Part shown: piece after piece, positions 1 to 64,000 of the stretch | Position numbering within the stretch: the stretch's first letter is position 1 | How the letters are laid out: each line of letters opens with the position of its first letter | Origin: Sphingobacteriales bacterium | Lineage (GTDB): Bacteria > Bacteroidota > Bacteroidia > Chitinophagales > CAIOSU01 | NCBI GenBank assembly: GCA_027483645.1 | Contig: JAIXUD010000006.1 | Location: 1-64,000 of the forward strand | DNA length: 64,000 nucleotides | Direction: 5' to 3' | Made by a program: the position numbers and the translations under genes | The notes under the pieces: generated by a model | Seen by the model: the letters and a program-made list of their open reading frames with translations, nothing else | Database searches by the model: none | Told to the model about the DNA's origin: nothing

Positions 1-84
1 AGACACAAGACACAAGACACAAGACACAAGACACAAGACACAAGACACAAGACACAAGACACAAGACACAAGACACAAGACACA
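1..84. repeat. Tandem array of 12 copies of a 7-bp unit (AGACACA)
   Basis: Twelve uninterrupted copies of the heptamer AGACACA open the window, and the array may continue to the left of it. Four copies of the reverse complement (TGTGTCT, the third with one substitution) lie at 163-190, so the two arrays form an inverted pair around a 78-bp spacer. A 7-bp unit is not a multiple of three and no reading frame uses the array as protein. No spacers are present, so it is not a CRISPR. Confidence 0.9.
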
Positions 85-162
85 AACAAGGAAATCAATA
101 AAGTTACAACTATACTACAAGCATACACGAAGCGTTACTGATGTATGATACTGGAAAAATCT

Positions 163-190
163 TGTGTCTTGTGTCTTGCGTCTTGTGTCT
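163..190. repeat. Inverted arm of the AGACACA heptamer array (4 copies)
   Basis: Four head-to-tail TGTGTCT units, the third reading TGCGTCT, are the reverse complement of the array at 1-84. They end 12 bp before the ATG of the DUF58 gene, so they lie in its leader. They also create a spurious upstream GTG start at 164. Confidence 0.85.
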
Positions 191-202
191 AACGAACAAC
201 AG

Positions 203-1117
203 ATGGATTTAAACGCTTCTCAATTAAGCACCTTACGCAGGTTTGACAACCTGGAGCTACTGGCCCGCCAAGTAGTGGAGGGGTTTATTGTGGGATTGCA
301 CAAAAGCCCTTTTCATGGTTTTTCGGTTGAGTTTGCTGAGCACCGCTTATATAATCCCGGGGATTCGGTAAAGAACCTCGATTGGAAGGTATATGCTCGC
401 AGCGGCCGCCTATACACCAAGCGCTACGAGGAGGAAACCAACCTGCGCTGCCAAGTGGTGATAGATGCATCTTCATCCATGTATTACCCCGAGGGCGAAA
501 AGAACAAGCTGGAGTTCAGCATTATGGCAGCAGCGGCTTTGATATACTTGTTGAAGCGCCAGCGCGATGCCTTTGGTTTGAGCATCTTCTCCGACCATGT
601 GGAGCAGCACACGCCTAACCGCTCTACCTTGATGCATTATAAGCTGTTGTTTTCTTACTTGGAGCAATTGCTACAAAACCCCAAGCGCAACCGCAAAACA
701 AGTGCCGCCAAAGCCCTGCACGAGATAGCCGAGAACGTACACAAGCGCTCGCTGGTGGTTATCTTTAGTGATATGATGGATAACAGCGGCGACCAAGAGG
801 ATCTGTTTGCCGCCCTGCAGCACTTAAAATACAATAAGCACGAGGTTATCCTATTCGATGTACATGATAAGGAAACTGAGCTGGATTTTGATTTTGAGAA
901 CCGCCCCTACGAGTTTGTAGATGTGGAGACTGGCGAAAAGATAAAGTTGCAAAGCAACCAGGTAAAGGATTTTTATGTGGAGCACTTGGCCAAGTACCGC
1001 AAAAACCTAGAGCTGCGCTGTACCCAATATGGCATCGATATGGTACCCGCCAACATCAGCGAAGATTTTACCCAAATACTGATACCGTACCTCACCAAGC
1101 GGCAGAAGATGATGTAA
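203..1117 (+). CDS. DUF58 domain protein (MoxR-associated, VWA-like)
   Basis: 304 aa from the ATG at 203; an in-frame GTG at 164 lies inside the heptamer repeat and is rejected as the start. The central segment has the DUF58 signature YNPGDSVKNLDWKVYARSG, followed by a VWA-like metal-site motif DASSS at about residue 88. No signal peptide or membrane segment is seen, so it should be cytoplasmic. In Bacteroidota such proteins usually follow a MoxR AAA+ ATPase and precede BatA/BatB-type VWA proteins; a moxR gene would lie left of the window, and no bat genes follow here. The family is thought to act in MoxR-assisted complex assembly or envelope stress tolerance; the exact role is inferred. Confidence 0.85.
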   Translation: MDLNASQLSTLRRFDNLELLARQVVEGFIVGLHKSPFHGFSVEFAEHRLYNPGDSVKNLDWKVYARSGRLYTKRYEEETNLRCQVVIDASSSMYYPEGEKNKLEFSIMAAAALIYLLKRQRDAFGLSIFSDHVEQHTPNRSTLMHYKLLFSYLEQLLQNPKRNRKTSAAKALHEIAENVHKRSLVVIFSDMMDNSGDQEDLFAALQHLKYNKHEVILFDVHDKETELDFDFENRPYEFVDVETGEKIKLQSNQVKDFYVEHLAKYRKNLELRCTQYGIDMVPANISEDFTQILIPYLTKRQKMM

Positions 1118-1524
1118 CTCCCAATTTGAGAATTTGGGATTTGAAAATGCCACGGGTTTTTACAGCGACTCCCGAAAAAAGGGACATCCCTTAGCATAAT
1201 TAGATGCTATAATCATGCTTCCAAGCTACTGATGTAGTGCATCTCCTGTTTCAACACTGCCTCGATACTGCAGCTAACTCCATCTGCTTTTACTGAACAC
1301 TTCGATAGGTATGCTTTTAACACTTCGCTAGGAAATCAATTAAATATGTAAATTACATAGATATAATATAAAATTAAATTCCTGATTATCAAATTTTGAG
1401 TTATCTTTTGGATAATTCTCTAGATTTTCTAAAATATTTTTAATGACTAAATGTTTTTGTTTTAGTTAATCTATAATATATTTGGGAAAACCTTACGTTC
1501 TCTAACCTAGAAACTACCTGTACA
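1118..1524. other. 407-bp intergenic region, AT-rich toward its 3' end
   Basis: No convincing gene on either strand. Just after the DUF58 stop there is a short imperfect inversion (CCCAATTTGAGAATTTGGG). The last 200 bp are markedly AT-rich and contain the promoter candidate given separately at 1457-1484. The gap separates the DUF58 gene from the following two-gene unit. Confidence 0.5.
1457..1484 (+). promoter_or_regulatory. Bacteroidota-type promoter for the 1525-4373 unit
   Basis: TTG at 1457-1459 and TATATTTG at 1477-1484 fit the Bacteroidota -33/-7 consensus (TTG ... TAnnTTTG) with a 17-bp spacer. The predicted RNA start is near 1490, giving a leader of about 35 nt before the ATG at 1525. 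Confidence 0.5.
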
Positions 1525-3708
1525 ATGAAAAGGCTTTTTTCAATCTCCGTTACTTTTTTGTTTTTGATACTTCACTTTCAAGTCTTTAGCCAAATGGATG
1601 GCGAAGTAGGCCCATTAGCTCCCCAGCCACCAACCCAAACCAATGTAGATAAGCAGGGGAATGGGCAACCAATAGAAAATCCGCTGGATGAGGGGCGCAA
1701 AATTTACCAGATATATAAGTCGTACCAAGTAGTTGTTAAAGGGCAGCCTTTTGCCAGCCTTGGAATAAAAGAAATCATCTTAAAGAGCAAGTCCTTGTCG
1801 TCTCATCAGCAAACCCAATTGGATAATGAGTTGGCGATACTGGATGCGTTGATAAAAGGGTTACAAGCCGATTCGCAAAAAATCGTTAACCTTGATGCTT
1901 TTAAAGATAAAATACCTGACCGGTTTGTTTTTTTAAATGACATTGAAGAAGCATTAGCGGCATATGTGCCACCAGCTTCGGGTCAAGGCCAAGCGGCGCC
2001 AGCTCTAGCGGCAGGTTTCCTTGGTGGTATAAACCAATCCAACTTACTCTTCGGCATTACTGATTGGGCCATAAAAAATGCAAAGGAGCAAATGCTAGAA
2101 GTTGCCTTAAATCAGTTTTTAGCTGATATAAAGGCTGTACAGATTGTGAAAACTATGCTACCGAGTACTTTTAATATGCTAGATACACGCAATGCTAGCA
2201 GTTCGCTTACTGATGGCCAGGCATGGAAGTCGGCATTTATGAGCGATTTGAAAGCAGCGCCAATCAATCTGGCGGATGTATTGATTGCCAATGTAGACTC
2301 GATTCAAAAATTGAACGTAACTCAAAAAACCAATTTAAAGCATATCATTTCAGCTTATAAGACAATATTTCAAGGTGTACAAGAGAACAAAACTCCGTAT
2401 CTCATCTTTAGAACACTCGCCAAAGAATACCTCGCAGCGAGTAGTGGGAAGATCTCGAAATTCCAGCAAGGGCTGATGCTTACCGATATTTTGCTGGGTA
2501 GTTTTGTTTATGAAAGTACAGAGATCAATACAAAAAAACCCCAACTGAGGTTTGTTGATCCTTACGCATTTGCTAGCGCTAATAACGAAACTGTTTCGGC
2601 ATTTTTTACGCTCATGCTTTATAGAAACCAAAGTAACATTGTAAAATCGCTGAAGGTAAAGGATATAACAATTGCTAGGGATACTATAGATGCCCATCTC
2701 GACAAAGTGTTTCTGGTTACACAGAAATTGGGATCCGTTTTAGAAGCCACCAATGCACTTTTCCAAGCCAAAGATTTAACGGAAGGAGGCACTCCTCTTA
2801 CCGCAGCAAAGGTTAATCTTTATATTGAACTGGTATTGCAATTAACCGATGCTTCGCTGGAGCTGGTAAATGAGTTTGCGCCTATGGATACTGACGAGAC
2901 CAAGCACTATACGGGTTTAATAAAACCTTTTGCTAAAAATGTAATGCTCGCAAACCAAGGTATAGCAAACCAGAAGTATGGCGACGTAATAGTTGCCGCA
3001 GTAAATACCCTTAATGATGTTGCGATTTTTACAAAAAGTTATAACAATACAACTTCCGAAGAATTTGCCAAGGCTGCAGAGCACATTAACAAGTATGGTA
3101 AATTTATGGTGGACATCTTATATGCCGATAGCAGCCAAGCTGTAACACAAGCTTTAACCCAACTAATACCACGTAACCAATACCACTTAAAGCAAAACAG
3201 TCGTTTTTCGGTAAGCTTGGTTGTGTACCCCGGGGTAAGATTTGGTCGCGAACGGTTGGTATTAAGCGATGAAGAGAAGGCCAACTTGAAAGATGGGGAA
3301 CAAACCGGCCGGTTTATTTCGCCTACGCTACCCATCGGCTTTGAAGCGGCTTGGGGCTATTCCCCAGCGAAAAAGAAAAACCCGATAGGAGCCAACGGTA
3401 TCTTTATCCACCTTATTGAAGCTGGCGCGCTACTTAATTATCGCCTTTCGGGCACGGATGAGGTAGAGTCCAATCCGGATGTTAATTTCCAGATGGTGTT
3501 TTCCCCGGGAGCTTATTTTACCACGCACTTTAAGAAAACGCCAATTACACTCGGGGTTGGTTATACACTTACCCCAGCACTGCGAAACATTCAAGGGGCA
3601 ACGCTTGATATCAGGACCAGTGCTCACCAGTTTGGTGTCTTCTTGGCTGTAGATGTTACTGCATTTACCTTTAACACTAGTAGGAATGCTTTTAAAAAGT
3701 ATAACTAA
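1525..3708 (+). CDS. Large secreted protein of unknown function with C-terminal barrel-like region
   Basis: 727 aa, family not recognised. Residues 1-22 form a clear signal peptide (MKRLFS, hydrophobic core, then VFSQ). Residues 25-55 are proline/glutamine-rich. About 60-560 is a long, mostly helical region rich in Lys/Leu/Asp without obvious repeats. From about 565 to the end the sequence alternates polar and hydrophobic residues in short strands separated by Gly/Asn turns (SVSLVVYPGVRFG, GVGYTLTP, HQFGVFLAVDVTAF), as in small outer-membrane barrels. There is no T9SS sorting domain. The trypsin-like gene begins 5 bp after the stop, so the two are probably co-transcribed. Exported location is well supported; the barrel assignment is inference. 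Confidence 0.75.
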   Translation: MKRLFSISVTFLFLILHFQVFSQMDGEVGPLAPQPPTQTNVDKQGNGQPIENPLDEGRKIYQIYKSYQVVVKGQPFASLGIKEIILKSKSLSSHQQTQLDNELAILDALIKGLQADSQKIVNLDAFKDKIPDRFVFLNDIEEALAAYVPPASGQGQAAPALAAGFLGGINQSNLLFGITDWAIKNAKEQMLEVALNQFLADIKAVQIVKTMLPSTFNMLDTRNASSSLTDGQAWKSAFMSDLKAAPINLADVLIANVDSIQKLNVTQKTNLKHIISAYKTIFQGVQENKTPYLIFRTLAKEYLAASSGKISKFQQGLMLTDILLGSFVYESTEINTKKPQLRFVDPYAFASANNETVSAFFTLMLYRNQSNIVKSLKVKDITIARDTIDAHLDKVFLVTQKLGSVLEATNALFQAKDLTEGGTPLTAAKVNLYIELVLQLTDASLELVNEFAPMDTDETKHYTGLIKPFAKNVMLANQGIANQKYGDVIVAAVNTLNDVAIFTKSYNNTTSEEFAKAAEHINKYGKFMVDILYADSSQAVTQALTQLIPRNQYHLKQNSRFSVSLVVYPGVRFGRERLVLSDEEKANLKDGEQTGRFISPTLPIGFEAAWGYSPAKKKNPIGANGIFIHLIEAGALLNYRLSGTDEVESNPDVNFQMVFSPGAYFTTHFKKTPITLGVGYTLTPALRNIQGATLDIRTSAHQFGVFLAVDVTAFTFNTSRNAFKKYN

Positions 3709-3713
3709 ACATT

Positions 3714-4373
3714 ATGCAGTTTAAGGCAGGGGAAGCCTTTCTCACTCTTGATAAGCAAGGATACGGTACTGTGGGTGGTTTTTTTACTTTGCCCGACCAT
3801 CCGGGCAAAGTATTTGGCCTTACCAATAGCCATGTAGTTGCTGGTTGCGGGCTTGTAAATCCAAATGGTGCTATCATACACGGTGGCGCACTGAACAGTA
3901 ATTACCCAATAGTGGGCGGCATGACTAGTTATTATTCGGTAGTGAGTGCCACCCGTGCCAACTACCATGACTTCGCCTTAGTAGAACTAAATGGCAACAT
4001 ACAACCTACATGGGGCTTTCCAAGGCCTATAGGTTATGTTCCGCAATTGGCATTGGCCCGTTATTATAGCACTGGAGTAAGCATACACGGGGCAACTTCA
4101 GGCTATCGCAGCGGCATAGTGTCGGCAATTGGCTATAGTGTCAGCAATATAGTCATGGCGCAATGCGGCATTCGGGTGGCGTTTTATGATGTTATTGTGG
4201 CTTACAATCCATTAGGTTTTTCTGCTATTGGCGATTCTGGTAGCCTTATGTGTTCCACAGTGGATGGCAGAATTTTAGGGGTTCTCATTGGTATGGTGCC
4301 CGGCGACAACAGATTTTCATTCGGTTTTCCATTTTGGAAGCTGCTTACTTATCTCAATCTTCATCTCTACTGA
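3714..4373 (+). CDS. Trypsin-like serine protease domain protein
   Basis: 219 aa. A complete chymotrypsin-fold triad can be read: His40 in TNSHVVAG, Asp86 in HDFALVEL and Ser175 in GDSGS, with order and spacing normal for family S1-type peptidases. The protein is essentially the bare catalytic domain: no signal peptide, PDZ domain or membrane anchor. It is thus probably cytoplasmic unless exported in an unusual way. It starts 5 bp after an exported 727-aa protein, suggesting an operon. HtrA is unlikely because PDZ and signal are missing. The GDSGS serine motif and intact triad favour an active enzyme; the substrate is unknown. Confidence 0.8.
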   Translation: MQFKAGEAFLTLDKQGYGTVGGFFTLPDHPGKVFGLTNSHVVAGCGLVNPNGAIIHGGALNSNYPIVGGMTSYYSVVSATRANYHDFALVELNGNIQPTWGFPRPIGYVPQLALARYYSTGVSIHGATSGYRSGIVSAIGYSVSNIVMAQCGIRVAFYDVIVAYNPLGFSAIGDSGSLMCSTVDGRILGVLIGMVPGDNRFSFGFPFWKLLTYLNLHLY

Positions 4374-4436
4374 AATTAACAACATACCACTGGCTACTAG
4401 TTCCTTGATATTAATTTCGCTGCTGCCAAAACAAAA

Positions 4437-4468
4437 AACTGGGATGCTCCGCAAGGAACAACCCAGTT
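4437..4468 (-). terminator. Rho-independent terminator of the acidic lipoprotein gene
   Basis: Arms 4437-4450 and 4455-4468 pair over 14 bp with one mismatch and one G-U, around a 4-nt loop. On the minus strand the hairpin is followed by TTTTTTG. It lies about 20 bp beyond the stop of the minus-strand lipoprotein gene at 4489 and also faces the end of the convergent protease gene. Confidence 0.85.
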
Positions 4469-4488
4469 TCGAGAGGGATGAAAAAAGA

Positions 4489-4737
4489 TTAATCTTTCCT
4501 ATCGTCTTTGTCTTTGCCTATTTCTACGTCAACCTTTCTTTTGTCATTGTCCACGTCTACATCTAGTTTTCCGTCTTTACGGTCAACATCTATCTCCACT
4601 TTGTCGTTGTCGCGTTCAATCAAGCGGTCATGCTTTTCTACTTCTATTAGTTTGTCGTCGTTTGCGTCGTTACATGCAGCAAACCCTATCGAAAAAGTAA
4701 GGGCCATTGCCAACATGCTCAATTTAATCGCTTCCAT
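4489..4737 (-). CDS. Small acidic lipoprotein with alternating Val-Asp repeats
   Basis: 82 aa from the ATG at 4737 (an upstream in-frame ATG at 4794 would put 19 polar residues before the signal). The N-terminus is a lipoprotein signal ending FAAC, with Cys at about residue 22. The mature part is almost entirely charged and shows an alternating pattern (KVEIDVD, KLDVDVD, KVDVEIG), then a KDKDDRKD tail. It is a paralogue of the lipoprotein at 47016-47288. Both are monocistronic and have similar terminators. The family function is not recognised; the alternation suggests a short beta-structure or ion-binding surface, which is inference. Confidence 0.75.
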   Translation of the reverse strand: MEAIKLSMLAMALTFSIGFAACNDANDDKLIEVEKHDRLIERDNDKVEIDVDRKDGKLDVDVDNDKRKVDVEIGKDKDDRKD

Positions 4738-4821
4738 GGTAAGTTGTTTTGGTTTACAAATTTGATATGGCAATTTAACCGCCAAATTCGCCAAACGGGC
4801 AGCTACAGCTGATTGAAATGA

Positions 4822-4853
4822 TTGGTGTGGCTAGTTTTTGGTTTGTAATTTTG
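4822..4853 (+). promoter_or_regulatory. Possible promoter upstream of adk
   Basis: TTG at 4822-4824 and TAATTTTG at 4846-4853 match the Bacteroidota -33/-7 pattern with a 21-bp spacer. The start codon of adk is at 5021, implying a leader of roughly 160 nt. No known riboswitch was recognised in it. Confidence 0.35.
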
Positions 4854-5020
4854 GGTCATGGCAGTTTTTCTACAGGTGCGCACTTTTGTAGAAGTGCTTT
4901 CCGTTGTTGTGGCATACTTACCCGCAATTGGGTCAATAGTAATCGTAAAGGGCAATTGTTGGGTGCATTTCCGCTTTTTTGGTTATTTTTACCCTTTAGA
5001 ATTAACCCAACAATACACTA

Positions 5021-5599
5021 ATGCTGAATATCATCCTCTTCGGCCCTCCGGGAAGCGGTAAGGGAACGCAAGCAGCCAACCTCATTGAAAAATACGGACT
5101 GCTGCATATTTCTACTGGCGATTTGCTTCGCCAAGAGATTAAAGACGAAACCCCACTGGGGCTGGAAGCCAAGAACTTTATTGATAAGGGCTTACTAGTG
5201 CCAGATGATGTGGTGATAGGCATGATAAGTGCCAAGTTGGATAGCAACAGCAACCTGAAAGGTATTATTTTCGACGGTTTCCCGCGCACAATCGCGCAAG
5301 CAGAAGCATTAGACCGACTGTTGGAGTTTAAGAAAGCCCCAATTACGGTTATGCTTGCCCTTCATGTTAACGACGACGAGCTGGCTTCACGCCTTGCTAA
5401 GCGCGGCGCTACCAGCGAGCGGACTGACGACCAAGATGAGAAAATCATCCGCCGCCGCATTGAAGTATACAAAAACGAGACTTCACCAGTTGCTAACTAC
5501 TACAGCGCACAAGGCAAACTGCAAAATATACCCGGCGAAGGAACGATTGAAGAGACTTTTGCCTTATTGGTGAAAGAATTGCAAACAGTTGCTAGCTAG
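5021..5599 (+). CDS. adk: Adenylate kinase
   Basis: 192 aa, the usual length for short-lid bacterial adenylate kinases. It catalyses ATP + AMP = 2 ADP in the cytoplasm. The P-loop GPPGSGKGT spans residues 8-16, followed by the AMP-binding segment HISTGDLLR and the FDGFPRT motif. The lid is short, with no zinc-binding cysteines, and carries the RRR arginines. The TAG stop abuts a dispersed palindromic repeat, and obg follows 194 bp later on the same strand, an arrangement often seen in Bacteroidota. Confidence 0.97.
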   Translation: MLNIILFGPPGSGKGTQAANLIEKYGLLHISTGDLLRQEIKDETPLGLEAKNFIDKGLLVPDDVVIGMISAKLDSNSNLKGIIFDGFPRTIAQAEALDRLLEFKKAPITVMLALHVNDDELASRLAKRGATSERTDDQDEKIIRRRIEVYKNETSPVANYYSAQGKLQNIPGEGTIEETFALLVKELQTVAS

Positions 5600-5627
5600 A
5601 CCACAGACGACAGACGATAGACCACGG
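5599..5627. repeat. Dispersed GTCCACGG/GTCGAC-family repeat, left arm
   Basis: A tract of degenerate GACCACAG/GACGACAG units starts at the last base of the adk stop codon. It pairs as an imperfect inverted repeat with 5740-5770. Just inside it lies a TTGGTTATTGG-type tract (5636-5668) that pairs with a similar inverted tract at 5770-5788. Together they make the adk-obg gap a large imperfect palindrome. Confidence 0.7.
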
Positions 5628-5739
5628 ATAAAATTGGTTATTGGTTAACTAGTTAATAGTTGATTAGTGACAAATGCCTTTGCATAATTTTACCTGTAAA
5701 CCCTTCGCTGTTACCCAATAATTATTTAACTACCTTTTA

Positions 5740-5770
5740 CTGTCGACTGTCGACCGTGGACTGTGGACCA
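5740..5770. repeat. Dispersed GTCCACGG/GTCGAC-family repeat, right arm
   Basis: The tract reads CTGTCGACTGTCGACCG followed by TGGACTGTGGACCA. It is the inverted partner of the arm at 5599-5627 and lies 24 bp before the obg start codon. Related tracts occur at more than ten other places in this window. Confidence 0.75.
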
Positions 5771-5793
5771 CCAATAACCCATAACCAATCCCC

Positions 5794-6789
5794 ATGTCAA
5801 ATTTCGTTGATTATGTAAAAATCCTGTTCCGGTCGGGTCACGGCGGGCCAGGTGCTGTGCATTTTCACCGCGACAAATTATCTGCCAAAGGTGGCCCAGA
5901 TGGTGGTAATGGTGGCCGAGGCGGGCACATTGTGCTTAAAGGCAACGCGCACTTGTGGACCCTGCTACACCTTAAATACCGCAAGCACATATATGCCGAC
6001 GACGGCATCAGGGGTGGCGCAACGCTTATGACTGGCCGCAGTGGGGAGGACATTGTGGTAGAAGTGCCACTGGGTACGGTAGCCCGCGATGGTGAAACCG
6101 GCGAACAACTAGCCGAGGTAGTAGACCACGACCAAGAGGTGATACTATACCCTGGCGGCCGTGGCGGCTTGGGTAATGAACACTTTAAATCGGCTACGCA
6201 ACAAACGCCCCGCTACGCCCAACCAGGCGAAGAGGGCATTGAGGCTTGGACCATACTAGAACTGAAGATATTGGCCGACGTAGGTTTGGTAGGTTTCCCG
6301 AACGCGGGTAAATCAACGCTGCTTTCAGTAGTGAGCGCTGCTAAGCCAGAGATTGCCGACTATCCCTTTACTACGCTTGTGCCACAATTGGGCATCGTAT
6401 CGCATTACAACAACCGCTCCTTTATCATGGCCGATATACCTGGCATTATTGAAGGTGCGCACTTAGGCAAAGGCATCGGCCACCGCTTCCTTCGCCATAT
6501 TGAGCGAAACTCGGTGCTGCTGTTTATGATACCGGGCGATACCAAGGACATCAAAGCCGAATACAAGATATTGCTGAATGAATTGAAGCAGTTCAACCCC
6601 GATTTGCTGGATAAGGACCGTGTATTGGCTATTACCAAAGCCGACTTGCTAGATGACGAGCTGAAGAAAATGCTGAAGCCTACCTTACCACGCAACATAC
6701 AGACGGTGTTTGTATCCTCGCACACCAAAGAAGGCCTTGATAAGTTGAAAGACTTGTTGTGGACCAAGCTGATTGACTCCCCTAGATGA
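5794..6789 (+). CDS. obgE: Obg family GTPase (ribosome assembly)
   Basis: 331 aa. The N-terminal glycine-rich Obg fold (residues 1 to about 158) contains the typical GGPDGGNGGRGG segment. The GTPase domain follows with G1 GFPNAGKST at 167-175, G3 ADIPGIIEGAH and G4 TKAD. The long C-terminal OCT domain of some homologues is absent. Obg proteins bind the 50S subunit and link GTP/ppGpp status to ribosome maturation. The stop overlaps the start of the EamA transporter gene by 4 bp (ATGA), so the two are translationally coupled. Confidence 0.97.
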   Translation: MSNFVDYVKILFRSGHGGPGAVHFHRDKLSAKGGPDGGNGGRGGHIVLKGNAHLWTLLHLKYRKHIYADDGIRGGATLMTGRSGEDIVVEVPLGTVARDGETGEQLAEVVDHDQEVILYPGGRGGLGNEHFKSATQQTPRYAQPGEEGIEAWTILELKILADVGLVGFPNAGKSTLLSVVSAAKPEIADYPFTTLVPQLGIVSHYNNRSFIMADIPGIIEGAHLGKGIGHRFLRHIERNSVLLFMIPGDTKDIKAEYKILLNELKQFNPDLLDKDRVLAITKADLLDDELKKMLKPTLPRNIQTVFVSSHTKEGLDKLKDLLWTKLIDSPR

Positions 6790-7730
6790 GCAAACTTGCC
6801 AATGCCCCACTTGATGCACCGCCTGTAGCGCCTGCAGAAGGCCAGCCTACACCTTGGCATTGGTCGATAATATTAATACTGTCTTTGCTTTGGGGAAGCT
6901 CGTTCATCTTAATGAAGTTTGGCCTCGAAGGCTTTACTTTTACACAAGTAGCCAGCTGGCGAATCTTTTTGGCATTCTCGGTGCTCTCGGTATTTTGGGT
7001 GCGGGTGCCCGTAAAGTCCATCACCCGTACCGATTGGAAGTACCTATTTATAGTAGCCATTTTTGGAAGCGGCATACCGCCGTTCTTGTTTACTTTGGCG
7101 CAAACGCAAATACCTAGCGCTGTGGCGGGTGTGCTTAACTCCTTAACTCCTTTGAGCACTATTATCATTGGTGCTTTTCTGTTTAGGAACCGTTTTGCCA
7201 CCAACCAAATAGGCGGTGTGGTACTCGGCCTTTCAGGTGCGGTTATTATCATGTTTTTAAGGGCGGATGGCAACTTGGAAGGCAATTACCTATACAGCAT
7301 CCCCATCGTATTTGCCTGTATATGCTATGGTATAGGTGCCAATACCCTCAAAAACAAGCTGGCGCACCTTAGTCCTATTACCATTACTACGGTGGGCTTT
7401 ACCATTATTGGCATACCGGCGGGCATTTACCTATGGCTTAGCGGTGCTATGCATGCCGCAGCTACCGTACCCGCTGCCACCGAGGCATTGGGCTATCTGG
7501 CTATTCTGGGCATAGCGGGCAGCGCTTTGGCGGTGGTAATGTACAACTACCTTATTAAGAGTGTGAGCGCTCTGTTTGCCTCTACGGTTACATACCTCAT
7601 GCCCATTGTTTCCATCGGTTGGGGCCTCATTTATGGTGAATCCATCACCTGGGTACATGGCGTTGGAATGGCGCTGATATTGGTAGGTGTGTGGCTGACG
7701 GGAAGGAAAGCTCCTTCTAGTATCAAGTAG
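6786..7730 (+). CDS. DMT-superfamily transporter (two EamA domains)
   Basis: 314 aa with about ten hydrophobic segments arranged as two EamA repeats. The first repeat starts with the LLWGSSFILMK motif near residue 35, and the second lies in the C-terminal half (GSALAVVMYNYLI, then a final helix with GVGMALILVGVWL). This is an inner-membrane drug/metabolite-type permease whose substrate cannot be read from sequence. The ATG overlaps the obg stop. The last four codons and stop (TCTAGTATCAAGTAG) belong to a long inverted repeat that fills the gap to the convergent acyltransferase gene. Confidence 0.85.
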   Translation: MSKLANAPLDAPPVAPAEGQPTPWHWSIILILSLLWGSSFILMKFGLEGFTFTQVASWRIFLAFSVLSVFWVRVPVKSITRTDWKYLFIVAIFGSGIPPFLFTLAQTQIPSAVAGVLNSLTPLSTIIIGAFLFRNRFATNQIGGVVLGLSGAVIIMFLRADGNLEGNYLYSIPIVFACICYGIGANTLKNKLAHLSPITITTVGFTIIGIPAGIYLWLSGAMHAAATVPAATEALGYLAILGIAGSALAVVMYNYLIKSVSALFASTVTYLMPIVSIGWGLIYGESITWVHGVGMALILVGVWLTGRKAPSSIK

Positions 7731-8057
7731 TGTTCTTCGACAAAAGCTCAGGATAAAATCCTCAAGTATCATGTACTTGCTGCAAACCTCGAAAACGTCT
7801 GTCATCCCGAGTTTTTTACGAGGGACCTTCGGGCACCGAAGTGAGACTCTCGAAATATGCACCACATTAAAACCGTATTATGTATTGTATTACGTAAGGT
7901 TTCTTGGGTAATTCCAAAGCGCCCATAACCGCCCGAAGGTCCCTCGTGAAAAACTCGGGATGACAATACGGGGGAAAGTCGCTGTTCTTAAACAACAAGT
8001 ACTTGTTGCTTGAGGATTTTATCCTGAGTTTTTGTCGAAGGACACTACTTGATACTA
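7718..8057. repeat. 340-bp two-tier palindrome between convergent genes
   Basis: Outer arms 7718-7779 and 7996-8057 are 62-nt inverted copies with about 56 matches. Inner arms 7801-7834 and 7931-7964 (GTCATCCCGAG type) are inverted copies with 33 of 34 matches. The loop is about 96 bp. The element begins inside the last codons of the EamA gene and ends 3 bp before the stop of the convergent acyltransferase gene, so it could fold in RNA from either side. No ORF or transposase is present. Motifs resembling the outer arms (CCTGAGCTTTTGTCGAAGGA) recur near 21575-21600. Confidence 0.9.
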
Positions 8058-8060
8058 ATA

Positions 8061-8639
8061 CTAAGCATACCGCAAATCCACACTAAAGTCCTTAGGGTGG
8101 CGGGGGTGGATGTTTTTGTAGAAGGCCATTATCTCGCGTAGGTCTTTTTCCATATCGCCGCTGGGGTGTATAAACTTGCCTACGCCTGCTTTCTTCTTTT
8201 TATAATCTAAGTACCCCAAGCCAATAGGTACGCCCGCTTGCACCGCTACGTGGTAGAAACCCGTTTTCCACTCGGTACGTTTGGCGCGGGTACCCTCGGG
8301 TGTTACTACCAAGGTAAGGCGCGGGTTGGCACGGAAAAGGTCTACCATTGCCTCGGTCATACTCTTACGTTCGGTGCTGCCTACTTTGGGGCTACGGTCA
8401 ATCCAGATGGCGCCCAGGTTCTCGATGATGCGGCTGATGATGGGCGTGTTTTGCCACTCGTTTTTGATGGTAAACCGTATGCGGATACCCAGTAGGCCGA
8501 ATGCCCCCATCATATACATAAGGTCCCAGTTGCTGGTATGCGGGGAGGCTATCATCACACAGTTGTGTGCATCATCGGTCATACTTTCATTATCCAACTC
8601 CCAGCCCTTAAACTTAAACCATGCAGTGTATATGCTCAT
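8061..8639 (-). CDS. Lysophospholipid acyltransferase family protein (PlsC-like)
   Basis: 192 aa. It shows the acyltransferase HX4D motif HTSNWD (His34, Asp39) and PEGTR at 114-118. This is a short, single-domain version of the 1-acylglycerol-3-phosphate acyltransferase fold, expected at the inner membrane. The substrate is uncertain: the family includes phospholipid and other lipid acyltransferases. A -7-like TACCTTTG lies just 4 nt before the ATG on the minus strand (8651 to 8644), which could mean a very short or leaderless mRNA; no good -33 was found. A second, longer PlsC-like gene is at 20343-21104. Confidence 0.85.
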   Translation of the reverse strand: MSIYTAWFKFKGWELDNESMTDDAHNCVMIASPHTSNWDLMYMMGAFGLLGIRIRFTIKNEWQNTPIISRIIENLGAIWIDRSPKVGSTERKSMTEAMVDLFRANPRLTLVVTPEGTRAKRTEWKTGFYHVAVQAGVPIGLGYLDYKKKKAGVGKFIHPSGDMEKDLREIMAFYKNIHPRHPKDFSVDLRYA

Positions 8640-9058
8640 AGTGCAAAGGTAGCATATTTGGCTTATGGTAAATAGTGGGCAGTAAGCACCGGTCTTTCAG
8701 TATTGTATAGTTTCTCGTTGGTATTTGGGGGTTTTGTCGTGTACTTTTCGCAAGTGTTGGCAAGGCTTTGGCGTTTTTCAAGAGTAACGATAAAGGGTAA
8801 AATAATTGCCCAAATCCACTATCCGAAAAGACCTTTAAAACTAGTAATCGTATTTAATTAAAAATGCCGTAGCATTAAGCGTGCCAACAAATGTGAGATA
8901 TAAAAATTAAAACCAAAATTAAAGTGTATCTTGTTCTTAACAAAATTATTGTTTGTAGTATTTAGTGAGCACACACACCTTAACTCGTTGAACTGATAGC
9001 CAATTTGATTTGTGAGCCTGCCTTTTGTATTAGTTGAACCATTTACAATGCCCCCGAA
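8640..9058. other. 419-bp AT-rich divergent intergenic region
   Basis: Lies between the divergent acyltransferase gene and the receiver-kinase operon. It is AT-rich, especially 8800-8960, and no coding frame was found. A precise -33/-7 pair for the plus-strand operon could not be assigned. Confidence 0.4.
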
Positions 9059-9505
9059 ATGTCTACACCACTTATTCTGCTACTTGCCGACGACGACGCA
9101 GATGACCGTTTTTTCTTTAAAAAAGCGGTGGAAGCTATATCACCGTTACCTGAATTTACCACCGTTTCTGATGGGCAAAAATTAATGGATTATCTAAATG
9201 CCCACCTCGATACGCTTCCAACCGTTATTTTTCTTGACTTAAATATGCCTCGAAAGAATGGGTTGGAATGCCTAGTGGAGATAAAAAGCAATGAAAACCT
9301 GAAACATATTCCGGTTGTGGCATATTCCACCTCTTTAAGGGATGAGACTGCCGATGTGCTTTATGATAACGGTGCCCACTACTACCTGCACAAGTGTGAG
9401 TACAACTTGCTTTCCCAGAACATCATGAAAATATTGCGCTACCTAGCCTTAAGCCCCTTGCAACCACAAAAAGGGGAATTCATAATCAATCTGCAGGAAG
9501 CGTAA
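9059..9505 (+). CDS. Stand-alone response regulator receiver protein
   Basis: 148 aa, a single CheY/Rcp1-like receiver with no output domain. The acidic pocket is DDDADD (11-16), the phosphoacceptor is Asp60 in FLDLNMP, the Ser/Thr switch is in YSTS, and the conserved Lys is in YLHK. The gene ends 17 bp before the CheB-CheR-kinase hybrid, so they are probably one operon. It is expected to exchange phosphate with that kinase. Confidence 0.9.
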   Translation: MSTPLILLLADDDADDRFFFKKAVEAISPLPEFTTVSDGQKLMDYLNAHLDTLPTVIFLDLNMPRKNGLECLVEIKSNENLKHIPVVAYSTSLRDETADVLYDNGAHYYLHKCEYNLLSQNIMKILRYLALSPLQPQKGEFIINLQEA

Positions 9506-9522
9506 GATATTACAATTAATTT

Positions 9523-12500
9523 ATGACAGAAGCCAATACAAATAGCCACCCAGAGGCATTAACGCCAATAATTGATACATTTCCAATAGTGGCTATCGGG
9601 GCATCATCGGGTGGCTTAGAAGCAGTTACAGAATTGTTTAAGTCGCTGGCGCCCGATACGGGCATGGCCTATATTTTCATACAACACCTTAGCGCCGACC
9701 ATAAAAGTATTTTGACAGAACTCTTGGCCAAAACTACCAAGATGAAGGTGCAGGAGATTGAGGATATGGAGCTGATGAAGCCCAACAATGTGTATGTAAT
9801 ACCCAGCACCAAAGGTATTGAAGTAATGGATGGGCACATACAACTAATACCCCGCGCTAAAACCGGTGCGCAACTTACTATAGATGTATTGTTTACTTCT
9901 TTGGCCGAAACGCACAAAGAAGATGCTATTGGCGTAGTGCTCTCGGGCAATGCCAGCGATGGTACCATTGGGCTTAGGGCCATTAAGCAAGAAGGTGGCA
10001 TCACTTTTGCACAAGATAGCTCCGCCAAATATGACAGTATGCCCCAGTCTGCCATAAGTGAGGGTGTTGCCGACTTTATTCTATCGCCCAAAGAAATTGC
10101 CAAAGAACTGGGCCGGATAAGCAAGCATGCTTTTAAAGACAAAAAGACCCTACGCCCAGGTAGGGAAAGTGCTATCGATGATGCGCTGCCCGAATTGAGA
10201 AGCATATTGCAGCTATTGCAAAAAACTACTGCCGTAAATTTTAGCGGCTACAAAATGAGCACCATCAAGAGGCGCATTTTGCGTAGGATGCTTATCTATA
10301 AAATTGCCACATTAGGCCAATACTATAAACTACTCAACACCAATAGCAACGAAGTAGACATACTTTATAACGACCTGCTGATAAACGTAACCGACTTTTT
10401 TAGAGATGTAGACACCTTTCATTACTTGAAGAATACGCTGTTCCCTAAAATAATAAAAGCCAAACAACCTAATGAGAAGCTGCGCGTATGGGTTACGGCC
10501 TGTTCCACAGGGCAAGAAGCATATTCAATAGCCATGCTATTGGTGGAGCTATTGGGCGATAAGTTGGCGAAGAAGCAAGTGCAGATTTTTGCGTCGGACT
10601 TGAGCGAGCAAGCCATTAAACGAGCGCGTGCGGGTATTTACAGCAAAAACGAGATAAAAGCCATAAGCACCAAGCGGCTCACCGAGTTTTTTGTTGAGAA
10701 AGAAGGCCATTTCCAGATAAACAAGAGTGTGCGCGAGCTCTGCATATTTGCGCCCCACAACATATTGGGCGACCCCCCGTTTTCGCACATCGATTTTGTA
10801 AGCTGCTGCAACATGCTTATCTACTTCGATAATGATAGCCAAAAGAAGGTGTTCACCACCTTCCATTATGCATTGGCACCGGGTGGTTATTTAATGCTCG
10901 GTAAGTCAGAAACTACCGGCTCATCGCCCTACTTTACCGCCATTAGTAACAAGCTTAAAATATATTCGCGCCGAGCGGGATTGCGTACCTTACCGGCGCT
11001 CGATTCGAAATATCCATATACCATTATTAATAAAAACGTACCGAAGCCCGTAATAGAGGTATTGGATGCGGATGCCGTAATAAGCAATATCTTATTTTCA
11101 AGGTTTATGCCCGCCTATGTGGTAATTAACCAAAGCTTCGATATTATTCGCTTTAAAGGTGCCACGGCCAGTTATCTACAACACCATACCGGCAAGGCCT
11201 CGTTGAATATTATAAGCATGGCACGCCCCGAGATAGCCTTTGAACTGCGCAATGCCATAAGCCAGGTAATTGAAACGAAGCTTGAAGCAAGCAAGCATGG
11301 CATAGAAATGCAGGATGGCGATAAATGGGAAACCATTGCCATAAGTGTAATACCTATAGCACCCGATGATAGTAATACCTTACTGTTGGTAGTATTTTCC
11401 AACGAAAGTAACAGCGATGCAGACCTTACAAAGAAAAGCCATGGGATATCAGCCAAAAAAGGCCAAACCATAAAAACATTAAAGGCTGAACTAGCCCATG
11501 TAAAGGCCCAAATGACCGCCCTTGCAGAAGAAAAGGAAAAGGCCTACGAAGTATTGCAAGCTATTAACGAGGAAATACTGACTAATAATGAGGAGTTCCA
11601 GAGTATGAACGAAGAGCTGGATACCAGCAAAGAAGAAGTGGAGTGTGCCAATGAGGAGCTTACAACCATCAACCAAGAGCTGCAAACCCGCAATGAGCAA
11701 TTAGCTGAAGCATACGATTTTTCGGAAGCTATTACGGCTACCATGCATGAGCCTATGCTGGTGCTTGATAAAGACTTGCGTGTAAGAACTTGCAATACAG
11801 CCTTTTGCAAAACCTTCTTGGTAATGAAAACAGATACTGAAGGGAGGTTACTATTTGAACTGGGCAACAAGCAGTGGGATATATCCGACTTGCGAAAGCT
11901 ATTGGAAAACATTGGTGCCCAAGATAAGTATGTGCACAATTATGAGCTAACCCATGTTTTCCCCGACATTGGCAAAAAAACCATGTTGCTTAACGCCAGG
12001 CGCATTGAGCAAAAGGTAAGCGATAAGCAATTGGTGCTATTGGCATTTACGGATATAACAGAGATCACCCGCAAGCGTAAGGCAGAAACCAAAGGGCTGG
12101 AGGATATAATAAGCCTGCGCACCAGCGCATTAAGGGATAGTAACATTGCCCTGGCTGGGCGAAATATTGCCTTGCAAAAGATGATAAAAGAGCTGGAAAC
12201 GTTTACGTTTATCTCCAGCCACGACTTGCAAGAGCCGCTAAGGAAGATAAGGAACTTTGCCAGCACCCTTTTAAAGGAAGAGAAAAAGAACCTTAGTGCC
12301 AGTGGCCAGGATTATTTGCAGCGCATGAGTGAATCAGTAAAACGTATGCAGCGGCTTATTGAGGATTTGCTTACCTACTCGCGTGCCAAAGATGCTACCC
12401 ATAGTTTGGAAGAAACCGACCTGAATAAAGTAATAGCTGGCGTGGTTGCAGAATTTGATGATGCCTTGAAAGAGAAAAAAGGTATTGTAACAGCTGATGG

Positions 12501-12912
12501 CCTTTGCCAGTTGGCTATTATCCCTTTTCAATTTAGGCAGCTTATGCAAAACCTGCTGAGCAATTCCATTAAGTTTGCCCATGGCAAAAGACCATTGAGA
12601 ATTGCCATATCCAGCTCATCGGGTATAGGTAGCAGTTTCGATAATGATGCTTTGGAGCCTAACGTAGTCTATTGCCGCTTGTCCGTTACTGACAATGGCA
12701 TCGGTTTCGACCCGATATACAAAGACCGCATATTTGAGGTGTTCCAGCGCTTGCACGAGTATGAAGAATACAACGGGACAGGTATTGGCTTGGCCATCTG
12801 TAAGCGTATTGTGGAAAACCACCAAGGTGTAATATGCGCCACGGGTGTGCTAGGCAAAGGAACGCAGATTGATATTTACATACCTATGGAACAGAAATTA
12901 AAACAGCAATGA
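9523..12912 (+). CDS. CheB-CheR-PAS-histidine kinase hybrid
   Basis: 1129 aa, cytoplasmic, no membrane segment. In order: CheB methylesterase domain (about 20-200) with triad Ser28 in GASSGG, His55 and Asp146; CheR methyltransferase N-terminal and SAM-binding regions (about 215-490, with VTACSTGQEAYSIAM); a PAS-like region; a Gln/Glu-rich coiled coil (about 640-735); a second PAS (about 740-855); HisKA with His900 in SSHDLQEP; and HATPase_c with the N box around LLSNSIKFAH and G box GTGIGLAICKR. Neither CheB nor CheR is preceded by chemoreceptor genes here. The next receiver gene overlaps its stop by 4 bp. Likely a phosphorelay sensor; whether the methylation domains are catalytic or regulatory is unknown. 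Confidence 0.93.
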   Translation: MTEANTNSHPEALTPIIDTFPIVAIGASSGGLEAVTELFKSLAPDTGMAYIFIQHLSADHKSILTELLAKTTKMKVQEIEDMELMKPNNVYVIPSTKGIEVMDGHIQLIPRAKTGAQLTIDVLFTSLAETHKEDAIGVVLSGNASDGTIGLRAIKQEGGITFAQDSSAKYDSMPQSAISEGVADFILSPKEIAKELGRISKHAFKDKKTLRPGRESAIDDALPELRSILQLLQKTTAVNFSGYKMSTIKRRILRRMLIYKIATLGQYYKLLNTNSNEVDILYNDLLINVTDFFRDVDTFHYLKNTLFPKIIKAKQPNEKLRVWVTACSTGQEAYSIAMLLVELLGDKLAKKQVQIFASDLSEQAIKRARAGIYSKNEIKAISTKRLTEFFVEKEGHFQINKSVRELCIFAPHNILGDPPFSHIDFVSCCNMLIYFDNDSQKKVFTTFHYALAPGGYLMLGKSETTGSSPYFTAISNKLKIYSRRAGLRTLPALDSKYPYTIINKNVPKPVIEVLDADAVISNILFSRFMPAYVVINQSFDIIRFKGATASYLQHHTGKASLNIISMARPEIAFELRNAISQVIETKLEASKHGIEMQDGDKWETIAISVIPIAPDDSNTLLLVVFSNESNSDADLTKKSHGISAKKGQTIKTLKAELAHVKAQMTALAEEKEKAYEVLQAINEEILTNNEEFQSMNEELDTSKEEVECANEELTTINQELQTRNEQLAEAYDFSEAITATMHEPMLVLDKDLRVRTCNTAFCKTFLVMKTDTEGRLLFELGNKQWDISDLRKLLENIGAQDKYVHNYELTHVFPDIGKKTMLLNARRIEQKVSDKQLVLLAFTDITEITRKRKAETKGLEDIISLRTSALRDSNIALAGRNIALQKMIKELETFTFISSHDLQEPLRKIRNFASTLLKEEKKNLSASGQDYLQRMSESVKRMQRLIEDLLTYSRAKDATHSLEETDLNKVIAGVVAEFDDALKEKKGIVTADGLCQLAIIPFQFRQLMQNLLSNSIKFAHGKRPLRIAISSSSGIGSSFDNDALEPNVVYCRLSVTDNGIGFDPIYKDRIFEVFQRLHEYEEYNGTGIGLAICKRIVENHQGVICATGVLGKGTQIDIYIPMEQKLKQQ

Positions 12913-13337
12913 TGAATAAGAGTGGACCAGTAGTAGTAATTGAGGATGACTTGGATGATCAAGAGATGTTGGATGAAATATTCCAGAAGCTAGGGTACAA
13001 AAACAAAATTGTGTTTTTCGCCGATGGCAACAAAGCCCTGGAATATTTAAACCGTACCGATATTACGCCGTTCCTCATACTATCGGATGTGAACATGCCG
13101 CGCATTAATGGTTTCGAGCTAAGGGCCAAAGTTCACACCAACGCACAACTGCAGTTAAAGTGCATCCCTTATTTGTTTTTCACCACTAGCGCCTCTAAGG
13201 CGGCTGTAATAGATGCCTATTCCATCTCGGTGCAAGGCTTTTTTGTAAAGCCGAATAGTTTCGATAAGCTTGAAAGCACGATAAGGAAGATTATGGAATA
13301 TTGGATGGAATGCATTGCTCCTAATGAGTATGACTGA
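12909..13337 (+). CDS. Stand-alone response regulator receiver protein
   Basis: 142 aa, receiver only. The acidic residues are EDDLDD (12-17), the phosphoacceptor is Asp60 in LSDVNMP, the Thr switch is in FFTTS and the Lys is in FFVKP. The ATG overlaps the kinase stop (ATGATG/TGA arrangement), so translation is coupled. Similar Rcp1-like proteins accompany CheB-CheR hybrid kinases in many genomes. With the receiver at 9059 this gives the kinase two alternative phosphate acceptors. Confidence 0.9.
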   Translation: MMNKSGPVVVIEDDLDDQEMLDEIFQKLGYKNKIVFFADGNKALEYLNRTDITPFLILSDVNMPRINGFELRAKVHTNAQLQLKCIPYLFFTTSASKAAVIDAYSISVQGFFVKPNSFDKLESTIRKIMEYWMECIAPNEYD

Positions 13338-13346
13338 GGATGTGGC

Positions 13347-13901
13347 TCACTGCGCCGCTGGCGCACCATATACCACTTCAAACTTAGAACCTAGCAAGTA
13401 CCAATTAGCCTCATTTTGAAACAAGCCAACGGGCTTCATGGTAAACTCGATTGGGGTCGCCTTTAAGTGCAGCACAATTTGCAGTACCACATCCTTATCG
13501 TTTTGGGTTACTTGCATTAGTTGCAGCTTGCTAATGTCGCCGCCTTTAGCGGTAATTTCTTCCCGCAGGGTGATAATCTCTTTCTTTAATGCCGTAACTA
13601 ACATATGCTCGGCTTTTGCGCCAAATTCTTGTGCAGCAGTATCGTTGGTATTGGTGCTTTCTATGCCCAGCACATCGCCCACGCCAGGCAGGTATTGGTT
13701 GGCACAGGTAAAATCCGCATCGCGCAGGCAAAGCGCTAAGCTCTGCGACAAAGCTTCGGGCGTTTTGTATTTACAATCGGCGGTATGCTGCAGCGCTAAG
13801 CCCTTATCCTCGGCTTTGCTTTTGCAAGAAGAAAGCAAAAACATCAAACTCAGAACAGCCATCACGCCCCAAAGGGGCATCATAATTCTAGCGGGGGGCA
13901 T
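13347..13901 (-). CDS. Putative lipoprotein of unknown function
   Basis: About 184 aa if started at the ATG at 13901. Alternatives are ATG 13952 (17 residues longer), ATG 13883/13880 (shorter) and the extreme 14039, which lies in a dispersed repeat and is rejected. The signal is hydrophobic with the lipobox LSSC. A GGAGGG stretch precedes the 13901 ATG. The mature part has paired cysteines (DCKY, LCLRDADFTC) and a C-terminal half with alternating strands (VVLQIVLHLKATPIEF) reminiscent of NTF2-like lipoproteins, but no family is recognised. The sequence just upstream of the chosen start resembles a repeat at 49168-49203. Confidence 0.7.
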   Translation of the reverse strand: MPPARIMMPLWGVMAVLSLMFLLSSCKSKAEDKGLALQHTADCKYKTPEALSQSLALCLRDADFTCANQYLPGVGDVLGIESTNTNDTAAQEFGAKAEHMLVTALKKEIITLREEITAKGGDISKLQLMQVTQNDKDVVLQIVLHLKATPIEFTMKPVGLFQNEANWYLLGSKFEVVYGAPAAQ

Positions 13902-13975
13902 CGCCCTCCGAACGCTATGCGTTTCAGGTAATGTGGTTAATTGTGTGTCCATTGTTGTGTTTTTCTCTATGCTGC

Positions 13976-14058
13976 GGTCTGTGGTCAGTCGTCCGTGGTC
14001 CAACCATGGTCCTTGGTCCATCGTCCATCGTCCAACCATCGTCTATCGTCCATCGTCC
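13976..14058. repeat. Long GTCCACGG/GTCGAC-family repeat tract
   Basis: About 83 bp of iterated degenerate units (GTCCATCG, GTCCAACC, GTCCGTGG, GTCTATCG). It is the longest tract of this family in the window. Its right end contains the stop codon and last codons (ADDGR) of the minus-strand MFS gene at 14043, so insertion or expansion has redefined that C-terminus. Confidence 0.8.
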
Positions 14059-15311
14059 GCCATTATATGCAAGTTACGCAAAATCTTCGCCCTTGCGGCG
14101 GTAATGCCTACCACCAGTAGCGTCATACTGCCGCCAAATACCACCGCAGGCACGGTGCCGAACCAATGGGCAGTAACGCCCGACTCAAACTCGCCCAGCT
14201 CGTTGGAGGAGCCCACAAAGATATTGTTAACGGCCGATACGCGGCCCTTCATGTGCTCGGGCGTATGCAGCTGTAGTAGGGTGCTGCGCACGTTTACGCT
14301 CACGCTATCGAATACACCCGTGAGGAACAGCATTATTAACGATAACCAAAACCAAGGTGACAAGCCAAAGCCTATAATGGCCAACCCGAAGAAGGCTACC
14401 GCTATCAGCATTTTTTGTCCGGCATTTTGCTGAATAGGGTATCGTGCTAGGAAAAACGTCATTACTACTGCGCCTAATGCAGGTGCAGCGCGTAAGATGC
14501 CCAGCCCCTGTGGGCCAATCATCAAAATGTCGTTGGCAAATACGGGCAACAACGCTACGGCACCACCAAACAGTACGGCAAACATATCCAGTGATAGCGC
14601 GTTAAGGATAATCTTGTTTTTGAACACAAACCGCAGCCCCTCGGTTAGTCGCTCACCCATACTCTCTTTGGTGTTGGTTTGTACGCTGGCAGGCAAAGGC
14701 CTAGCAGCTACCATGGTAGTAAAACCCAGTGCTATAACCACGAGTATAGCTTGTATAAAAAACGTGTTGTGTACGCCCGCAAAGCCATACAGCAGCCCGC
14801 CCAGCGCAGGTCCCGCAACCGAGGCGATGTGCCAGTTGGCACTGCTCCAAGTTACAGCATTCTGGAACTGCTTTTTGTCAACCAATTGTGGCATGAAGGC
14901 AAACATGCCTGGCCCCAAAAAGCTACGGGCTATGCCGGTAATAAAGATGATGATGTAGATGGGGTATACGCGGCTATCAAATAAGTGCTGAGAATAATCG
15001 AAGGTGTAAAGCCACAGCAAAACAGAACAAAATACCAACGCGGCTATGGCCATTACAATAATGCGCTTGCGGTGTACCTTATCCACCATATGGCCGGCCA
15101 CAAACGAGAAACCGATATGTGGTATTACCTCTGCTAATCCAATGGAGCCTAGCAACAGCTTGCTGCCTGTTTTCTCATAGATGAGCCAACCCACCACCAC
15201 GCTCTGTATCTGTATAGCGAGCGTAATGCAAAACCGCATCATAAGGAAATAGCGAAAATCCTTTACCTGTAGGGCTTCGTAAGGGTTGTACTTAGGGAGG
15301 AGATCGCTCAT
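14043..15311 (-). CDS. MFS transporter (MFS_3/EntS-like exporter)
   Basis: 422 aa with about 12 hydrophobic segments. The N-terminal half carries the MFS loop 2-3 motif as GHMVDKVHRKR. A second half of similar layout follows after the cytoplasmic segment TNTKESMGERLTEGLRFVFKN, typical of the EntS/MFS_3 branch of drug or siderophore exporters. The substrate is unknown. The final residues and stop codon are encoded by a dispersed repeat. The gene starts 130 bp downstream of the ilvE stop on the same strand, with a pair of inverted repeats in between. Confidence 0.88.
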   Translation of the reverse strand: MSDLLPKYNPYEALQVKDFRYFLMMRFCITLAIQIQSVVVGWLIYEKTGSKLLLGSIGLAEVIPHIGFSFVAGHMVDKVHRKRIIVMAIAALVFCSVLLWLYTFDYSQHLFDSRVYPIYIIIFITGIARSFLGPGMFAFMPQLVDKKQFQNAVTWSSANWHIASVAGPALGGLLYGFAGVHNTFFIQAILVVIALGFTTMVAARPLPASVQTNTKESMGERLTEGLRFVFKNKIILNALSLDMFAVLFGGAVALLPVFANDILMIGPQGLGILRAAPALGAVVMTFFLARYPIQQNAGQKMLIAVAFFGLAIIGFGLSPWFWLSLIMLFLTGVFDSVSVNVRSTLLQLHTPEHMKGRVSAVNNIFVGSSNELGEFESGVTAHWFGTVPAVVFGGSMTLLVVGITAARAKILRNLHIMADDGR

Positions 15312-15319
15312 AGAAAGTT

Positions 15320-15350
15320 AGTCGATGGTCCACTGTCCATGGTCCACGGT
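15320..15350. repeat. Dispersed GTCCACGG/GTCGAC-family repeat, left arm
   Basis: Tract of GTCGATG/GTCCACTG/GTCCATG/GTCCACGG units immediately upstream of the minus-strand MFS start. It pairs as an imperfect inversion with 15411-15443. Confidence 0.75.
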
Positions 15351-15410
15351 TGTATAAGGTGATGGTTCCAAAGAAGTATTTTGTTACCGTTCTATGTTTG
15401 TTACAGTTTT

Positions 15411-15443
15411 TACCGTGGACCGTCGACCATCGTCCGTCGACTA
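15411..15443. repeat. Dispersed GTCCACGG/GTCGAC-family repeat, right arm
   Basis: CCGTGGACCGTCGACC and related units ending GTCGACTA. The terminal CTA is the reverse complement of the ilvE stop codon (15441-15443), so the repeat supplies the stop. It forms an inverted pair with 15320-15350 around about 60 bp. Confidence 0.75.
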
Positions 15444-16505
15444 TACAATAGTATTCCAGCTCTTTGCATCAGCAACCGCACCGGTGCGTATATCGCTGAG
15501 TTGTTTCTTTACGCGCATCATAAAGCTATCTGCGTTCCACTTTGGCAAGGGGTATTCTTTGCCGCGGATGGAGATATTTTCGATGGGGGCTACCACTGCG
15601 GCGGTACCTGCACCAAAAGCCTCGGTTACGCGGCCTGCACTAAGGGCGGTTTCCAGCTCATCTACGGTTATGCGGCGTTGCTCGGCTACTATGCCCAGCT
15701 CGCTGGCAAGGGTTAGAATGGAATCTCGGGTTACGCCATCCAATATGCTGGTGGAAAGCGGCGGGGTGGCCAATATGCCATCAATCACAAACATTACGTT
15801 CATGGTGCCAGCTTCATCCAAATACTTATGCTCTTTGGCATCCGTCCATAGCACTTGGTCGTAACCTTGTTGGCGAGCCAATTGGGTAGGTAGGAACGAG
15901 GCACCGTAGTTGCCGCCACATTTAGCATAGCCCGTACCGCCTTCGGCAGCACGCACATACTCTATCTCAATCTTCATATTGAGCGGCTTAGCATAGTATG
16001 GCCCTACCGGTGAGGTAACCACCATAAACAGGTACTTATCCGATATCTTCACGCCTAGGCGCTGCTCCGTGGCTATCATAAACGGGCGCAGGTATAGGGC
16101 ACCACCTTCGGTGCTAGGTATCCAGGCTGTATCGGTTTTCACCAGTTGCTTAATACCTTCTTTGAAAATGTCTTCAGGTATCGCTGGCATGCACATCCGC
16201 TCCAATGATTTTAGAAAGCGCTGGTAATGCTTCTCTATACGGAAGATGGAAACGCCGCCATCGGCCATTTTAAACGCCTTCATCCCTTCAAATACCGTTT
16301 GCGCATAGTGCAGCACCAAGCTGGTAGGGCTCAAGCTAATCTCACCAAAAGGTATAATTTGCGGTGCACCCCATTCGCCCTTATCATACTCCACTATCAA
16401 CATATGGTCGGCAGTATGTTTACCGAACTCCAAGTTGTTGAAATCAATCTGTTCCAAACGTGAAGTCGGGATTCGGCTTACCGGTATTTCAATAGGAGGG
16501 GTCAT
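15441..16505 (-). CDS. ilvE: Branched-chain amino acid aminotransferase
   Basis: 354 aa, the length of the longer (BCAT/eukaryotic-like) class of fold-type IV PLP transaminases. It interconverts Leu/Ile/Val and their 2-oxo acids with glutamate/2-oxoglutarate. The catalytic PLP lysine is Lys195 in GTGYAKCGGNYG. The substrate-loop segment FEGMKAF and the phosphate-cup region (SILDGVTRDSI, then AFGAGTAA) are also present. It stands alone, with no ilv/leu genes near. The stop codon lies in a dispersed repeat. Confidence 0.95.
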   Translation of the reverse strand: MTPPIEIPVSRIPTSRLEQIDFNNLEFGKHTADHMLIVEYDKGEWGAPQIIPFGEISLSPTSLVLHYAQTVFEGMKAFKMADGGVSIFRIEKHYQRFLKSLERMCMPAIPEDIFKEGIKQLVKTDTAWIPSTEGGALYLRPFMIATEQRLGVKISDKYLFMVVTSPVGPYYAKPLNMKIEIEYVRAAEGGTGYAKCGGNYGASFLPTQLARQQGYDQVLWTDAKEHKYLDEAGTMNVMFVIDGILATPPLSTSILDGVTRDSILTLASELGIVAEQRRITVDELETALSAGRVTEAFGAGTAAVVAPIENISIRGKEYPLPKWNADSFMMRVKKQLSDIRTGAVADAKSWNTIV

Positions 16506-16840
16506 AATCGGGTTGTTTGCGAGTGCGAAGTTAGCGGTTTTTTGGAGGTTTTAGTGTTCGGGGTTATTCATGCGCACAGGCGAATACCCTGCTCGTTAGC
16601 ATCCTAAGCTCGACTTTTGTTGCGTGGGCGATAGAGACGCAAAGTCCGTTTCATTCTCGTCCAATAGACGAGGACGAAATACCCCTCCCTTTTCATCAAA
16701 CAAACCTTATGCTTTGCCTGTTACATAGGGGCATCTCAAAACGTACATGTTATACCAAATTAGATGCTCATTGGCTGGAGCGGTATGCTGGTAATATTTA
16801 TCACCACACAGGTCTCACCTACAGCCCTTAACTTTGTGAT
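16506..16840. other. 335-bp divergent intergenic region ilvE / heme A synthase
   Basis: No gene detected. A short inverted repeat (TCTCGTCC-aatA-GACGAGGA type) is at about 16656-16676. TAACTTTG at 16829-16836 matches the -7 element but ends 4 nt before the heme A synthase ATG at 16841 and has no TTG at the right distance. If used, the mRNA would be leaderless. Confidence 0.4.
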
Positions 16841-17986
16841 ATGAACAGTGTTCTACATCAGTCTCAACCCTCAGTATTTCATAGCAAAGGTGCCCGTGCA
16901 GTGGGCATTTGGCTGCTTATCGGCGTTTTTATGCTGTTGATGCAGATTGTTATTGGCGGCGTTACACGCCTTACCGGTTCGGGCCTCAGCATCACGAAGT
17001 GGGAGATTGTAACCGGCACCGTACCGCCCCTTAACGAAACCGAATGGAACGCAGAGTTCGACCTTTACAAGGCATCGCCTCAATATGCTAAAATTAATCA
17101 GGGCATGACCCTTGGCGAGTTTAAGTTTATCTACTTCTGGGAGTACTTTCACCGCTTTTGGGCACGCTTTATGGGGCTGGTGTTCTTTTTTCCGTTCCTC
17201 TATTTTCTGGCGAAAGGTTATCTAAGAAACAAGCTGGCACTGCACCTCATTGGGGTGGTGGCACTGGCTATGGTGGTGGCTTCGTTTGGCTGGATAATGG
17301 TAGCCAGTGGCTTGGTGAGCCGCCCGTATGTGAATGCTTACAAGCTTACCCTGCACTTGATGCTGGGCATCAGCTTGTTTACTTATGTGTTTTGGTTGGC
17401 GGTTAATTATTTGTGGCCAAAAGAAGGCATTCGTTCCCTACCCGGGCTGCGCAATTGGAGCACCACGGTAATAGTGGTAGCAGTACTACAACTCATATTG
17501 GGTGGATTGATGAGCGGCATGAAGGCCGGCCTCTTCTTCCCCACTTGGCCTGATATGAACGGTGCCGCCATACCTGCTGAACTTTTGGATGGCAGCCAAT
17601 GGCACCTAGATGCCTTTAAACAATACGACACTAATGCGTTTGCGCCAGCGGTTATACAGTTTCTGCACCGCGGAGTAGCGTACATCCTCACCGCATTGGT
17701 ATTGATTTTCACCTACAAAGCCTTTAAGCGGCAACCGCTGGGCACGGCCAAGGTGGGCTTTACTTTGCTGCCCGTATTGCTATCGGTACAAGTGCTGCTG
17801 GGTATTATAACCATCATCAATTGCGTGGGAACCATACCCGTTGGATGGGGCGTACTACACCAAGCGGGTGGGGTGCTGTTGCTGGCCAACTTGGTGTTTG
17901 TACGGCACTGGTGCGCAAAGCAAGTTTCTACTGCAACTTCAACCCCAACATCGGTTTATACCACCGCCACAGCACCAGCGAGGTAA
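16841..17986 (+). CDS. ctaA: Heme A synthase, COX15/CtaA family
   Basis: 381 aa with about eight membrane segments. This integral membrane heme O monooxygenase makes heme A for aa3-type cytochrome oxidase. Family-typical elements are GGVTRLTGSGLSITKW after helix 1, EYFHRFWAR (heme-ligand His), the second-half FLHRGVAYI and GVLHQAGG. The length and IGGVTRLTGSGLS motif fit the COX15 type 2 (proteobacterial/mitochondrial-like) group. No ctaB or oxidase subunits lie nearby. The last 59 bp overlap the 3' end of the convergent MFS gene. Confidence 0.94.
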   Translation: MNSVLHQSQPSVFHSKGARAVGIWLLIGVFMLLMQIVIGGVTRLTGSGLSITKWEIVTGTVPPLNETEWNAEFDLYKASPQYAKINQGMTLGEFKFIYFWEYFHRFWARFMGLVFFFPFLYFLAKGYLRNKLALHLIGVVALAMVVASFGWIMVASGLVSRPYVNAYKLTLHLMLGISLFTYVFWLAVNYLWPKEGIRSLPGLRNWSTTVIVVAVLQLILGGLMSGMKAGLFFPTWPDMNGAAIPAELLDGSQWHLDAFKQYDTNAFAPAVIQFLHRGVAYILTALVLIFTYKAFKRQPLGTAKVGFTLLPVLLSVQVLLGIITIINCVGTIPVGWGVLHQAGGVLLLANLVFVRHWCAKQVSTATSTPTSVYTTATAPAR

Positions 17987-19202
17987 CTAGCATAAACCCG
18001 CTGAAAATGGCCATTACCCATATGATGTTGCCATCCCTGTAAAAGAAGGGCAGCATAAAGAGCAGCAAGAACATGATGCGCAACAGCACGTTGGTAACCA
18101 TAAAGATGCTGCCCGTGCGGCCGATGAGCTGGTTGGGGATGTGCTGAAACAGGTAAGTAATGCGCATAATGCGTGAGCCTGCATTGGCTAGCCCGAGCAA
18201 GAACGCCGCACCAAAGAATACAGCCAAGCTGGTGTTCCAAGCATATACAAAGAAAACCCCTGCCGCCACCAAATGCAACAGTATGATGGCCTTGGGCGTA
18301 TTGGTACCGCGGAAAATGCGGCGAATCATCAATCCAGCAAATAGGCTGCCCAGGGCGAAGTAGATTTCGTAGGTGGCATATACATCGGGCCCCATGTGCA
18401 AGTGGTCGGATACATAGACGGGCTTAAGGAAGAAGTTGATGACGATAATGGCCACGAAAACATTGCTGGCGAAGGTGCCAAACAATAGCAGTAGCGGGTT
18501 TCGGCGCAGGAAGTCCATCCCTACCTTGATGCGGGTAAGGATGGGTTCAGGCTCATAGTGTCGCTTGGAAATAGCGTCGAATTTGATATATGCCACTAAG
18601 CCAAATGCTACCAAATAAGTAGCCGCATCCAGCAGAAACACCTGCTCTAGGCCCCATGCCTCGAAGGTGAAGTTGACCGGTATGGCCAACCCAAACAGCC
18701 GTATAAACCCATCGGTGCTGCCACCCAACAGTACCGCGGCAAATGCCCCGGCTATGGCGGTGGTAAACTGCCCCTGTATCTCCAAGTAAGAGCTCACGTT
18801 GCCGTAGTCCTTCGGCTCACTTATCTCTTGCACAAAGGCGTACAGGTTGGGGTAATGGATATTGTAAATAAAGAACGTGGCCCCAAATACCAGCCCCACC
18901 GTAATGCCATCCATATGGCCGGTTATCATGCCCTTGCTGGCTGCCGCCACCAACATAATGGCGCCAGCTAAACATACGCCCATATAGATACGCTGGCGGT
19001 TGAACCGATCAATAAGAGAACCCGAATACACGCCCCAAAACAACGACACTACCGATACCGCCAGCATAACCTGCGCAAATACTTGCGGCAAGCCCAGCAC
19101 ATTGGTGAAATGCCATGGTATGGCTATCATGCTAATGCCTTGGGCAAAGCCCGATATACTGTTGGCCGCAAACAGCAGCCCAATGGCACGTTTATTTTTC
19201 AA
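17928..19202 (-). CDS. MFS transporter
   Basis: About 424 aa from a TTG at 19202, just before the first helix (AIGLLFAANSISGFAQG). An alternative TTG at 19301 adds 33 residues encoded by a dispersed repeat and seems less likely. There are twelve hydrophobic segments, a loop 2-3 motif SGSLIDRFNRQR, and a central charged segment PEPILTRIKVGMDFLRRN. The substrate is unknown. A seven-G tract (19204-19210) lies directly upstream of the proposed start. The 3' end overlaps the convergent heme A synthase gene by 59 bp. Confidence 0.85.
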   Translation of the reverse strand: MKNKRAIGLLFAANSISGFAQGISMIAIPWHFTNVLGLPQVFAQVMLAVSVVSLFWGVYSGSLIDRFNRQRIYMGVCLAGAIMLVAAASKGMITGHMDGITVGLVFGATFFIYNIHYPNLYAFVQEISEPKDYGNVSSYLEIQGQFTTAIAGAFAAVLLGGSTDGFIRLFGLAIPVNFTFEAWGLEQVFLLDAATYLVAFGLVAYIKFDAISKRHYEPEPILTRIKVGMDFLRRNPLLLLFGTFASNVFVAIIVINFFLKPVYVSDHLHMGPDVYATYEIYFALGSLFAGLMIRRIFRGTNTPKAIILLHLVAAGVFFVYAWNTSLAVFFGAAFLLGLANAGSRIMRITYLFQHIPNQLIGRTGSIFMVTNVLLRIMFLLLFMLPFFYRDGNIIWVMAIFSGFMLVTSLVLWRWYKPMLGLKLQ

Positions 19203-19269
19203 TGGGGGGGAGTAGCGATTATGCGGGGGCGAAATTAGAGGATTTTGGGGGATTGCGGGTGTTTCGAAT

Positions 19270-19365
19270 TTAAACACAAAGTGCACAAGGGGAAAACACA
19301 AAGTTCACGAAGTCTGCTTTGTGTCCCTAGTGAAATTTTCTTATTGCTCTTAGTGGTTATACCGT
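19270..19365. repeat. CACTAAGAGCACAAAG-family imperfect inverted repeat
   Basis: The left part contains AACACAAAGTGCACAAGG and AAACACAAAGTTCACGAAG; the right part contains CTTTGTGTCCCTAGTG and GCTCTTAGTGG in inverse sense. The same vocabulary occurs at 27824-27912 and 50588-50685. It lies between two minus-strand genes and holds no ORF of its own. Confidence 0.6.
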
Positions 19366-19370
19366 AGCGT

Positions 19371-20237
19371 TCACTTCCCAAACCACTCCACCAAGTAGCC
19401 GTTCACCAACTCCGGGGCATCTTGCTGTACCCAATGGCTGCTGTCTTTAATGTATTTGAGCTCGAAGGTTTTGCCCATGTATTTATGGGTGTCGAAGGTG
19501 AGTTCTTTGCCGAGGGCTTTGTCGTCTTCACCCCAAATGAGTAGCGTGTCCACCATAATCGGCCCCTTCGGTTTTCCCTTACTGCTGAACATGCCCCGCA
19601 AGGCGGCACGGTAGTAGTTTACTGGGCCAGTAATACCATAAGGCCTATCGAAAGCCACCACATATTTTTGCAGCACCTCATCGGGGAAGGCGGCCTTGTT
19701 GTGAGACCAACCACGAAAGGCCCGCTTAAAGAACGTAAGCAGATCGCGCTTCATGGTCCACTCCGCCAAACCGGGCACCTGAAACATAAACATGTACCAG
19801 CTACGGCGTAGCTGCTTAAAGTTGGTAAGCAGGTGCTTTTGTAGGATAGCGGGCAGCGGGCAGTTCAGCACTGCCAGCTTTTCAATTACCTCGGGGTGGT
19901 TAATGGCCAGTTGCCAAGCAATGGCACCGCCCCAGTCGTGGCCTACCACATACGCTTTTTGGTAGCCTAGGTGTTGGATGAGCTCTTTAATATCCAGCGC
20001 CAAAGTATCGGCCGTATAGTGCTTTACGCCATGGGGCTTGTCGCTCTCGTTATAGCCGCGCATGTCCACGGCTATTACTTTGTAGCCCGCTGCTGCCAGT
20101 ACGGGTATCTGCTGCCGCCAACTGTACCAAAACTCTGGGAAACCGTGCATCAATACCACAGGCTTGCCCTCGCCTTGGGTTACATAGTGCAGTTTTACGC
20201 CGTTTACGGTGGCAAACTCATGCTTTATACCTATCAT
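19371..20237 (-). CDS. Alpha/beta hydrolase, epoxide hydrolase-like
   Basis: 288 aa. An oxyanion-hole motif HGFPEFWYSWR (31-41) and the nucleophile elbow GHDWGG with Asp101 replace the usual serine, as in soluble epoxide hydrolases and haloalkane dehalogenases. The catalytic His is in SSHWVQQD near the C-terminus, and the acid residue is probably in WGEDDKALG. HGFPEFWYSWR favours the epoxide hydrolase branch. Cytoplasmic, as no signal is seen. The substrate is unknown. A PlsC-like gene starts divergently 105 bp away. Confidence 0.9.
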   Translation of the reverse strand: MIGIKHEFATVNGVKLHYVTQGEGKPVVLMHGFPEFWYSWRQQIPVLAAAGYKVIAVDMRGYNESDKPHGVKHYTADTLALDIKELIQHLGYQKAYVVGHDWGGAIAWQLAINHPEVIEKLAVLNCPLPAILQKHLLTNFKQLRRSWYMFMFQVPGLAEWTMKRDLLTFFKRAFRGWSHNKAAFPDEVLQKYVVAFDRPYGITGPVNYYRAALRGMFSSKGKPKGPIMVDTLLIWGEDDKALGKELTFDTHKYMGKTFELKYIKDSSHWVQQDAPELVNGYLVEWFGK

Positions 20238-20342
20238 GGTGGCTATTGTATTTGCAAAGGATACACAAGGTTGAAAATTTATCGCATAATATTAAACATC
20301 CTCACCACTTTCATGTTAAATTTATACAATTAACAACACCTA

Positions 20343-21104
20343 TTGAACCTGCTGCGTACACTTTTACTCATCCCTTACAACATTTGGGCGTGGAGCACTT
20401 TTATATTGCTCGGCATGCTAACGGCGGTAGCGTATGTGGTGATATTTTTAACGGTAAAGCAGCACCCCGGCAAATGGCTATATGCTTGCAACTACCAGTA
20501 CGCCCGTATTTGGGGTGCCATCAATGGTGTGCGGTATAACATTGCAGGCCGGCAGCATATTGATGCAGTGGGCACTTGTGTAATTTGTGTAAACCACCGC
20601 GGCATTGGCGATTTGTTTATTCTGCCCGCATCCATGAAGGGTGTCAACTACCGTCCGCTAAGCAAGGCCGAGCTAGGCAAAATACCCGTACTAGGCTACC
20701 TTTTCCGTAGTGCACTGGTACTTATTGACCGCAAAAGCCCTGAGAGCCGTAAGCGCGGTGTGGAAACTTTAAAGAAGCTGATGGCCGAAGAAGGCATCAG
20801 CCCACTCATCTTCCCTGAGGGCACCCGCAACCGCACCGCCGAACCGCTAAAGGAATTCTATGATGGTGCGTTCCGCATTGCCATTGAGTGCCAAGTACCC
20901 ATTGTGCCGATTGTATTGCTAAACGTGGATGCCGTTACCCCGCAAGGCTCCATCCTCATTAGGCCTGGTAGGCTATACAGCCGTTTCTTGCCGCCGATAC
21001 CCACCACGGGGCTTACACTAGATGATGTGGATAGCCTAAAGCAACAAGTATTTAACTTGATGTGGCAAAAGGTGGAAGCTTTTAGGCAGACGGGTAAGGT
21101 TTAG
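20343..21104 (+). CDS. 1-acyl-sn-glycerol-3-phosphate acyltransferase-like (PlsC)
   Basis: 253 aa, starting with TTG at 20343 (no ATG upstream in frame). One N-terminal membrane helix (about 5-36) is followed by HX4D as HRGIGD (His85-Asp90) and FPEGTR near 157-162, then VPIVPIVL. This architecture matches the inner-membrane lysophosphatidate acyltransferase of phospholipid synthesis. It is the fuller of two PlsC-like genes in the window and the better candidate for the housekeeping enzyme. Confidence 0.9.
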   Translation: MNLLRTLLLIPYNIWAWSTFILLGMLTAVAYVVIFLTVKQHPGKWLYACNYQYARIWGAINGVRYNIAGRQHIDAVGTCVICVNHRGIGDLFILPASMKGVNYRPLSKAELGKIPVLGYLFRSALVLIDRKSPESRKRGVETLKKLMAEEGISPLIFPEGTRNRTAEPLKEFYDGAFRIAIECQVPIVPIVLLNVDAVTPQGSILIRPGRLYSRFLPPIPTTGLTLDDVDSLKQQVFNLMWQKVEAFRQTGKV

Positions 21105-21608
21105 ACGACAGATGATGGACTAAGATTGATACAAATTTCCGTGATTTATCCGTGCTATTTTCCGTGTTTTCCGTGGTAAAATTACATTATGTGCACGTCT
21201 CGCGTACCGAGGGCGAAAAGGCCCGCGGTCAGGATTCTTGTGCTCCGCCTGAGAGACTGTTTAAAATTATAAAATAAAAATAAATTTTTCGGGTCCCTCA
21301 CCTAGCCTCTCCCAGAGGGAGAGGGACTCATGCCTCCTTGCCTTCGGCAAGAATTTTTATTCCAAATCCTTTTTTATAACGAGTCGAAGGCGAGGCGTAC
21401 CAAGCTCCTATCCCTCTGGGAGAGGTTGGGTGAGGGACATAACACAAATCAAAATCTTGGCAGACAAATAGACTATTCAGATAATTTTAAACAGTCTCTG
21501 AGGCGGACGTACCGTATTACGAGAAAATTCAAACGTCTTGAATTCTAAAATTCTGTAAATAGATGTCATCCTGAGCTTTTGTCGAAGGACGGATTTAGAC
21601 ACCCAATA
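21105..21608. other. 504-bp intergenic region made almost entirely of repeats
   Basis: No gene found. From left to right: a short GACGACAGATGATGGA fragment; a TTCCGTGTTTTCCGTGG tract (about 21137-21178); the nested inverted element at 21244-21507; a GAATTCTAAAATTCTG motif near 21540, also found near 28170; and a GTCATCCTGAGCTTTTGTCG tract (21567-21591) like the arms of the 7.7-kb palindrome. Confidence 0.6.
21244..21507. mobile_element. MITE-like nested inverted-repeat element, 264 bp
   Basis: Terminal inverted repeats of 27 nt (21244-21270 and 21481-21507) differ at one position. Nested inside are 28-nt inverted copies (21293-21320 and 21411-21438; CCTCTCCCAGAGGGA type) differing at two positions, and a small hairpin CCTTGCCTTCGGCAAG. 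No ORF encodes a transposase. The layout suggests a non-autonomous element that received another palindromic repeat. Confidence 0.65.
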
Positions 21609-22748
21609 CTATCCCAGCGCTGCTTCCAAGTCAGCGATCAAATCATCCACATCCTCAATACCTACGCTGAGGCGGATAAGTGAATCGAGCACACCTGTTT
21701 TCTCGCGCTCCTCTTTCGGTATGCTGGCGTGCGTCATGGTAGCAGGGTGGCCAATCAGGGATTCCACACCGCCCAACGATTCCGCTAGGGCGAAAAGGTG
21801 GGTTTTGGTAAGAACTTGGTTGGCAGCGGCTATGGTATTTTCCTTCAAAGTGAATGATACCATACCTCCAAAGTCGCGCATCTGCTTTTTTGCTACTTCA
21901 TGGTTGGGATGCTCAGGGAAACCCGGCCAGTTTACTTTGGCTACTTTGGGTTGCTTCTTCAGCCATTCGGCAATTATACGGCCGTTCTCGCAGTGGCGCT
22001 GCATGCGTATGTGCAAGGTTTTGATGCCGCGCAACACTAGGAAACAATCCTGCGGGCCGGGTACAGCACCAGCTGCGTTTTGCAAGAAGTAAAGTTTTTC
22101 GGCTAAGGCATCGTCTTTCGCTACCAGGGCACCCATTACCACATCGCTATGGCCGCCTAGGTATTTGGTTACGCTGTGCATCACCACATCGGCGCCAAGA
22201 TCAAGCGGGGTTTGTAAATATGGTGTGGCAAAGGTATTGTCCACCGCCAGCATGGCATTGTATTGCTTGGCAATTGCTGCCGCGCCTGCTATATCGATGA
22301 TGTTCATCATCGGGTTGGTGGGTGTCTCTACCCAAATAAGTTTAGTATTGCTATTGGCGAGGGCAGTAATGGTGCTCAAGTCGGCCATTGGCACAAAGTG
22401 AAACTTGATACCGTACTTGGCATATACCTTGGTGAAAAGGCGGTAACTGCCGCCGTATAGGTCACTAGTGGATATTACTTCATCGCCTGGCAAAAGCAGT
22501 TTTAACAAGCAATCAATAGCAGCCATTCCGCTACCGAAACATAGGCCATACTTGCCATTCTCCAACGCAGCCAAGTTATTTTCTAGCGCATGGCGGGTAG
22601 GGTTATGCGTGCGGCTGTACTCGTATCCCTTATGGTCGCCAGGTGCGGCTTGCACATAGGTTGATGTTTGGAAAATAGGGGTCATAATTGCCCCTGTTGA
22701 TGGGTCGGGTTCTAGGCCCGCGTGTATGGTTTTTGTTCCGAATTTCAT
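21609..22748 (-). CDS. Cystathionine gamma-synthase / gamma-lyase family PLP enzyme
   Basis: 379 aa, full length for the Cys/Met metabolism PLP family. The PLP lysine is Lys195 in HSVTKYLGGHSD. SGMAAI (73-78), ETPTNPMMNIIDI and LAESLGGVESLIGHPATMTH are typical. These enzymes make or cleave cystathionine in the transsulfuration/methionine pathway; synthase versus lyase cannot be settled by eye. It stands alone, with no neighbouring met genes and no recognised SAM riboswitch upstream. Confidence 0.9.
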   Translation of the reverse strand: MKFGTKTIHAGLEPDPSTGAIMTPIFQTSTYVQAAPGDHKGYEYSRTHNPTRHALENNLAALENGKYGLCFGSGMAAIDCLLKLLLPGDEVISTSDLYGGSYRLFTKVYAKYGIKFHFVPMADLSTITALANSNTKLIWVETPTNPMMNIIDIAGAAAIAKQYNAMLAVDNTFATPYLQTPLDLGADVVMHSVTKYLGGHSDVVMGALVAKDDALAEKLYFLQNAAGAVPGPQDCFLVLRGIKTLHIRMQRHCENGRIIAEWLKKQPKVAKVNWPGFPEHPNHEVAKKQMRDFGGMVSFTLKENTIAAANQVLTKTHLFALAESLGGVESLIGHPATMTHASIPKEEREKTGVLDSLIRLSVGIEDVDDLIADLEAALG

Positions 22749-23273
22749 AGCGCTATATTTCGGGTGTGAAGTTACGGATTTCTTACTGCCACATAGTTAA
22801 TCGAATTTTATGTTTGTAGATAATGCCGCATTGTGTCTTAGAAGCTGTTAGAGAATTTCTAAAAAGCAGTTTATTGCTATTATTGGCTGCGTCTATAACA
22901 TGTTTTTTTGCCCTAATTATTTCATTATGACTTCAGAAACCATCTTTGTCTGCCTCAATAATAGCTCAGAAACAAACTTTCCATAAATTCACTAACAGCT
23001 TCTTAAGAGAAGCCGCAACGTTTTTCTTTACCCTATCGAAAAATTTGGAAAATGAGCACCAAGGGTAGGCTGCGAGTATGCTTACGTTAGTTACGACAAA
23101 CAACTGGGATGGAAAGGAAGCTACAGGCAGTAATAGTCGGCTATATTATTGCCGTAGGCCAAAATCTATGATGCCAACAACTAGCCTCACCTGCGGCAGG
23201 TGACTATTGTCAATAGCCAAATGGTTGCTTATCGTTTAACCACCCCCTATCTTACATAAATAAACATAAGGCT
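22749..23273. other. 525-bp intergenic region with a MITE-like insert
   Basis: No gene found on either strand. It holds the 162-bp inverted-repeat element at 22841-23002 and a perfect small palindrome CACCTGCGGCAGGTG near 23190. The rest shows nothing recognisable. Confidence 0.5.
22841..23002. mobile_element. MITE-like element, 162 bp, flanked by TTA
   Basis: The termini GAAGCTGTTAGAGAATTT (from 22841) and AAATTCACTAACAGCTTC (to 23002) are inverted repeats with one mismatch. Both ends are flanked by the direct trinucleotide TTA, a plausible target duplication. Inner sequences are also inverted (GCTATTATTG and CAATAATAGC). With no ORF, it looks like a non-autonomous derivative of an IS5-like element; the IS family is a guess. 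Confidence 0.7.
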
Positions 23274-23987
23274 ATGCCCAAAGTATTCCTCTCTGCCCAA
23301 TGGCGCAAACTACTGATGGCTAATTACGCTGTCGACCCAGAAGTATTGAAGCCTTACCTACCGGCCAAAACCCAGCTTGACCTTTGGAAAGGTACCTGCT
23401 ATGTGAGTTTGGTGGGTTTCATGTTTATGGACACCAGAGTAGTGGGCTTCAAAGTGCCATGGCATGTTAACTTTGAGGAAGTGAACCTCCGCTTTTACGT
23501 AAAGCACCATGCGCCCGATGGCCAACTGCGCCGAGGTGCTGTATTTATTAAAGAAATAGTGCCCCGCCCAGCTATTGCGGCCATTGCCAATACCTTGTTT
23601 TATGAGCATTACATATCCGTGCCTATGCGGCACCGTTGGCAGTTGGGCCAAACTATTGAAGTGATGTATGCATGGGATATAAAGGGCCAGGAGCAGCGTA
23701 TGAGCGCAAGGGCAGCAAATTTGCCCTTACCGCTGGTAGTGGGCAGTGAAAGCGAATTTATCATGGAGCATTACTGGGGCTACACCAAGGTGAGCGACAC
23801 CCTAACTACCGAGTACCAAGTGGAGCACCCAAGCTGGATGCTATACCCGGTGGAAGACTACAAAATTGAGATTGATATGGCCTTGGTATACGGTCAGCAA
23901 TTTGCCTTCTTGCAAAATATAGAGCCGGTCTCGGTATTTCTTGCGGAAGGGTCGGAGATTAAGGTAAGGAATAAGCGGACCATCTAG
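23274..23987 (+). CDS. DUF2071 (YqjF-like) family protein
   Basis: 237 aa. It has the DUF2071 pattern: N-terminal QWRKLLMANYAVDPEVLKPYLP, then TCYVSLVGFMFMDTRV and VNLRFYVKH. These YqjF-type proteins are cytoplasmic, of acetoacetate-decarboxylase-like fold, and biochemically poorly known. No signal or membrane segment. The convergent epimerase gene ends 8 bp away. Confidence 0.85.
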   Translation: MPKVFLSAQWRKLLMANYAVDPEVLKPYLPAKTQLDLWKGTCYVSLVGFMFMDTRVVGFKVPWHVNFEEVNLRFYVKHHAPDGQLRRGAVFIKEIVPRPAIAAIANTLFYEHYISVPMRHRWQLGQTIEVMYAWDIKGQEQRMSARAANLPLPLVVGSESEFIMEHYWGYTKVSDTLTTEYQVEHPSWMLYPVEDYKIEIDMALVYGQQFAFLQNIEPVSVFLAEGSEIKVRNKRTI

Positions 23988-23995
23988 TAATTCAA

Positions 23996-24988
23996 TCAAA
24001 AAGCGTGTTTTTTCAGCCGCCCCGTTATAGCATCATACTCCGCATCCTTTAGTTTCCTAAACGCCGGCTCGGGCCAGCCAACGCGTTCGTAGTAAGCAAC
24101 CGTTTCGGCGATAGATTGGGGTATATCAGTAAAGTATTTTCCGAATTTTGCTTGATACTTTTCCATTCCCCATACCCCATCATGGTCAAGCCACAGGGGT
24201 AAGTCGCTCCAGTAGATTAGATTTTCTTTATCCAAAAACTCCTTGGGGGCATTTAACACAGTTGGGTTCACACCTAAAGTTTCTTTGCCAAGTTGCACCA
24301 GTTCTACAATATTAAAAGTGGTTGTTATGGAGTTGTACACGTCGCCATTACCTTCGGGGGTGAGTAGCAGCAACATGGTTTTCACCAAGTCACGAACATA
24401 GGTGTGCGATACCCTGTTTTTACCCTCTTCGGGGATAAAAAGGGTATCCTTCTTCTTCATCTGATGTAGCCAATAGCTGGTGCGATCGGTGGGGTCGTAC
24501 TCGCCATAGATTAGGGCTGGGCGCAGTATCACATAGTTCAGCCCACTGCGTTGCAATATCCGTTCGCATTCGGCCTTTCGGGGTCCGTAAAGGGCGGCGG
24601 AGTTGATGGGCTGGTCTACATCCAGCGTAGCGTCATACTCAGCGGTGGCCGACGATTCATCGTTTCTGCCGCTATTTTCTGGATATACCGATACGGTGGA
24701 GATAAACACGTATTTCTTTACATCGGTATTGATGTTGCCCAACAGTTTCGGCAGGTTGTGCGGCAGGTAGCAAGCCACATCAATTACATAATCCCAATGC
24801 TCTCGCGCCAGTTGCTCCACATCGGCAGTATTGCGGTCGCCTTTGATGCGGCGCACCTCAGGGAACAGTTCGGGGTTGGTAATGCCCCGGTTGAAAAGGG
24901 TTACCTCGTAGCGGTTGAGCTTCTGTAACTCCTCCAATAATACCCTGCCTATGAAATTAGGCCCGCCGATGATGAGTAGCTTTTCCAT
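23996..24988 (-). CDS. NAD-dependent epimerase/dehydratase family protein
   Basis: 330 aa, extended SDR fold. The N-terminal dinucleotide-binding motif is IIGGPNFIGR, a GGxxFIG form typical of the atypical/mRNA-binding-like SDR branch. The active-site region has a STVSVYP segment and, further on, YGPRKAECE in place of YxxxK. Likely acts on a nucleotide sugar or similar substrate in the cytoplasm; the exact reaction cannot be assigned. It stands alone between repeats and the DUF2071 gene. Confidence 0.8.
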   Translation of the reverse strand: MEKLLIIGGPNFIGRVLLEELQKLNRYEVTLFNRGITNPELFPEVRRIKGDRNTADVEQLAREHWDYVIDVACYLPHNLPKLLGNINTDVKKYVFISTVSVYPENSGRNDESSATAEYDATLDVDQPINSAALYGPRKAECERILQRSGLNYVILRPALIYGEYDPTDRTSYWLHQMKKKDTLFIPEEGKNRVSHTYVRDLVKTMLLLLTPEGNGDVYNSITTTFNIVELVQLGKETLGVNPTVLNAPKEFLDKENLIYWSDLPLWLDHDGVWGMEKYQAKFGKYFTDIPQSIAETVAYYERVGWPEPAFRKLKDAEYDAITGRLKKHAF

Positions 24989-25087
24989 GTTTATTTACTT
25001 AAGACTAATTTATGGAATTGTTTCGCTTGCGATGGCAAGCTTTCGACAAGCGTAGTATGATAATAGACCAGAAACTTAACTTAAAAA

Positions 25088-25118
25088 CCATGGACTGTCG
25101 ACTGCGGACCATCGACTA
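25088..25118. repeat. Dispersed GTCCACGG/GTCGAC-family repeat (single arm)
   Basis: CCATGGACTGTCGACTGCGG continuing to ACCATCGACTA, 33 bp before the start of the PhoD-like gene. No obvious inverted partner nearby. TATCTTCG at about 25126 resembles a -7 element but no -33 was found. Confidence 0.7.
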
Positions 25119-25151
25119 AATGACGTATCTTCGTGACTTACAGCCTATTTC

Positions 25152-27782
25152 ATGAGGATTTTATACGCAATAATAGCCATTCTATTTACGGTATCCGCCA
25201 CGGCCCAAACCGTTACCCAAGGCCCGATAGTAGGTGGGGTAACCATTAATAGCGCCCGGGCAGTGGTGTTTTGCAGCGCCCAAACGGCAGTGAGCATTGA
25301 GCTTTCCGATGATTCTACTTTTGCCAATAGCAGGCTATTTCAAGGCACCACTTCGGCAGCCGACGGTAATGTGGCTTTGATTGATATGGATAGCCTCACC
25401 AGCAACACCAAGTACTATTACCGCGCCATTATCAATGGTAACCCCGCTAGCGACCGCCGCAGCTTTATGACGTACCCTTGCGAAGGCGAGAGCCTAGTGT
25501 TTAGCTTTGGTATGGGCTCTTGCATGAACGAGAACCGAAACGATGACGAGGTATTTATTGAGGCTAAGAAGTATCCGCTGCGCTTTTTTATGAATGTGGG
25601 CGATTGGGGATATCCTGATGATACCGATAACTACCCGAGTAACAGCGATTACTTTGCTGTAGACTATAACCGCGTAGTGCAATCATACAAAGATAGATAC
25701 AGCTACCGTTACATGAGCACCTTTTTGAAAGACGTGCCCATCGATTATGTGTGGGATGACCATGATTATGTGAACGATAATGCCTCGGCCAATACCGTAC
25801 CACATACCGATTTCGGTTTGTTCAATAGCACGGTGATTGAAGACCCGATGCCACCAGGCACGCGCCGCAATGCCATCAAAGGCTATTACAACATGTTCCC
25901 CGGCTATGCACCTGTCGATTCTACGCAGGGTATTTATCACAAGTTCCGCTTTGGCAATGTGGAGGTATTTGTATTGGATGACCGCGCCAGCCGCTCACCC
26001 AATACCGAGGCACTTACTAGGCCTGGTTTCTTCTGGGAATTTGATCCACCACCAGGCCACTCTATTATAGGCGATGTGCAACGCCAATGGCTGTTGGACA
26101 ATTTGCGAAGCAGCACCGCCACTTGGAAGTTTATAGTAACCAGCACGGCCTTTAACAAAAGCTATCGCGATGCCATTGATGGCTTGCTTAACCTGCCCTC
26201 CATAGCTGGGCTGCCACTAGCAGCTGCATTGATTGATTGCTGGAGCGGTTTCCCGATGGACCAAGACTCTATCATCAATGCCGTAAACCAAGGCAACATT
26301 GATGGTGTAATAATGATGAGTGGCGATACCCACACTTCTGCCATAGATGATGGGCAGGCCGGCGGTTTGCCAGAGATTATGGCCGGAGCACTTTCACAAT
26401 CAAACTCAACCCTGTTCACTACAGTGCCTTTGCAGGCATATGGCCTTACTTGGAGCGAGGGTGGGCAGGGCATTGGCGGCAATACCGACATTAGCGATGC
26501 CTTTGCCAACATACAGGTAAACGGCGACGACCACGTTACCTTGGAGTTGCGCAGCGAAAATGGCAACGTAATTGCAAGCCATACCATTTACAGTTGCAGC
26601 TACCTTACCGGCCTTACCTTGGCTACCGATAGTATTGTGAACGTAGGTTGCCATGGCGATAGCACTGGTGCCATACACCTGTCCGTAACCGGTGGCACCC
26701 CGCCGTACCAGTATTCGTTGGATGGTAGGAATTTCCAGAGCTCCAACATCATTGGCAATTTGCCTATTGGCACTTACAAACCTGCTGTAAAAGACGCGGG
26801 TGGTTGTACCAAGGAGTTGTGTATTACCATCACGCAACCAGCAGCACCGCTTGCGGCTAGTGATACCAGTACCGATGCCACATGCTTTGGTCTCAATAAC
26901 GGCACCATTGATGTTACTGCCAGCGGAGGTACTTTCCCTTATCAATATCTTTGGAACGATAGCGATACCGTTGCCAACCGCGATAGTGTTTTGGCGGGCC
27001 TATATACCGTAAGCGTGGTGGATGCCAACTTGTGCGAAGTGGTATTGCAAGCGGAAATTTTACAGCCTGATAGCCTATACGCTGCTATAGTTACCCAAGA
27101 CCCTACTTGCTATGGCGATAGCAATGGTACCGCAACAGCTACCTTGGTTGGCGGTACGCCACCATACACCATCAGCTGGAGCAACGGTGATACCTTGGCC
27201 ACGCAAAGTACCTTTGCAGCCGGTACCCATAGCCTTACCATTACTGATAGCTATGGCTGCTTGTTTGTGGATTCGGTGACGTTGACTGAGCCTATCCCGG
27301 TTTCCGCAATTGGCAATACTACACCAGATTATGGAGGAAATGAGGGTGCTGTTAACGTGAAAGCAAATGGCGGCACAGAGCCCTACACGTATGAGTGGAC
27401 CGATGGCAGTACCGATACCACTTTAAGCGGGCTAACCTCTGGTATCTATGCGGTAACGGTTACCGATGCTAATGGCTGTACCTATGACACTACCTTCGAG
27501 GTAACGTTCATCAGCTATGTGGAAGACCTCAGCCAACTGGACCTACAAGTGTTCCCTAACCCGGCGCAGAACCAGGTGCAGGTGCGCTACACCTTGCCTT
27601 TCAGCACGGCGATTACCATTAAGCTCTACAACCTGCTGGGTGCAGAGTTGTATTCGCAAACGTTGGAAGCAGCCATTTCGGGCAGCCATACCTTGGACTT
27701 GAGCAACATTGCCTCTGGTAGCTACATCATTCTCATTCAATCCAGCAAATTCCAAGCGCAGAAGAAATTGGTGGTAGAGTAG
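25152..27782 (+). CDS. T9SS-exported PhoD-like phosphatase with SprB repeats
   Basis: 876 aa. Signal peptide 1-18 (ending ATAQ). About 20-105 is a PhoD-type N-terminal beta domain (YYYRAIINGN). About 115-470 is a PhoD-like metallophosphatase core with GDWGYPDD, VWDDHDYVNDN and SGDTHTSA, all carrying metal-ligand Asp/His. About 490-780 holds four SprB-like repeats, each beginning CxGDxxG or similar and carrying GGTPPYxYxW and DxxGC. About 795-876 is a type A T9SS sorting domain (VFPNPAQNQVQVRY to KKLVVE). It is expected to cross the outer membrane by T9SS and be surface-bound or released, cleaving phosphodiester or phosphomonoester substrates. Confidence 0.93.
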   Translation: MRILYAIIAILFTVSATAQTVTQGPIVGGVTINSARAVVFCSAQTAVSIELSDDSTFANSRLFQGTTSAADGNVALIDMDSLTSNTKYYYRAIINGNPASDRRSFMTYPCEGESLVFSFGMGSCMNENRNDDEVFIEAKKYPLRFFMNVGDWGYPDDTDNYPSNSDYFAVDYNRVVQSYKDRYSYRYMSTFLKDVPIDYVWDDHDYVNDNASANTVPHTDFGLFNSTVIEDPMPPGTRRNAIKGYYNMFPGYAPVDSTQGIYHKFRFGNVEVFVLDDRASRSPNTEALTRPGFFWEFDPPPGHSIIGDVQRQWLLDNLRSSTATWKFIVTSTAFNKSYRDAIDGLLNLPSIAGLPLAAALIDCWSGFPMDQDSIINAVNQGNIDGVIMMSGDTHTSAIDDGQAGGLPEIMAGALSQSNSTLFTTVPLQAYGLTWSEGGQGIGGNTDISDAFANIQVNGDDHVTLELRSENGNVIASHTIYSCSYLTGLTLATDSIVNVGCHGDSTGAIHLSVTGGTPPYQYSLDGRNFQSSNIIGNLPIGTYKPAVKDAGGCTKELCITITQPAAPLAASDTSTDATCFGLNNGTIDVTASGGTFPYQYLWNDSDTVANRDSVLAGLYTVSVVDANLCEVVLQAEILQPDSLYAAIVTQDPTCYGDSNGTATATLVGGTPPYTISWSNGDTLATQSTFAAGTHSLTITDSYGCLFVDSVTLTEPIPVSAIGNTTPDYGGNEGAVNVKANGGTEPYTYEWTDGSTDTTLSGLTSGIYAVTVTDANGCTYDTTFEVTFISYVEDLSQLDLQVFPNPAQNQVQVRYTLPFSTAITIKLYNLLGAELYSQTLEAAISGSHTLDLSNIASGSYIILIQSSKFQAQKKLVVE

Positions 27783-27823
27783 GAGAGCTTAGTATTTGAG
27801 ATAATTGCAGGACTTGCCCTAAT

Positions 27824-27912
27824 CACTAAGAGCACAAAGGAAATCACAAAGAACACAAGGCTGGTAATATGTGCTTAGTGTACTTTGTGCCTTTTTTCTT
27901 AGTGTCCTTCGT
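27824..27912. repeat. CACTAAGAGCACAAAG-family imperfect inverted repeat
   Basis: The left half reads CACTAAGAGCACAAAGG and CACAAAGAACACAAGG; the right half reads CTTAGTGTACTTTGTGCC and CTTAGTGTCCTTCGTG, roughly the reverse complement. It lies just downstream of the PhoD-like gene, where it could fold in the transcript. Confidence 0.65.
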
Positions 27913-27975
27913 GTTAAATTCTCGTAACACGATTATGTATGTGGTTTACTAATTTTATGTAATAACTGTTGCGCT

Positions 27976-28140
27976 ATGGATGAGATACGGGAGATGCAAA
28001 GCATTGTAGGATATACTCCTGATGGAAAGCCAATTTTTCAGCAGGATTTGGTAGAAAGAATTCGAAGAGCGGAGAAAGATATTAAGAATGGTAATGTAAT
28101 GTCGCTAGAAGACTTTGAAAGAGAGTCAGATAATTGGTAA
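27976..28140 (+). CDS. Small antitoxin-like protein
   Basis: 54 aa, ATG at 27976, TAA at 28138-28140. The translation starts MDEIREMQSIVGYTPDGKPI and ends MSLEDFERESDNW. The C-terminal pattern (IRRAEKDIKNGNVMSLEDFERES) resembles short antitoxins that precede RelE/ParE-type toxins in Bacteroidota. No toxin follows: an overlapping TTG frame from 28135 gives only a few residues before it runs into a GAATTCTATAATTCTAAAAT repeat. So it looks like an orphan or remnant. The family call is by pattern only. Confidence 0.55.
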   Translation: MDEIREMQSIVGYTPDGKPIFQQDLVERIRRAEKDIKNGNVMSLEDFERESDNW

Positions 28141-28203
28141 CTCATCCTTTTACAATAGACCCGACTGAATTCTATAATTCTAAAATTCTGATTCAGACAT
28201 TCC

Positions 28204-28347
28204 TCAACACCCCTCCACCTGTTCCACCACCACTTCGCCATGAAAATTAGGGCAATCGCACTTGTTGGCTTTGCAGCCAGAGAATAACGCTAGGCTAGCT
28301 AATACAAACAAACCAGATAGTATATATTTTGAGAATTTGTGTAGCAT
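28204..28347 (-). CDS. Small cysteine-rich lipoprotein
   Basis: 47 aa from the ATG at 28347; the longer frame from 28425 adds 26 polar residues in front of the signal and is rejected. The signal MLHKFSKYILSGLFVLAS ends in a lipobox FSGC, then the mature tail KANKCDCPNFHG and VEQVEGC. Three further cysteines suggest a disulfide or metal site. Divergent from the glycosyltransferase gene. Function unknown. Confidence 0.65.
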   Translation of the reverse strand: MLHKFSKYILSGLFVLASLALFSGCKANKCDCPNFHGEVVVEQVEGC

Positions 28348-28434
28348 ATCATCTTTATTGACGGTAACAGTGCTAAATTTACGGTTTCTTGGGGAAAGCA
28401 GTTTATTTAGTAACGTTAGTTTCAATTCTTTTAT

Positions 28435-29535
28435 TTGAGTACGCCAGTAGTTTTAGTTGCCGCATTAGATTGGGGCTTGGGCCACGCAGCCCGCTGTATC
28501 CCCCTTATTAATCTGTTGAAACAGCGCGATGTAAAGATTATCCTCGGCTCGGCGGGTAGGGCTGCGCAGTTGTGGAAAGACGAGTACCCTGATTTAGAGC
28601 ACATCGAGTTGCCTGCTTACGACCCTTCTTACCCGGCCGATGGAAATATGATATGGCACATGGCCATGCAAAGCCCCCGCCTGCTCAAAGTAATTAAAGA
28701 AGAGCGAGATGTATTGCCGGAGTTGATAAAGAAGCACGGCATCACTCACGTTATCTCTGATAATAGATATGGGCTTACCAATGCTAAAGTACCTGCAGCA
28801 TTTATTACTCACCAAGTATACATCCGCATGCCTGGGATAATGCGGGTAATGGAACCGCTGGTAAACTATATTAACCAAGGTTACATCAATAAATTTACCC
28901 GTTGCTGGATACCCGATTGGCCTGCCGTACCCAACCTATCGGGCGACTTAGGCCATGGCGGGGCCATTACCAAGCGCAAGTACCGTTACATAGGCCCAAT
29001 GAGCCGCATGGTAGCCACCCCTGAGGCAGTGGAGCAAGTGTATTCCATAGTGGCCATTTGTTCAGGGCCAGAGCCGCAGCGCAGTATATTTGAGCAGAAG
29101 CTACGCGAGCAGCTGCCGAGCATACCTGGCCGCAAGCTATTGGTACTAGGCAAACCTGAGGAGGGCAAAAATGTAAGGCAAGAGGGTGGGATAGAGGTAG
29201 CGGGGCATTTGGATACGCCAACCATGAACCGAGTAATGCAAGAAGCGAAAACCATAGTATGCCGCTCAGGCTATAGCACCTTGATGGACCTGAACGTGTT
29301 GGGTTTAAAAGCAATACTAGTACCTACACCAGGCCAAACCGAACAGATATACCTAGGCAAGCGCATGGCCAACTTGGCGCGGCATATTACACAGTTCCAG
29401 GAGCATTTGAACTTGGTAGCGGGTATGGAAAAAGCACACCTACTGCTCAGCACTTTTTCCGAACAAAGAAAAGGGCCGTTATCCACGGCCCTTGACGAAT
29501 TGCTATTTGGTGATTTGAAACGCCCTATGCACTAG
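28435..29535 (+). CDS. GT-B glycosyltransferase (MurG/family 28-like)
   Basis: 366 aa, starting with TTG at 28435. The N-terminal half begins VLVAALDWGLGHAARCIPL, a glycine-rich first loop as in MurG-like GT-B enzymes. The C-terminal half has CRSGYSTLMDL and VPTPGQTEQIYLGKRM, the usual donor-site region of family 28 transferases. Likely cytoplasmic or membrane-associated. The donor and acceptor are unknown; this is not MurG itself. A GGGCCGTTATCCACGGCCC hairpin is embedded near its 3' end (29472-29490). Confidence 0.82.
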   Translation: MSTPVVLVAALDWGLGHAARCIPLINLLKQRDVKIILGSAGRAAQLWKDEYPDLEHIELPAYDPSYPADGNMIWHMAMQSPRLLKVIKEERDVLPELIKKHGITHVISDNRYGLTNAKVPAAFITHQVYIRMPGIMRVMEPLVNYINQGYINKFTRCWIPDWPAVPNLSGDLGHGGAITKRKYRYIGPMSRMVATPEAVEQVYSIVAICSGPEPQRSIFEQKLREQLPSIPGRKLLVLGKPEEGKNVRQEGGIEVAGHLDTPTMNRVMQEAKTIVCRSGYSTLMDLNVLGLKAILVPTPGQTEQIYLGKRMANLARHITQFQEHLNLVAGMEKAHLLLSTFSEQRKGPLSTALDELLFGDLKRPMH

Positions 29536-29551
29536 GTGCTTTTCTCAATTA

Positions 29552-30013
29552 TTACTTGGTAGAAGCCAATGCAGCCTCGCCCACTTTCAAGAAACCTGCG
29601 GCATCGCTGGCACCGGTTTGGCGGTGAGATACTTCGCCAGCAGCATTGATAAACAATAGTGTTGGGTAGGCATTCACTTGGTATTTGCGGGCAAACTCTG
29701 GGCCTTCACCTTTCTCCATATCAAACTTGTAGTTGATAAAGTTCTTGTTGAAGTATTCGCCAACTGCTTTGTCAGGGAACACGTTGTTGGCCATAAACTT
29801 ACATGGGCCACACCATACGGCGTAGGCATCCACAAAAATCAGCTTCTTCTGTTTTTTAGCGGCAGCCAATGCTTCGCTCCAAGTACCTTGGAAGAAGGTA
29901 ATTCCTGTCGTTCCAGCAGGTTTTTTAGTAGAACTGTCTTGTGCTTTTGCAAGATAGCCAGTGCCTAACGTAGTGGATACTACCAGGGTAAGAATCATCA
30001 ATAATGTTTTCAT
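29552..30013 (-). CDS. Exported thioredoxin-family protein
   Basis: 153 aa. Signal peptide of about 24 residues (ending AKAQ), then a thioredoxin fold with active site WCGPC (Cys68, Cys71) and the cis-Pro segment NAYPTLLFI. The TWSEALAAAKKQKKLIFVDAYA start is typical of periplasmic DUF255/Thioredoxin_7-like proteins in Bacteroidota. Probably a periplasmic reductant or disulfide-handling protein. Convergent with the glycosyltransferase gene, 16 bp apart. Confidence 0.9.
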   Translation of the reverse strand: MKTLLMILTLVVSTTLGTGYLAKAQDSSTKKPAGTTGITFFQGTWSEALAAAKKQKKLIFVDAYAVWCGPCKFMANNVFPDKAVGEYFNKNFINYKFDMEKGEGPEFARKYQVNAYPTLLFINAAGEVSHRQTGASDAAGFLKVGEAALASTK

Positions 30014-30114
30014 AATTTTCTTGTTGTTTTTAAGGCGGTAGTTTAGCAGCCTAAGTTATAAATTTTTTCTTTTCAATGCACCATTACCAAACACCGAGCC
30101 AACTTTTTGTTACT

Positions 30115-30155
30115 GGTTGATTGGTTATTGGTTACTGGTTAATGGTTATCGGTTT
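30115..30155. repeat. TTGGTTATTGG-family repeat, left arm flanking the third ompH
   Basis: Iterated TTGGTTATTGG/TTACTGGTTAATGG units. The inverted counterpart at 30757-30807 lies on the other side of the ompH-like gene 30193-30705. Similar tracts occur at 5636-5668, 5770-5788 and 39360-39396. Confidence 0.65.
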
Positions 30156-30192
30156 TTCGCTACCTGAGAAGTTGGAGATTTACCTTCGGAGG

Positions 30193-30705
30193 TTAGGGGG
30201 CAATGCCTAGCTTTTGCTTTACTAATAGTGTTATGTCCTCCGACTCTGGCGCCAGTAACAAAGTCTCGTCGCTCGAATCAAAAACATAATTGTAACCTCT
30301 TTCCATTGCAATTAGATTGATCGCCTCCATAATTTTGGTTTCCAATGGCGCCATAAGTTCTTCTTGCAAAAATTCTAGGTACCATTCGGCGCTACTTTGA
30401 ACTATTGCCATGTCAGCTTCCAACTGCTTTATCGCTTCGGAATTATCTTCAGGCGGATTGCTAGGATGATGGTCAATAAGTTCTTCGTATGGCTTTATAA
30501 GTGCGTTATACTCTTCTTGTAAACTCCAATATTGATCTTCCAGTTGCTTGCGACTAGCAATTAAAGTGTCGCTAATGACTTTGTAGTCAGGATGGGCGAG
30601 CATCACTTCCTCTAGGTTAAGGTGTCCTATCCTATTTTGGGCTGTAAGAATATTGGGTACAACCACCATAAAAAGCAGTACTAACGCCCAACTTATGTTT
30701 CTCAT
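30193..30705 (-). CDS. OmpH/Skp family periplasmic chaperone-like protein (third copy)
   Basis: 170 aa from the ATG at 30705 (the frame opens at 30762 in the repeat; rejected). Signal peptide (MRNISWALVLLF to ILTAQ), then the Skp-like pattern: RIGHLNLEEVMLAHPDYK, a helical hairpin (about 45-125), and the closing segment YNYVFDSSDETLLLAPESED. It is most like the copy at 31650 in its ends but more divergent. It lies beyond murI, outside the usual bamA-ompH-ompH block, and is bracketed by inverted TTGGTT-type repeats, suggesting a duplication. Confidence 0.85.
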   Translation of the reverse strand: MRNISWALVLLFMVVVPNILTAQNRIGHLNLEEVMLAHPDYKVISDTLIASRKQLEDQYWSLQEEYNALIKPYEELIDHHPSNPPEDNSEAIKQLEADMAIVQSSAEWYLEFLQEELMAPLETKIMEAINLIAMERGYNYVFDSSDETLLLAPESEDITLLVKQKLGIAP

Positions 30706-30756
30706 AGCGCTGTTAAGGATGTAATTGAAAAACGCCGAAATGCTTTTCAAAAGTAT

Positions 30757-30807
30757 CACCAATCAACCAATTAACCAGTCCACCAATCAACCAACCCTAC
30801 AGTTCCC
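30757..30807. repeat. TTGGTTATTGG-family repeat, right arm flanking the third ompH
   Basis: ACCAATCAACCAATTAACC and CCACCAATCAACCAACC units, inverted relative to 30115-30155. The tract overlaps the last codons and stop region of murI (stop at 30797). Confidence 0.65.
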
Positions 30808-31612
30808 AAATATTGGCGTACTCCAGGTGCACATCCTCGCCAAAGAAGTTCTTAGCGGTTTTGTCGAAGGATTCGGTGATGTCGCTGGCGAAGAACTTAT
30901 TGGGGCCGCTGCGGCGGTTGTTAAGCAGGCCTTTTACATTGAGGGCATCGCGTACTACGTTCGATACGAAGTCGGTGGAGTCGTAAACTTGCACGGTGCC
31001 TTGGTAGTATTCCTCAATGTCCTTTTTAATGAGCGGGTAGTGTGTACAGGCAAGTACCATGGCCTCTATATCGGTAAAGCAATCTTCCTTCAGGTAAGTC
31101 TCAATTACGGCTTTACTTATCTGGTTGTTGAAGAAACCCGCTTCAATCATGGGGGCGAGTAGGGGAGTGGCTAGGCTGCAAACCTCCATATCAGGGCGGA
31201 GCTCTTTCAATTTACGCTCGTAGATGCCGGTTTTGATGGTGCCCTGCGTGCCGATAATACCGGTGCGGTGTACATCCTCCAAGCGCGCCAGGCCGTGCAC
31301 TAAGGGGTCGATAACATTTACGAATTGCACGCGGCTGCCGAAAATCTCCACCACGTCGTCGTATATCACGCTACTGATGGTGTTGCAGGCTATTACTATT
31401 ATTTTGCAGCCTTTGCTTATCAGGAACTCTACTATCTTGGTGCCATAATACCGCACCAGTGCCGGCGATTTGTCGCCGTAAGGCATGTGGGCAGTATCGC
31501 CAAAGTATATTACCTCTTCCTCTGGCAGCTTGCGGATGACTTCACTAGCAATAGTAAGGCCACCAATACCCGAGTCAAATATCCCTATTGGGCTGTGAGC
31601 ATTGATGGCCAA
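30797..31612 (-). CDS. murI: Glutamate racemase
   Basis: 271 aa. The enzyme makes D-glutamate for peptidoglycan in the cytoplasm. The N-terminal IGIFDSGIGGLT and the two catalytic cysteines (Cys76 in ACNT, Cys189 in ACTH) are intact, as is YFGDTAHMPYG. It follows the two ompH genes on the minus strand (37 bp after the first), the usual Bacteroidota order uppS-bamA-ompH-ompH-murI. Confidence 0.96.
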   Translation of the reverse strand: MAINAHSPIGIFDSGIGGLTIASEVIRKLPEEEVIYFGDTAHMPYGDKSPALVRYYGTKIVEFLISKGCKIIVIACNTISSVIYDDVVEIFGSRVQFVNVIDPLVHGLARLEDVHRTGIIGTQGTIKTGIYERKLKELRPDMEVCSLATPLLAPMIEAGFFNNQISKAVIETYLKEDCFTDIEAMVLACTHYPLIKKDIEEYYQGTVQVYDSTDFVSNVVRDALNVKGLLNNRRSGPNKFFASDITESFDKTAKNFFGEDVHLEYANIWEL

Positions 31613-31649
31613 AACGTTGAAATTATTTCAGTAAACTAATGTGCTACAA

Positions 31650-32180
31650 TCAAGGAGCTGCTGGGGTGGTAACCAAGCCTAGTTTTTTCTTCACTAGGGC
31701 CATAAGGTTGTCACCATCAGGTGATACCAACAGGTTGCCAATGCTCGAATCGAAAACGTAAGTATAACCGCCTTCTTTGGCCACCGTTTTAATGGCTGCC
31801 ATAATTTGGTCTTCCAATGGCTTCAGCAATTCGGCTTGTTTCTCCAACAATTGTTGCTCGCTATTGGCTTGCAACTTTTCCATACGTTTCTCCAAATCAA
31901 CAATCTGGCTTACCAAATCTTCCAATACTGGCTTAGGGGTAGAGCTAAGTTTTGATTGGTCTTCGTATTGCTTCAATAGTTTATTGTAGTCGTCTTGCAT
32001 TTTCATGTAAGCATCTTGCAGCTGTTTGGCATACGCCTGCAAGCTCTTTTCAGCAGTTTTGTAGCCAGGTAATGCCACTAGCACTTCTTGCGCGTTGATG
32101 TGACCTAATTTTTGCGCAGAAACGGTAGATGGCAAAGCCATAACAAATACCAACGCTAGGATAGCAATAAAATTTTTCAT
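31650..32180 (-). CDS. OmpH/Skp family outer-membrane chaperone
   Basis: 176 aa with signal peptide (ending TVSAQ). The mature protein begins KLGHINAQEVLVALPGYK, has a long coiled-coil hairpin with Lys/Gln/Glu heptads (about 40-125) and ends with YTYVFDSSIGNLLVSPDGD. Skp/OmpH trimers hold unfolded outer-membrane proteins in the periplasm. It lies between a paralogue and murI, in a cluster with bamA, its likely client-delivery partner. Confidence 0.92.
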   Translation of the reverse strand: MKNFIAILALVFVMALPSTVSAQKLGHINAQEVLVALPGYKTAEKSLQAYAKQLQDAYMKMQDDYNKLLKQYEDQSKLSSTPKPVLEDLVSQIVDLEKRMEKLQANSEQQLLEKQAELLKPLEDQIMAAIKTVAKEGGYTYVFDSSIGNLLVSPDGDNLMALVKKKLGLVTTPAAP

Positions 32181-32233
32181 GTTTTTGTTTAAGTGGTTGT
32201 TTTAAAAACAGGCCTTAAAGATAAGCCTTAATT

Positions 32234-32767
32234 TTATTTTTTATCAGTTTTGGTGGGTTTATATCCTAGGGCTGTGATAATATCATCGCTCCTATCGTAT
32301 TTCGGATTTACAAATAACATATTGAGGCCGTTGGCTTTATCAAATACAAAGTCGAGTGCTTTCTCGGTAGCCATCTTGTTTATCTCATTGTAAATTTTAT
32401 CCTGTATTGGCTTTACCAGCTCCTGTTTCTTTTGAAAAAGCTCACCTTGGTAGCCAAATTTTTGGTTTTGGTACTCTTTTACGGCCTTCTCCTTGTTCTC
32501 AATCTCCTTCTGGCGCTGTTGGCGGGTTTCCTCTGGTAGAATGATGTACTCGGCTTGGTAGGCTTTGTATAAGTTGTCTATCTCTTTGTAGCGCTTGTCA
32601 ATCTCGGCGCGCCAGCCTTCGGCCATATCGTCAAGTTTCTTTTGAGCGGCCTTATACTCTGGTATGTTTTCCAGTATGTACTCGGTATCTACATAAACAA
32701 AGCGCTGGCTGTAGCCGGCCACGGTTATAAGCAGTACGCTTAGGGTGGTAAGTAATAGCTTTTTCAT
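32234..32767 (-). CDS. OmpH/Skp family outer-membrane chaperone
   Basis: 177 aa. Signal peptide (MKKLLLTTLSVLLITVAGYS), then QRFVYVDTEYILENIPEYK and a charged helical hairpin (about 40-125), ending LDFVFDKANGLNMLFVNPKYD. Immediately downstream of bamA (36 bp) and upstream of a second ompH on the same strand, so the three are probably co-expressed for outer-membrane protein assembly. Confidence 0.93.
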   Translation of the reverse strand: MKKLLLTTLSVLLITVAGYSQRFVYVDTEYILENIPEYKAAQKKLDDMAEGWRAEIDKRYKEIDNLYKAYQAEYIILPEETRQQRQKEIENKEKAVKEYQNQKFGYQGELFQKKQELVKPIQDKIYNEINKMATEKALDFVFDKANGLNMLFVNPKYDRSDDIITALGYKPTKTDKK

Positions 32768-32803
32768 TTTAATGGTTTTTAAGTTTAAGATGCGTTACAG
32801 CCA

Positions 32804-35440
32804 TCAATCTGGTTCGAAGCCTAACACGATACTAAATTTACCGTATTTGTTAAGAAAATCGCCGAAACCAGTTGCTGGCGCTGCATCTTTATCAAAGCCT
32901 ATGCCATAATCGAAACCAAGCAAACCAAACATAGGTAGCATGATGCGCACACCTAAGCCAGCCGTACGTCTTATGTCGAATGGATTGTAATCTTTAATGC
33001 TGCCATAGAAGTTACCGCCCTCAACAAAAGCTGTAGCAAATATAGTAGCCGAGGGGTTTAAAGAGATTGGGAAACGCATCTCCACCGTAAACTTGTTGAA
33101 GAACGGCGAGCCAGTGGTTGGGCTCAATACCTCATAACCGCGCAGGGCCACAATATCCCTGCCGAAGAACTGGATGTTGGAGATACCATCGCCACCCAAC
33201 TCAAAGCGCTCAAATGGCGAGTAGCCAATCTCTTCGTTGTAGTAGCCCAAGAAACCGAATTTAGCGGCCACACGCAATACCAGTGGCTGTTTCAAGTTCT
33301 TGGTAATAGGAGTAAACCACTCAGCCGTGAAGCGCCATTTGTGGTACTCTACCCATTTGTATTTCTCGTTGTTGTTCAACGTGCTGTAGTCCCTGTCGTT
33401 AAACAAGGAGTATGGCGGTGTAACCTGCAACGACAAGGAAATGTTGGAGCCTTGCGTAGGGTAAGTTGGGTTGTAGGTTGAGTTACGCGCCAATACAAAC
33501 TTCATGTTCAGGTTATTGGAGCGGCCATCGGTAATAATGAAGTTGGATGATGTCCAATTATCTAGATTATAGTTCTGAAAATTGAGCAATGCCTGGAAGG
33601 TAAAGTAGTCATCGGGCCACTTAATACGGGTACCGATGCCGATGGTGGCACCGTTGGTTATCAAGCTGGCTACAACCTTACGCTCGTTATTTAGATTGCT
33701 AAAACGGGAATTGTAATAGCTGATGGTAAACGAGTTGGCCTTTTTGCCACCTAACCATGGCTCGGTAAACGAGAAGTTATAAGACTGGAAGATTTTACCA
33801 TTGGTTTGAACCCTTAGCGATAAACGCTGTCCATCACCAGCAGGTAAGGGGCTCCATGAGCCTTTCTTAAACATATTTTGGATGGAGAAGTTGGTAAACG
33901 ACACGCCCAGCGTACCTACCACACCACGCCCACGGCCACCCCAACCTGCAGAAAGCTCCAATTGGTCGGATGGTTTTTCTACCACGCGGTACTCAATATC
34001 TACCGTACCATTGGTTGGGTTTGGTATCGGCACTACTTCTAGCTGCTCAGGGTCAAAATAGCCGAGGTTGATAATCTGGCGCTGCGAACGAATCAAATCG
34101 CTACGGCTAAATACGGCACCAGGCACAGTGTGCAGCTCTCGGCGTATTACGTACTCTTTGGTTTTGGTATTGCCACTAATGCGCACCTCGTTGATGATGG
34201 CAATGGGGCCTTCCATTACGCGTATCTCGATATCGATAGAGTCGCCATCTACCGAAATCTCTAGCGGGGTCACTTGGAAAAACAGGTAGCCATTATCCAT
34301 ATACAAGCTGGCAATGTCGGTGCCATTCGGGCTCATGTTCAGCCGCTCATCTAGCAAGGTGCGGTTGTATATATCGCCTTTCTTAATGTCCAGCATTTTG
34401 GCCAGCGAATCAGATGCATAGATGGTATTGCCCTTCCAGGTAATGTTCCGGAAATAATAGCGGTTGCCTTCATTTACTTTGATGCGTATTTGCAGCTCGC
34501 CGTCTTCCATATACACGCTATCGCCCAATATCTCGGCATCTCGGTACCCTAGCGAGTTGTAGTACTCAATCAGCTTCTCTTTATCGGCCCTATAATCTTT
34601 CAGCAAGAATTTTGATGAGCTGAAAATGTTTAGGCGGGCTTTATCGGCCAGGTAATCTATGGTGCGGCTAGGGGCAAGGTTTTCTAGTATCTCGCCAAAG
34701 CTAGAAGTATCTGGCGTGGCATTGCGGATGTTCTCTAAGCTAATGATTTGGCCAAGGTCAAGGTGCACCTTTTCCTTAGTATCCTTCATTTTCTTCCTGA
34801 GGGTTGCATCGCTGGCTACTACGTTGCCTTCAAATTGTATACTGCCAATTTTTACTTTGCTGCCTTTCTCAACGCTTATTTCTAGGATGATGCTATTTAC
34901 TAAAATAGTATCGGGCATCTCTTTCAGGGTCACCTTCGCATTCAAGAAACCTTTGTCCTTATAATGGTTTTTAATGATGGTAATGGTGTTGGCCTTCATG
35001 TTTTCGGTAAGCACGCGGCCGCCAATCAATTTTATCTTTTCCCTTAGTTCATCTTGCTCGCCTTTTTTAATCTTCCCAGTAAAGTAGAAGCGAGATAAGC
35101 GGGGCCTTTCGGTTACCCTAATGTCCAAAAAGATATTTACGCCTAGGGTTTTTACAATGCGTATCTCTACGTCAGTAAATAGGCCTTGCTCCCACATTTT
35201 GCGTATGGCCTTGGCAATATCGTCGCCAGGTATATTTACGGTTTGGCCAACGCGCAAGCCTGAAAGCGGCACTAGTAGGTCGGGGTCAAGATACTTTACG
35301 CCCGAAACGGTGATGCCACCAATAGTATATTCTGTTGGTATGGAGTAACTTACACGTGGCATGCCGGTGCTATCCACTTGGGCCAATGCCGGTAGATTTA
35401 CACATAGCAGCGCTAGCGCCATATATATTAGGTGCTTCAA
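32804..35440 (-). CDS. bamA: Outer membrane protein assembly factor BamA
   Basis: 878 aa. Signal peptide 1-20 (ending ALAQ). About 35-470 holds five POTRA domains (TVTGVKYLD-like starts, e.g. ITVSGVKYLDPDLL, FRNITWKGNTIY, INEVRISGNTKT). About 500-878 is the Omp85 beta-barrel, with the loop-6 type motif LRGYEVLSPTTGSPFFNKFTVE and closing strand FSIVLGFEPD. It inserts barrel proteins into the outer membrane. The ATG overlaps the uppS stop by 4 bp. Confidence 0.96.
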   Translation of the reverse strand: MKHLIYMALALLCVNLPALAQVDSTGMPRVSYSIPTEYTIGGITVSGVKYLDPDLLVPLSGLRVGQTVNIPGDDIAKAIRKMWEQGLFTDVEIRIVKTLGVNIFLDIRVTERPRLSRFYFTGKIKKGEQDELREKIKLIGGRVLTENMKANTITIIKNHYKDKGFLNAKVTLKEMPDTILVNSIILEISVEKGSKVKIGSIQFEGNVVASDATLRKKMKDTKEKVHLDLGQIISLENIRNATPDTSSFGEILENLAPSRTIDYLADKARLNIFSSSKFLLKDYRADKEKLIEYYNSLGYRDAEILGDSVYMEDGELQIRIKVNEGNRYYFRNITWKGNTIYASDSLAKMLDIKKGDIYNRTLLDERLNMSPNGTDIASLYMDNGYLFFQVTPLEISVDGDSIDIEIRVMEGPIAIINEVRISGNTKTKEYVIRRELHTVPGAVFSRSDLIRSQRQIINLGYFDPEQLEVVPIPNPTNGTVDIEYRVVEKPSDQLELSAGWGGRGRGVVGTLGVSFTNFSIQNMFKKGSWSPLPAGDGQRLSLRVQTNGKIFQSYNFSFTEPWLGGKKANSFTISYYNSRFSNLNNERKVVASLITNGATIGIGTRIKWPDDYFTFQALLNFQNYNLDNWTSSNFIITDGRSNNLNMKFVLARNSTYNPTYPTQGSNISLSLQVTPPYSLFNDRDYSTLNNNEKYKWVEYHKWRFTAEWFTPITKNLKQPLVLRVAAKFGFLGYYNEEIGYSPFERFELGGDGISNIQFFGRDIVALRGYEVLSPTTGSPFFNKFTVEMRFPISLNPSATIFATAFVEGGNFYGSIKDYNPFDIRRTAGLGVRIMLPMFGLLGFDYGIGFDKDAAPATGFGDFLNKYGKFSIVLGFEPD

Positions 35441-36189
35441 CTTGCCTTATTTTTTATCTGCTCACTTATTTTGCCAAAACGGCGTTCACGCTGCTGGTAA
35501 TCTTCAATGGCTGCGTACAGGTGTTCTTTTCTGAAATCGGGCCAAAGGGTTTCTGTAAAGTATAGTTCAGCGTAGGCTAGCTGCCAAAGCAAAAAGTTGC
35601 TTATGCGCTGCTCGCCACTGGTGCGTATCATCAATTCGGGGTCGGGCATGCCTTTGGTGCTTAGGTAGCCACTCAAGGTTTCTTCGGTAATGCTTTCGGT
35701 ATTTATTTTGCCCGCTTTGGCTTCATCAGCTATTTGGCGTATGGCCTCGGTTATTTCCCACTTGCTGCTGTAGCTTAGCGCCAGCACTAGGGTCATCCGT
35801 TTGTTGTCTTGGGTCTGTAGTATCGCTTCTGCCAGTTTGTTACGGCTCCGCTCGGGCAGCATATCGGTTTTGCCGATCACCTGTAAGCGGATGTCGTTTT
35901 TCATCAACGTTTTTACTTCTGATTTGATAGTGCGCACGAGTAGTTCCATTAAGGCATCCACTTCCATTTTCGGGCGGGCCCAATTTTCGGTACTAAACGC
36001 ATAAAGTGTGAGATATTGTATACCGAGCTCTGCACAAGTTTCAACTGTTTCGCGCACGGCGGTTACCCCATGCCTGTGCCCAAATATGCGGCTATGACCT
36101 TGGCTCTTGGCCCAACGACCGTTTCCGTCCATTATCACAGCGATATGGCGCGGAAGTTTTTCGCGGTCTATTTGGTTCTTTATTTCCAT
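35437..36189 (-). CDS. uppS: Undecaprenyl diphosphate synthase
   Basis: 250 aa, cis-prenyltransferase that makes the C55 carrier lipid for cell-wall synthesis. HIAVIMDGNGRWAKSQG with catalytic Asp21, FGHRHG, TLYAFSTENWARP and the C-terminal PDPELMIRTSGEQRISNFLLWQLAYAE region (broken here by the natural family spacing) are all recognisable. The stop overlaps the bamA start by 4 bp. TACCTTTG on the minus strand at 36220-36213 resembles a -7 element. Confidence 0.96.
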   Translation of the reverse strand: MEIKNQIDREKLPRHIAVIMDGNGRWAKSQGHSRIFGHRHGVTAVRETVETCAELGIQYLTLYAFSTENWARPKMEVDALMELLVRTIKSEVKTLMKNDIRLQVIGKTDMLPERSRNKLAEAILQTQDNKRMTLVLALSYSSKWEITEAIRQIADEAKAGKINTESITEETLSGYLSTKGMPDPELMIRTSGEQRISNFLLWQLAYAELYFTETLWPDFRKEHLYAAIEDYQQRERRFGKISEQIKNKAS

Positions 36190-36229
36190 TAATCAGTTGG
36201 CGATGCGGCGGTCAAAGGTACAAAAATCA

Positions 36230-37075
36230 TTAACGAATTCTAGATGGCCACGGGCAACGTATCTTAGGTATGGTATAACTCAGGCTTAACCCAAAAAACA
36301 TGAAGCTATCAGGCTTTGTATCCATGCCTCTTTGCTTGCCTGGTACGCCAATCGGTTCGCCTACTTCGCCACTGCGGTCGCTCAATGCCTCGGCCACGTT
36401 TCGTGATACTGCAAAGCTGTACACATTGGCTGGGTATACATCGCTCACATCATCTAGGTAATCGGTAAAGGTTTTTCGCACGCCAATTTCTACGCCCAAA
36501 GTCCATGATGGGTGGAAACTGTACTTAAAACCACCACCCACTGGTATGGCAAAGTTGAAACGGCTATAAGGCTTCTTGCCGCTATCAGGGTCATTTTGGC
36601 CTTCGGTGCCTACGGGTTGTAGGGCAATCCATTCGCCATCCAATTCTGCTTTGGGGTTAAAGTAAAAACCCGAAATGCCAAAGGTAAGGTAGGGGGTAAA
36701 CTTAAATCTATCCTTACGGGGCTCGTACCTAAAGAAATTTATCTCGATTTGGCTGGTAATTTCAAGAATGTTCGACTTGAACGATAGGTTGCGCGCCCGT
36801 TGGAAGGGGTCGGGAGAGGCTTCGTCGGCATAAGAAACGGAGCCATAATTAAACCCGTTTTTCCAAGCGAAGCGGGTACCCATGTTGTAGCGGGCAAAAG
36901 CGCCGCCACCAGGGCCCATATACTCAAAGCTGGTGCGGGTATTGAGGTCGCCAAAGTAGTTGCTGAAACCGGCCCATACGCCATAATCCCACTCTTGCGC
37001 CTGAGCACGGCTAGGCAAGGCCAAGCCCGTTAGCACCAAAACGACCAGAATATAGCTATAGAAATACTGCTTCAT
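36230..37075 (-). CDS. DUF6089 family outer-membrane beta-barrel protein
   Basis: 281 aa from the ATG at 37075 (an upstream TTG at 37087 lies inside a hairpin and is rejected). Signal peptide (MKQYFYSYILVVLVLTGLALP to AQAQ), then EWDYGVWAGFSNYFGDLNT and repeated amphipathic strands (GFNYGSVSY, FKFTPYLTFGISGFYFNP, NFAIPVGGGFKYSF, TLGVEIGVRKTFTDYLDD). This is the Bacteroidota DUF6089 barrel often found next to uppS/bamA. Role unknown; outer-membrane location expected. A perfect 14-bp hairpin sits 2 nt upstream of the start codon. Confidence 0.88.
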   Translation of the reverse strand: MKQYFYSYILVVLVLTGLALPSRAQAQEWDYGVWAGFSNYFGDLNTRTSFEYMGPGGGAFARYNMGTRFAWKNGFNYGSVSYADEASPDPFQRARNLSFKSNILEITSQIEINFFRYEPRKDRFKFTPYLTFGISGFYFNPKAELDGEWIALQPVGTEGQNDPDSGKKPYSRFNFAIPVGGGFKYSFHPSWTLGVEIGVRKTFTDYLDDVSDVYPANVYSFAVSRNVAEALSDRSGEVGEPIGVPGKQRGMDTKPDSFMFFGLSLSYTIPKIRCPWPSRIR

Positions 37076-37077
37076 AC

Positions 37078-37109
37078 AAAAGCCCAAAATTAGACAATTT
37101 TGGGCTTTT
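37078..37109 (-). terminator. Perfect 14-bp hairpin between upp and the DUF6089 start
   Basis: Arms 37078-37091 and 37096-37109 are perfectly complementary with a 4-nt loop; the arms begin with AAAA and end with TTTT, so the structure could act on both strands. On the minus strand it is 74 bp past the upp stop, consistent with a terminator. But its 3' foot is only 2 nt before the DUF6089 ATG, so it would also occlude any ribosome site there. Confidence 0.75.
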
Positions 37110-37182
37110 AGAACGGTATAGGGTATTGTTTATTGTTTAATTTGAGCAGAATGAACCTGTAGCCGCTATTTAGGGCAGCCTC

Positions 37183-37833
37183 TTAGGCCTGCAACTTCTC
37201 GCCGAAAGCCAAATCTCCCGCATCGCCAAGGCCGGGTACTATGTAGCCTTTGTCGGTCAATTTGTTATCAATGGCTCCGCACCAGATGGTTACATTGGGT
37301 ACTTCTTTCAAAAGATGGTCGATGCCCTCGGTAGCGGCAATGGCGCATACTACGTGTATGTGCTTGGGTTTGCCCAGTACAATCATTTTTTTCAAGGTTA
37401 ACGCCAATGAAGCGCCCGTGGCTAACATGGGGTCGCTAACGATTAGCACACGGCCGGCAATCTCAGGTGAGGTAACGTATTCCATGCTGATGGTGAAGTT
37501 GCCCTCGCTATCGTGCTTGCGATAGGCGGCAATAAAGCCGTTGTCAGCATGGTCGAAGTAATTGAGCAAACCTTGGTGCAATGGTAGCCCAGCCCTAAGG
37601 ATGGTAGCCAATACGGGTTGCTCTACCAGCTGGTAGCACAAAGCGGTCTCCAGCGGAGTGGTTATTTCCACCTGTTCCCACTCCAACTCTTTGCTTATCT
37701 CGTAGCCAATTATCTCGCCGATACGCTCTAAGTTGCGTCGGAAACGCATACGGTCGCCCTGTATCAATACATCGCGCAATTCGGCCACATAGTGGGCCAG
37801 TAAAGAAGGTTTCAGGCTGAGGTTGTGTACCAT
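37183..37833 (-). CDS. upp: Uracil phosphoribosyltransferase
   Basis: 216 aa from the ATG at 37833; the frame opens 33 bp earlier in a dispersed repeat, which would add an artefactual TVDGGPSTKK-like N-terminus. The enzyme salvages uracil to UMP with PRPP. ILRAGLPLHQG and the PRPP loop LIVSDPMLATGASL are clear, and the C-terminal GLGDAGDLAFG is characteristic. Cytoplasmic, stand-alone gene. Confidence 0.94.
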   Translation of the reverse strand: MVHNLSLKPSLLAHYVAELRDVLIQGDRMRFRRNLERIGEIIGYEISKELEWEQVEITTPLETALCYQLVEQPVLATILRAGLPLHQGLLNYFDHADNGFIAAYRKHDSEGNFTISMEYVTSPEIAGRVLIVSDPMLATGASLALTLKKMIVLGKPKHIHVVCAIAATEGIDHLLKEVPNVTIWCGAIDNKLTDKGYIVPGLGDAGDLAFGEKLQA

Positions 37834-37840
37834 TTTTTTG

Positions 37841-37870
37841 GTCGATGGTCCACCGTCCACGGTCAACGGT
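37841..37870. repeat. Dispersed GTCCACGG/GTCGAC-family repeat, left arm
   Basis: GTCGATGGTCCACCGTCC then ACGGTCAACGG, directly upstream of the upp start. Inverted partner at 38009-38038. Confidence 0.75.
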
Positions 37871-38008
37871 TGCAGAACGGGGAAAATGGATTAGTTAGGA
37901 GTGCCGCAAATTTATGGAATTTGGGCCACAGTCAAATCGAGCAGTTAAACAACCTCAGCAATTATTTACAAAACAAACAAAAACTAATAAACCATTAGCT
38001 ATTATCGC

Positions 38009-38038
38009 TGTGGACCGTCGACCGTGGACCGTCGACTA
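38009..38038. repeat. Dispersed GTCCACGG/GTCGAC-family repeat, right arm
   Basis: CTGTGGACCGTCGACCG then TGGACCGTCGACTA; inverted relative to 37841-37870. The final CTA (38036-38038) is the complement of the stop codon of the deacetylase-like gene, which therefore ends in the repeat. Confidence 0.78.
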
Positions 38039-39343
38039 ACTTTTGATATGGTCAATCATTTGCTCGTACATGTGTCGCCAGCCTTGCCATTCATCCTCTT
38101 CGCTAAAGCTATTGTTGTGCCACAGCGTTATCAGTAGGCCATTTACTTCCTTCACCTCGTCTATAATCGGCTTTACTACCTCAAGCGCTTCATGGGGCTT
38201 AAGCTTCATGTAGTAGTTTAGCGTGGCATCCATAATGGCAAAGGGGTATAGTTTTAGCAAGGTCTTGTTCTCACGGCTCATATCATAAAAGAAAAACGAG
38301 CTGCAAATGCTAGCACGAAAGCCTGGCAACGCTGCATAGCCCAAGGTATAATCCTCCTCAATATCTTGGTCCATCAGGTTGTGGTACGTATCGGGGAATT
38401 TTAGCTTAAGGAAGTGTTGGCGGCTGATGTGCACTTCGCGCTTCAAAATGCGGTTCAGCCGGCGTATTTCGCGGCGCAGCTTATCGGTATCGCCATTGCT
38501 GGCGTATGATGGGTGTATGCCCACTTCGGCCTTATCGGCAATGGATTTGATGAGGCTTTGGAACGGCGCTACATTTACCGATATGCCTTTATCGTACTCG
38601 CCATAATCGCCCAGCAAAAAGAAGAATACGGTTTTGTAGTCGTTCTTTTCGTGCAGGTTTAGCAGGTAGTCGTAAGTATCATAAGGGTCTTGCTTTCGAC
38701 CGAAGAGCACCTTCAGCCGGTCGCCCGCTTCCGGAAATTCACCTTGGATGATGGACCGCAATAAGCCACCCAAGTTTCGGAAAGGCCCCTTGCCGCGGTA
38801 GTTGTAAGCACTATCAATATCGAACGTAGGCTTAAAACGAAACCTGCGGGGTGAAAATTTAAGGTCAGGGTAATGCTCCTGTATCTTCAGTTGTACTAGC
38901 CTGATGTAGTGGTTCACTACGGGTATATGCAAAAAGCCGTTGCGGTAGGCAAAGCTCTCCTCTGGGGGGAAGCGATCGTGCTTATCGTTGGCGTGGGGCA
39001 GGTACTCTTCGTAACGGCTCACTAGGTAAAATGCCGCGGCAAAAGGGTCGAATGGCAGGGCGAATTCCTCACCCTCTACCTGATAAAATATCTTGAGGTA
39101 ATTGTACTCAGTTACTGTTAAATCTTGCTTCACCAATCCCCTTTGGAACAACAGGTACACCGCCCCGAAGCATAAGATGCCCTCTTGCGGGCGGCTGTCG
39201 TACACTATCTTGGGTCCATCGGCCACCCGAAATTCATCCACACTGCTGGTAAGCTTATACGCTACGTGCATCTGCTCTTTAAAGAACAAATCGAACACGT
39301 ACCGGATGCGGTTGGTGACTTGTGGCGTATAGATAACCAGCAT
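38036..39343 (-). CDS. Polysaccharide deacetylase-like protein with DUF7033-type N-terminus
   Basis: 435 aa, no signal peptide. The N-terminal third (about 1-130; VTNRIRYVFDLFFKEQ, then FDPFAAAFYLVSRYEEYL) matches the DUF7033 pattern. The C-terminal region has FKPTFDIDSAYNYRGKG (metal-site Asp), VGIHPSYAS (HxxS/T) and LITLWHNNSF, degenerate forms of the NodB deacetylase motifs. Such proteins are common in Bacteroidota near surface-polysaccharide genes; a GT2 gene lies just beyond. Enzyme activity is likely but not proven. The stop codon is supplied by a dispersed repeat. Confidence 0.83.
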   Translation of the reverse strand: MLVIYTPQVTNRIRYVFDLFFKEQMHVAYKLTSSVDEFRVADGPKIVYDSRPQEGILCFGAVYLLFQRGLVKQDLTVTEYNYLKIFYQVEGEEFALPFDPFAAAFYLVSRYEEYLPHANDKHDRFPPEESFAYRNGFLHIPVVNHYIRLVQLKIQEHYPDLKFSPRRFRFKPTFDIDSAYNYRGKGPFRNLGGLLRSIIQGEFPEAGDRLKVLFGRKQDPYDTYDYLLNLHEKNDYKTVFFFLLGDYGEYDKGISVNVAPFQSLIKSIADKAEVGIHPSYASNGDTDKLRREIRRLNRILKREVHISRQHFLKLKFPDTYHNLMDQDIEEDYTLGYAALPGFRASICSSFFFYDMSRENKTLLKLYPFAIMDATLNYYMKLKPHEALEVVKPIIDEVKEVNGLLITLWHNNSFSEEDEWQGWRHMYEQMIDHIKS

Positions 39344-39359
39344 GGGGCTAAGTTACTAG

Positions 39360-39396
39360 TTTAGTTGATTAGTTGATTGGTTATTGGTTGATTGGT
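39360..39396. repeat. TTGGTTATTGG-family repeat
   Basis: TTAGTTGATTAGTTGATTGG then TTATTGGTTGATTGG, upstream of the small HicB-like gene and the deacetylase start (opposite strands). Same family as 5636-5668 and 30115-30155. Confidence 0.6.
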
Positions 39397-39432
39397 TTTG
39401 CAGTATTCCAATTTTGGGAGTACCTTTTTAAT

Positions 39433-39579
39433 ATGAAGAAAGTAATTATTATTGCTGAGGAGGCTGCCGAAGGAGGTTACATTGCCAGAGCACTTGGGCA
39501 CGATATTTTCACTGAAGCAGATGACTTAAGAGCCTTGAAAATCAACATTAATGAAGCGCTAATGTGCCATTTCCAATAG
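39433..39579 (+). pseudogene. Truncated HicB-like (DUF1902-type) antitoxin fragment
   Basis: 48 aa, ATG at 39433, TAG at 39577-39579. The translation MKKVIIIAEEAAEGGYIARA then DIFTEADDLRALKININEAL matches the start of the short HicB-fold proteins annotated as 2-oxoisovalerate dehydrogenase E1 or HicB-like antitoxins. Those run about 65-75 residues and continue after CHF; here the frame stops at CHFQ, 1 bp before the convergent glycosyltransferase stop. No HicA partner is present. Either a very short intact gene or a 3'-truncated remnant. Confidence 0.6.
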
Positions 39580-39580
39580 T

Positions 39581-40747
39581 TCAATACTTCCTCCCCTTCC
39601 AATCATACTTCTTAAACTGCGACTGAATGCCGATGCGTAGCACATAGTATGTGTGCAACAACTGCGAGGGCAGAAACCAAAGCAGCTCCTTACTTCGCCC
39701 GAAGAATGATGTAGCGTGTACCAGCATTATTAGCTCAGGCAATAGCTTACCTAGCAGCAATACTATAAACGGGATTAACATAAAGGGCTTGAAGCACATC
39801 CAAACACCGAACACTAGAATAGCCAACGCATACACATAGTAAAACGTAAGCACCGCCGTAAGCCGTGCATCGCCAAAGCCTGCCGCTTTACTTACCCAGC
39901 GCACCCGTTGTTGCCAGAAGGCTGCCCAAGTAGCAGTTGCTGGGGTGGTCACTATTGCTTCCTTGGCCTTTACAAAACCAGCACAGCCTGGGCGGTGGCT
40001 ATGGGCTTTTAGTAAGAACAAAATATCATCGCCGGTTGGGGTATTGTCAATGCCGGAGTACCCACCAATGGATTGAAAAAGCTTCTTCTCAAAAGCAAAG
40101 TTAGCCCCATTGGCCATGTGCGGAAACTTGAACCGCAAGCTACCAGCGGTAATAAACATAAGCCCCATGAGATCGAGACTCTGAAATTGCTGAAGCAGAC
40201 GAAGGACCAAAGACGAAGGACCATGGACCTGACTAAACGCTACTGGGCCGGTGAGTACTTTGTAGTGGTTAGCATCGTAGTATTGGGCGACGGTGTTTAC
40301 CCAATTAGCTCCCATCTCGCAGTCGGCATCGGTGGTAATGATGAGGTCGCCGGTGGCTTGGGCTATCCCGTAGGTAATTGCCGCTTTTTTGCCTGAAAGG
40401 TTATTTGGCAGCATGTATATGCCCAATCGGATTTGCAATCCGATTGTACCGAGCTGCGGATTTGCAATCCGCTGTACCACTTCGGCAGTGCTGTCCTCGC
40501 TGTGGTCGTCCACTACTATTATCTCCAATAAGTCCTTTCGGTAGTTTTGTGCCATCAGGCACTGCACTACCCGCTCAATGTTAGCTTCCTCGTTGCGGGC
40601 AGGTACTATTACCGTTACCTTGGTAAATGTTTGACCGTCTTGTTTTGGCTCGAACAAGGGCGTAAGTATCCACCCCCAAGCATAATACTGCATCAAGCCC
40701 ATGTATAGGGCCACCATGATGAGGGTAATGATTAGGACAGCTAGCAC
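39581..40747 (-). CDS. Family 2 glycosyltransferase with membrane segments
   Basis: 388 aa. One N-terminal helix (about 3-28), then the GT2 domain: VIVPARNEEANIERVV, VVDDHSED, TTDADCEM (DxD-like), PTGDD and QQRVRW, followed by three to four C-terminal helices. This is the layout of processive or lipid-linked inner-membrane transferases. Two stretches look like later insertions of non-coding repeats read in frame: about residues 92-112 (hairpin repeats at 40425-40472) and about 173-184 (GACGAAGGACCA repeat at 40196-40229). Catalytic motifs are intact, so it may still work. Confidence 0.88.
   Translation of the reverse strand: MLAVLIITLIMVALYMGLMQYYAWGWILTPLFEPKQDGQTFTKVTVIVPARNEEANIERVVQCLMAQNYRKDLLEIIVVDDHSEDSTAEVVQRIANPQLGTIGLQIRLGIYMLPNNLSGKKAAITYGIAQATGDLIITTDADCEMGANWVNTVAQYYDANHYKVLTGPVAFSQVHGPSSLVLRLLQQFQSLDLMGLMFITAGSLRFKFPHMANGANFAFEKKLFQSIGGYSGIDNTPTGDDILFLLKAHSHRPGCAGFVKAKEAIVTTPATATWAAFWQQRVRWVSKAAGFGDARLTAVLTFYYVYALAILVFGVWMCFKPFMLIPFIVLLLGKLLPELIMLVHATSFFGRSKELLWFLPSQLLHTYYVLRIGIQSQFKKYDWKGRKY
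40196..40229. repeat. Dispersed repeat inside the GT2 coding region
   Basis: CAGACGAAGGACCAAAGACG followed by AAGGACCATGGACC resembles the GTCCACGG/GTCGAC family found between genes. Here it is read in frame on the minus strand as part of the segment VHGPSSLVLRLL. Confidence 0.65.
40425..40472. repeat. Two adjacent GGATTTGCAATCC hairpins inside the GT2 gene
   Basis: AATCGGATT-TGC-AATCCGATT (40425-40445) and GCGGATT-TGC-AATCCGC (40456-40472) are perfect palindromes sharing the same TGC loop, 10 bp apart. They are read in frame on the minus strand as part of IANPQLGTIGLQIRLG, which does not look like normal GT2 sequence. Confidence 0.8.
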
Positions 40748-40762
40748 AGGGCAAAGATAATG

Positions 40763-40796
40763 GTTGGTCCACGGTCCACGGTCGATGGTCCACGGT
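40763..40796. repeat. Dispersed GTCCACGG/GTCGAC-family repeat, left arm
   Basis: GGTTGGTCCACGGTCCACGG then TCGATGGTCCACGG, 16 bp before the GT2 start codon (minus strand). Inverted partner at 40823-40852. Confidence 0.78.
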
Positions 40797-40822
40797 TTAT
40801 TGCGTTAATATGCAATTTTAAG

Positions 40823-40852
40823 CTGTGGACCGTGGTCTGTCAACTGTGGACT
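40823..40852. repeat. Dispersed GTCCACGG/GTCGAC-family repeat, right arm
   Basis: CTGTGGACCGTGGTCTG then TCAACTGTGGACTA, inverted relative to 40763-40796 with a 26-bp AT-rich loop. Confidence 0.75.
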
Positions 40853-40874
40853 ATTACCAAACACCAACGGGGCC

Positions 40875-40907
40875 ACCTTCCAAAGAAAGCAGCCCCGCAG
40901 GATCAAT
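40875..40907 (-). terminator. Possible terminator of the LamG-like T9SS gene
   Basis: CGGGGC and GCCCCG arms about 20 bp apart, 30 bp past the stop of the minus-strand gene at 40938. The run of T after it is weak (TTGGTGTTTGG), so this is a low-confidence call. Confidence 0.3.
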
Positions 40908-40937
40908 AAAAGGCCAAAAACCAAATTCGCCTAATCG

Positions 40938-42428
40938 TTATAGTTTTACAAACGGCTTGCGCACGTTGCCTTGGGTGGTTATGGCATTCAGGTAATAGGT
41001 GCCTGCAGGTAGGGTGGTTACATCAATTTGGGTAGCATTACCCGCTATTGACACTACCTGCTGGCCCATTACATTGTATACTTCTACACCAGTTAGTATT
41101 TCGCTAGTGCTTATGGCTATGCTGCTTTGTGCAGGGTTCGGGTAAAGGCTGAGGCTGATGTAGCTGTTTACTTCGCCAATGCCTACACCAGTAATTGTTA
41201 CCGCAGCCGATGTTGGCGACTGGCAATTGTTTGAGCCTGGGTTGTTGGTAATAGCAACTACTGTATAATTGCCATTAGCGGTAGCAGTAATGGTTTGCTG
41301 ACCGTTAAAGTTTGGCTGCGTTGCGCCATCAAGAAACCAAATGTAGTTATCGCCAAGGGTGTTGCACGTTAATTCGTTGCCCACGGCAGTAATGGTTGGC
41401 TGCGGTAGATTTGGATATACGGTTAAAGTGAAATTGTCAAAAAGCAAAGTGTCGCAATCGGTAGTTAGTTGCAGGGTATATACGCCATTGCTAGCTGCGT
41501 CTACCGGATACACGTAGGTATCGCTATTGGCGTTGGGTATAGCCACGCCATCCTTAATCCATTGGAAATTTACGCCGCTAGTTGGGTAGCTAAAACCTGA
41601 TACCAACACGTAATTATCGCCGGGCAAGGCACAAGTTTGCAAGCTTTGGCCAGCCTGTACAAATGTGCCTATAATCTGCGGGCAGCCCGTATTTTGGGTG
41701 TTGAATACGCTAGCTATCTCAGCATTGCTCAAGCTACTGCTGTATACCAGCAACTCATCATATTGGGTAGTAGTTACGCAATATCCACCCGCAACACCTA
41801 GCTTAATCTGGTTGCTGCCAGCATTTACCGTTAGGGTACCATCAACCGGTTGGCCCGCCACTAACTGACCATCAATAAACAACTGCATGCCAGTACTTGG
41901 GGTAGCCTTGTTGTATCGGTAGGTATAGTGGTGCCACTGGTTTAAATAAGGCAGCACCGAGAAACCTAAAGTGAGATAGTTAGTGTAAGTAGGTGTATAA
42001 AACGCATAGCAAGTTAACTGGGCTACATTGGTACCGCGCTGGTATTCTACCGAGTGGCTTGCCACATTGGTAGTGCCATTGGTAGTGGCAAACAAGGCTT
42101 GCGGGCTGAGGCCGGTAAGCTCGTTACTATCAATAAATGCCCAAAAGCTTATGGTAAGGGTACTGTCGTTAAAGGTAAAGTTGGTATCGCTTATCAAGTA
42201 TGCACAGCCATTGGCATTGGCCAGGTCCAGCGCTTGGTTAATGGTGTCATGACCATCCACATAGGTTACGGCAGTTGGGTTCACCACGGGGCTCAAGGTA
42301 TGGGCGTTGGTAGTGGTGTCGTTAAGTGTGTTGTTGAATGGGAAACGAGCCTGTAAGCCGTTGCTAGGTATTTGTGCCATGGCGGCCATGCTAGAGGCCA
42401 ATAGTAGTAGGGTATAAAGTGTTCTCAT
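40938..42428 (-). CDS. T9SS-exported LamG/concanavalin-like domain protein
   Basis: 496 aa. Signal peptide 1-18 (ending AMAQ). About 20-245 is a LamG-like jelly-roll (LQARFPFNNTLNDTT, LTISFWAFID, NQWHHYTYRYNK, MQLFIDGQLV, YDELLVYSSSLSNAEI). About 250-345 is an Ig-like segment (VNFQWIKDGVAIPNANSDTY), with a second Ig/PKD-like stretch to about 415. About 420-496 is a type A T9SS sorting domain (LSLYPNPAQSSIAIS to VRKPFVKL). Expected on the cell surface, probably binding carbohydrate or matrix. Monocistronic. Confidence 0.92.
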   Translation of the reverse strand: MRTLYTLLLLASSMAAMAQIPSNGLQARFPFNNTLNDTTTNAHTLSPVVNPTAVTYVDGHDTINQALDLANANGCAYLISDTNFTFNDSTLTISFWAFIDSNELTGLSPQALFATTNGTTNVASHSVEYQRGTNVAQLTCYAFYTPTYTNYLTLGFSVLPYLNQWHHYTYRYNKATPSTGMQLFIDGQLVAGQPVDGTLTVNAGSNQIKLGVAGGYCVTTTQYDELLVYSSSLSNAEIASVFNTQNTGCPQIIGTFVQAGQSLQTCALPGDNYVLVSGFSYPTSGVNFQWIKDGVAIPNANSDTYVYPVDAASNGVYTLQLTTDCDTLLFDNFTLTVYPNLPQPTITAVGNELTCNTLGDNYIWFLDGATQPNFNGQQTITATANGNYTVVAITNNPGSNNCQSPTSAAVTITGVGIGEVNSYISLSLYPNPAQSSIAISTSEILTGVEVYNVMGQQVVSIAGNATQIDVTTLPAGTYYLNAITTQGNVRKPFVKL

Positions 42429-42568
42429 AATGATTAGGTTTTTTTGATCCGATGCAAATTTGTACCCTCAAGCACAATGATGCGGCCACCGTTTTACGAA
42501 ACCCCGTTTTGGCTTTACGAAGGATGGATTTAAGTTGAAGCAGGGCTGTATATTTGCCTTCAGCATAA

Positions 42569-44476
42569 ATGAAGAAACTGCACGAAATAGTAACCGAGCT
42601 AGAAGCCGAGCTAGCCACCTGCACCCCTGAGGATTACCCAAGGGTGTGTGTGGAGCTTTGTAAGCATTTGAATTTTGTGGATACCATTAGAACCGCTGAT
42701 TTGGTAAAGGGCCTATTGACAATTGAAGGTATTTCCAATACACCCATCTACCATGTCGAGGCGCTTACGTTAGCAGCTAGCAGTGCCATGAACCAAATAA
42801 ACCCTAAAGAGGCAGAAGAATTTGCTAACCAAGCATTTGAAATAGCAGAAAAAAATGATTTGGAACAGCAAAAGCTCTATGCACAAAATGAGCAGGTTGT
42901 CTCCTATTTGTTCGGTGGTAAATTGCCTGAAGCTATTGCCCTAGGGGAAGAAATTCATCACTGCGCAGAAGCTATCTGTGATATTGAACTACTATTTGCG
43001 ATAAAAAGTACAATGGTACATGTTTATAATCAGCATGACCATAAAAAGGAAGGCATAATTGCATTTGAAGCATTGGAACTGTCGAAACTCTTAGGGAAAG
43101 TTTGGCTTCAGGGTTACATAACTTATCTCATTGGTTTTTGGTCAAGAGCTATTGGTCAAAAACAGGAGGCTTTTTTTTATATGGAGGAGGCTAGAAATCT
43201 GTTTTTAGAACAAGGTGCAAAAGAATACTTAATCAATGCATCTACAACTTTGGCCAATAGTTATTGCAATAATGGAAACTTTGATTATGCAATAGAACTC
43301 CAACAGCAGGCCCTAATAGCTGCAAAACAAATGGGCAATCCTCGTCAAATAATAGTAACTACGTACCATTTTGGACTTACTTATCAGCGAGCCCAGGATT
43401 ATTCTAGTGCTGAGCGGTTGTTCCTTGAAGCAATAAGTATGGCAAAACGCTATTACAATTCTTTTGAAGAAGCAAGTGCTTCTACTTATTTAGCTAATCT
43501 CTATGAAATTTTAGAAGAGCACGAAAAAGCTATTGATTGGTTTGAGCAAGCCACACAAGCGTATGGTTCTACAATCGGCATTCGAGATAAAATGGTCATT
43601 GCCAACCACCTTAACAAGCTTTATGCAAAAGTAGGCAACCACCAAAAAGCATATGAACACTTATTGAACTTCCTAGACATAAAACTCAAACTCCAAGACG
43701 AAGCCCGCATCAAAGAAACCACCAAACTACAGCAGCTCTACGAAAAGGAAAAGCGCGAAACCGAGCTGCGCGAGTTGACCATCAAACAGCAACAAACCGA
43801 ACTGGAGCAAGCTGAAAGCGAGCTAAAGGCCATACGAGCGCAAATGAACCCGCACTTTATCTTCAATGCGCTTAATACCATACAGAGCTATATATACCTT
43901 AACGACAAGCAGAACGCCAGCAACTACCTCGGTAAATTTAGTCGCCTTACGCGTATGATATTGGATATGAGCAACCATGAGGTAGTAAGCCTAAAGGATG
44001 AACTGGAAGCCCTTACCCTGTACTTACAGTTGGAGCGGATGCGATTTGAGGAAGTGCTCACCTTCAATATTGCGATTGCCGATGCGCTGGATACCGAGAG
44101 CATCAAACTACCGGCCATGCTGATACAACCTTATATCGAAAACGCTATCAAGCACGGGCTCCTGCACAAAAAAGATAACCGTGAACTACTGTGCAGTTTT
44201 GACCTAAATGGCGGTAACTTGATAGTGCGTATTGATGATAACGGCATCGGTAGGCAGCGGTCAATGGAGATGAATGCCACTAAGGGGGGCGACCATAAAT
44301 CGTTTGCCACTAATGCCAATGCCAAGCGGTTCAGCCTACTCAACAAAAACAGTGATGATACTATTGGCGTGGTCTATACCGATAAAACAGATGCGGATGG
44401 ACAACCCAAGGGCACATTGGTGGTGTTGACGATACCGGTGCAGTTTGATGGGGTTTTGGCGGCTGGGCAGGTATAG
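42569..44476 (+). CDS. Sensor histidine kinase, LytS-like with TPR input region
   Basis: 635 aa, cytoplasmic, no membrane helix. About 1-360 is a series of TPR-like helical repeats (e.g. EEASASTYLANLYEILEEHEKAIDWFEQA). About 385-425 is a coiled coil. The His_kinase domain (PF06580 type) has His429 in MNPHFIFNALNTIQSYI, and the HATPase has QPYIENAIKHGL and DDNGIGR. This pairs with the LytTR regulator 132 bp downstream. A -7-like TATATTTG lies at 42549-42556, but no suitably placed -33 was found. Confidence 0.93.
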   Translation: MKKLHEIVTELEAELATCTPEDYPRVCVELCKHLNFVDTIRTADLVKGLLTIEGISNTPIYHVEALTLAASSAMNQINPKEAEEFANQAFEIAEKNDLEQQKLYAQNEQVVSYLFGGKLPEAIALGEEIHHCAEAICDIELLFAIKSTMVHVYNQHDHKKEGIIAFEALELSKLLGKVWLQGYITYLIGFWSRAIGQKQEAFFYMEEARNLFLEQGAKEYLINASTTLANSYCNNGNFDYAIELQQQALIAAKQMGNPRQIIVTTYHFGLTYQRAQDYSSAERLFLEAISMAKRYYNSFEEASASTYLANLYEILEEHEKAIDWFEQATQAYGSTIGIRDKMVIANHLNKLYAKVGNHQKAYEHLLNFLDIKLKLQDEARIKETTKLQQLYEKEKRETELRELTIKQQQTELEQAESELKAIRAQMNPHFIFNALNTIQSYIYLNDKQNASNYLGKFSRLTRMILDMSNHEVVSLKDELEALTLYLQLERMRFEEVLTFNIAIADALDTESIKLPAMLIQPYIENAIKHGLLHKKDNRELLCSFDLNGGNLIVRIDDNGIGRQRSMEMNATKGGDHKSFATNANAKRFSLLNKNSDDTIGVVYTDKTDADGQPKGTLVVLTIPVQFDGVLAAGQV

Positions 44477-44480
44477 CGTG

Positions 44481-44584
44481 CGAGCTGGAAGCTCGAAATT
44501 ACTAAGTCCTCGTTGGAAACGAGGACTAGCGAATACTCGTCCGCGCTTTTAGCGCGGATGCAATAACAGCGAGCTTCCAGCTCG
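44481..44584. repeat. Cruciform of three perfect palindromes between kinase and regulator
   Basis: Outer perfect 15-bp arms 44481-44495 and 44570-44584 (CGAGCTGGAAGCTCG and its complement) enclose two perfect hairpins: 44506-44526 (GTCCTCGTT-GGA-AACGAGGAC) and 44541-44557 (CCGCGCT-TTT-AGCGCGG). The three-way-junction layout fills nearly the whole 132-bp gap between two co-directional, functionally linked genes. Confidence 0.9.
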
Positions 44585-44608
44585 GATACCTTATTAATAA
44601 ACATTTGC

Positions 44609-45343
44609 ATGAAGGCCATAATCATTGACGATGAAACCAAAGCACGGCAGCTATTGCAGGCCATGCTGCAAGATTATTGCCCAGAGGTAACCGTAGTGGC
44701 CGAGGCCGATGACTTGCCTAACGGCATCAAAGCCATCAAGCGCCATGCGCCCGATGTGGTCTTCTTGGATATTGAAATGCCAGGCCATAGCGGATTGGAA
44801 CTGCTCGACTTCTTCAATGAAGAGGAGGTAAACTTTCAAATCATCTTCGCGACGGCTTACAATCAATATGCCATCAAAGCCTTTAAGCTTTCGGCGGTGG
44901 ATTATCTACTGAAACCCATTGATGTTGACCAGTTGAAAGATGCCGTGGCCCGTGCACAAAAGCAACAAGAAAAACATACCACCAGTTATCAACTGCTCAA
45001 ACACCAGCTAAGCAGCGATAGCAAAGGCAAACTGGCCCTACCACAAGCCAATGGCATTAAATTCATCCCCTTTGGCGATATCCTCTTCCTAAAAGGAGAC
45101 CGTGCCTATACCGAGATACATTGCACCGATGGGCAGATGCAACTCGCCAGCCGCAACCTGAAGTATTTTGAAGATGCCTTGGAAAGTAGCCCACAATTTT
45201 TCCGCAGCCACCGCTCCTATATAGTAAACGTACAAGCCATTAAAGAGTATGTACGTGCCGATGGCGGCTACCTGCTAGTTGGCAACCACCAAGTAGGCAT
45301 CTCCAGCGAAAAAGTGGATGCGCTGATGGGGCTGATGCGGTGA
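44609..45343 (+). CDS. LytTR-family response regulator
   Basis: 244 aa. The receiver domain (1-120) has Asp54 in FLDIEMPG and Lys in YLLKPID. The C-terminal LytTR DNA-binding domain (about 140-244) has IKFIPFGDILFLKGDRAYTEI and FFRSHRSYIVN. Cognate partner of the TPR/LytS-like kinase just upstream. Target promoters cannot be identified here. Confidence 0.94.
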   Translation: MKAIIIDDETKARQLLQAMLQDYCPEVTVVAEADDLPNGIKAIKRHAPDVVFLDIEMPGHSGLELLDFFNEEEVNFQIIFATAYNQYAIKAFKLSAVDYLLKPIDVDQLKDAVARAQKQQEKHTTSYQLLKHQLSSDSKGKLALPQANGIKFIPFGDILFLKGDRAYTEIHCTDGQMQLASRNLKYFEDALESSPQFFRSHRSYIVNVQAIKEYVRADGGYLLVGNHQVGISSEKVDALMGLMR

Positions 45344-45399
45344 GGGTATGCTGACGGCCATCACTTCACCAATATGCTCCTCATACTAATAAATTATCT

Positions 45400-45414
45400 A
45401 TGGACCGTCGACTA
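45400..45414. repeat. Short dispersed GTCGAC-family repeat
   Basis: ATGGACCGTCGACTA, 40 bp before the aldehyde dehydrogenase start. A short member of the family with no inverted partner nearby. Confidence 0.55.
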
Positions 45415-45453
45415 AAAATACCTAATTTCGCAGCTTAAATCCCCCGCTTCCCG

Positions 45454-46818
45454 ATGGATATCCTGAACCCCGCCAATGGCGCATTGATAGCTACTTTGCC
45501 CGATACTACTGCCGAGCAAGCACAGCAGAAATACGTTACCGCCCGTGCCGCGCAGCACATTTGGGCGCAAAAGCCAATTGGTGAGCGGTTGGTAGCTATC
45601 GATAAGTTCTATGCCCTGTTGGAAGAGCACCAAACCAAACTGGCTGAGGTACTTACCAGCGAGGTGGGCAAGCCCCTTGGCCAGGCAAAAGGAGAAATAA
45701 CCGGTGCCCGCAAGCGCATCAAGTTTTTCTTGGACCAAAGCGAGCGCTACCTGTCCGATGAAGTGGTATATGAAGAAGAAGGATTGAAGGAGGTAATTTC
45801 ATTTGAGCCGTTGGGGGTTATCGGCAATATTTCGGCATGGAACTACCCCTACCTAGTGGGCGTGAACGTGATTATCCCTGCCTTGATAGCGGGCAACGCG
45901 GTGCTTTACAAGCCATCGGAACACGCCACGCTAACGGGCCTAAAAATACGCGACCTGCTATACGAAGCAGGCGTGCCGCAAGAGGTTTTTCAAGTAGTAG
46001 TTGGAGGTAAAGAGGCTGGCGAGGCCTTGCTAAACCTGCCGCTGGATGGTTACTACTTTACCGGCTCATACCGCACCGGCCAATACATCTATGAGCGCGT
46101 GGCGCCTAAAATGGTGCCTTGCCAACTGGAGTTGGGCGGCAAAGACCCCTTGTATGTTGCCAATGATATTAAAGACATAGCCAACGTAGCAGCTAACGTG
46201 GCCGATGGTGCCTTTTATAACAACGGACAAAGCTGTTGCGCTGTGGAGCGGGTGTATGTGCACGAGAGCATTTATGAGCAGTTTGTGGAGGAGTTCGTAA
46301 AAGAAGCAAAAGGCTTTAAAATGGGCCAGCCTACAGAAGAAGGTGTGTACATTGGCCCACTAACTCGCCAAGACCAGATAAAAGTATTGGAAGGCCAAGT
46401 AGCTGATGCCGTGCAGAAAGGCGCCAACCTGTTACTAGGCGGCAAGAAGATTGACAACGGCGGCTACTATTTTGAACCCACCGTTCTTAGCCATGTGAAC
46501 CACACTATGAAGGTGATGACCGAGGAATCTTTCGGACCCATCATCGGTATACAGAAGGTGCGCAACGATGAGGAGGCTATCAGCCTAATGCAAGACACCG
46601 AATACGGTCTTACCGCTGCCGTATATAGCGATAGCCAAGAACGCGGCGAGAGCATCCTGAAACAACTGAATACCGGCACCGCCTATTGGAACTGCTGCGA
46701 CCGTGTAAGCGCTAATCTCCCTTGGAGCGGCCGCAAACACTCCGGCATTGGCGCTACGCTGTCGCACATTGGCATCAGGGCGTTCACTAAGCCTAAGGCA
46801 TATCACTTGAGGGGATAA
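45454..46818 (+). CDS. Aldehyde dehydrogenase family protein
   Basis: 454 aa, NAD(P)-dependent. The general base Glu226 in LELGGKD and catalytic Cys261 in GQSCCAVERVY are present, as are ISAWNYPY and the C-terminal PWSGRKHSGIG. It most resembles the succinate-semialdehyde dehydrogenase-like branch, but the substrate is not certain. Stand-alone gene; cytoplasmic. Confidence 0.92.
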   Translation: MDILNPANGALIATLPDTTAEQAQQKYVTARAAQHIWAQKPIGERLVAIDKFYALLEEHQTKLAEVLTSEVGKPLGQAKGEITGARKRIKFFLDQSERYLSDEVVYEEEGLKEVISFEPLGVIGNISAWNYPYLVGVNVIIPALIAGNAVLYKPSEHATLTGLKIRDLLYEAGVPQEVFQVVVGGKEAGEALLNLPLDGYYFTGSYRTGQYIYERVAPKMVPCQLELGGKDPLYVANDIKDIANVAANVADGAFYNNGQSCCAVERVYVHESIYEQFVEEFVKEAKGFKMGQPTEEGVYIGPLTRQDQIKVLEGQVADAVQKGANLLLGGKKIDNGGYYFEPTVLSHVNHTMKVMTEESFGPIIGIQKVRNDEEAISLMQDTEYGLTAAVYSDSQERGESILKQLNTGTAYWNCCDRVSANLPWSGRKHSGIGATLSHIGIRAFTKPKAYHLRG

Positions 46819-47015
46819 TGCCTTTAACCAATCCCATTTGGGGTATAAATTGCCGATACGGGATAATTATCCCAATTATTTTGCCCAATTATCTTCTGGC
46901 TTAGAGTAATTGCTAATCGTATATGGTTGTATTGGGCGCTTTTGGCAATAGTTGCAAGGAACATTGAGAGTTGGATACAAATTTGCAAGCAGGCTTTCAA
47001 ATAAATAAAACTACT

Positions 47016-47288
47016 ATGAAAACAATGAAACTAAGCCTGTTGGCCCTATCCGTAATGACTTTATCTTTTGTGTCTTGCAGCGAATCTCCAGAGCAAGTGA
47101 AAGAAGTAAAGGAAACAACGATTATTGAAGTGAAAACTGAAACGCCAGCTGCGGTTGAACCCGAAGGAAACAACGAAGGAAAGAAAGTTGACATCAACGT
47201 AGATGCAAATGATGGCAAACTTGACGTAGGTGTAGAAAACGACAAAAACAAAGTCAACGTGAATTTGGGCGATGACGACAAGAAATAA
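47016..47288 (+). CDS. Small acidic lipoprotein, paralogue of 4489-4737
   Basis: 90 aa from the ATG at 47016 (the frame is open from 46971). Signal MKTMKLSLLALSVMTLSFVS then the lipid Cys. After a Glu/Thr/Pro-rich linker (about 25-55) comes the conserved alternating module KVDINVDANDGKLDVGVEND and KNKVNVNLGDDDKK, aligning with KVEIDVDRKDGKLDVDVDND in the 4.5-kb paralogue. Function unknown. It has its own terminator, so it is monocistronic. Confidence 0.75.
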   Translation: MKTMKLSLLALSVMTLSFVSCSESPEQVKEVKETTIIEVKTETPAAVEPEGNNEGKKVDINVDANDGKLDVGVENDKNKVNVNLGDDDKK

Positions 47289-47318
47289 GGTCAACGCTTA
47301 AATTAACCAAATACTATT

Positions 47319-47350
47319 AACGGGAATGTTCCAAACGGAGCGTTCTCGTT
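47319..47350 (+). terminator. Rho-independent terminator of the acidic lipoprotein gene
   Basis: Arms 47319-47332 and 47337-47350 pair over 14 positions with some G-U pairs, around the loop AAAC; TTTGTTTTA follows. It is similar in size and sequence to the terminator of the paralogous gene at 4437-4468. Confidence 0.75.
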
Positions 47351-47402
47351 TTGTTTTATAGCAGTACCAATAACCAATAAACGACAAAACCACATTGAAG
47401 AA

Positions 47403-47435
47403 ACCGTGGACCATCGACTGTGCACCGTGGACTAT
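47403..47435. repeat. Dispersed GTCCACGG/GTCGAC-family repeat
   Basis: ACCGTGGACCATCGACTG then TGCACCGTGGACTAT, ending at the folA stop codon. Single arm. Confidence 0.7.
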
Positions 47436-47929
47436 CACCTCTCCCACACCTCAAATGTAAAACCATACTGGTGCCGCTCATCGGCATCATGAAATGCGGT
47501 GCTCACCAAGCGCCATTCGTTAGGGTCGAGCTCGGGGAAGTGCGCATCCGCATCGGGGAAGGTAGCGTGCACGCGAGTAAGGTAAACGCGGTTGGTTTCG
47601 GGCAAGGCTTGGTGGTAAATTTCGGCACCACCAATCACCATTATCTCATCGGTTCCAGTATCGCGCGCCATGATTAGCGCGCTATCAATATCGCCTACTA
47701 CTTCCGCACCGGGTGCCTCAAAATCAGTTTGGCGGGTAATAACGATGTTGAGGCGCTTCGGCAAAGCTTTCCCGAGTGCCTGAAACGTTTTGCGCCCCAT
47801 CACTATCGGGTGGCCAATGGTGGTATCCTTAAAGAATTTGAAATCGTCGGGCAAGCGCCACATTAGGTCGTTGTGCCTGCCTATGGCGTTGTCTTCGGCA
47901 GCGGCCACTACCATGCTTACTATCGTCAT
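47435..47929 (-). CDS. folA: Dihydrofolate reductase
   Basis: 164 aa, standard bacterial length. It reduces dihydrofolate to tetrahydrofolate with NADPH. The family start [39 protein letters not shown] and [12 protein letters not shown] are all present. The ATG overlaps the thyA stop by 4 bp, the common thyA-folA pairing in which FolA regenerates the cofactor oxidised by ThyA. Confidence 0.97.
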
Positions 47930-48729
47930 ACGCTTACTGCCGCTTTAATGTGCGGATGAGGGTCATACCCCACCAGTTCAAAGTCTTCAAAGGTAAACCC
48001 GAAAATATCTTTAATATCAGGGTTCATCTTCATTACGGGGAAGGGCTTAGGCTCGCGGGTCAATTGCAAGCGCGCTTGCTCCAGATGGTTGCTGTACAGG
48101 TGCGCATCGCCAAAGGTATGGATGAACTCACCCGGCTGCAGGCCTACCACTTGTGCCACCATCAAGGTAAGCAACGCATAACTGGCAATGTTGAACGGCA
48201 CGCCCAGGAACACATCGGCACTGCGCTGGTATAGCTGGCAGCTCAGTTTGCCATCGGCCACATAAAACTGGAACAGACAATGGCACGGCGGCAAAGCCAT
48301 GTTCTCAATATCGGCCACGTTCCAGGCGCTCACAATATGGCGGCGGCTGTCGGGCTTCGTTTTTATCTGGTGTATCAGTTGGGTAATCTGGTCTATATGG
48401 CGGCCATCAGGTGTGGGCCAGTTGCGCCATTGGTAGCCGTAAACTGGGCCTAGGTTGCCGTTTTCGTCCGCCCATTCGTCCCAAATATTTACCTTGTTTT
48501 CTTTGAGATATGCAATATTGGTATCGCCCGAAAGAAACCACAACAGCTCGTGTATAATAGAGCGCAGGTGCAGCTTCTTGGTAGTCAAAACAGGAAAGCC
48601 CTCGGCCAAATCGAACCGTATTTGGTGGCCGAAAATGCTGTAGGTACCCGTACCGGTGCGGTCCTCTTTTTTAGAGCCCTTCTCCAGTATCAGTTTCAGT
48701 AAGTCGAGGTATTGCTGTTCAGGGTGCAT
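47926..48729 (-). CDS. thyA: Thymidylate synthase
   Basis: 267 aa from the ATG at 48729 (a TTG 9 bp upstream is possible but weaker). It makes dTMP from dUMP with methylene-tetrahydrofolate. The nucleophile is Cys149 in PPCHCLFQF; the phosphate-site arginines are in [14 protein letters not shown] and [13 protein letters not shown], and FNIASYALL is intact. It overlaps folA by 4 bp. Confidence 0.97.
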
Positions 48730-48748
48730 GCTATACAAAGATACAAAT

Positions 48749-48778
48749 AGTCGATGGTCGATGGACGACAGTCCACGG
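48749..48778. repeat. Dispersed GTCCACGG/GTCGAC-family repeat
   Basis: AGTCGATGGTCGATGGACG then ACAGTCCACGG, 20 bp upstream of the thyA start. Palindromic within itself in part. Confidence 0.7.
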
Positions 48779-48880
48779 AAAAGTTTTTTTCATTGCGTAC
48801 GTAGGGCAAATAGGCCCTACGCTAGTGGTACAATATCCGCCTTAGGCGGAGAATCCTTATTGCGGTCCGCCCCAAATGTC

Positions 48881-49147
48881 AATGCCGTTAAGTTAAGGAT
48901 GCGAGGAAGTAACTAAGCGGTCTGACGACTTCGGTGCGATGAGCAAGGAAATTCAATATGTCCTATGCCACTGCCCCAAATAGTCGTCCGAACGCTTCGG
49001 TTAGGAACCTTCAATGCGCAGAAAAAAGTGTTCGGACGGCACTCGTGGCAGAATCTCAACTTGTAATTCCAATTCCTTACTCTATTCAGCAAAGCCGTCA
49101 GACCACTCATTACCAGAAAATCATTTCGTGCTTTACTTAACGGCATT
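48881..49147. mobile_element. MITE-like palindromic element, 267 bp
   Basis: Ends 48881-48893 (AATGCCGTTAAGT) and 49135-49147 are perfect 13-bp inverted repeats. Inner inverted pairs line up symmetrically: GGTCTGACG 48919-48927 with 49096-49104, and CGTCCGAAC 48985-48993 with 49030-49038. The whole element can thus fold into one long imperfect hairpin. No transposase frame is present. Confidence 0.75.
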
Positions 49148-49294
49148 GCCCAAGGGGCACCAGAACGCTAGCATTTTCGCCCTCGGGACGTAATGCGTTT
49201 CAGTAACTACGTACCCATCCACTTAAAGAATACAACCTCGCGAGTATTGGCATAATCATCCAAAAACCTTAATTTCCCATCAAGAAAAGCTACC

Positions 49295-49801
49295 ATGGAA
49301 ACACCCACCATCACTACACAAGCGCAAATGATTGCTGATATATTTGACGAAACCCGCAAGCTCACCCGCTTTTACCTAAGCAAGGTTGACCCTGCTTGGG
49401 CAGAGTGGCAGCCTGTAGCCGACGGCGTGCCACTCAACAGCGCTTACTGGCTGGTGGCACACCTCACCTGGGCAGAGCATGCCTTGCTGGTGGCATCGCT
49501 GGGCGGGCCAAAGCTGGACATCCCTTGGATGAAACACTACGCCTTGGGCACAGATGGTACTTTGCACGAGGGCAGGCCATCGTTCGAGGAGTTGGTAAAT
49601 GAATTTAACCGGGTACACCAACACGCCATGCAGTATTTGCGCAGCCTCACCGATGAGCAATTGGAAGAGCCCGCCGACACCGCAGCCATGCAATGGAACG
49701 CCACCAAGCGCAAAGTAGCCTACCACGCCATTCGGCACGAAGGTACCCATGTGGGGCATTTGGGGTGGTTGTGCAAGATTAAAGGGCAGAAAACGATTTG
49801 A
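49295..49801 (+). CDS. DinB-like family protein (putative metal-dependent)
   Basis: 168 aa, four-helix DinB_2/YfiT-like fold. His residues at the expected metal positions: His56 and neighbouring HLTWAEH near 56-62, and HEGTHVGHLGWL at the C-terminal helix. These proteins include thiol-dependent S-transferases of bacillithiol or mycothiol type and uncharacterised members. Cytoplasmic. Substrate not known. Confidence 0.85.
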   Translation: METPTITTQAQMIADIFDETRKLTRFYLSKVDPAWAEWQPVADGVPLNSAYWLVAHLTWAEHALLVASLGGPKLDIPWMKHYALGTDGTLHEGRPSFEELVNEFNRVHQHAMQYLRSLTDEQLEEPADTAAMQWNATKRKVAYHAIRHEGTHVGHLGWLCKIKGQKTI

Positions 49802-49839
49802 TACAAATAATTACCTAATCCAAACGTAAAGGCAGTTTA

Positions 49840-50148
49840 ATGAGAAAGGAATTGGAGTTACTTTTAAGTACTCTGGAGCATTTAGAAAAATATCCATCTA
49901 TGTACCTTATGCATAAAAATTTTGTAGGTCTCTCCAATTTTTTAAATGGCTATATTGTTGCTATTTCGGAAGTGTATGATATTCCATATAGTCCCCAGAT
50001 AAGTAATTGGTTAGCTGGCCGCAGTAATAATGTGGTTTGGTTTTATTATATATTAGCTGTTGAAGCCAATAATGATGAGGAGAAAGCTTATCGATTGCTA
50101 ACAGAAAGATTAAAAGAATTTATTAAGCAGTATCCGCACCCTAATTAA
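49840..50148 (+). CDS. Hypothetical small protein
   Basis: 102 aa, not recognised. Helical and charged: MRKELELLLSTLEHLEKYPS at the start and EEKAYRLLTERLKEFIKQYP at the end, with an aromatic middle (SNNVVWFYYILAV). The KYPSMYL-N(8)-LSNFLNGY arrangement resembles small immunity-type or DUF proteins, which is only an impression. It starts 38 bp after the DinB-like gene and has noticeably lower GC than its neighbours, a possible sign of transfer. Confidence 0.6.
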   Translation: MRKELELLLSTLEHLEKYPSMYLMHKNFVGLSNFLNGYIVAISEVYDIPYSPQISNWLAGRSNNVVWFYYILAVEANNDEEKAYRLLTERLKEFIKQYPHPN

Positions 50149-50150
50149 TC

Positions 50151-50561
50151 CTAACTTGTCAATTTAAAATCACCAGCCACCAGCTCCACCTTCATCCTAT
50201 CATTATCCTCAAAAAATACGGCATAGTAATCAGGCCCACCCGCAAAGGGGTGCTTGTCTTCATACAGTATGGTAATGCCTCGTTGGCGCAGGGCGCTTGT
50301 CATGTCATCCACAAACTGCCTATCGCGTGCATGGAAGGCTAGGTGGTTGAGGCCAGCCTTTTTGCGGTGGTATTGGGTATCCATGTGCTCGGGTTCAACT
50401 TGCACAAATACGAGGTAGGTATGCCCTAGTTTATAGCTCACGCCTTCGGGCCACTCGCTGGATACGTGGTAGCCCAGCTCGCCCAAAAACCAACCCCAAA
50501 ATTGTTTGGTGGCGGCGAGGTCGCGTACATACATTTCTACGTGGTGCAATTGGCCGTGCAT
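50151..50561 (-). CDS. VOC (glyoxalase/bleomycin resistance) family protein
   Basis: 136 aa from the ATG at 50561; 19 extra N-terminal residues in the longer frame come from the adjacent repeat. Single-chain VOC protein with two beta-alpha-beta-beta-beta modules: LHHVEMYVRDLAATKQFWG and LNHLAFHARDRQFVDDMTSAL, ending DNDRMKVELV with the usual metal Glu. His near residue 6, His in LNHLAFH and Glu are plausible metal ligands. Substrate unknown. Confidence 0.87.
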   Translation of the reverse strand: MHGQLHHVEMYVRDLAATKQFWGWFLGELGYHVSSEWPEGVSYKLGHTYLVFVQVEPEHMDTQYHRKKAGLNHLAFHARDRQFVDDMTSALRQRGITILYEDKHPFAGGPDYYAVFFEDNDRMKVELVAGDFKLTS

Positions 50562-50587
50562 GATATCTCTTTTTGTCTGATGCAAAT

Positions 50588-50685
50588 GAAACACTAAGTA
50601 CACAAAGGTGAGGCACAAAGAACACTAAGCTGATGTTTTCTTAGTGACCTTAGTGTTTTTACTTAGTGCTCTTTGTGGTTAAACC
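50588..50685. repeat. CACTAAGAGCACAAAG-family imperfect inverted repeat
   Basis: Left: AACACTAAGTACACAAAGG and GCACAAAGAACACTAAG. Right: CTTAGTGACCTTAGTG and CTTAGTGCTCTTTGTGG. Same family as 19270-19365 and 27824-27912. It sits between two minus-strand genes and supplies the false N-terminus of the VOC frame. Confidence 0.68.
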
Positions 50686-50690
50686 ATATC

Positions 50691-51449
50691 TCACAGCAGC
50701 CCCGGTATTACCGCTTTCCGCTCTTTAGGATAATCAGGGAAACGCTTAAGGTAGAACTTGTGGTGCTCCATTGCGCGAGGCAGCAGATTGGCTATCGTCC
50801 AGATGGCGAAGGCCCAAGCCGGAAGTGCGCCCACCATTACCGCAAAGCCAATCCACTCAATCATCTCCCCAAACAGGTTTGGGCTCGATACATAATTGAA
50901 AAGCCCGCCCTGCGGTATTTTGTAACCTGTTTCGCCCGGTTTGCGGAGGTTGAGTAGTTGCTGATCGCTATACACATTGATACCTGCTCCTACCACAAAC
51001 AAACTAAGCCCTACTATCATATTGGCTGAGAACCAGTAATCCTCAGTATAAACTGGCCCATAAGTACCTAGATAATAGCCATTAATAAACCCATTAATCA
51101 GGTTAAAAAATATAGCAGAGGCCGCAACGGAGAACGGCATTTTTTTGCCTTGGGTCTTTATCCTGAAAGGAAAAATGAGGCTCCTATTGATATAGTGCCC
51201 TACATACAGCCCAAAAAACAACCACATCGGCGACGACTTGTCATTTGGCCCCAGCAAGAAAAACAAGCTAAAGGTGAGCAAAGAAGGCAGTTCCATAATA
51301 ATCCAACCCAAGCGGTTGCTTATCATCGGTCCCCAGCCTTCTTTGGTGTGGCGGCCATAAGGGGCAGCTATCTTCAGCAATACTAGAAACGTAACCAGCG
51401 CCAAACCTATCCATGCCCAAATGAATGGGGTGAAGTATTCGTTAATCAT
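50691..51449 (-). CDS. DUF1295 / steroid 5-alpha-reductase-like membrane protein
   Basis: 252 aa, about six membrane helices. The C-terminal third has the family pattern: YKIPQGGLFNYVSSPNLFGE, MIEWIGFAVM and HKFYLKRFPDYPKERKAVIPGLL, as in 3-oxo-5-alpha-steroid 4-dehydrogenase-type and isoprenylcysteine-methyltransferase-like proteins. Likely an inner-membrane NADPH-dependent reductase or methyltransferase-fold enzyme of unknown substrate. Confidence 0.87.
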   Translation of the reverse strand: MINEYFTPFIWAWIGLALVTFLVLLKIAAPYGRHTKEGWGPMISNRLGWIIMELPSLLTFSLFFLLGPNDKSSPMWLFFGLYVGHYINRSLIFPFRIKTQGKKMPFSVAASAIFFNLINGFINGYYLGTYGPVYTEDYWFSANMIVGLSLFVVGAGINVYSDQQLLNLRKPGETGYKIPQGGLFNYVSSPNLFGEMIEWIGFAVMVGALPAWAFAIWTIANLLPRAMEHHKFYLKRFPDYPKERKAVIPGLL

Positions 51450-51467
51450 TCATCAGGAATTTGGATT

Positions 51468-51694
51468 ATGCTAAAGCATGAAATTGTACGTCAGATTAGT
51501 GGATTCTTTGGATTAAATAAGTGTGATGTGTTTTTCTGAATTTGGATTATGCTGCGCATGAAATTGTGTTTCAGATTTATGGATTTTTCGAATTAATATC
51601 GCAGTGTTTCGCTCCGATTCACTTAATCCTTTTTGTCCTTTAATCTGACGCACCTTCTCACGCTTTAGCGTAATCCAAATTCAGATAAAAAGAA
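51468..51694. repeat. AATTTGGATT...CAGATT repeats, left of the GxxExxY gene
   Basis: Two direct copies begin at about 51470 (GGAATTTGGATTATGCTAAAGC) and 51538 (GAATTTGGATTATGCTGCGC), each running about 60 bp through CAGATTnnTGGATTnTTnGAATTAA. An inverted copy (TTAATCCTTTTTGTCC to AATCCAAATTCAGAT) ends at about 51684. All are related to the element at 52106-52270. Confidence 0.75.
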
Positions 51695-51700
51695 TCCAAA

Positions 51701-52132
51701 TCACCATTTGTTCTTTGGATGCCTTAACCGCTTTACTTCCAAACTTCTTGTACCAAAATTAATCAGTAATCCTTTGTCTTTCTTGTATGCAACAAGATAA
51801 TTAAGGCCTTGTGCTAAATGCACATCTTCCAAAGCTACCAATGCCTTCAGCTCCACGCAAACTTCATTTTCCACCAAAAAATCGATCCGTCGGGTGCCTA
51901 TTTCCGTACCATCATAGTATATAGGCATGGTGACCTCTTTACCAAATTCTAGTTTTACTTTTCGCATCTCTATTGCTAATGCATTTTGGTAAATTGCCTC
52001 TTGAAAGCCATTCCCCAAAGTTGCATGCACCTTCATCGCGCAGCCAATGATGCGATAGGTAATCTCGTCCTCAATCTTTTCTTGGCCATTAGCTGGCACG
52101 TTTCTATCTGAATTTGGATTCGTCAGATTCAT
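51701..52132 (-). CDS. GxxExxY family protein
   Basis: 143 aa. The name-giving motif GNGFQEAIY follows the typical TYRIIGCAMKVHATLG; the C-terminal part has RIDFLVENEVCVELKALVAL, a PD-(D/E)xK-like core (D, ExK), and ends LINFGTRSLEVKRL. These small proteins resemble restriction-type nucleases; activity is unproven. The first 11 or so residues (MNLTNPNSDRN) are encoded by a dispersed repeat that spans the start codon; typical homologues begin just before the TYRIIG segment. Repeats of the same family lie on both sides. Confidence 0.88.
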   Translation of the reverse strand: MNLTNPNSDRNVPANGQEKIEDEITYRIIGCAMKVHATLGNGFQEAIYQNALAIEMRKVKLEFGKEVTMPIYYDGTEIGTRRIDFLVENEVCVELKALVALEDVHLAQGLNYLVAYKKDKGLLINFGTRSLEVKRLRHPKNKW

Positions 52133-52270
52133 GGATTGATTGGATTAATATCTAAGCAATGATATTTCAATTGTTCTCTTGGTAAAGATAAAGAATCCTT
52201 TTTTGCTCGAAATTCTGTGAATTTTTTAATCCCTTTTTATCCCTTAAATCTGACGAATCCAAATTCAGAT
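52106..52270. repeat. 165-bp inverted-repeat element spanning the GxxExxY start
   Basis: Left end ATCTGAATTTGGATTCGTC (from 52106) and right end GACGAATCCAAATTCAGAT (to 52270) are perfect inverted copies over 19 bp, and similarity continues inward (CAGATTCATGGATT versus TTAAATCTG). The ATG of the GxxExxY gene (52132) lies within the left arm. Related copies lie at 51468-51694. Confidence 0.82.
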
Positions 52271-52502
52271 AAATAGAAAAGCACTTTTTAAAAACAGTTT
52301 AATAAAATCCACATATTAAGCTTTCCACAACATCCACTCGATTAATTCACCTAAAACAAAACTATTTTTATCATTCACCTTTTATCACACTATCATTTTG
52401 CCCACAAATGCCTTACAAAATCAAAAATAATCGTTGACACTTTAAAACAATCAACCTATCTTTGCATCATCTTTAAGGAAAACCCCTATAAACCCTTATC
52501 CT
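52133..52502. other. 370-bp intergenic region upstream of glutamine synthetase
   Basis: The first part is the right half of the 165-bp repeat element. From about 52280 the sequence is AT-rich and free of genes, leading to the promoter at 52434-52464. No riboswitch recognised. Confidence 0.5.
52434..52464 (+). promoter_or_regulatory. Bacteroidota-type promoter of glutamine synthetase
   Basis: TTG at 52434-52436 (in GTTGACAC) and TATCTTTG at 52457-52464 match the -33/-7 consensus exactly with a 20-bp spacer. The RNA should start near 52470, giving a leader of about 33 nt before the ATG at 52503. Confidence 0.8.
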
Positions 52503-54686
52503 ATGCGCTTTAACTCCATTGAGGCTGTCTTAAACAGGCCAACGGTAGAAGTAAATCCACCCAAACAACGTATTTCCGAGTATTTCGGTACCAACGTTTT
52601 CGGTGATGCTGCCATGCGTAAGTACCTCAGCGAAGAGGCTTACCTGAGCGTAAAAGCATCTGTAGAAGCTGGCCAGAAGCTTGACCGCGCCATGGCCGAC
52701 CAAATTGCATCGAGCATGCAAGCTTGGGCTCTTGACAAAGGCGCAACCCACTACACCCACTGGTTTCAACCGCTTACTGGCGCTACTGCCGAAAAGCACG
52801 ATACCTTCTTCTCTTATGAGAACAATAAAGGCATGGAGAGCTTCAGTGGCAACGCTTTGGTTCAACAAGAGCCTGATGCCTCTAGCTTCCCGAACGGTGG
52901 TATCCGTACTACTTTCGAAGCGCGCGGCTATACCGCTTGGGACCCGTCTTCACCGGCTTTCATTATTGAGACTGGCGCTGGCAAAACCCTTTGCATCCCT
53001 ACCGCCTTTGTAAGCTACACTGGTGAGGCTTTGGATTACAAAACACCTTTGCTACGCTCCCTGCACTACATGGATAGCGCTGCAACCGCGGTTTGCAAAT
53101 ATTTCGACAAGAACATTACCAAAGTAACTGCTACCCTAGGTTGGGAGCAAGAGTACTTTTTGGTGGATGAGGCTTTGTTCTACAGCCGCCCCGACCTGGT
53201 AATGACTGGTCGCACCCTGGTTGGCCACGGCCCCGCACGCGGACAACAATTGGAAGACCACTACTTTGGTAGCATACCTGAGCGTGTGTACGCCTTTATG
53301 GTGGACTATGAAACAGAGTCTCACAAGTTGGGAATACCTGTTAAAACCCGCCATAATGAGGTTGCCCCTGGCCAATACGAATGCGCCCCTACTTACGAAG
53401 AGGCTAACTTGGCAGTTGACCACAACCAATTGTTGATGGACTTGATGGATCGTGTTGCACGCCGCCATAAGCTGCGCATCTTGTTCCATGAGAAGCCATT
53501 TGCTGGTGTAAATGGTAGCGGCAAGCACAACAATTGGAGCTTGGGTACCAATACAGGTAAAAACTTGCTTTCTCCGGGCAAAACCCCGAAGAACAACTTA
53601 ATGTTCCTTACGTTCTTTGTGAACACCATTCGTGCGGTTTATGAGCATGCCGACTTGCTGCGTGCTACTATTGCCGGTGCCGGCAACGATCACCGCTTGG
53701 GTGCCAACGAAGCCCCACCAGCAATCATATCCGTATTTATTGGAGGTGCTTTAACCAAGCTATTAAATGAAGTGGAGCAACGCATTAGCGAGACTGATTT
53801 TGATGAAATGGACAAGGCCGACTTGAAGTTGGACATCCACAAAATCATCCCGGATTTGTTGTTGGACAATACTGACCGCAACCGTACATCGCCGTTCGCC
53901 TTTACTGGCAACAAATTCGAGATACGTGCCGTGGGTTCTTCTGCCAACTGTGCTGCGCCAATGACCATCATGAACTTGATTATGGGCAACCAATTGATCA
54001 AGTTTAAGGCTGAGGTTGATGGTTTGGTTAAAGACGGTGAGAAGAAAGACACTGCCATCCTACGCGTTATCCAAAAATACATCACCGAGAGTAAGGCCAT
54101 CTTGTTTGAAGGTGATAACTACAGCGACGCTTGGAAAGCCGAAGCCAAAAAACGGGGCTTGAACAACGTAACCACTAGCCCAGCAGCACTTGACTTCTAT
54201 GTAACTGATAAGGCCAAGGTCTTGTTTAAAGAATCGGGTGTATTGAACGAGGCTGAGCTTGAGGCGCGCTACGAGATACAACAAGAGCTATACTACAAAA
54301 AGCTGCAAATTGAGTCTCGCATCCTACGTGATATGGCCCTTAACCAAATCATCCCTGCCGCTATCACTTACCAAAACGTGGTGTTGACCAACGTATTGGG
54401 CTTGAAAAACGCTGGTTTGGATAAGAAGCATTACAAAGCGCAAACCGAACTGTTGGAAGAGCTTTCTGTTGGTATCAACGGCATTAAGAGCCACGTGGCC
54501 AGCATGATTGATGAAGTGGAGAAGGCCGAGAAAATCGAGTCGGCCCACAAGAAAGCCTTGGCGTTCTGCAACAAAGTGAAGCCACACTTGGAAGCCATCC
54601 GCGATTTCTCCGATAGCATTGAGATAATTGTGGAAGACCAATACTGGCCATTACCGAAATATAGGGAGCTGTTGTTCCTTAGATAA
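52503..54686 (+). CDS. glnN: Glutamine synthetase type III
   Basis: 727 aa, the length of the large type III (GSIII) enzymes common in Bacteroidota. It makes glutamine from glutamate, ammonia and ATP. N-terminal MRFNSIEAVL and ISEYFGTNVFG region, then THYTHWFQPLTGATAEKHD, GWEQEYFLVDEALF (metal Glu residues), RHNEVAPGQYECAP, and GVNGSGKHNNWSLGTN, the catalytic-loop region. Monocistronic, with a clear promoter and strong terminator. Central nitrogen assimilation gene. Confidence 0.97.
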   Translation: MRFNSIEAVLNRPTVEVNPPKQRISEYFGTNVFGDAAMRKYLSEEAYLSVKASVEAGQKLDRAMADQIASSMQAWALDKGATHYTHWFQPLTGATAEKHDTFFSYENNKGMESFSGNALVQQEPDASSFPNGGIRTTFEARGYTAWDPSSPAFIIETGAGKTLCIPTAFVSYTGEALDYKTPLLRSLHYMDSAATAVCKYFDKNITKVTATLGWEQEYFLVDEALFYSRPDLVMTGRTLVGHGPARGQQLEDHYFGSIPERVYAFMVDYETESHKLGIPVKTRHNEVAPGQYECAPTYEEANLAVDHNQLLMDLMDRVARRHKLRILFHEKPFAGVNGSGKHNNWSLGTNTGKNLLSPGKTPKNNLMFLTFFVNTIRAVYEHADLLRATIAGAGNDHRLGANEAPPAIISVFIGGALTKLLNEVEQRISETDFDEMDKADLKLDIHKIIPDLLLDNTDRNRTSPFAFTGNKFEIRAVGSSANCAAPMTIMNLIMGNQLIKFKAEVDGLVKDGEKKDTAILRVIQKYITESKAILFEGDNYSDAWKAEAKKRGLNNVTTSPAALDFYVTDKAKVLFKESGVLNEAELEARYEIQQELYYKKLQIESRILRDMALNQIIPAAITYQNVVLTNVLGLKNAGLDKKHYKAQTELLEELSVGINGIKSHVASMIDEVEKAEKIESAHKKALAFCNKVKPHLEAIRDFSDSIEIIVEDQYWPLPKYRELLFLR

Positions 54687-54706
54687 TATAGCGGGTTTCC
54701 AATTGG

Positions 54707-54746
54707 CAACGCCGATGTTCCTCTGGAGCATCGGCGTTGTTTTTTT
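54707..54746 (+). terminator. Strong rho-independent terminator of glnN
   Basis: Arms CAACGCCGATG (54707-54717) and CATCGGCGTTG (54729-54739) pair perfectly and extend inward, followed by seven T (54740-54746). It begins 20 bp after the stop codon. Confidence 0.92.
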
Positions 54747-54864
54747 GGATTGATCTACTTAAGTAATAACATTTAGCTTCAAAATTGTCATTATTCTCAC
54801 GGCAAACGTAGGATGACTCACCTTGTGGGCATTTCTAACTAACCCTTTTAATGTCTAAATGATA

Positions 54865-55581
54865 CTATATATTGCTACCGCGGGGCAACTGCTCCAGTAT
54901 CTGCTTCATCAGCTCCACCTGAACTTCTTGTATTTCGAGTAATCGTTGGCCTTGCTTTAACATCAGGTGGTCTACCTTTTCATTCAATTGTTGTATCTCC
55001 AGCTCTGCTTTTAGATTGATTTGGTAATCGTGCTCAGAGCGCAGTCTATCCTTGGCTTCTTGTCGGTTCTGGCTCATCATAATTACCGGTGCCTGCAATG
55101 CAGCTACGCAGCTTAGTAAGAGGTTGAGTAAAATGAAAGGATACGGATCGAATGCTCCAGTAGTAAGGAGGAATACATTAATTAATACCCATATAAAAAT
55201 GAACCCTAGAAAGAGCAAGATAAAGGTCCAACTACCGCCAAATGAAGCGATGTGGTCGGCCACCCTTTTGCCAAATGTATTTGTTTGGTCTAGCTCTGGC
55301 TCAATATTTCGAGATAGGACATTAGCGGCACGAATTTTTGCAATCACTTCTTTGTCCAAGCGATTCATATCGCCGTTCTCGTCTTGCAACAGTTGCTCTA
55401 CGTGCTTAAAGCGATATATATTAGCTGTTTCCTTTGCTATGTAGCCAGCAGCATTTATGTTGGGGTAATCATGCAGTAGCAGGTTGAGCACCGTATCGCG
55501 CAAAGCGTTTATCGGCAACATTTCAGTACTGGGCAAGGTTTTGCCGCTTACTTGGCAAATGTGGCTAGGGATGTTGGCCAT
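54865..55581 (-). CDS. DUF1003 family membrane protein
   Basis: 238 aa. The central part has FGKRVADHIASFGGSWTFILLFLGFIFIWVLIN then PYPFILLNLLLSCVAALQAPVIMMSQNRQEAKDRLRSEHDY, the two-helix signature of DUF1003. The N-terminal part (about 1-60; HICQVSGKTLP) looks like an extra zinc-site-like segment. The C-terminal coiled coil (about 180-230) is Gln/Glu-rich. Inner membrane; function unknown. Confidence 0.88.
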   Translation of the reverse strand: MANIPSHICQVSGKTLPSTEMLPINALRDTVLNLLLHDYPNINAAGYIAKETANIYRFKHVEQLLQDENGDMNRLDKEVIAKIRAANVLSRNIEPELDQTNTFGKRVADHIASFGGSWTFILLFLGFIFIWVLINVFLLTTGAFDPYPFILLNLLLSCVAALQAPVIMMSQNRQEAKDRLRSEHDYQINLKAELEIQQLNEKVDHLMLKQGQRLLEIQEVQVELMKQILEQLPRGSNI

Positions 55582-55697
55582 AATTTTATGGATTGTGGCT
55601 TGAAGGTATGGATTTGTAAATGGGGAATAGCAACGTTATCATTGAAGCAGCTATGGTCTATCGCTTGCCCCACCTTTGGCGAGGATCCATCGTCTTT

Positions 55698-57413
55698 TTA
55701 CACCTTCCAACCCACCAAACCCTTCACTTCTTCCACGCTTAGGACTTTTACTTGCTTTAAATCTGCTGAAGGGGTGTAAACACTAATTAAATAATTCAAT
55801 GCTGGCTGAATCCAAACACTGGTATTGGCATCGAGGTTATCTATCAGTAGTGAAATTTGATAGAGGGCAGTCAATTTTTCAAAAAAGACTTTAGCACTGG
55901 CTTCCATTTCATCTTGTGGTAGTCCTTTTAAACTTTCGCCAAAGGAGACTAACTGCTGCATGTTGCTCACCAAAAACTCACTATGTACTTTGTTTTTAGA
56001 TGCAGTTTTGGCGATGTCCTCCAGCAATACCGTCAACCCATTACTCTTCCAAAGCGCACGCAGCATGTCCAGCACAATAATGTTGCCTGAGCCTTCCCAA
56101 ATGGGCAGCACCATCATGTCGCGCATCAGCTTGGGCATTACTTGGTCTTCAATATAGCCTAGGCCGCCCATCAATTCCATACTCTCGCGTACTATATATA
56201 CACCTTTTTCAGCACTCCACTTTTTGGTCATGGGGTTAATGATGCGGAATAGTTGTGCCTCGCGCTCGTCGCCCGCATCGGTTTTATCCAATGCCTCAAT
56301 GGCACGCCATACCAAGTAGAAGTTGGCCACATTCAACGCGCCCAGTTCGGTAAGTTTGGTTCGAATCAAAGCATGTTCAATAGCCGTTTTGCCGAAGGTT
56401 TTGCGCGCATTCACAAACTGGTAAGCCTCAATCAATGCCCTGCGGGAGCAACTCAAGGCCGCTACCGAATTGTACAGGCGGCTCAGGTTCACCATCTCTA
56501 TCATCACCTTAAACCCTTGAAACTCTTCCCCCACCAAGGTACCTTGCGTGTTGGTGAGGTAGGTCTCCGCGCTAGCCATAGAGCGTACACCCAGCTTATC
56601 TTTAAGGCGGATAACGTCAATGGGGTTGCGCTCGCCGTTGGGCAGGTTTTTCTCCACCATAAAAATAGAAAGCCCCTTTGTGCCCTTTACTTCCGCATCA
56701 GTTCGTGCCAGCGCAAAAATGATATCAGCGTTGGCATTGCTACAAAACCATTTCTCTCCGTTCAGCGCATAGGTAGTGCCATCCACTTGGGTAGCGGTGG
56801 TAATGCTCGCGCCCACATCGCTGCCACCGGTTTTCTCCGTAAGGTACATGGCACCTGTAAAAAACTGCTCCGCATCTTCGGTGTATATGTGCGGTAGCAG
56901 GCGGGCTTTATCCTCCTCGGTGCTGAACAAATCAATCAACCGTGCCACCCCATCCGTCATGCACAGTGGGCAGTATTGGCCGCTTTCGCTCATAGCGTAT
57001 AGGTAGCCCGCGGCAAAGCCCAATCGGTGGCCTTCGTGCTTAAATTGTGCCTGCAAGCTAGGCTCCCACTTTACGCGGAACATCCCCGACTTTACGGCTA
57101 TCTTCATCAACTCCCAATAGCTCGGGTGGAATTTTATCTCGTTTACGGTCTCGCCAAAGGCATTGCGTTTTACCAGCACCGGACCTTCCTTATCAGCAGT
57201 TAAGGAAAGCTCGTTCATTGGCCCCGCCGCTTGCTTACCAATGTACTGCAAGTTATCCTGCATATATGCTAACCCCTTGGCCGATAAGTTTTTGCTCACA
57301 TAGTGCTTCAGTATCTGGTCACTTTCGTAGAAATTGGTGCTGGGCTTAAAATCGTGTAGCACTTTGTTCTTTTCCACAGGGTATCTATCGGTGCATTGGG
57401 TAGTGGCGCTCAT
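55698..57413 (-). CDS. Acyl-CoA dehydrogenase family protein (AidB-like length)
   Basis: 571 aa, FAD-dependent. Middle domain: FFTGAMYLTEKTGGSDVG (FAD contacts), then LNGEKWFCSNANADI. C-terminal domain: ARKTFGKTAIEHALIRTKL, ELMGGLGYIED and LPIWEGSGNIIVLDMLR, where the WEGSGN region matches AidB-like enzymes rather than classical short/medium-chain dehydrogenases. Substrate unknown; it might act on acyl-CoA or on alkylated bases as proposed for AidB. Stand-alone gene. Confidence 0.9.
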   Translation of the reverse strand: MSATTQCTDRYPVEKNKVLHDFKPSTNFYESDQILKHYVSKNLSAKGLAYMQDNLQYIGKQAAGPMNELSLTADKEGPVLVKRNAFGETVNEIKFHPSYWELMKIAVKSGMFRVKWEPSLQAQFKHEGHRLGFAAGYLYAMSESGQYCPLCMTDGVARLIDLFSTEEDKARLLPHIYTEDAEQFFTGAMYLTEKTGGSDVGASITTATQVDGTTYALNGEKWFCSNANADIIFALARTDAEVKGTKGLSIFMVEKNLPNGERNPIDVIRLKDKLGVRSMASAETYLTNTQGTLVGEEFQGFKVMIEMVNLSRLYNSVAALSCSRRALIEAYQFVNARKTFGKTAIEHALIRTKLTELGALNVANFYLVWRAIEALDKTDAGDEREAQLFRIINPMTKKWSAEKGVYIVRESMELMGGLGYIEDQVMPKLMRDMMVLPIWEGSGNIIVLDMLRALWKSNGLTVLLEDIAKTASKNKVHSEFLVSNMQQLVSFGESLKGLPQDEMEASAKVFFEKLTALYQISLLIDNLDANTSVWIQPALNYLISVYTPSADLKQVKVLSVEEVKGLVGWKV

Positions 57414-57553
57414 AGGGGTTGTTCTTTGAACTTAAAAATACGGAAAAAAAGCAGTTTCGAGTTGCGAGTTATGGGTTACGAGTTAATAAGGAGCTTAATT
57501 AAATCTTCTGCCACTCGCACCTTATCTTTGCACCATAAATTACCCTTACCCTT

Positions 57554-58564
57554 ATGAAAGTAGCCGTAGTAGGTGCCACCGGACTGGTGGGCACCAAAAT
57601 GCTGGAAGTGCTGGCAGAGCGCGACTTCCCTATTACTGAACTGATACCGGTAGCTTCTGAGCGCTCTATTGGTAAAGAGGTGTTTTATAAGGGAACGGGC
57701 TATAAGGTAGTGAGCATGGACGATGCCATTAAGGCCAAGCCAGCGGTAGCTTTGTTCTCAGCGGGTGGCAGCACTTCGCTGGAGTGGGCGCCAAAGTTTG
57801 CCGAAGCGGGCATTACCGTTATTGACAATAGTAGCGCTTGGCGCATGAACCCAGCCAATAAGCTGGTAGTGCCCGAGGTGAATGCCCACGTACTCGGCAA
57901 AGACGATAAAATTATCGCCAACCCCAATTGCAGCACCATACAGATGGTGGTGGCCTTGCAGCCGCTGCACCTGCGCTATAAAATCAAGCGCGTAGTGGTA
58001 AGCACCTACCAATCAGTAACCGGTACGGGCGTAAAGGCGGTGGACCAACTGAACGGCGAGCGCCAAGCGGCATACGAAGGCGTTGCCTACACCGGCCCGA
58101 AAGCGTATGCCTACACTATCGACTTGAATGCCATCCCACAGATTGATGTGTTCCTAGAAAACGGCTACACCAAAGAGGAGATGAAGATGGTGAATGAGAC
58201 CCGTAAGATTATGGGCGACGACAGCATTGGTGTAACCAGCACCACGGTGCGCATACCCGTTATGGGTGGCCACAGTGAGGCGGTAAACGTAGAGTTTGCA
58301 AGGGATTTTGATATCGCCGAAGTACGCACCTTGTTGCAAGAAAGCCCTGGCGTAGTAGTATTGGATGATATAGCCAACCTGCAATACCCAATGCCATTGA
58401 TACACGCCCATAACAGCGATGCGGTGTTTGTAGGCCGAATCCGCAGAGATGAAAGCCAGCCCAATACCTTGAACATGTGGGTAGTAAGCGACAACCTGCG
58501 CAAAGGCGCTGCTACCAATGCGGTACAAATTGCGGAATACTTGGTACAAAAAGGCCTGCTTTGA
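57554..58564 (+). CDS. asd: Aspartate-semialdehyde dehydrogenase
   Basis: 336 aa. It reduces aspartyl phosphate to the semialdehyde, leading to lysine/diaminopimelate, threonine and methionine. NADP-binding VVGATGLVGTKML, FSAGGS, and catalytic Cys126 in NPNCST are intact, with a conserved SVTGTGVKAVDQL and the substrate Arg/His region VRIPVMGGHSEAV. Its TGA stop overlaps a TTG start for the cytochrome-b5-like gene. lysA of the same pathway ends at 63646. Confidence 0.96.
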   Translation: MKVAVVGATGLVGTKMLEVLAERDFPITELIPVASERSIGKEVFYKGTGYKVVSMDDAIKAKPAVALFSAGGSTSLEWAPKFAEAGITVIDNSSAWRMNPANKLVVPEVNAHVLGKDDKIIANPNCSTIQMVVALQPLHLRYKIKRVVVSTYQSVTGTGVKAVDQLNGERQAAYEGVAYTGPKAYAYTIDLNAIPQIDVFLENGYTKEEMKMVNETRKIMGDDSIGVTSTTVRIPVMGGHSEAVNVEFARDFDIAEVRTLLQESPGVVVLDDIANLQYPMPLIHAHNSDAVFVGRIRRDESQPNTLNMWVVSDNLRKGAATNAVQIAEYLVQKGLL

Positions 58565-58815
58565 GCCAGGAAATCAATTTGGAAGCATTGCCTACTTATA
58601 CCAAGTTTCAATTGGCACTGCGCAACGGGCAAGACAAAGACCAGATTTGGGTGGCCTACAATGGCCTCATATACGACCTTACAGAAAGCCGCCTATGGCG
58701 CAACGGCAAGCACTATGAACACTGGGCCGGGCAAGACCTTACCGATGAACTGAAGGATGCCCCGCATACAGAGAAGGTTTTCGAGAAGTTTGTGCCCTTT
58801 GCGAGGTTGGTATAG
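58561..58815 (+). CDS. Cytochrome b5-like heme-binding protein
   Basis: 84 aa, starting with TTG at 58561 that overlaps the asd stop (TTGA). An in-frame ATG at 58477 lies inside asd and would give an unnatural N-terminus. The core FQLALRNGQDKDQIWVAYNG, LIYDLTESRLWRNGKHYEHWAG and DLTDELKDAPHTEKVFEKF matches the short cytochrome-b5-like/steroid-binding fold (heme or ligand-binding pocket with His in KHYEHWAGQD). Likely cytoplasmic; partner unknown. Tight coupling to asd may be only organisational. Confidence 0.72.
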   Translation: MSQEINLEALPTYTKFQLALRNGQDKDQIWVAYNGLIYDLTESRLWRNGKHYEHWAGQDLTDELKDAPHTEKVFEKFVPFARLV

Positions 58816-58845
58816 CACTAAGAACTGCTTCCAATCATATAATTC

Positions 58846-58945
58846 TGTTTCCGTGGTTCTCCGTGGTTTTTTCCGTGTTCTCCGTGGTAAAAAAACAAAC
58901 CACGGAAGGCACGGAGTAGGCACGGAAAAACACTGATAAAATGGC
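58846..58945. repeat. TTCCGTG/CCGTGG-family imperfect inverted repeat
   Basis: TTTCCGTGGTTCTCCGTGG and TTCCGTGTTCTCCGTGG on the left, with CCACGGAAGGCACGGAG and GCACGGAAAAACACTG on the right. A related single tract is at 21137-21178. No ORF. Confidence 0.65.
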
Positions 58946-59029
58946 AATAGCAAGGGCTAATTCGAAAAGGAATCGGTGTGCTCACCATGAACACTTCGTA
59001 AGAAGTTATACCATGTAAACATACCTGCT

Positions 59030-60712
59030 TTACTCTACATACAACAAGCGCTGGGTAAAGTTGCCATCTTCCGTTTTTACTTGTATGATGTAGCTGCCCG
59101 CGGCAAGGTTCAATTTCTTGGCATCCAAAACAAACTGATGCTCGCCATTGCTTTGTTGGGTATTGGTTTGCAAGCGCCACATGTGGCCCGCAAGGTCATA
59201 AAGCTCCAAGGTAACGATTGAAGATTCTGACAGATAGTACGAAACATTTGTAGCCCCTGAGAAAGGATTGGGATATACCTTTACATCGCGCACTGGGCTA
59301 TTAGGATCTACTATATTGCTTAAAGTTGTGTCAACCTTTAATATGGTAAAGCTATCCAAAATATTGCCATCAGCGCGCAGAAAGTAAGCATCTAGGCGAT
59401 TGCCATTTACATCGATGATGAAGGAGCCTATGGTAGTATCTCCTGCAGCACTATAGCACATCACGGGGTGGTCAAGGCTGGCTACGTCCCTCTTGCTGGC
59501 TGAACACCCTACTATCGTATAAACAGTACCTTTATTTTTATCTGGGCCAAATGTATATTTCACATAAGGCTCACCAATTTGGTCACTGCCACATTGTGGG
59601 CTTACCAGGTGTATACCAGCATCCCAAGATGATGAATTGCCATAGTGGCCCTTAATAGGGAAAGAGCGCTCGTATACGTGGCTGTGGCCGTTAAGTACCA
59701 AATCAACGCCATACTCTTCCAATACCGGAATATAATTTGTACGCATAGCCTTCATGTACAGCTCAATACCATCATCAGAATCATGAGAGCCCTTACTGTA
59801 AGGGGGTTGGTGAAAATACGCTATCACCCATGGTTTATCATTGTTCTCTAGGTCATCGCGCAGCCATTCCAACATGGGTGAGGTAGTAAATGGCGACAAA
59901 ACATTTACACCGGTCCAATCGTGCGCCGCGGTTATAGGGGCGCCCAGCTCTGAATTAAGCGAGATAAAATGCACATTGCCATAGTCGTAAGAGTAATACA
60001 GCTCATGACCAGAGGCTACACCCCCTGCCTCCGCATTAGTTGGCACATTGATAATGTCGTAATAGACACCCGTGTGTGTTAATGGGTCTCTAGTGTCTTG
60101 TGGGGGCGAAATCTCTTCATAATCATGGTTGCCAGGGCAGGGCATAAAGGGTAAATATCTAAAAATGCTATCATACCCATTTGGGGGCCCAAATACGGTT
60201 AATTGGTATTCTGCATCCGTGCCACTTTGGTAAGCATTATCGCCCAGCCACAGCCACACATCGGTATGCTTGCCTTGCGAAAAATTTTGAAAAGATTGGC
60301 GCACATCTATTTGTTCTTGATTTGCCTTGCCGAAATCGCCAATGGCCCAAATACGAATGGGTTGCACCGTGCCAATAACTGGGCTGGTTTTGAAATGGTG
60401 ATGGTCGTTTCCACCAGCCAGCACGGTAGTGCCATGGCCTACAGAATAGTAGTAGGTGGTAAATGGCGATAGGCCGGTAATCTCCACTTGGTGTTCTGTA
60501 GTTGCAGCGGATTCAGTTAATGCTACAATTAAGTTAGCCGGGTCGGCGCCGTAATTTAACTTGCCAATAGTGGGCGAGTCGGTACGCCAGCGCACAATAA
60601 TGCTGCTACTGGTTGGCAGTTGCAAATAAGGACCTCTTACAAGGCTTTGGGCCTGAATTGTGTTTTCGGCTAAAAACAACATTGCCAATAGGGCAATTAT
60701 AAAATATCGCAT
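59030..60712 (-). CDS. T9SS-exported purple acid phosphatase-like metallophosphoesterase
   Basis: 560 aa. Signal peptide (MRYFIIALLAMLFLAENTIQAQ). About 25-110 is an N-terminal FN3-like domain (SIIVRWRTDSPTIGKLNYG). About 120-400 is a calcineurin-like core: GDFGKANQ, LGDNAYQSG, GNHDYEEI, YFHQPPYS and NGHSHVYERSF, the purple acid phosphatase ligand order. About 475-560 is a type A T9SS sorting domain (VYPNPFSGATNVSYY to RLLYVE). It would act outside the cell on phosphate esters, alongside the PhoD-like enzyme at 25152. Confidence 0.93.
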   Translation of the reverse strand: MRYFIIALLAMLFLAENTIQAQSLVRGPYLQLPTSSSIIVRWRTDSPTIGKLNYGADPANLIVALTESAATTEHQVEITGLSPFTTYYYSVGHGTTVLAGGNDHHHFKTSPVIGTVQPIRIWAIGDFGKANQEQIDVRQSFQNFSQGKHTDVWLWLGDNAYQSGTDAEYQLTVFGPPNGYDSIFRYLPFMPCPGNHDYEEISPPQDTRDPLTHTGVYYDIINVPTNAEAGGVASGHELYYSYDYGNVHFISLNSELGAPITAAHDWTGVNVLSPFTTSPMLEWLRDDLENNDKPWVIAYFHQPPYSKGSHDSDDGIELYMKAMRTNYIPVLEEYGVDLVLNGHSHVYERSFPIKGHYGNSSSWDAGIHLVSPQCGSDQIGEPYVKYTFGPDKNKGTVYTIVGCSASKRDVASLDHPVMCYSAAGDTTIGSFIIDVNGNRLDAYFLRADGNILDSFTILKVDTTLSNIVDPNSPVRDVKVYPNPFSGATNVSYYLSESSIVTLELYDLAGHMWRLQTNTQQSNGEHQFVLDAKKLNLAAGSYIIQVKTEDGNFTQRLLYVE

Positions 60713-60833
60713 TTCAACGTCAGATTATGTTCTGCTCTAAGATAGCTAAAACCCCATTATCAAGTATCAGTAGGTTAAAGGTACGGCTGTTAAACCAAAG
60801 TTAAATAATAGCACTGGGGCTGATGAGTTTACA

Positions 60834-61910
60834 TTAAGCCACTTGAGACTTTTGCGATAGCAATCTTTCTTTTGCTGCCTCTAGTTTTTTGCTTTCTAAC
60901 GGTAGCTTTCGTTTAATAGCTATGGCGAGCCCTTCATTTACAGATTCCATTGCAGCATCCATATTACCAAGCGCCATATATACCTCAGCATAGTTGACGT
61001 AGAACTCGCAGATTCCACTATAGTAATCTATCGATTTTACTATCTCCATGCCTTTTTCATAGTGTTTCAGCGCCTCATCATAGGCTTCCATGCCCATGTA
61101 CACACTGCCAAAGCCGCGGTAAACGTCGGCTTCGGCAAACTTAAATTCATTGGTTTTCAGGAGTTTTAGGGCCTGTATAAAGAATTTCATAGCCTTGGCA
61201 TATTGCCTAAGCCCTACATGTGCCTCGCCAATATGCACCAAAGTGAGTATCTCGCCCGTGTGGTGTTGCAGTTTTTTGAACCCTGCAAGCACCGGCTCCA
61301 GATATTTAAATGCGGCTTTAAACTCCCCTTTCCTTATTTTTATTACGCCCAGGTTTCCCATTATGTTATACATAATGCGCTCTTCGCCAATGGTTTTTAG
61401 TATTTCCATCCCTTGCTGGTAATACTCCTCGGCCTTGTCATACTCGCCCATGCGCTCATAAATGTTGCCGACATTGTTGTAGCAGAAAGCTTGGTTGCCT
61501 GTTGGGTCGCTTTGCCCATCAAAGTATTTCAGTGATTTTAACGATACTTCCAACGACTCATCAAATAGCCCTTCCTTCCAATATACCATCCCCAAACTAT
61601 GGTAGCAATTGCTCTCTAGCATTGTCGAGCCAGCCGCTTTGGCATAATCAATGGCAATCTTGAAGGCGGTGGAGGAATCAGAAAATTTATTCTGCTTAAA
61701 TTTTATACGACCAAGGCTGCTATAGTAAAAGCCCAATGCTTTTGGGTGGCCCAATTTTTTGGCCAACTCGCCTAATTGATCTACGACCTCCGTGCAGCGT
61801 TTTACATCGCTGTTCAAAAACTCTGTAGACAAGGCAGCTAATAAATCTACCCGTTCTAGGTCATCGTTACAATGCTCCAGTTGTTGGTAAATGGTCTTTA
61901 TTTTCTGCAT
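60834..61910 (-). CDS. TPR-repeat protein
   Basis: 358 aa, built of about seven to eight tetratricopeptide repeats (e.g. ALGFYYSSLGRIKFKQNKFSD, NVGNIYERMGEYDKAEEYYQ, YRGFGSVYMGMEAYDEALKHYE). No signal peptide, membrane helix or effector domain can be seen, so it is probably a cytoplasmic scaffold. It may be a receptor-less relative of the TPR input part of the LytS-like kinase at 42569; this is inference. Confidence 0.88.
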   Translation of the reverse strand: MQKIKTIYQQLEHCNDDLERVDLLAALSTEFLNSDVKRCTEVVDQLGELAKKLGHPKALGFYYSSLGRIKFKQNKFSDSSTAFKIAIDYAKAAGSTMLESNCYHSLGMVYWKEGLFDESLEVSLKSLKYFDGQSDPTGNQAFCYNNVGNIYERMGEYDKAEEYYQQGMEILKTIGEERIMYNIMGNLGVIKIRKGEFKAAFKYLEPVLAGFKKLQHHTGEILTLVHIGEAHVGLRQYAKAMKFFIQALKLLKTNEFKFAEADVYRGFGSVYMGMEAYDEALKHYEKGMEIVKSIDYYSGICEFYVNYAEVYMALGNMDAAMESVNEGLAIAIKRKLPLESKKLEAAKERLLSQKSQVA

Positions 61911-62068
61911 TTACAATTGCATTAAAACGTAATATTAAGTATCGATATGGGGCAACAATATACTGCATAAAGTATTGAAATGCCACTAAATTTCGACTAA
62001 TGCGTAAATGCACTACAGATGAAAAGATGAACCAAATTGAACAGAAGTTGCAGTTACAAAAGCATTTA

Positions 62069-62410
62069 CTACAGTTCTAATTCTTTGGTTGGGTCCCAGT
62101 ATAATTCTTGAAAAAGCACTACTTGGTCTTCTTTTACTTCTATTCCTTCCTTCTCCAACAGTTCCTGCATTTGCTCGGGGTAGGCGAAGTGGTGCTTGCC
62201 AGTGAGCAAACCGTTGCGGTTCACAATACGGTGGGCGGGTACGGCAGGCGATTGCCCATGGGCTTGGTTCATGGCCCAACCAACCATGCGCGCCGAGCCG
62301 CTTGTGCCCAAATACTTGGCAATAGCACCATAACTGGTTACCCGCCCCGGCGGTACCTCTCGCGCCACGGCGAATACCATTTGGAAAAAACTATCGTCTT
62401 TTGTTGCCAT
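62069..62410 (-). CDS. Alkyltransferase-like protein (MGMT fold without the acceptor cysteine)
   Basis: 113 aa, only the DNA-binding/C-terminal MGMT domain. The helix-turn-helix part (PPGRVTSYGAIAKYLGTSGSARMVGWAMNQ) is intact, but the acceptor motif PCHR reads PAHR (Ala59). This makes it an alkyltransferase-like (ATL) protein, a non-catalytic binder that hands O6-alkylguanine lesions to nucleotide excision repair. Cytoplasmic/nucleoid. Confidence 0.92.
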   Translation of the reverse strand: MATKDDSFFQMVFAVAREVPPGRVTSYGAIAKYLGTSGSARMVGWAMNQAHGQSPAVPAHRIVNRNGLLTGKHHFAYPEQMQELLEKEGIEVKEDQVVLFQELYWDPTKELEL

Positions 62411-62509
62411 GGATATAAAGATAAGTACAAATGTACATGCTGAATGCCCGATTGTGCATGTACATTTTAGTAATTTGTTACCACCTTTGGCCCATATAAT
62501 ACAACAACC

Positions 62510-63379
62510 ATGAAAACACTATTACTTTCTTTAGCCATGGCGCTCTTGATGCCCCTCGCCAGCCAAGCACAGCTGCTCAATGGCGACTTTGAAGACAATA
62601 ACGACACGCTACCCGCTGATTGGTATGCCTCAGACTTTGGGGCAGGTGTTAAAAACAATTATGTCGAATCGGGAGACTACTCTGTTGCTGTATGGAACTG
62701 GTACTATTATGCTGAAGGCTATGTAGTAAACGGTACTAGTATGGCCAACCTGTTAGACGATATGGCGGGCGCAGGAACAGCCAGCACTGAAAAGGCGCTA
62801 CGCCTTACTGGATACTATTACTATGACACCACCGGTACAGACACCAATGCTGATACTGCAGTAATAGCCATTGCCTACCGCAAATGGAATACCACCACCA
62901 GCTTATATGATACGGTAGCATTTGGGGTAAAGCATCTATTTGCGACGAGCGGACAAGCGATGGTTCCGTTTTCCTTGACTATAGAAGACTTGATGCCAGG
63001 CACCGACCCCGATACTATGCTAGTGATAATCAAATCGAGCATAGATGGCTTTTGCGATGCCTCGGGCGGTGGTAACTGCTTATATCTTTATGTGGATGAC
63101 TTAAGGCTAGAAAACACCACGGGCATACAATCCATCATGGGGCAATTTGAAGGGTTGAAATTACACCCCAACCCTACTAGCCAATACGTAAACATATCTA
63201 TAGAGGTTGATAATGCCCAATGGAACCTGTATGACCTTTCGGGCAAACTAGTACAATATTACGCGCTACACCGCGGCGAAAACCGATTGGATGTATCGGC
63301 ACAACCGGCTGGGCTCTATATTGCCACTTTGCTACAAGATGGAGTAGTGATAGGTAGGGAGAAGTTGGTGAAGGAGTAA
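62510..63379 (+). CDS. T9SS-exported protein of unknown function
   Basis: 289 aa. Signal peptide (MKTLLLSLAMALLMPLASQAQ). About 22-210 looks like a PCMD/carbohydrate-binding-like beta-sandwich (LLNGDFEDNNDTLPADWYAS, AVWNWYYYAEGYV, LYLYVDDLRLENTTGI). About 218-289 is a type A T9SS sorting domain (LKLHPNPTSQYVNIS to GREKLVKE). Expected on the cell surface or secreted. No catalytic motif seen. Confidence 0.88.
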   Translation: MKTLLLSLAMALLMPLASQAQLLNGDFEDNNDTLPADWYASDFGAGVKNNYVESGDYSVAVWNWYYYAEGYVVNGTSMANLLDDMAGAGTASTEKALRLTGYYYYDTTGTDTNADTAVIAIAYRKWNTTTSLYDTVAFGVKHLFATSGQAMVPFSLTIEDLMPGTDPDTMLVIIKSSIDGFCDASGGGNCLYLYVDDLRLENTTGIQSIMGQFEGLKLHPNPTSQYVNISIEVDNAQWNLYDLSGKLVQYYALHRGENRLDVSAQPAGLYIATLLQDGVVIGREKLVKE

Positions 63380-63407
63380 ATAAGAGTTTGATAATGCTAT
63401 ATAATAA

Positions 63408-63445
63408 AAGAAGCCGCTCCAGTTCTGGGGCGGCTTCTTTGGTTT
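63408..63445 (+). terminator. Rho-independent terminator of the T9SS gene
   Basis: Arms AAGAAGCCGCTCC (63408-63420) and GGGGCGGCTTCTT (63427-63439) pair with one G-U around a 6-nt loop, followed by TGGTTTTA. It also lies 13 bp beyond the stop of the convergent small gene at 63458, so it may serve both strands. Confidence 0.8.
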
Positions 63446-63457
63446 TATACGGAAGAA

Positions 63458-63634
63458 TCACTCCCATTTTATAATGTTTGGATATTTCTTTTTCAGCCGT
63501 TCCTTCACCACTTCATGAGGAATACCTAGTCCTGCATCCAGTTCAGCTTCAGCCTCGTCAATAGCTGCTTCCTGTTCAGGTGTAAGGGTAATAGTAGATT
63601 CCAGTTCTTTCTCTTTATCCTCTTGATTTTGCAT
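63458..63634 (-). CDS. Small antitoxin-like protein downstream of lysA
   Basis: 58 aa from the ATG at 63634 (63643 adds three residues). MQNQEDKEKELEST then ITLTPEQEAAIDEAEAELDA and a basic C-terminus (VVKERLKKKYPNIIKWE). Layout and charge resemble short addiction-module antitoxin components, but no toxin gene is adjacent, and it follows lysA by about 11 bp on the same strand. The family call is uncertain; it may be a conserved small protein of another kind. Confidence 0.6.
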   Translation of the reverse strand: MQNQEDKEKELESTITLTPEQEAAIDEAEAELDAGLGIPHEVVKERLKKKYPNIIKWE

Positions 63635-63645
63635 TGGTAACAATT

Positions 63646-64000
<355 letters not shown>

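Follow-up and report, generated by a model that had tools for sequence, protein, structure and literature searches.

Rickettsia palindromic elements (Ogata 2000, 2002; reviewed in PMC10969869) are the classic case of in-frame palindromes within functional genes. Enterobacterial repeat units also occur within ORFs (PMC2759123), and in-frame intragenic dimers of GTAG and CGTC REPs, which encode 20–30 amino acids, were catalogued in BMC Genomics in 2013 (PMC3733652). REPtrons are reported to be missing in some species that bear REPs (PMC3733652), and RAYT subclass 2.6, which is rich in Bacteroidetes, is reported to have atypical hairpins that are without GTAG (PMC6006769).

The locus considered here is in a 64,000-nucleotide stretch of DNA, the window, from a Sphingobacteriales bacterium (contig JAIXUD010000006.1, positions 1 to 64,000). 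Two repeats of otherwise intergenic type are present in one of its genes. The reading favored, with a probability of roughly 0.87, is that a REP doublet of RAYT type inserted in frame, and was tolerated, in a surface loop of a glycosyltransferase, and that a separate heptad array is in a loop whose length was already variable. The host gene and the motifs that bracket the REP segment are:

39581..40747, minus strand: gene for a GT2-family membrane glycosyltransferase, host of both repeats (388 aa, GTG start as listed)
40499..40510, minus strand: DDHS motif, residues 80–83, shortly N-terminal of the REP segment (D80, D81, H82 and S83 invariant)
40385..40390, minus strand: KK pair, residues 120–121, the earliest invariant residues past the REP segment in the alignment

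The 388-aa protein matches Pfam PF00535 (Glycos_transf_2) with E=3e-26, and this domain together with its DDHS, DAD, GDD and QxxRW motifs places it in GT2. Its fold resembles that of the mannosyltransferase PcManGT (6yv7) and of hyaluronan synthase (E around 1e-13). Every column invariant in an alignment of 54 homologous sequences is retained (DDHS 80–83, KK 120–121, D140, D142, GDD 239–241, Q280, R281, R283 and W284), and neither repeat introduces a stop or a frameshift. The first-pass annotation had claimed both that two types of intergenic repeat are in frame within a GT2 gene and that the catalytic motifs are kept. Both claims hold, the repeats being exactly located, stop-free and above shuffle expectation. 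Orthologues in three congeners share 65% identity with the window protein. Comparison with them gives pN of 0.21–0.22 and pS of 0.74–0.85, the latter saturated or nearly so, for which reason no dN/dS value is claimed. The mean identity of the window protein to 77 outgroups, 0.375, is the same as that of its congeners, so there has been no acceleration. From these sequence comparisons the gene looks functional and under purifying selection.

The palindromic repeat is close downstream of the DDHS codons:

40421..40474, minus strand: REP doublet, encoding residues 92–109, QRIANPQLGTIGLQIRLG, on the coding strand; in the consensus orientation, plus strand, GCCCAATCGGATTTGCAATCCGATTGTACCGAGCTGCGGATTTGCAATCCGC (from the HMM and the genus layout)
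40424..40446, plus strand: hairpin 1 of the doublet, with a 10-bp stem and 3-nt loop (CAATCGGATT TGC AATCCGATTG)
40456..40472, plus strand: hairpin 2 of the doublet, with a 7-bp stem and 3-nt loop (GCGGATT TGC AATCCGC)

The sequence GGATTTGCAATCC is exact at 40429–40441 and 40458–40470, and with up to one mismatch has 2 matches in the 64 kb against a shuffle expectation of 0.08. An HMM built from 16 other copies, and so trained without the window copy, matches 40420–40474 with E=7e-17 in the window and 9e-16 in 857 kb. Members of the family are present in all five genus genomes examined. Loci of the own genome and of four congeners have in common the layout TGCC....CGGATTTGNAATCCG....ACCGAGC.GCGGATTTGCAATCCGC. 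Doublets with equal 28–30 bp spacing and an ACCGAG-type linker are found in three of the congeners (G001–G003), and a related doublet in the other (G004). Perfect CGGATTNNNAATCCG sites number only 11 in the own genome, many of them paired 29–30 bp apart, and inverted doublets are found on C8 and C13 of this genome as well as in G002 and G003. Hairpin 1 differs from many copies in the genus by a paired swap, CATTCGG/CCGAATG having become CAATCGG/CCGATTG, so that its stem remains perfect. Both hairpins are perfect, and the predicted mRNA folding is strong (z −3.1). The genus consensus is without stops in five reading frames out of six, and single copies in two to five, so insertion of this repeat more easily keeps a gene open. 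(A second hairpin doublet within an ORF, at C13:30521–30561, was rejected because 306 hairpins are estimated to yield about 3 such doublets by chance.)

At locus L174 of the congener G002, inverted doublets of this REP family are on both sides of a Y1 transposase ORF. The ORF scores 86.3 bits (cut-off 80) against NCBIfam NF047646, the REP-associated tyrosine transposase, and matches Pfam PF01797 (Y1_Tnp) with E=2.5e-7. Since the doublets flank a RAYT gene there, the window repeat is a REP of a RAYT system. Consistent with this, the family consists of dispersed, mainly intergenic hairpins, in pairs and inverted pairs, that flank a Y1 gene in G002. No 5′ GT[AG]G tetranucleotide is present at the hairpin foot; in the consensus, the hairpins come after TGCC and GAGC. 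In the own genome, the assembly of which is 97.85% complete, no RAYT cognate to the window REP was found, none of its 7 PF01797 matches being flanked by that repeat. Several of its Y1 genes are flanked by different hairpins of their own, and two of its Y1 proteins that are 41–45% identical to the G002 RAYT also carry other hairpins. It was probably RAYT activity that made the insertion in the GT2 gene.

Some further features of these systems may be mentioned. At least four different RAYT-like genes of the own genome (L039, L041, L042 and L043) are each near their own hairpin family, and another REP doublet in the window, at 44505–44558 (AGTCCTCGTTGGAAACGAGGACT...TCCGCGCTTTTAGCGCGGA), resembles the hairpins around the gene of L041. 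The RAYT ORF of G002 (L174, 1436–2194) continues without a stop on its upstream side across one inverted REP doublet, and the translation of that doublet, ITNPMLGAFGLQIRMG, is in the frame that the REP segment of the window GT2 uses. In L001 (1451–1760) and L004 (1451–1720), inverted REP doublets ~150 bp apart surround a shared motif, ATGGG.CAAAAGCGGCC. These elements are MITE-like and may be deleted RAYT units. The occurrence of that motif between the C8 and C13 doublets was considered as a remnant of a RAYT start and discarded, its match to G002 being too short.

The effect on the protein is apparent from comparison with the three congeners. The window has DDHSEDSTAEVV, then 18 REP codons, then IYMLPNNLSGKK, where the congeners have DDHSDDSTAAIA, LGLNVK and TITLPEGLQGKK. 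As the flanks align without gaps, the REP replaced ~6 codons for a net gain of 12 residues. The DDHS-to-KK stretch of the window protein has 42 residues, that of each of the three congeners 30, and that of the family's two other genera 33–34, which would allow an ancestral segment of 6–10 codons. The state without the REP is presumably that of the congeners, at 65% identity. Among 80 homologues neither the REP-encoded sequence nor an equally long gap between helix and strand is present. Their DDHS-to-KK stretch ranges from 30 to 44 residues, and the 42 of the window falls inside this range because the long homologues are mostly extended after strand β-3. In the AlphaFold2 model of the window protein (mean pLDDT 91.9, GT2 fold) the sole segment below 50 is residues 98–105, which sit inside the REP segment between a helix (87–95) and a strand (108–112). 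The congener model has a helix at 86–92, a short turn and a strand at 96–99, with no residue below 50. From these models, residues 92–109 are predicted to close the helix, pass through a disordered loop and open the strand, and so to be mostly a floppy surface loop. The REP stems are perfect despite synonymous saturation between the species, which argues that the insertion is probably recent on the window lineage, relative to the species split.

Parts of the first-pass annotation have to be modified here. The ranges it gave, residues 92–112 and 173–184, are close, the palindromic segment being 92–109 and the heptad tract 173–184. Its pair of hairpins are real palindromes, but they constitute one 52–54 bp REP doublet instead of two separate hairpins. 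Its view that the repeats interrupt the GT2 domain is right as to the REP being in frame, but ~6 codons were replaced, with 12 amino acids gained overall, and there was no simple interruption. That the palindromes are a repeat insertion in a working gene is borne out: they are dispersed, transposase-associated and absent from the 80 homologues, and the gene appears to be under purifying selection. In the structure prediction it called for, AlphaFold2 gives a confident GT2 fold except for residues 98–105.

The other repeat is of a different nature:

40196..40231, minus strand: degenerate heptad array, residues 173–184 (QVHGPSSLVLRL), in a variable loop leading into helix 180–205
40766..40857, no strand assigned: inverted pair of heptad arrays (40766–40793 with 40830–40857), intergenic, upstream of the GT2 gene, the usual site of heptad repeats

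The sequence GACGAAGGACCA is present at 40198–40209 and 40212–40223, and with up to one mismatch has 4 matches in the 64-kb window against 0.06 expected from shuffling. What was first described as a GACGAAGGACCA-type tract is real, and can now be refined to a degenerate 7-bp tandem array, GGTCCAT-GGTCCTT-CGTCTTT-GGTCCTT-CGTC on the coding strand. The 1.66 Mb sampled from the own genome contains 49 arrays of at least three head-to-tail 7-bp units; shuffled sequence, made from the first 857 kb, contained none. Each of the five genus members has GGWCC-type heptad pairs; of the other genera searched, nearly all show them at a level no higher than that of the control. No published description of this genus-wide repeat was found. 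Further inverted heptad pairs, which could form long hairpins, are between or beside genes at 37840–37867 with 38010–38030 and at 15327–15351 with 15411–15428.

In 68 of 81 aligned sequences the loop from TGPV to FQSL has 19 residues; it has 23–24 in congeners and 26 in the window. The window thus has 2–3 residues more than congeners and 7 more than the family, and as the loop was already longer in congeners, the net addition by the heptad tract is small. The claim that it is an added segment is to be limited accordingly. Of the congeners, three have the GT2 gene; their loop is 4–5 residues above the family norm, and in two of them its DNA is unrelated. In the third, G004, GGTCCACAGTCGATGG on the non-coding strand of the same loop of the orthologue fits the heptad consensus. 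(In this orthologue, L047 3474–3487, heptad-like GGTCCACAGTCGAT(GG) is on the non-coding strand in the loop equivalent to the window tract.) Heptad DNA may have entered the 173–184 loop repeatedly, or a single time and been altered afterwards; the variation in length and the differing DNA there indicate that the loop tolerates insertions. Homologues with unrelated DNA in an equivalent segment had been named in advance as evidence against the repeats having added protein segments. Two congeners have such DNA at the heptad loop, but the REP segment is absent from all 80 homologues.

Deep placement within a gene is exceptional in the sampled part of this genome (the window and further stretches, 1.66 Mb, 39% of the genome). 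It was found for one of 7 REP HMM matches and one of 49 heptad arrays, both in the GT2 gene. The other six REP matches are intergenic or outside a confident gene. Though ~86% of the sampled sequence is in long ORFs, these contain just 5 of the arrays, and 4 of the 5 lie no more than 138 nt from the nominal start; for the array at 138 nt, the likely true start is downstream of it. (An array at C15:64927 was discarded as intragenic since it lies ahead of the probable start of an ORF resembling diaminopimelate decarboxylase, the family being named by eye.) The rarity that had been claimed therefore holds within the sampled genome, but in-frame REP insertions are documented elsewhere (PMC3733652, PMC10969869).

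Could the extra segments be ordinary loop variation, resembling intergenic repeats by chance or codon convergence? The second loop is length-variable in the genus, and unrelated insertions are present there in other homologues (L102, L103 and L087), as this would predict. However, a 55-bp REP match with E=7e-17, conserved spacing and linker, and perfect stems effectively exclude it for the REP, and membership of a set of 49 arrays, with none in the shuffles tested, makes it very unlikely for the heptad; overall it is scarcely credible. That the gene is a decaying pseudogene gathering repeats, its open frame a coincidence after a recent insertion, is improbable, though a little less so. Relaxed constraint would suit the presence of two otherwise intergenic repeats no more than ~200 bp apart within one gene, but it is at odds with the retention of all invariant residues, the lack of acceleration and the strong pN/pS contrast, and with an uninterrupted frame and a confident GT2 model.

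Somewhat less unlikely, but still unlikely, is that the REP segment has been kept as useful, either as a new loop or for hairpins in the mRNA that would adjust how the enzyme folds or is translated. The hairpins are still perfect in the mRNA, and in the model the segment contributes to a helix and begins a strand. Recent insertion, however, equally predicts perfect hairpins, the loop is predicted to be disordered and is shared by no homologue, and the authors of PMC3733652 argue that such insertions are tolerated, not selected. The REP segment probably has no special function. A wider proposal is doubtful, if the best placed of those not preferred: that two unrelated repeat families extended one enzyme, with the 173–184 loop a recurrent site of heptad landing or expansion, and that repeats repeatedly reshape protein loops in the genus, REP DNA supplying parts of a helix and strand of the GT2 core.

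On the favored reading, that of a tolerated REP insertion and a separate heptad array, a REP doublet that serves a RAYT system of the genus as its terminal repeat unit would have inserted between helix α-2 and strand β-3, replacing ~6 codons with preservation of frame. A mostly open repeat and a length-tolerant surface loop would have let the enzyme survive. Separately, a second loop, of variable length in the genus, carries a degenerate 7-bp array of a normally intergenic type. The locus offers a clean Bacteroidota example of a transposase-associated REP doublet that has become part of the coding sequence of an apparently functional enzyme, the REP-less state being seen in three congeners. 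It thereby provides a model, open to test, of the way in which palindromic repeats add protein segments or replace them.

Like the intragenic REP dimers of PMC3733652, the window doublet is in frame in a gene of known function, belongs to a mostly intergenic family and is apparently tolerated. Unlike them it is a Bacteroidota REP without the GTAG tetranucleotide, has 18 codons in place of ~6, and is in a GT2 host with a second type of repeat in the same gene. With the REPtrons of RAYT/TnpA_REP, in particular those of subclass 2.6 (PMC6006769), it shares inverted hairpin pairs flanking a transposase gene, in G002, and dispersal of copies in the genome. It differs from them in that no cognate transposase was found in the window genome and copies are few (the 11 perfect palindromes). 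Rickettsia palindromic elements are likewise in-frame palindromic repeats in functional genes and compatible with the host fold, but they are ~150 bp and encode one conserved peptide in many genes, while the window REP, at 52–54 bp and in one gene of the sample, is not of that type. The heptads are comparable to the TAACTGA heptameric intergenic repeats of Beggiatoaceae (PMC4679880), which are also head-to-tail 7-bp units between genes. Those of the window differ in being GGTCCAT/CGTCCTT, degenerate, present in all genus members examined and with one copy coding. The principle is already published for other bacteria; what the present case adds is Bacteroidota, and replacement instead of pure insertion.

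Follow-up and report, generated by a model that had tools for sequence, protein, structure and literature searches.

A palindromic gap between two linked genes

Two linked genes on the same strand, one for a histidine kinase and one for a response regulator, are separated by a conspicuous palindrome, which raises the question whether this structure serves the two genes or has a different origin. In the window (the whole 64-kb stretch of DNA analyzed here), 132 bp (44477 to 44608) separate the last position of the kinase ORF, 44476, from the first of the regulator ORF, 44609. The features of this gap and its two neighboring genes are listed below; the covariance model R1 and the alignment A1 are described in the next section.

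42569 to 44476, + strand: TPR-containing histidine kinase gene (His_kinase, PF06580), upstream of the element; ORF and domain match
44478 to 44529, + strand: REP unit a, two hairpins, ATTA at the GTTA position, ends in CTAG; R1 (67.9 bits) and A1
44481 to 44495, + strand: hairpin 1 of unit a, the left 15-nt outer arm; sequence and fold
44505 to 44527, + strand: hairpin 2 of unit a, 10 bp, loop GGA
44536 to 44587, - strand: REP unit b, two hairpins, GTTA at 44567 to 44564, CCGCGC-type hairpin 2, ends in CGAG; R1 (68.6 bits)
44540 to 44558, - strand: hairpin 2 of unit b, 8 bp, 3-nt loop
44570 to 44584, - strand: hairpin 1 of unit b, the right 15-nt outer arm; sequence and fold
44609 to 45343, + strand: LytTR-type response regulator gene (PF00072 and PF04397), downstream of the element; ORF and domain match

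The preliminary description of this gap reported perfect 15-bp outer arms enclosing two hairpins, and the sequence bears this out. The outer arms (44481 to 44495 and 44570 to 44584) are perfectly complementary, and they enclose one inner hairpin of 10 bp (44505 to 44514 with 44518 to 44527) and one of 8 bp (44540 to 44547 with 44551 to 44558), each with 3 nt between its arms. The predicted folds lie far beyond those of dinucleotide-shuffled sequences, both as RNA (44470 to 44615, -64.3 kcal/mol versus a shuffled mean of -37.0, z -7.5) and as DNA (44478 to 44587, -39.5 versus -15.9, z -10.7), with 0 of 200 shuffles as good in either case. The first hairpin begins after a 4-nt spacer behind the kinase stop codon.

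What had been overlooked is that each 15-nt outer arm is also self-complementary and makes a hairpin of its own (CGAGCT-GGA-AGCTCG), so that the element has an alternative fold with four hairpins, two in each of two inverted units; this is the organization of the whole repeat family to which it belongs. Units a (+) and b (-) lie only 6 nt apart and thus form a close inverted REP doublet, the arrangement termed a REPIN (PMC3116915). Within the window, the only full matches to R1 are these two units, both of which were among the 32 sequences from which the model was built; two other matches are partial and weak.

The units belong to a dispersed, structurally conserved repeat family

The preliminary description had also raised the possibility of a mobile palindrome, and copies are indeed found elsewhere. 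A search of the element's own genome for CGAGCTGGAAGCTCG yielded 18 matches at 0 to 2 mismatches, compared with 3 for a backwards control; seven were exact, two of these being the element's own arms. When the whole gap was searched against the same genome, 22 matches were obtained at E<=10, a count that includes the gap itself and cases in which a palindrome matched its own reverse strand. The strongest match other than the gap itself was to the left pair on contig C9, with 81% identity over about 108 nt.

We aligned 32 of 38 unit sequences (alignment A1), leaving out two out-of-register matches and four near-duplicates. In the resulting 52-nt consensus, hairpin 1 (CGAGCT-nnn-AGCTCG) is followed after two bases by GTTA and after another five bases by hairpin 2 (TCCTCGCT-nnn-AGCGAGGA), and the unit closes with C-n-AG. 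In most units, GTTA stands five bases ahead of the point where hairpin 2 begins to pair. Column statistics, calculated for the 35 of 39 units that share one length, showed a conservation of 91 to 97% per position for GTTA and of 97% for the terminal AG, directly past which conservation falls. Both hairpins carry compensatory changes: 96.4% of cells are paired, and 30 cells show a double change, compared with 9.2 in shuffles. Of the five shuffle measures, two were no higher than chance: pairs with a double change numbered 4 versus 3.4 (211 of 500 shuffles as high), and further pair types numbered 8 versus 9.3 (498 of 500 as high).

The covariance model R1 found 33 matches at E<=0.01 in the own genome (G000), 29 of them strong, and 15, 31, 24, and 2 in four congeners (G001 to G004, respectively), although for G000 to G003, whose units were used to build the model, this is partly by construction. 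At this threshold, G005 and G006, which represent two further genera within the family, gave no matches, and G007, a genome of the same order, gave 29 weaker ones, so that 6 of the 12 genomes (own genome included) harbor matches. As 150 candidates were scored per genome, some matches may have escaped the search, and the weakest matches may be due to chance. Among 13 own-genome loci that we inspected, none lies inside a long ORF, and one (on C13) lies inside a 106-amino-acid ORF of doubtful reality; the copies elsewhere sit in other, unrelated gene contexts. The units are thus dispersed, mostly extragenic, and multicopy, as is expected of REPINs.

To describe how units are paired, we considered the 90 strongest of the 103 matches in G000 to G003. 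Neighboring units are mostly inverted, in the order -,+ in 28 cases (9 to 26 nt apart) and +,- in six, whereas +,+ and -,- neighbors occur five times and once, respectively; most are thus in the order opposite to that of the element. Four of the six +,- pairs are located at loci of a REP-associated tyrosine transposase (RAYT), and the other two are the element studied here (6 nt apart) and a pair on contig C17 of G002 (10 nt apart).

Two sets of pairs (L003/L040/L054 and L039/L055/L056) have flanks that, as judged by eye, are each common to three species of the genus. The apparently unchanged place of these pairs suggests that movement is slow or lies in the past, and parts of the repeat family are thus apparently inherited in place.

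Units flank a RAYT gene on contig C9

A 185-amino-acid ORF on contig C9 (L009:1722-2279) matches the Y1 transposase domain (Y1_Tnp, 3.6e-8) and the NCBIfam family NF047646, REP_Tyr_transpos (1.3e-21), the latter with 77 bits and so just below the cutoff of 80. A profile made from this protein and two homologues weakly matches Y1 transposases of solved structure, including TnpArep 4er8 (E 0.0047). The motifs NHLH, YIHQNP, and SS of the C9 protein agree with those of TnpA_REP subclass 2.6 of the Bacteroidetes (NH[LIV]H, YIH[QN]NP, and SS). The W motif reads WE in the C9 protein and WQ in a homologue on C5, WQ being the form listed for the subclass.

The C9 RAYT gene lies between a unit on the - strand (70154 to 70205) and one on the + strand (70794 to 70846), and three further units are found outside these. 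In total, three units upstream of the gene and two downstream of it fall within 250 nt. The two adjoining units are inverted, with hairpin 1 facing the gene. The genome therefore encodes a RAYT flanked by the same repeats, as is characteristic of REPINs and their cognate transposases, and a RAYT of 79% identity in G003 is likewise flanked by units.

The C9 locus might also be the source of the element. Among the 29 strongest own-genome matches, the element is the only +,- pair away from the RAYT gene. In addition, one of its units has a hairpin 2 of the CCTCG type and the other has one of the CCGCGC type, as is also the case in both C9 pairs and the C17 pair of G002; the narrower combination of a CCTCGTT hairpin with a CCGCGC hairpin is present in the element and both C9 pairs. 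Together, the pair order and the shared hairpin 2 combination suggest that the element derives from the C9 RAYT locus.

Is the association between units and RAYT genes confined to the loci that went into the model? We examined 80 RAYT loci, which were the best 80 of 474 relatives and were found by protein similarity, and left out L093, as it is the locus of the congener G002. The proteins at the remaining 79 loci are at most 59% identical. At 17 of these 79 Bacteroidota loci, an R1 match (E<=0.01) lies within 250 nt of the gene, and 17 further matches lie farther off; the other 62 loci hold no R1 match within 250 nt at this threshold. Among the matches within 250 nt, a few of which are hairpin 2-only matches that overlap a full one, 14 of 18 upstream matches are on the - strand and 15 of 16 downstream matches on the + strand. 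The association therefore does not stem solely from the loci used to build the model.

RAYT-like sequence is also found at L067 (contig C233 of G007, a genome from another family of the order), in the form of two ORF fragments beside weaker units. The own genome holds further Y1_Tnp ORFs at C5:3604-3822, C21:179335-179523, and C22:20080-20244 (L032 to L034), which have no R1 match at E<=1 within their 1.5-kb flanks.

Relation to known repeat systems

The system resembles the REP/REPIN (BIME) and RAYT systems of Escherichia coli and Pseudomonas in that many short intergenic palindromes, mostly inverted doublets, adjoin a gene for a Y1 HUH transposase. It differs in its unit. Canonical REPs are described as bearing GT[AG]G at the foot of a single hairpin structure (PMC6006769), whereas the units found here span 52 nt and contain two hairpins, with GTTA before the second; GT[AG]G was not found at the foot of the hairpin or up to 2 nt from it. 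Most units instead have GTTA, five bases before hairpin 2 begins to pair, and unit a has ATTA.

There is also a likeness to TnpA_REP subclass 2.6 (Bertels group 5). According to the relevant passages of Quentin et al. (2018, PMC6006769), this subclass is mostly found in Bacteroidetes, and the structures that flank its genes are atypical, lack GT[AG]G, and have copies elsewhere. Phylum, the three shared RAYT motifs, and the flanking structures all agree with this. The differences are the W motif, WE instead of WQ, and the mention of weaker structures in those passages, the units being comparable by description only. Palindromic repeats flanking a RAYT-like gene are also known from TIRtrons, some of which are reported to have "double palindromic" terminal repeats and some to be dispersed (PMC3733652); this likeness, too, is one of description. 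Lastly, the two-hairpin layout, the several copies per genome, and the proximity to Y1 transposase genes are shared with the Rfam family Acido-Lenti-1 (RF01687, 46 positions). This family differs in sequence and in its neighboring transposases, which carry the motif of subclass 1.2 and not of 2.6.

In sum, the structure is real and of an ordinary type, a REPIN-like element that goes with a family of Bacteroidota RAYTs, and its unusual part is the two-hairpin unit. What looked like a regulatory structure turns out to be a member of a transposase-linked repeat family. For the repeats around subclass 2.6-like RAYTs, this provides a concrete description (hairpin 1, GTTA, hairpin 2, and AG; in the units adjoining the C9 gene, hairpin 1 faces the gene), which makes the recognition rule of the RAYT testable.

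The kinase and regulator genes do not appear to require the element

Among 11 relatives searched, only the congener G004 has an orthologue of the kinase at E<=1e-60 (64% protein identity). Its orthologous pair of genes lies 92 nt apart and is without the element, which argues that the operon does not need the element there. The G004 gap cannot be aligned with the element's flanks, and neither a transposition event nor a clean empty site was seen. More distant genomes gave DNA matches to the kinase or the regulator; among five of these loci that we examined, L053 of G016 is a candidate orthologous pair in which a kinase-type ORF ends 10 nt before the regulator ORF, leaving no room for such an element.

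Given the dispersed copies, the inverted pairs, the compensatory changes, the units flanking RAYT genes both here and in some other Bacteroidota, and the absence from the orthologous operon of a congener, we consider it very probable that the element is a REPIN-like, nonautonomous pair belonging to the subclass 2.6-like RAYT (TnpA_REP) encoded on C9. The suspected mobile palindrome is therefore well supported as to its kind, judging from sequence comparisons: a family dispersed in the genus, mostly as inverted pairs, and around a RAYT gene. In such a scenario, the RAYT would recognize the folded single strand by its hairpins and the GTTA preceding hairpin 2, would cut near the conserved 3' AG, and would copy or move the pair into intergenic DNA; the copy studied here would have landed directly behind the kinase gene. 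Several points weigh against this reading: the pairs with flanks common to three species, the NF047646 score just below the cutoff, the WE motif, the 62 RAYT loci with no R1 match close by, the two shuffle measures at chance, and the prevailing -,+ order. On balance, it is most likely a hitchhiking mobile palindrome rather than a switch made for the two genes, and most likely it plays no dedicated part in their two-component system. A side effect is plausible: once inserted, the very stable structure 4 nt past the stop codon may lower translation of the kinase, or it may shield the upstream mRNA at its 3' end. In E. coli, REPs that lie no more than 15 nt from a stop codon are reported to be able to stall ribosomes (PMC12306157, citing an earlier study). 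Some tuning of the kinase gene may thus be a by-product of the insertion.

It is tempting to speculate that the element, having arrived as a mobile pair, was recruited and now matters for kinase expression. Its position directly behind the stop codon and the E. coli precedent would fit this idea. Against this stands the fact that the element is absent from G004, the one relative of the 11 in which the kinase was found, and we regard such a recruitment as rather unlikely.

We consider it very unlikely that the gap encodes a dedicated cis-regulatory RNA. In this reading, which takes up the tuning by a three-way junction suggested in the preliminary description, an intercistronic junction would set the ratio of kinase to regulator via attenuation or mRNA protection. 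The position between two linked genes on the same strand, the very stable RNA fold, and a start that falls inside the 15-nt range of the ribosome-stalling REPs would all be in line with such an RNA. However, the same family occurs at many unrelated loci and the orthologous G004 gap does without it, for which reasons tuning as the purpose of the structure is not supported and a regulatory RNA as its origin was rejected. Likewise, no Rfam family reaches its gathering score at the gap, and no terminator-like site is present on the + strand between 44300 and 44750. A coding-strand transcription terminator was accordingly discarded as a candidate, the scan having returned a - strand site only, at chance frequency. 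One sigma-70-like site (44594 to 44622) was found, which is the number expected by chance in a scan that does not cover Bacteroidota promoters.

Finally, it is highly improbable that the element is a noncoding RNA gene related to Acido-Lenti-1. The resemblance of the - strand of unit a to that family (24.7 bits, E 9e-4) would favor this reading. Against it, the match stays below the gathering score of 37, none of 10 Acido-Lenti-1 matches in the own genome exceeds the cutoff, and the family itself has the traits of a DNA repeat linked to transposases. On the first two of these grounds, membership in the family was also rejected.

Some Acido-Lenti-1 copies lie beside transposases with the subclass 1.2 motif

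Acido-Lenti-1 matches at E<=1e-4 were found in 47 of 296 genomes of the phylum; they exceed the cutoff in 28 genomes, and 28 of the 47 have more than one match. Starting from transposases, we took 15 genomes with Acido-Lenti-1 and examined 30 of their 84 transposase matches as loci. At eight of these 30 loci, from seven of the 15 genomes, an Acido-Lenti-1 match (E<=0.01) lies within about 1.5 kb, in six cases over the gathering score. The Y1 transposases at these eight loci (L211, L212, L216, L220, L221, L227, L229, and L231) have the form DHxH or NHxH followed by YIxNQxxHH. This last motif, which marks subclass 1.2 and was searched as one regular expression, occurs at 13 of the 30 loci, including all eight with the repeat; none of the other 17 loci has the repeat. 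Copies are found on both sides of the gene at L211, L212, L221, and L231, where their direction at L221 is opposite to that at L211 and L231 and is mixed at L212.

The reverse approach, starting from the best Acido-Lenti-1 locus of each of 30 genomes, gave no RAYT-like ORF (0 of 30, and likewise 0 of 28 control loci) with an HMM built from the 80 RAYT loci, and Rfam at gathering thresholds detected no Acido-Lenti-1 at 19 of the 80 RAYT loci. The 2018 survey lists no REPs for subclass 1.2 (PMC6006769), and the literature passages on Acido-Lenti-1 that we consulted give no link to a transposase.

Two-hairpin ("bipartite") REP units might represent a general architecture of Y1 transposase systems outside the Proteobacteria, with the element's family serving the 2.6-like RAYTs and Acido-Lenti-1 serving subclass 1.2, a proposal for which we see the chances as evenly balanced. 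If it is true, a curated family of "RNA genes" would in reality be a mobile DNA repeat. The findings also suggest that annotated Acido-Lenti-1 ncRNAs, to which a recent paper ascribes a possible part in the regulation of Tannerella proteases (PMC13298647), may be remnants of mobile repeats.

The element's own genome encodes three more Y1 transposases, at C2:178217-178561, C10:667434-667778, and C1:82217-82558 (L028 to L030). Their Y1_Tnp scores are much stronger than that of the C9 RAYT, two of them contain YIANQHEHH, and a partial Acido-Lenti-1 match (14.6 bits) lies about 140 nt from the gene on C2.
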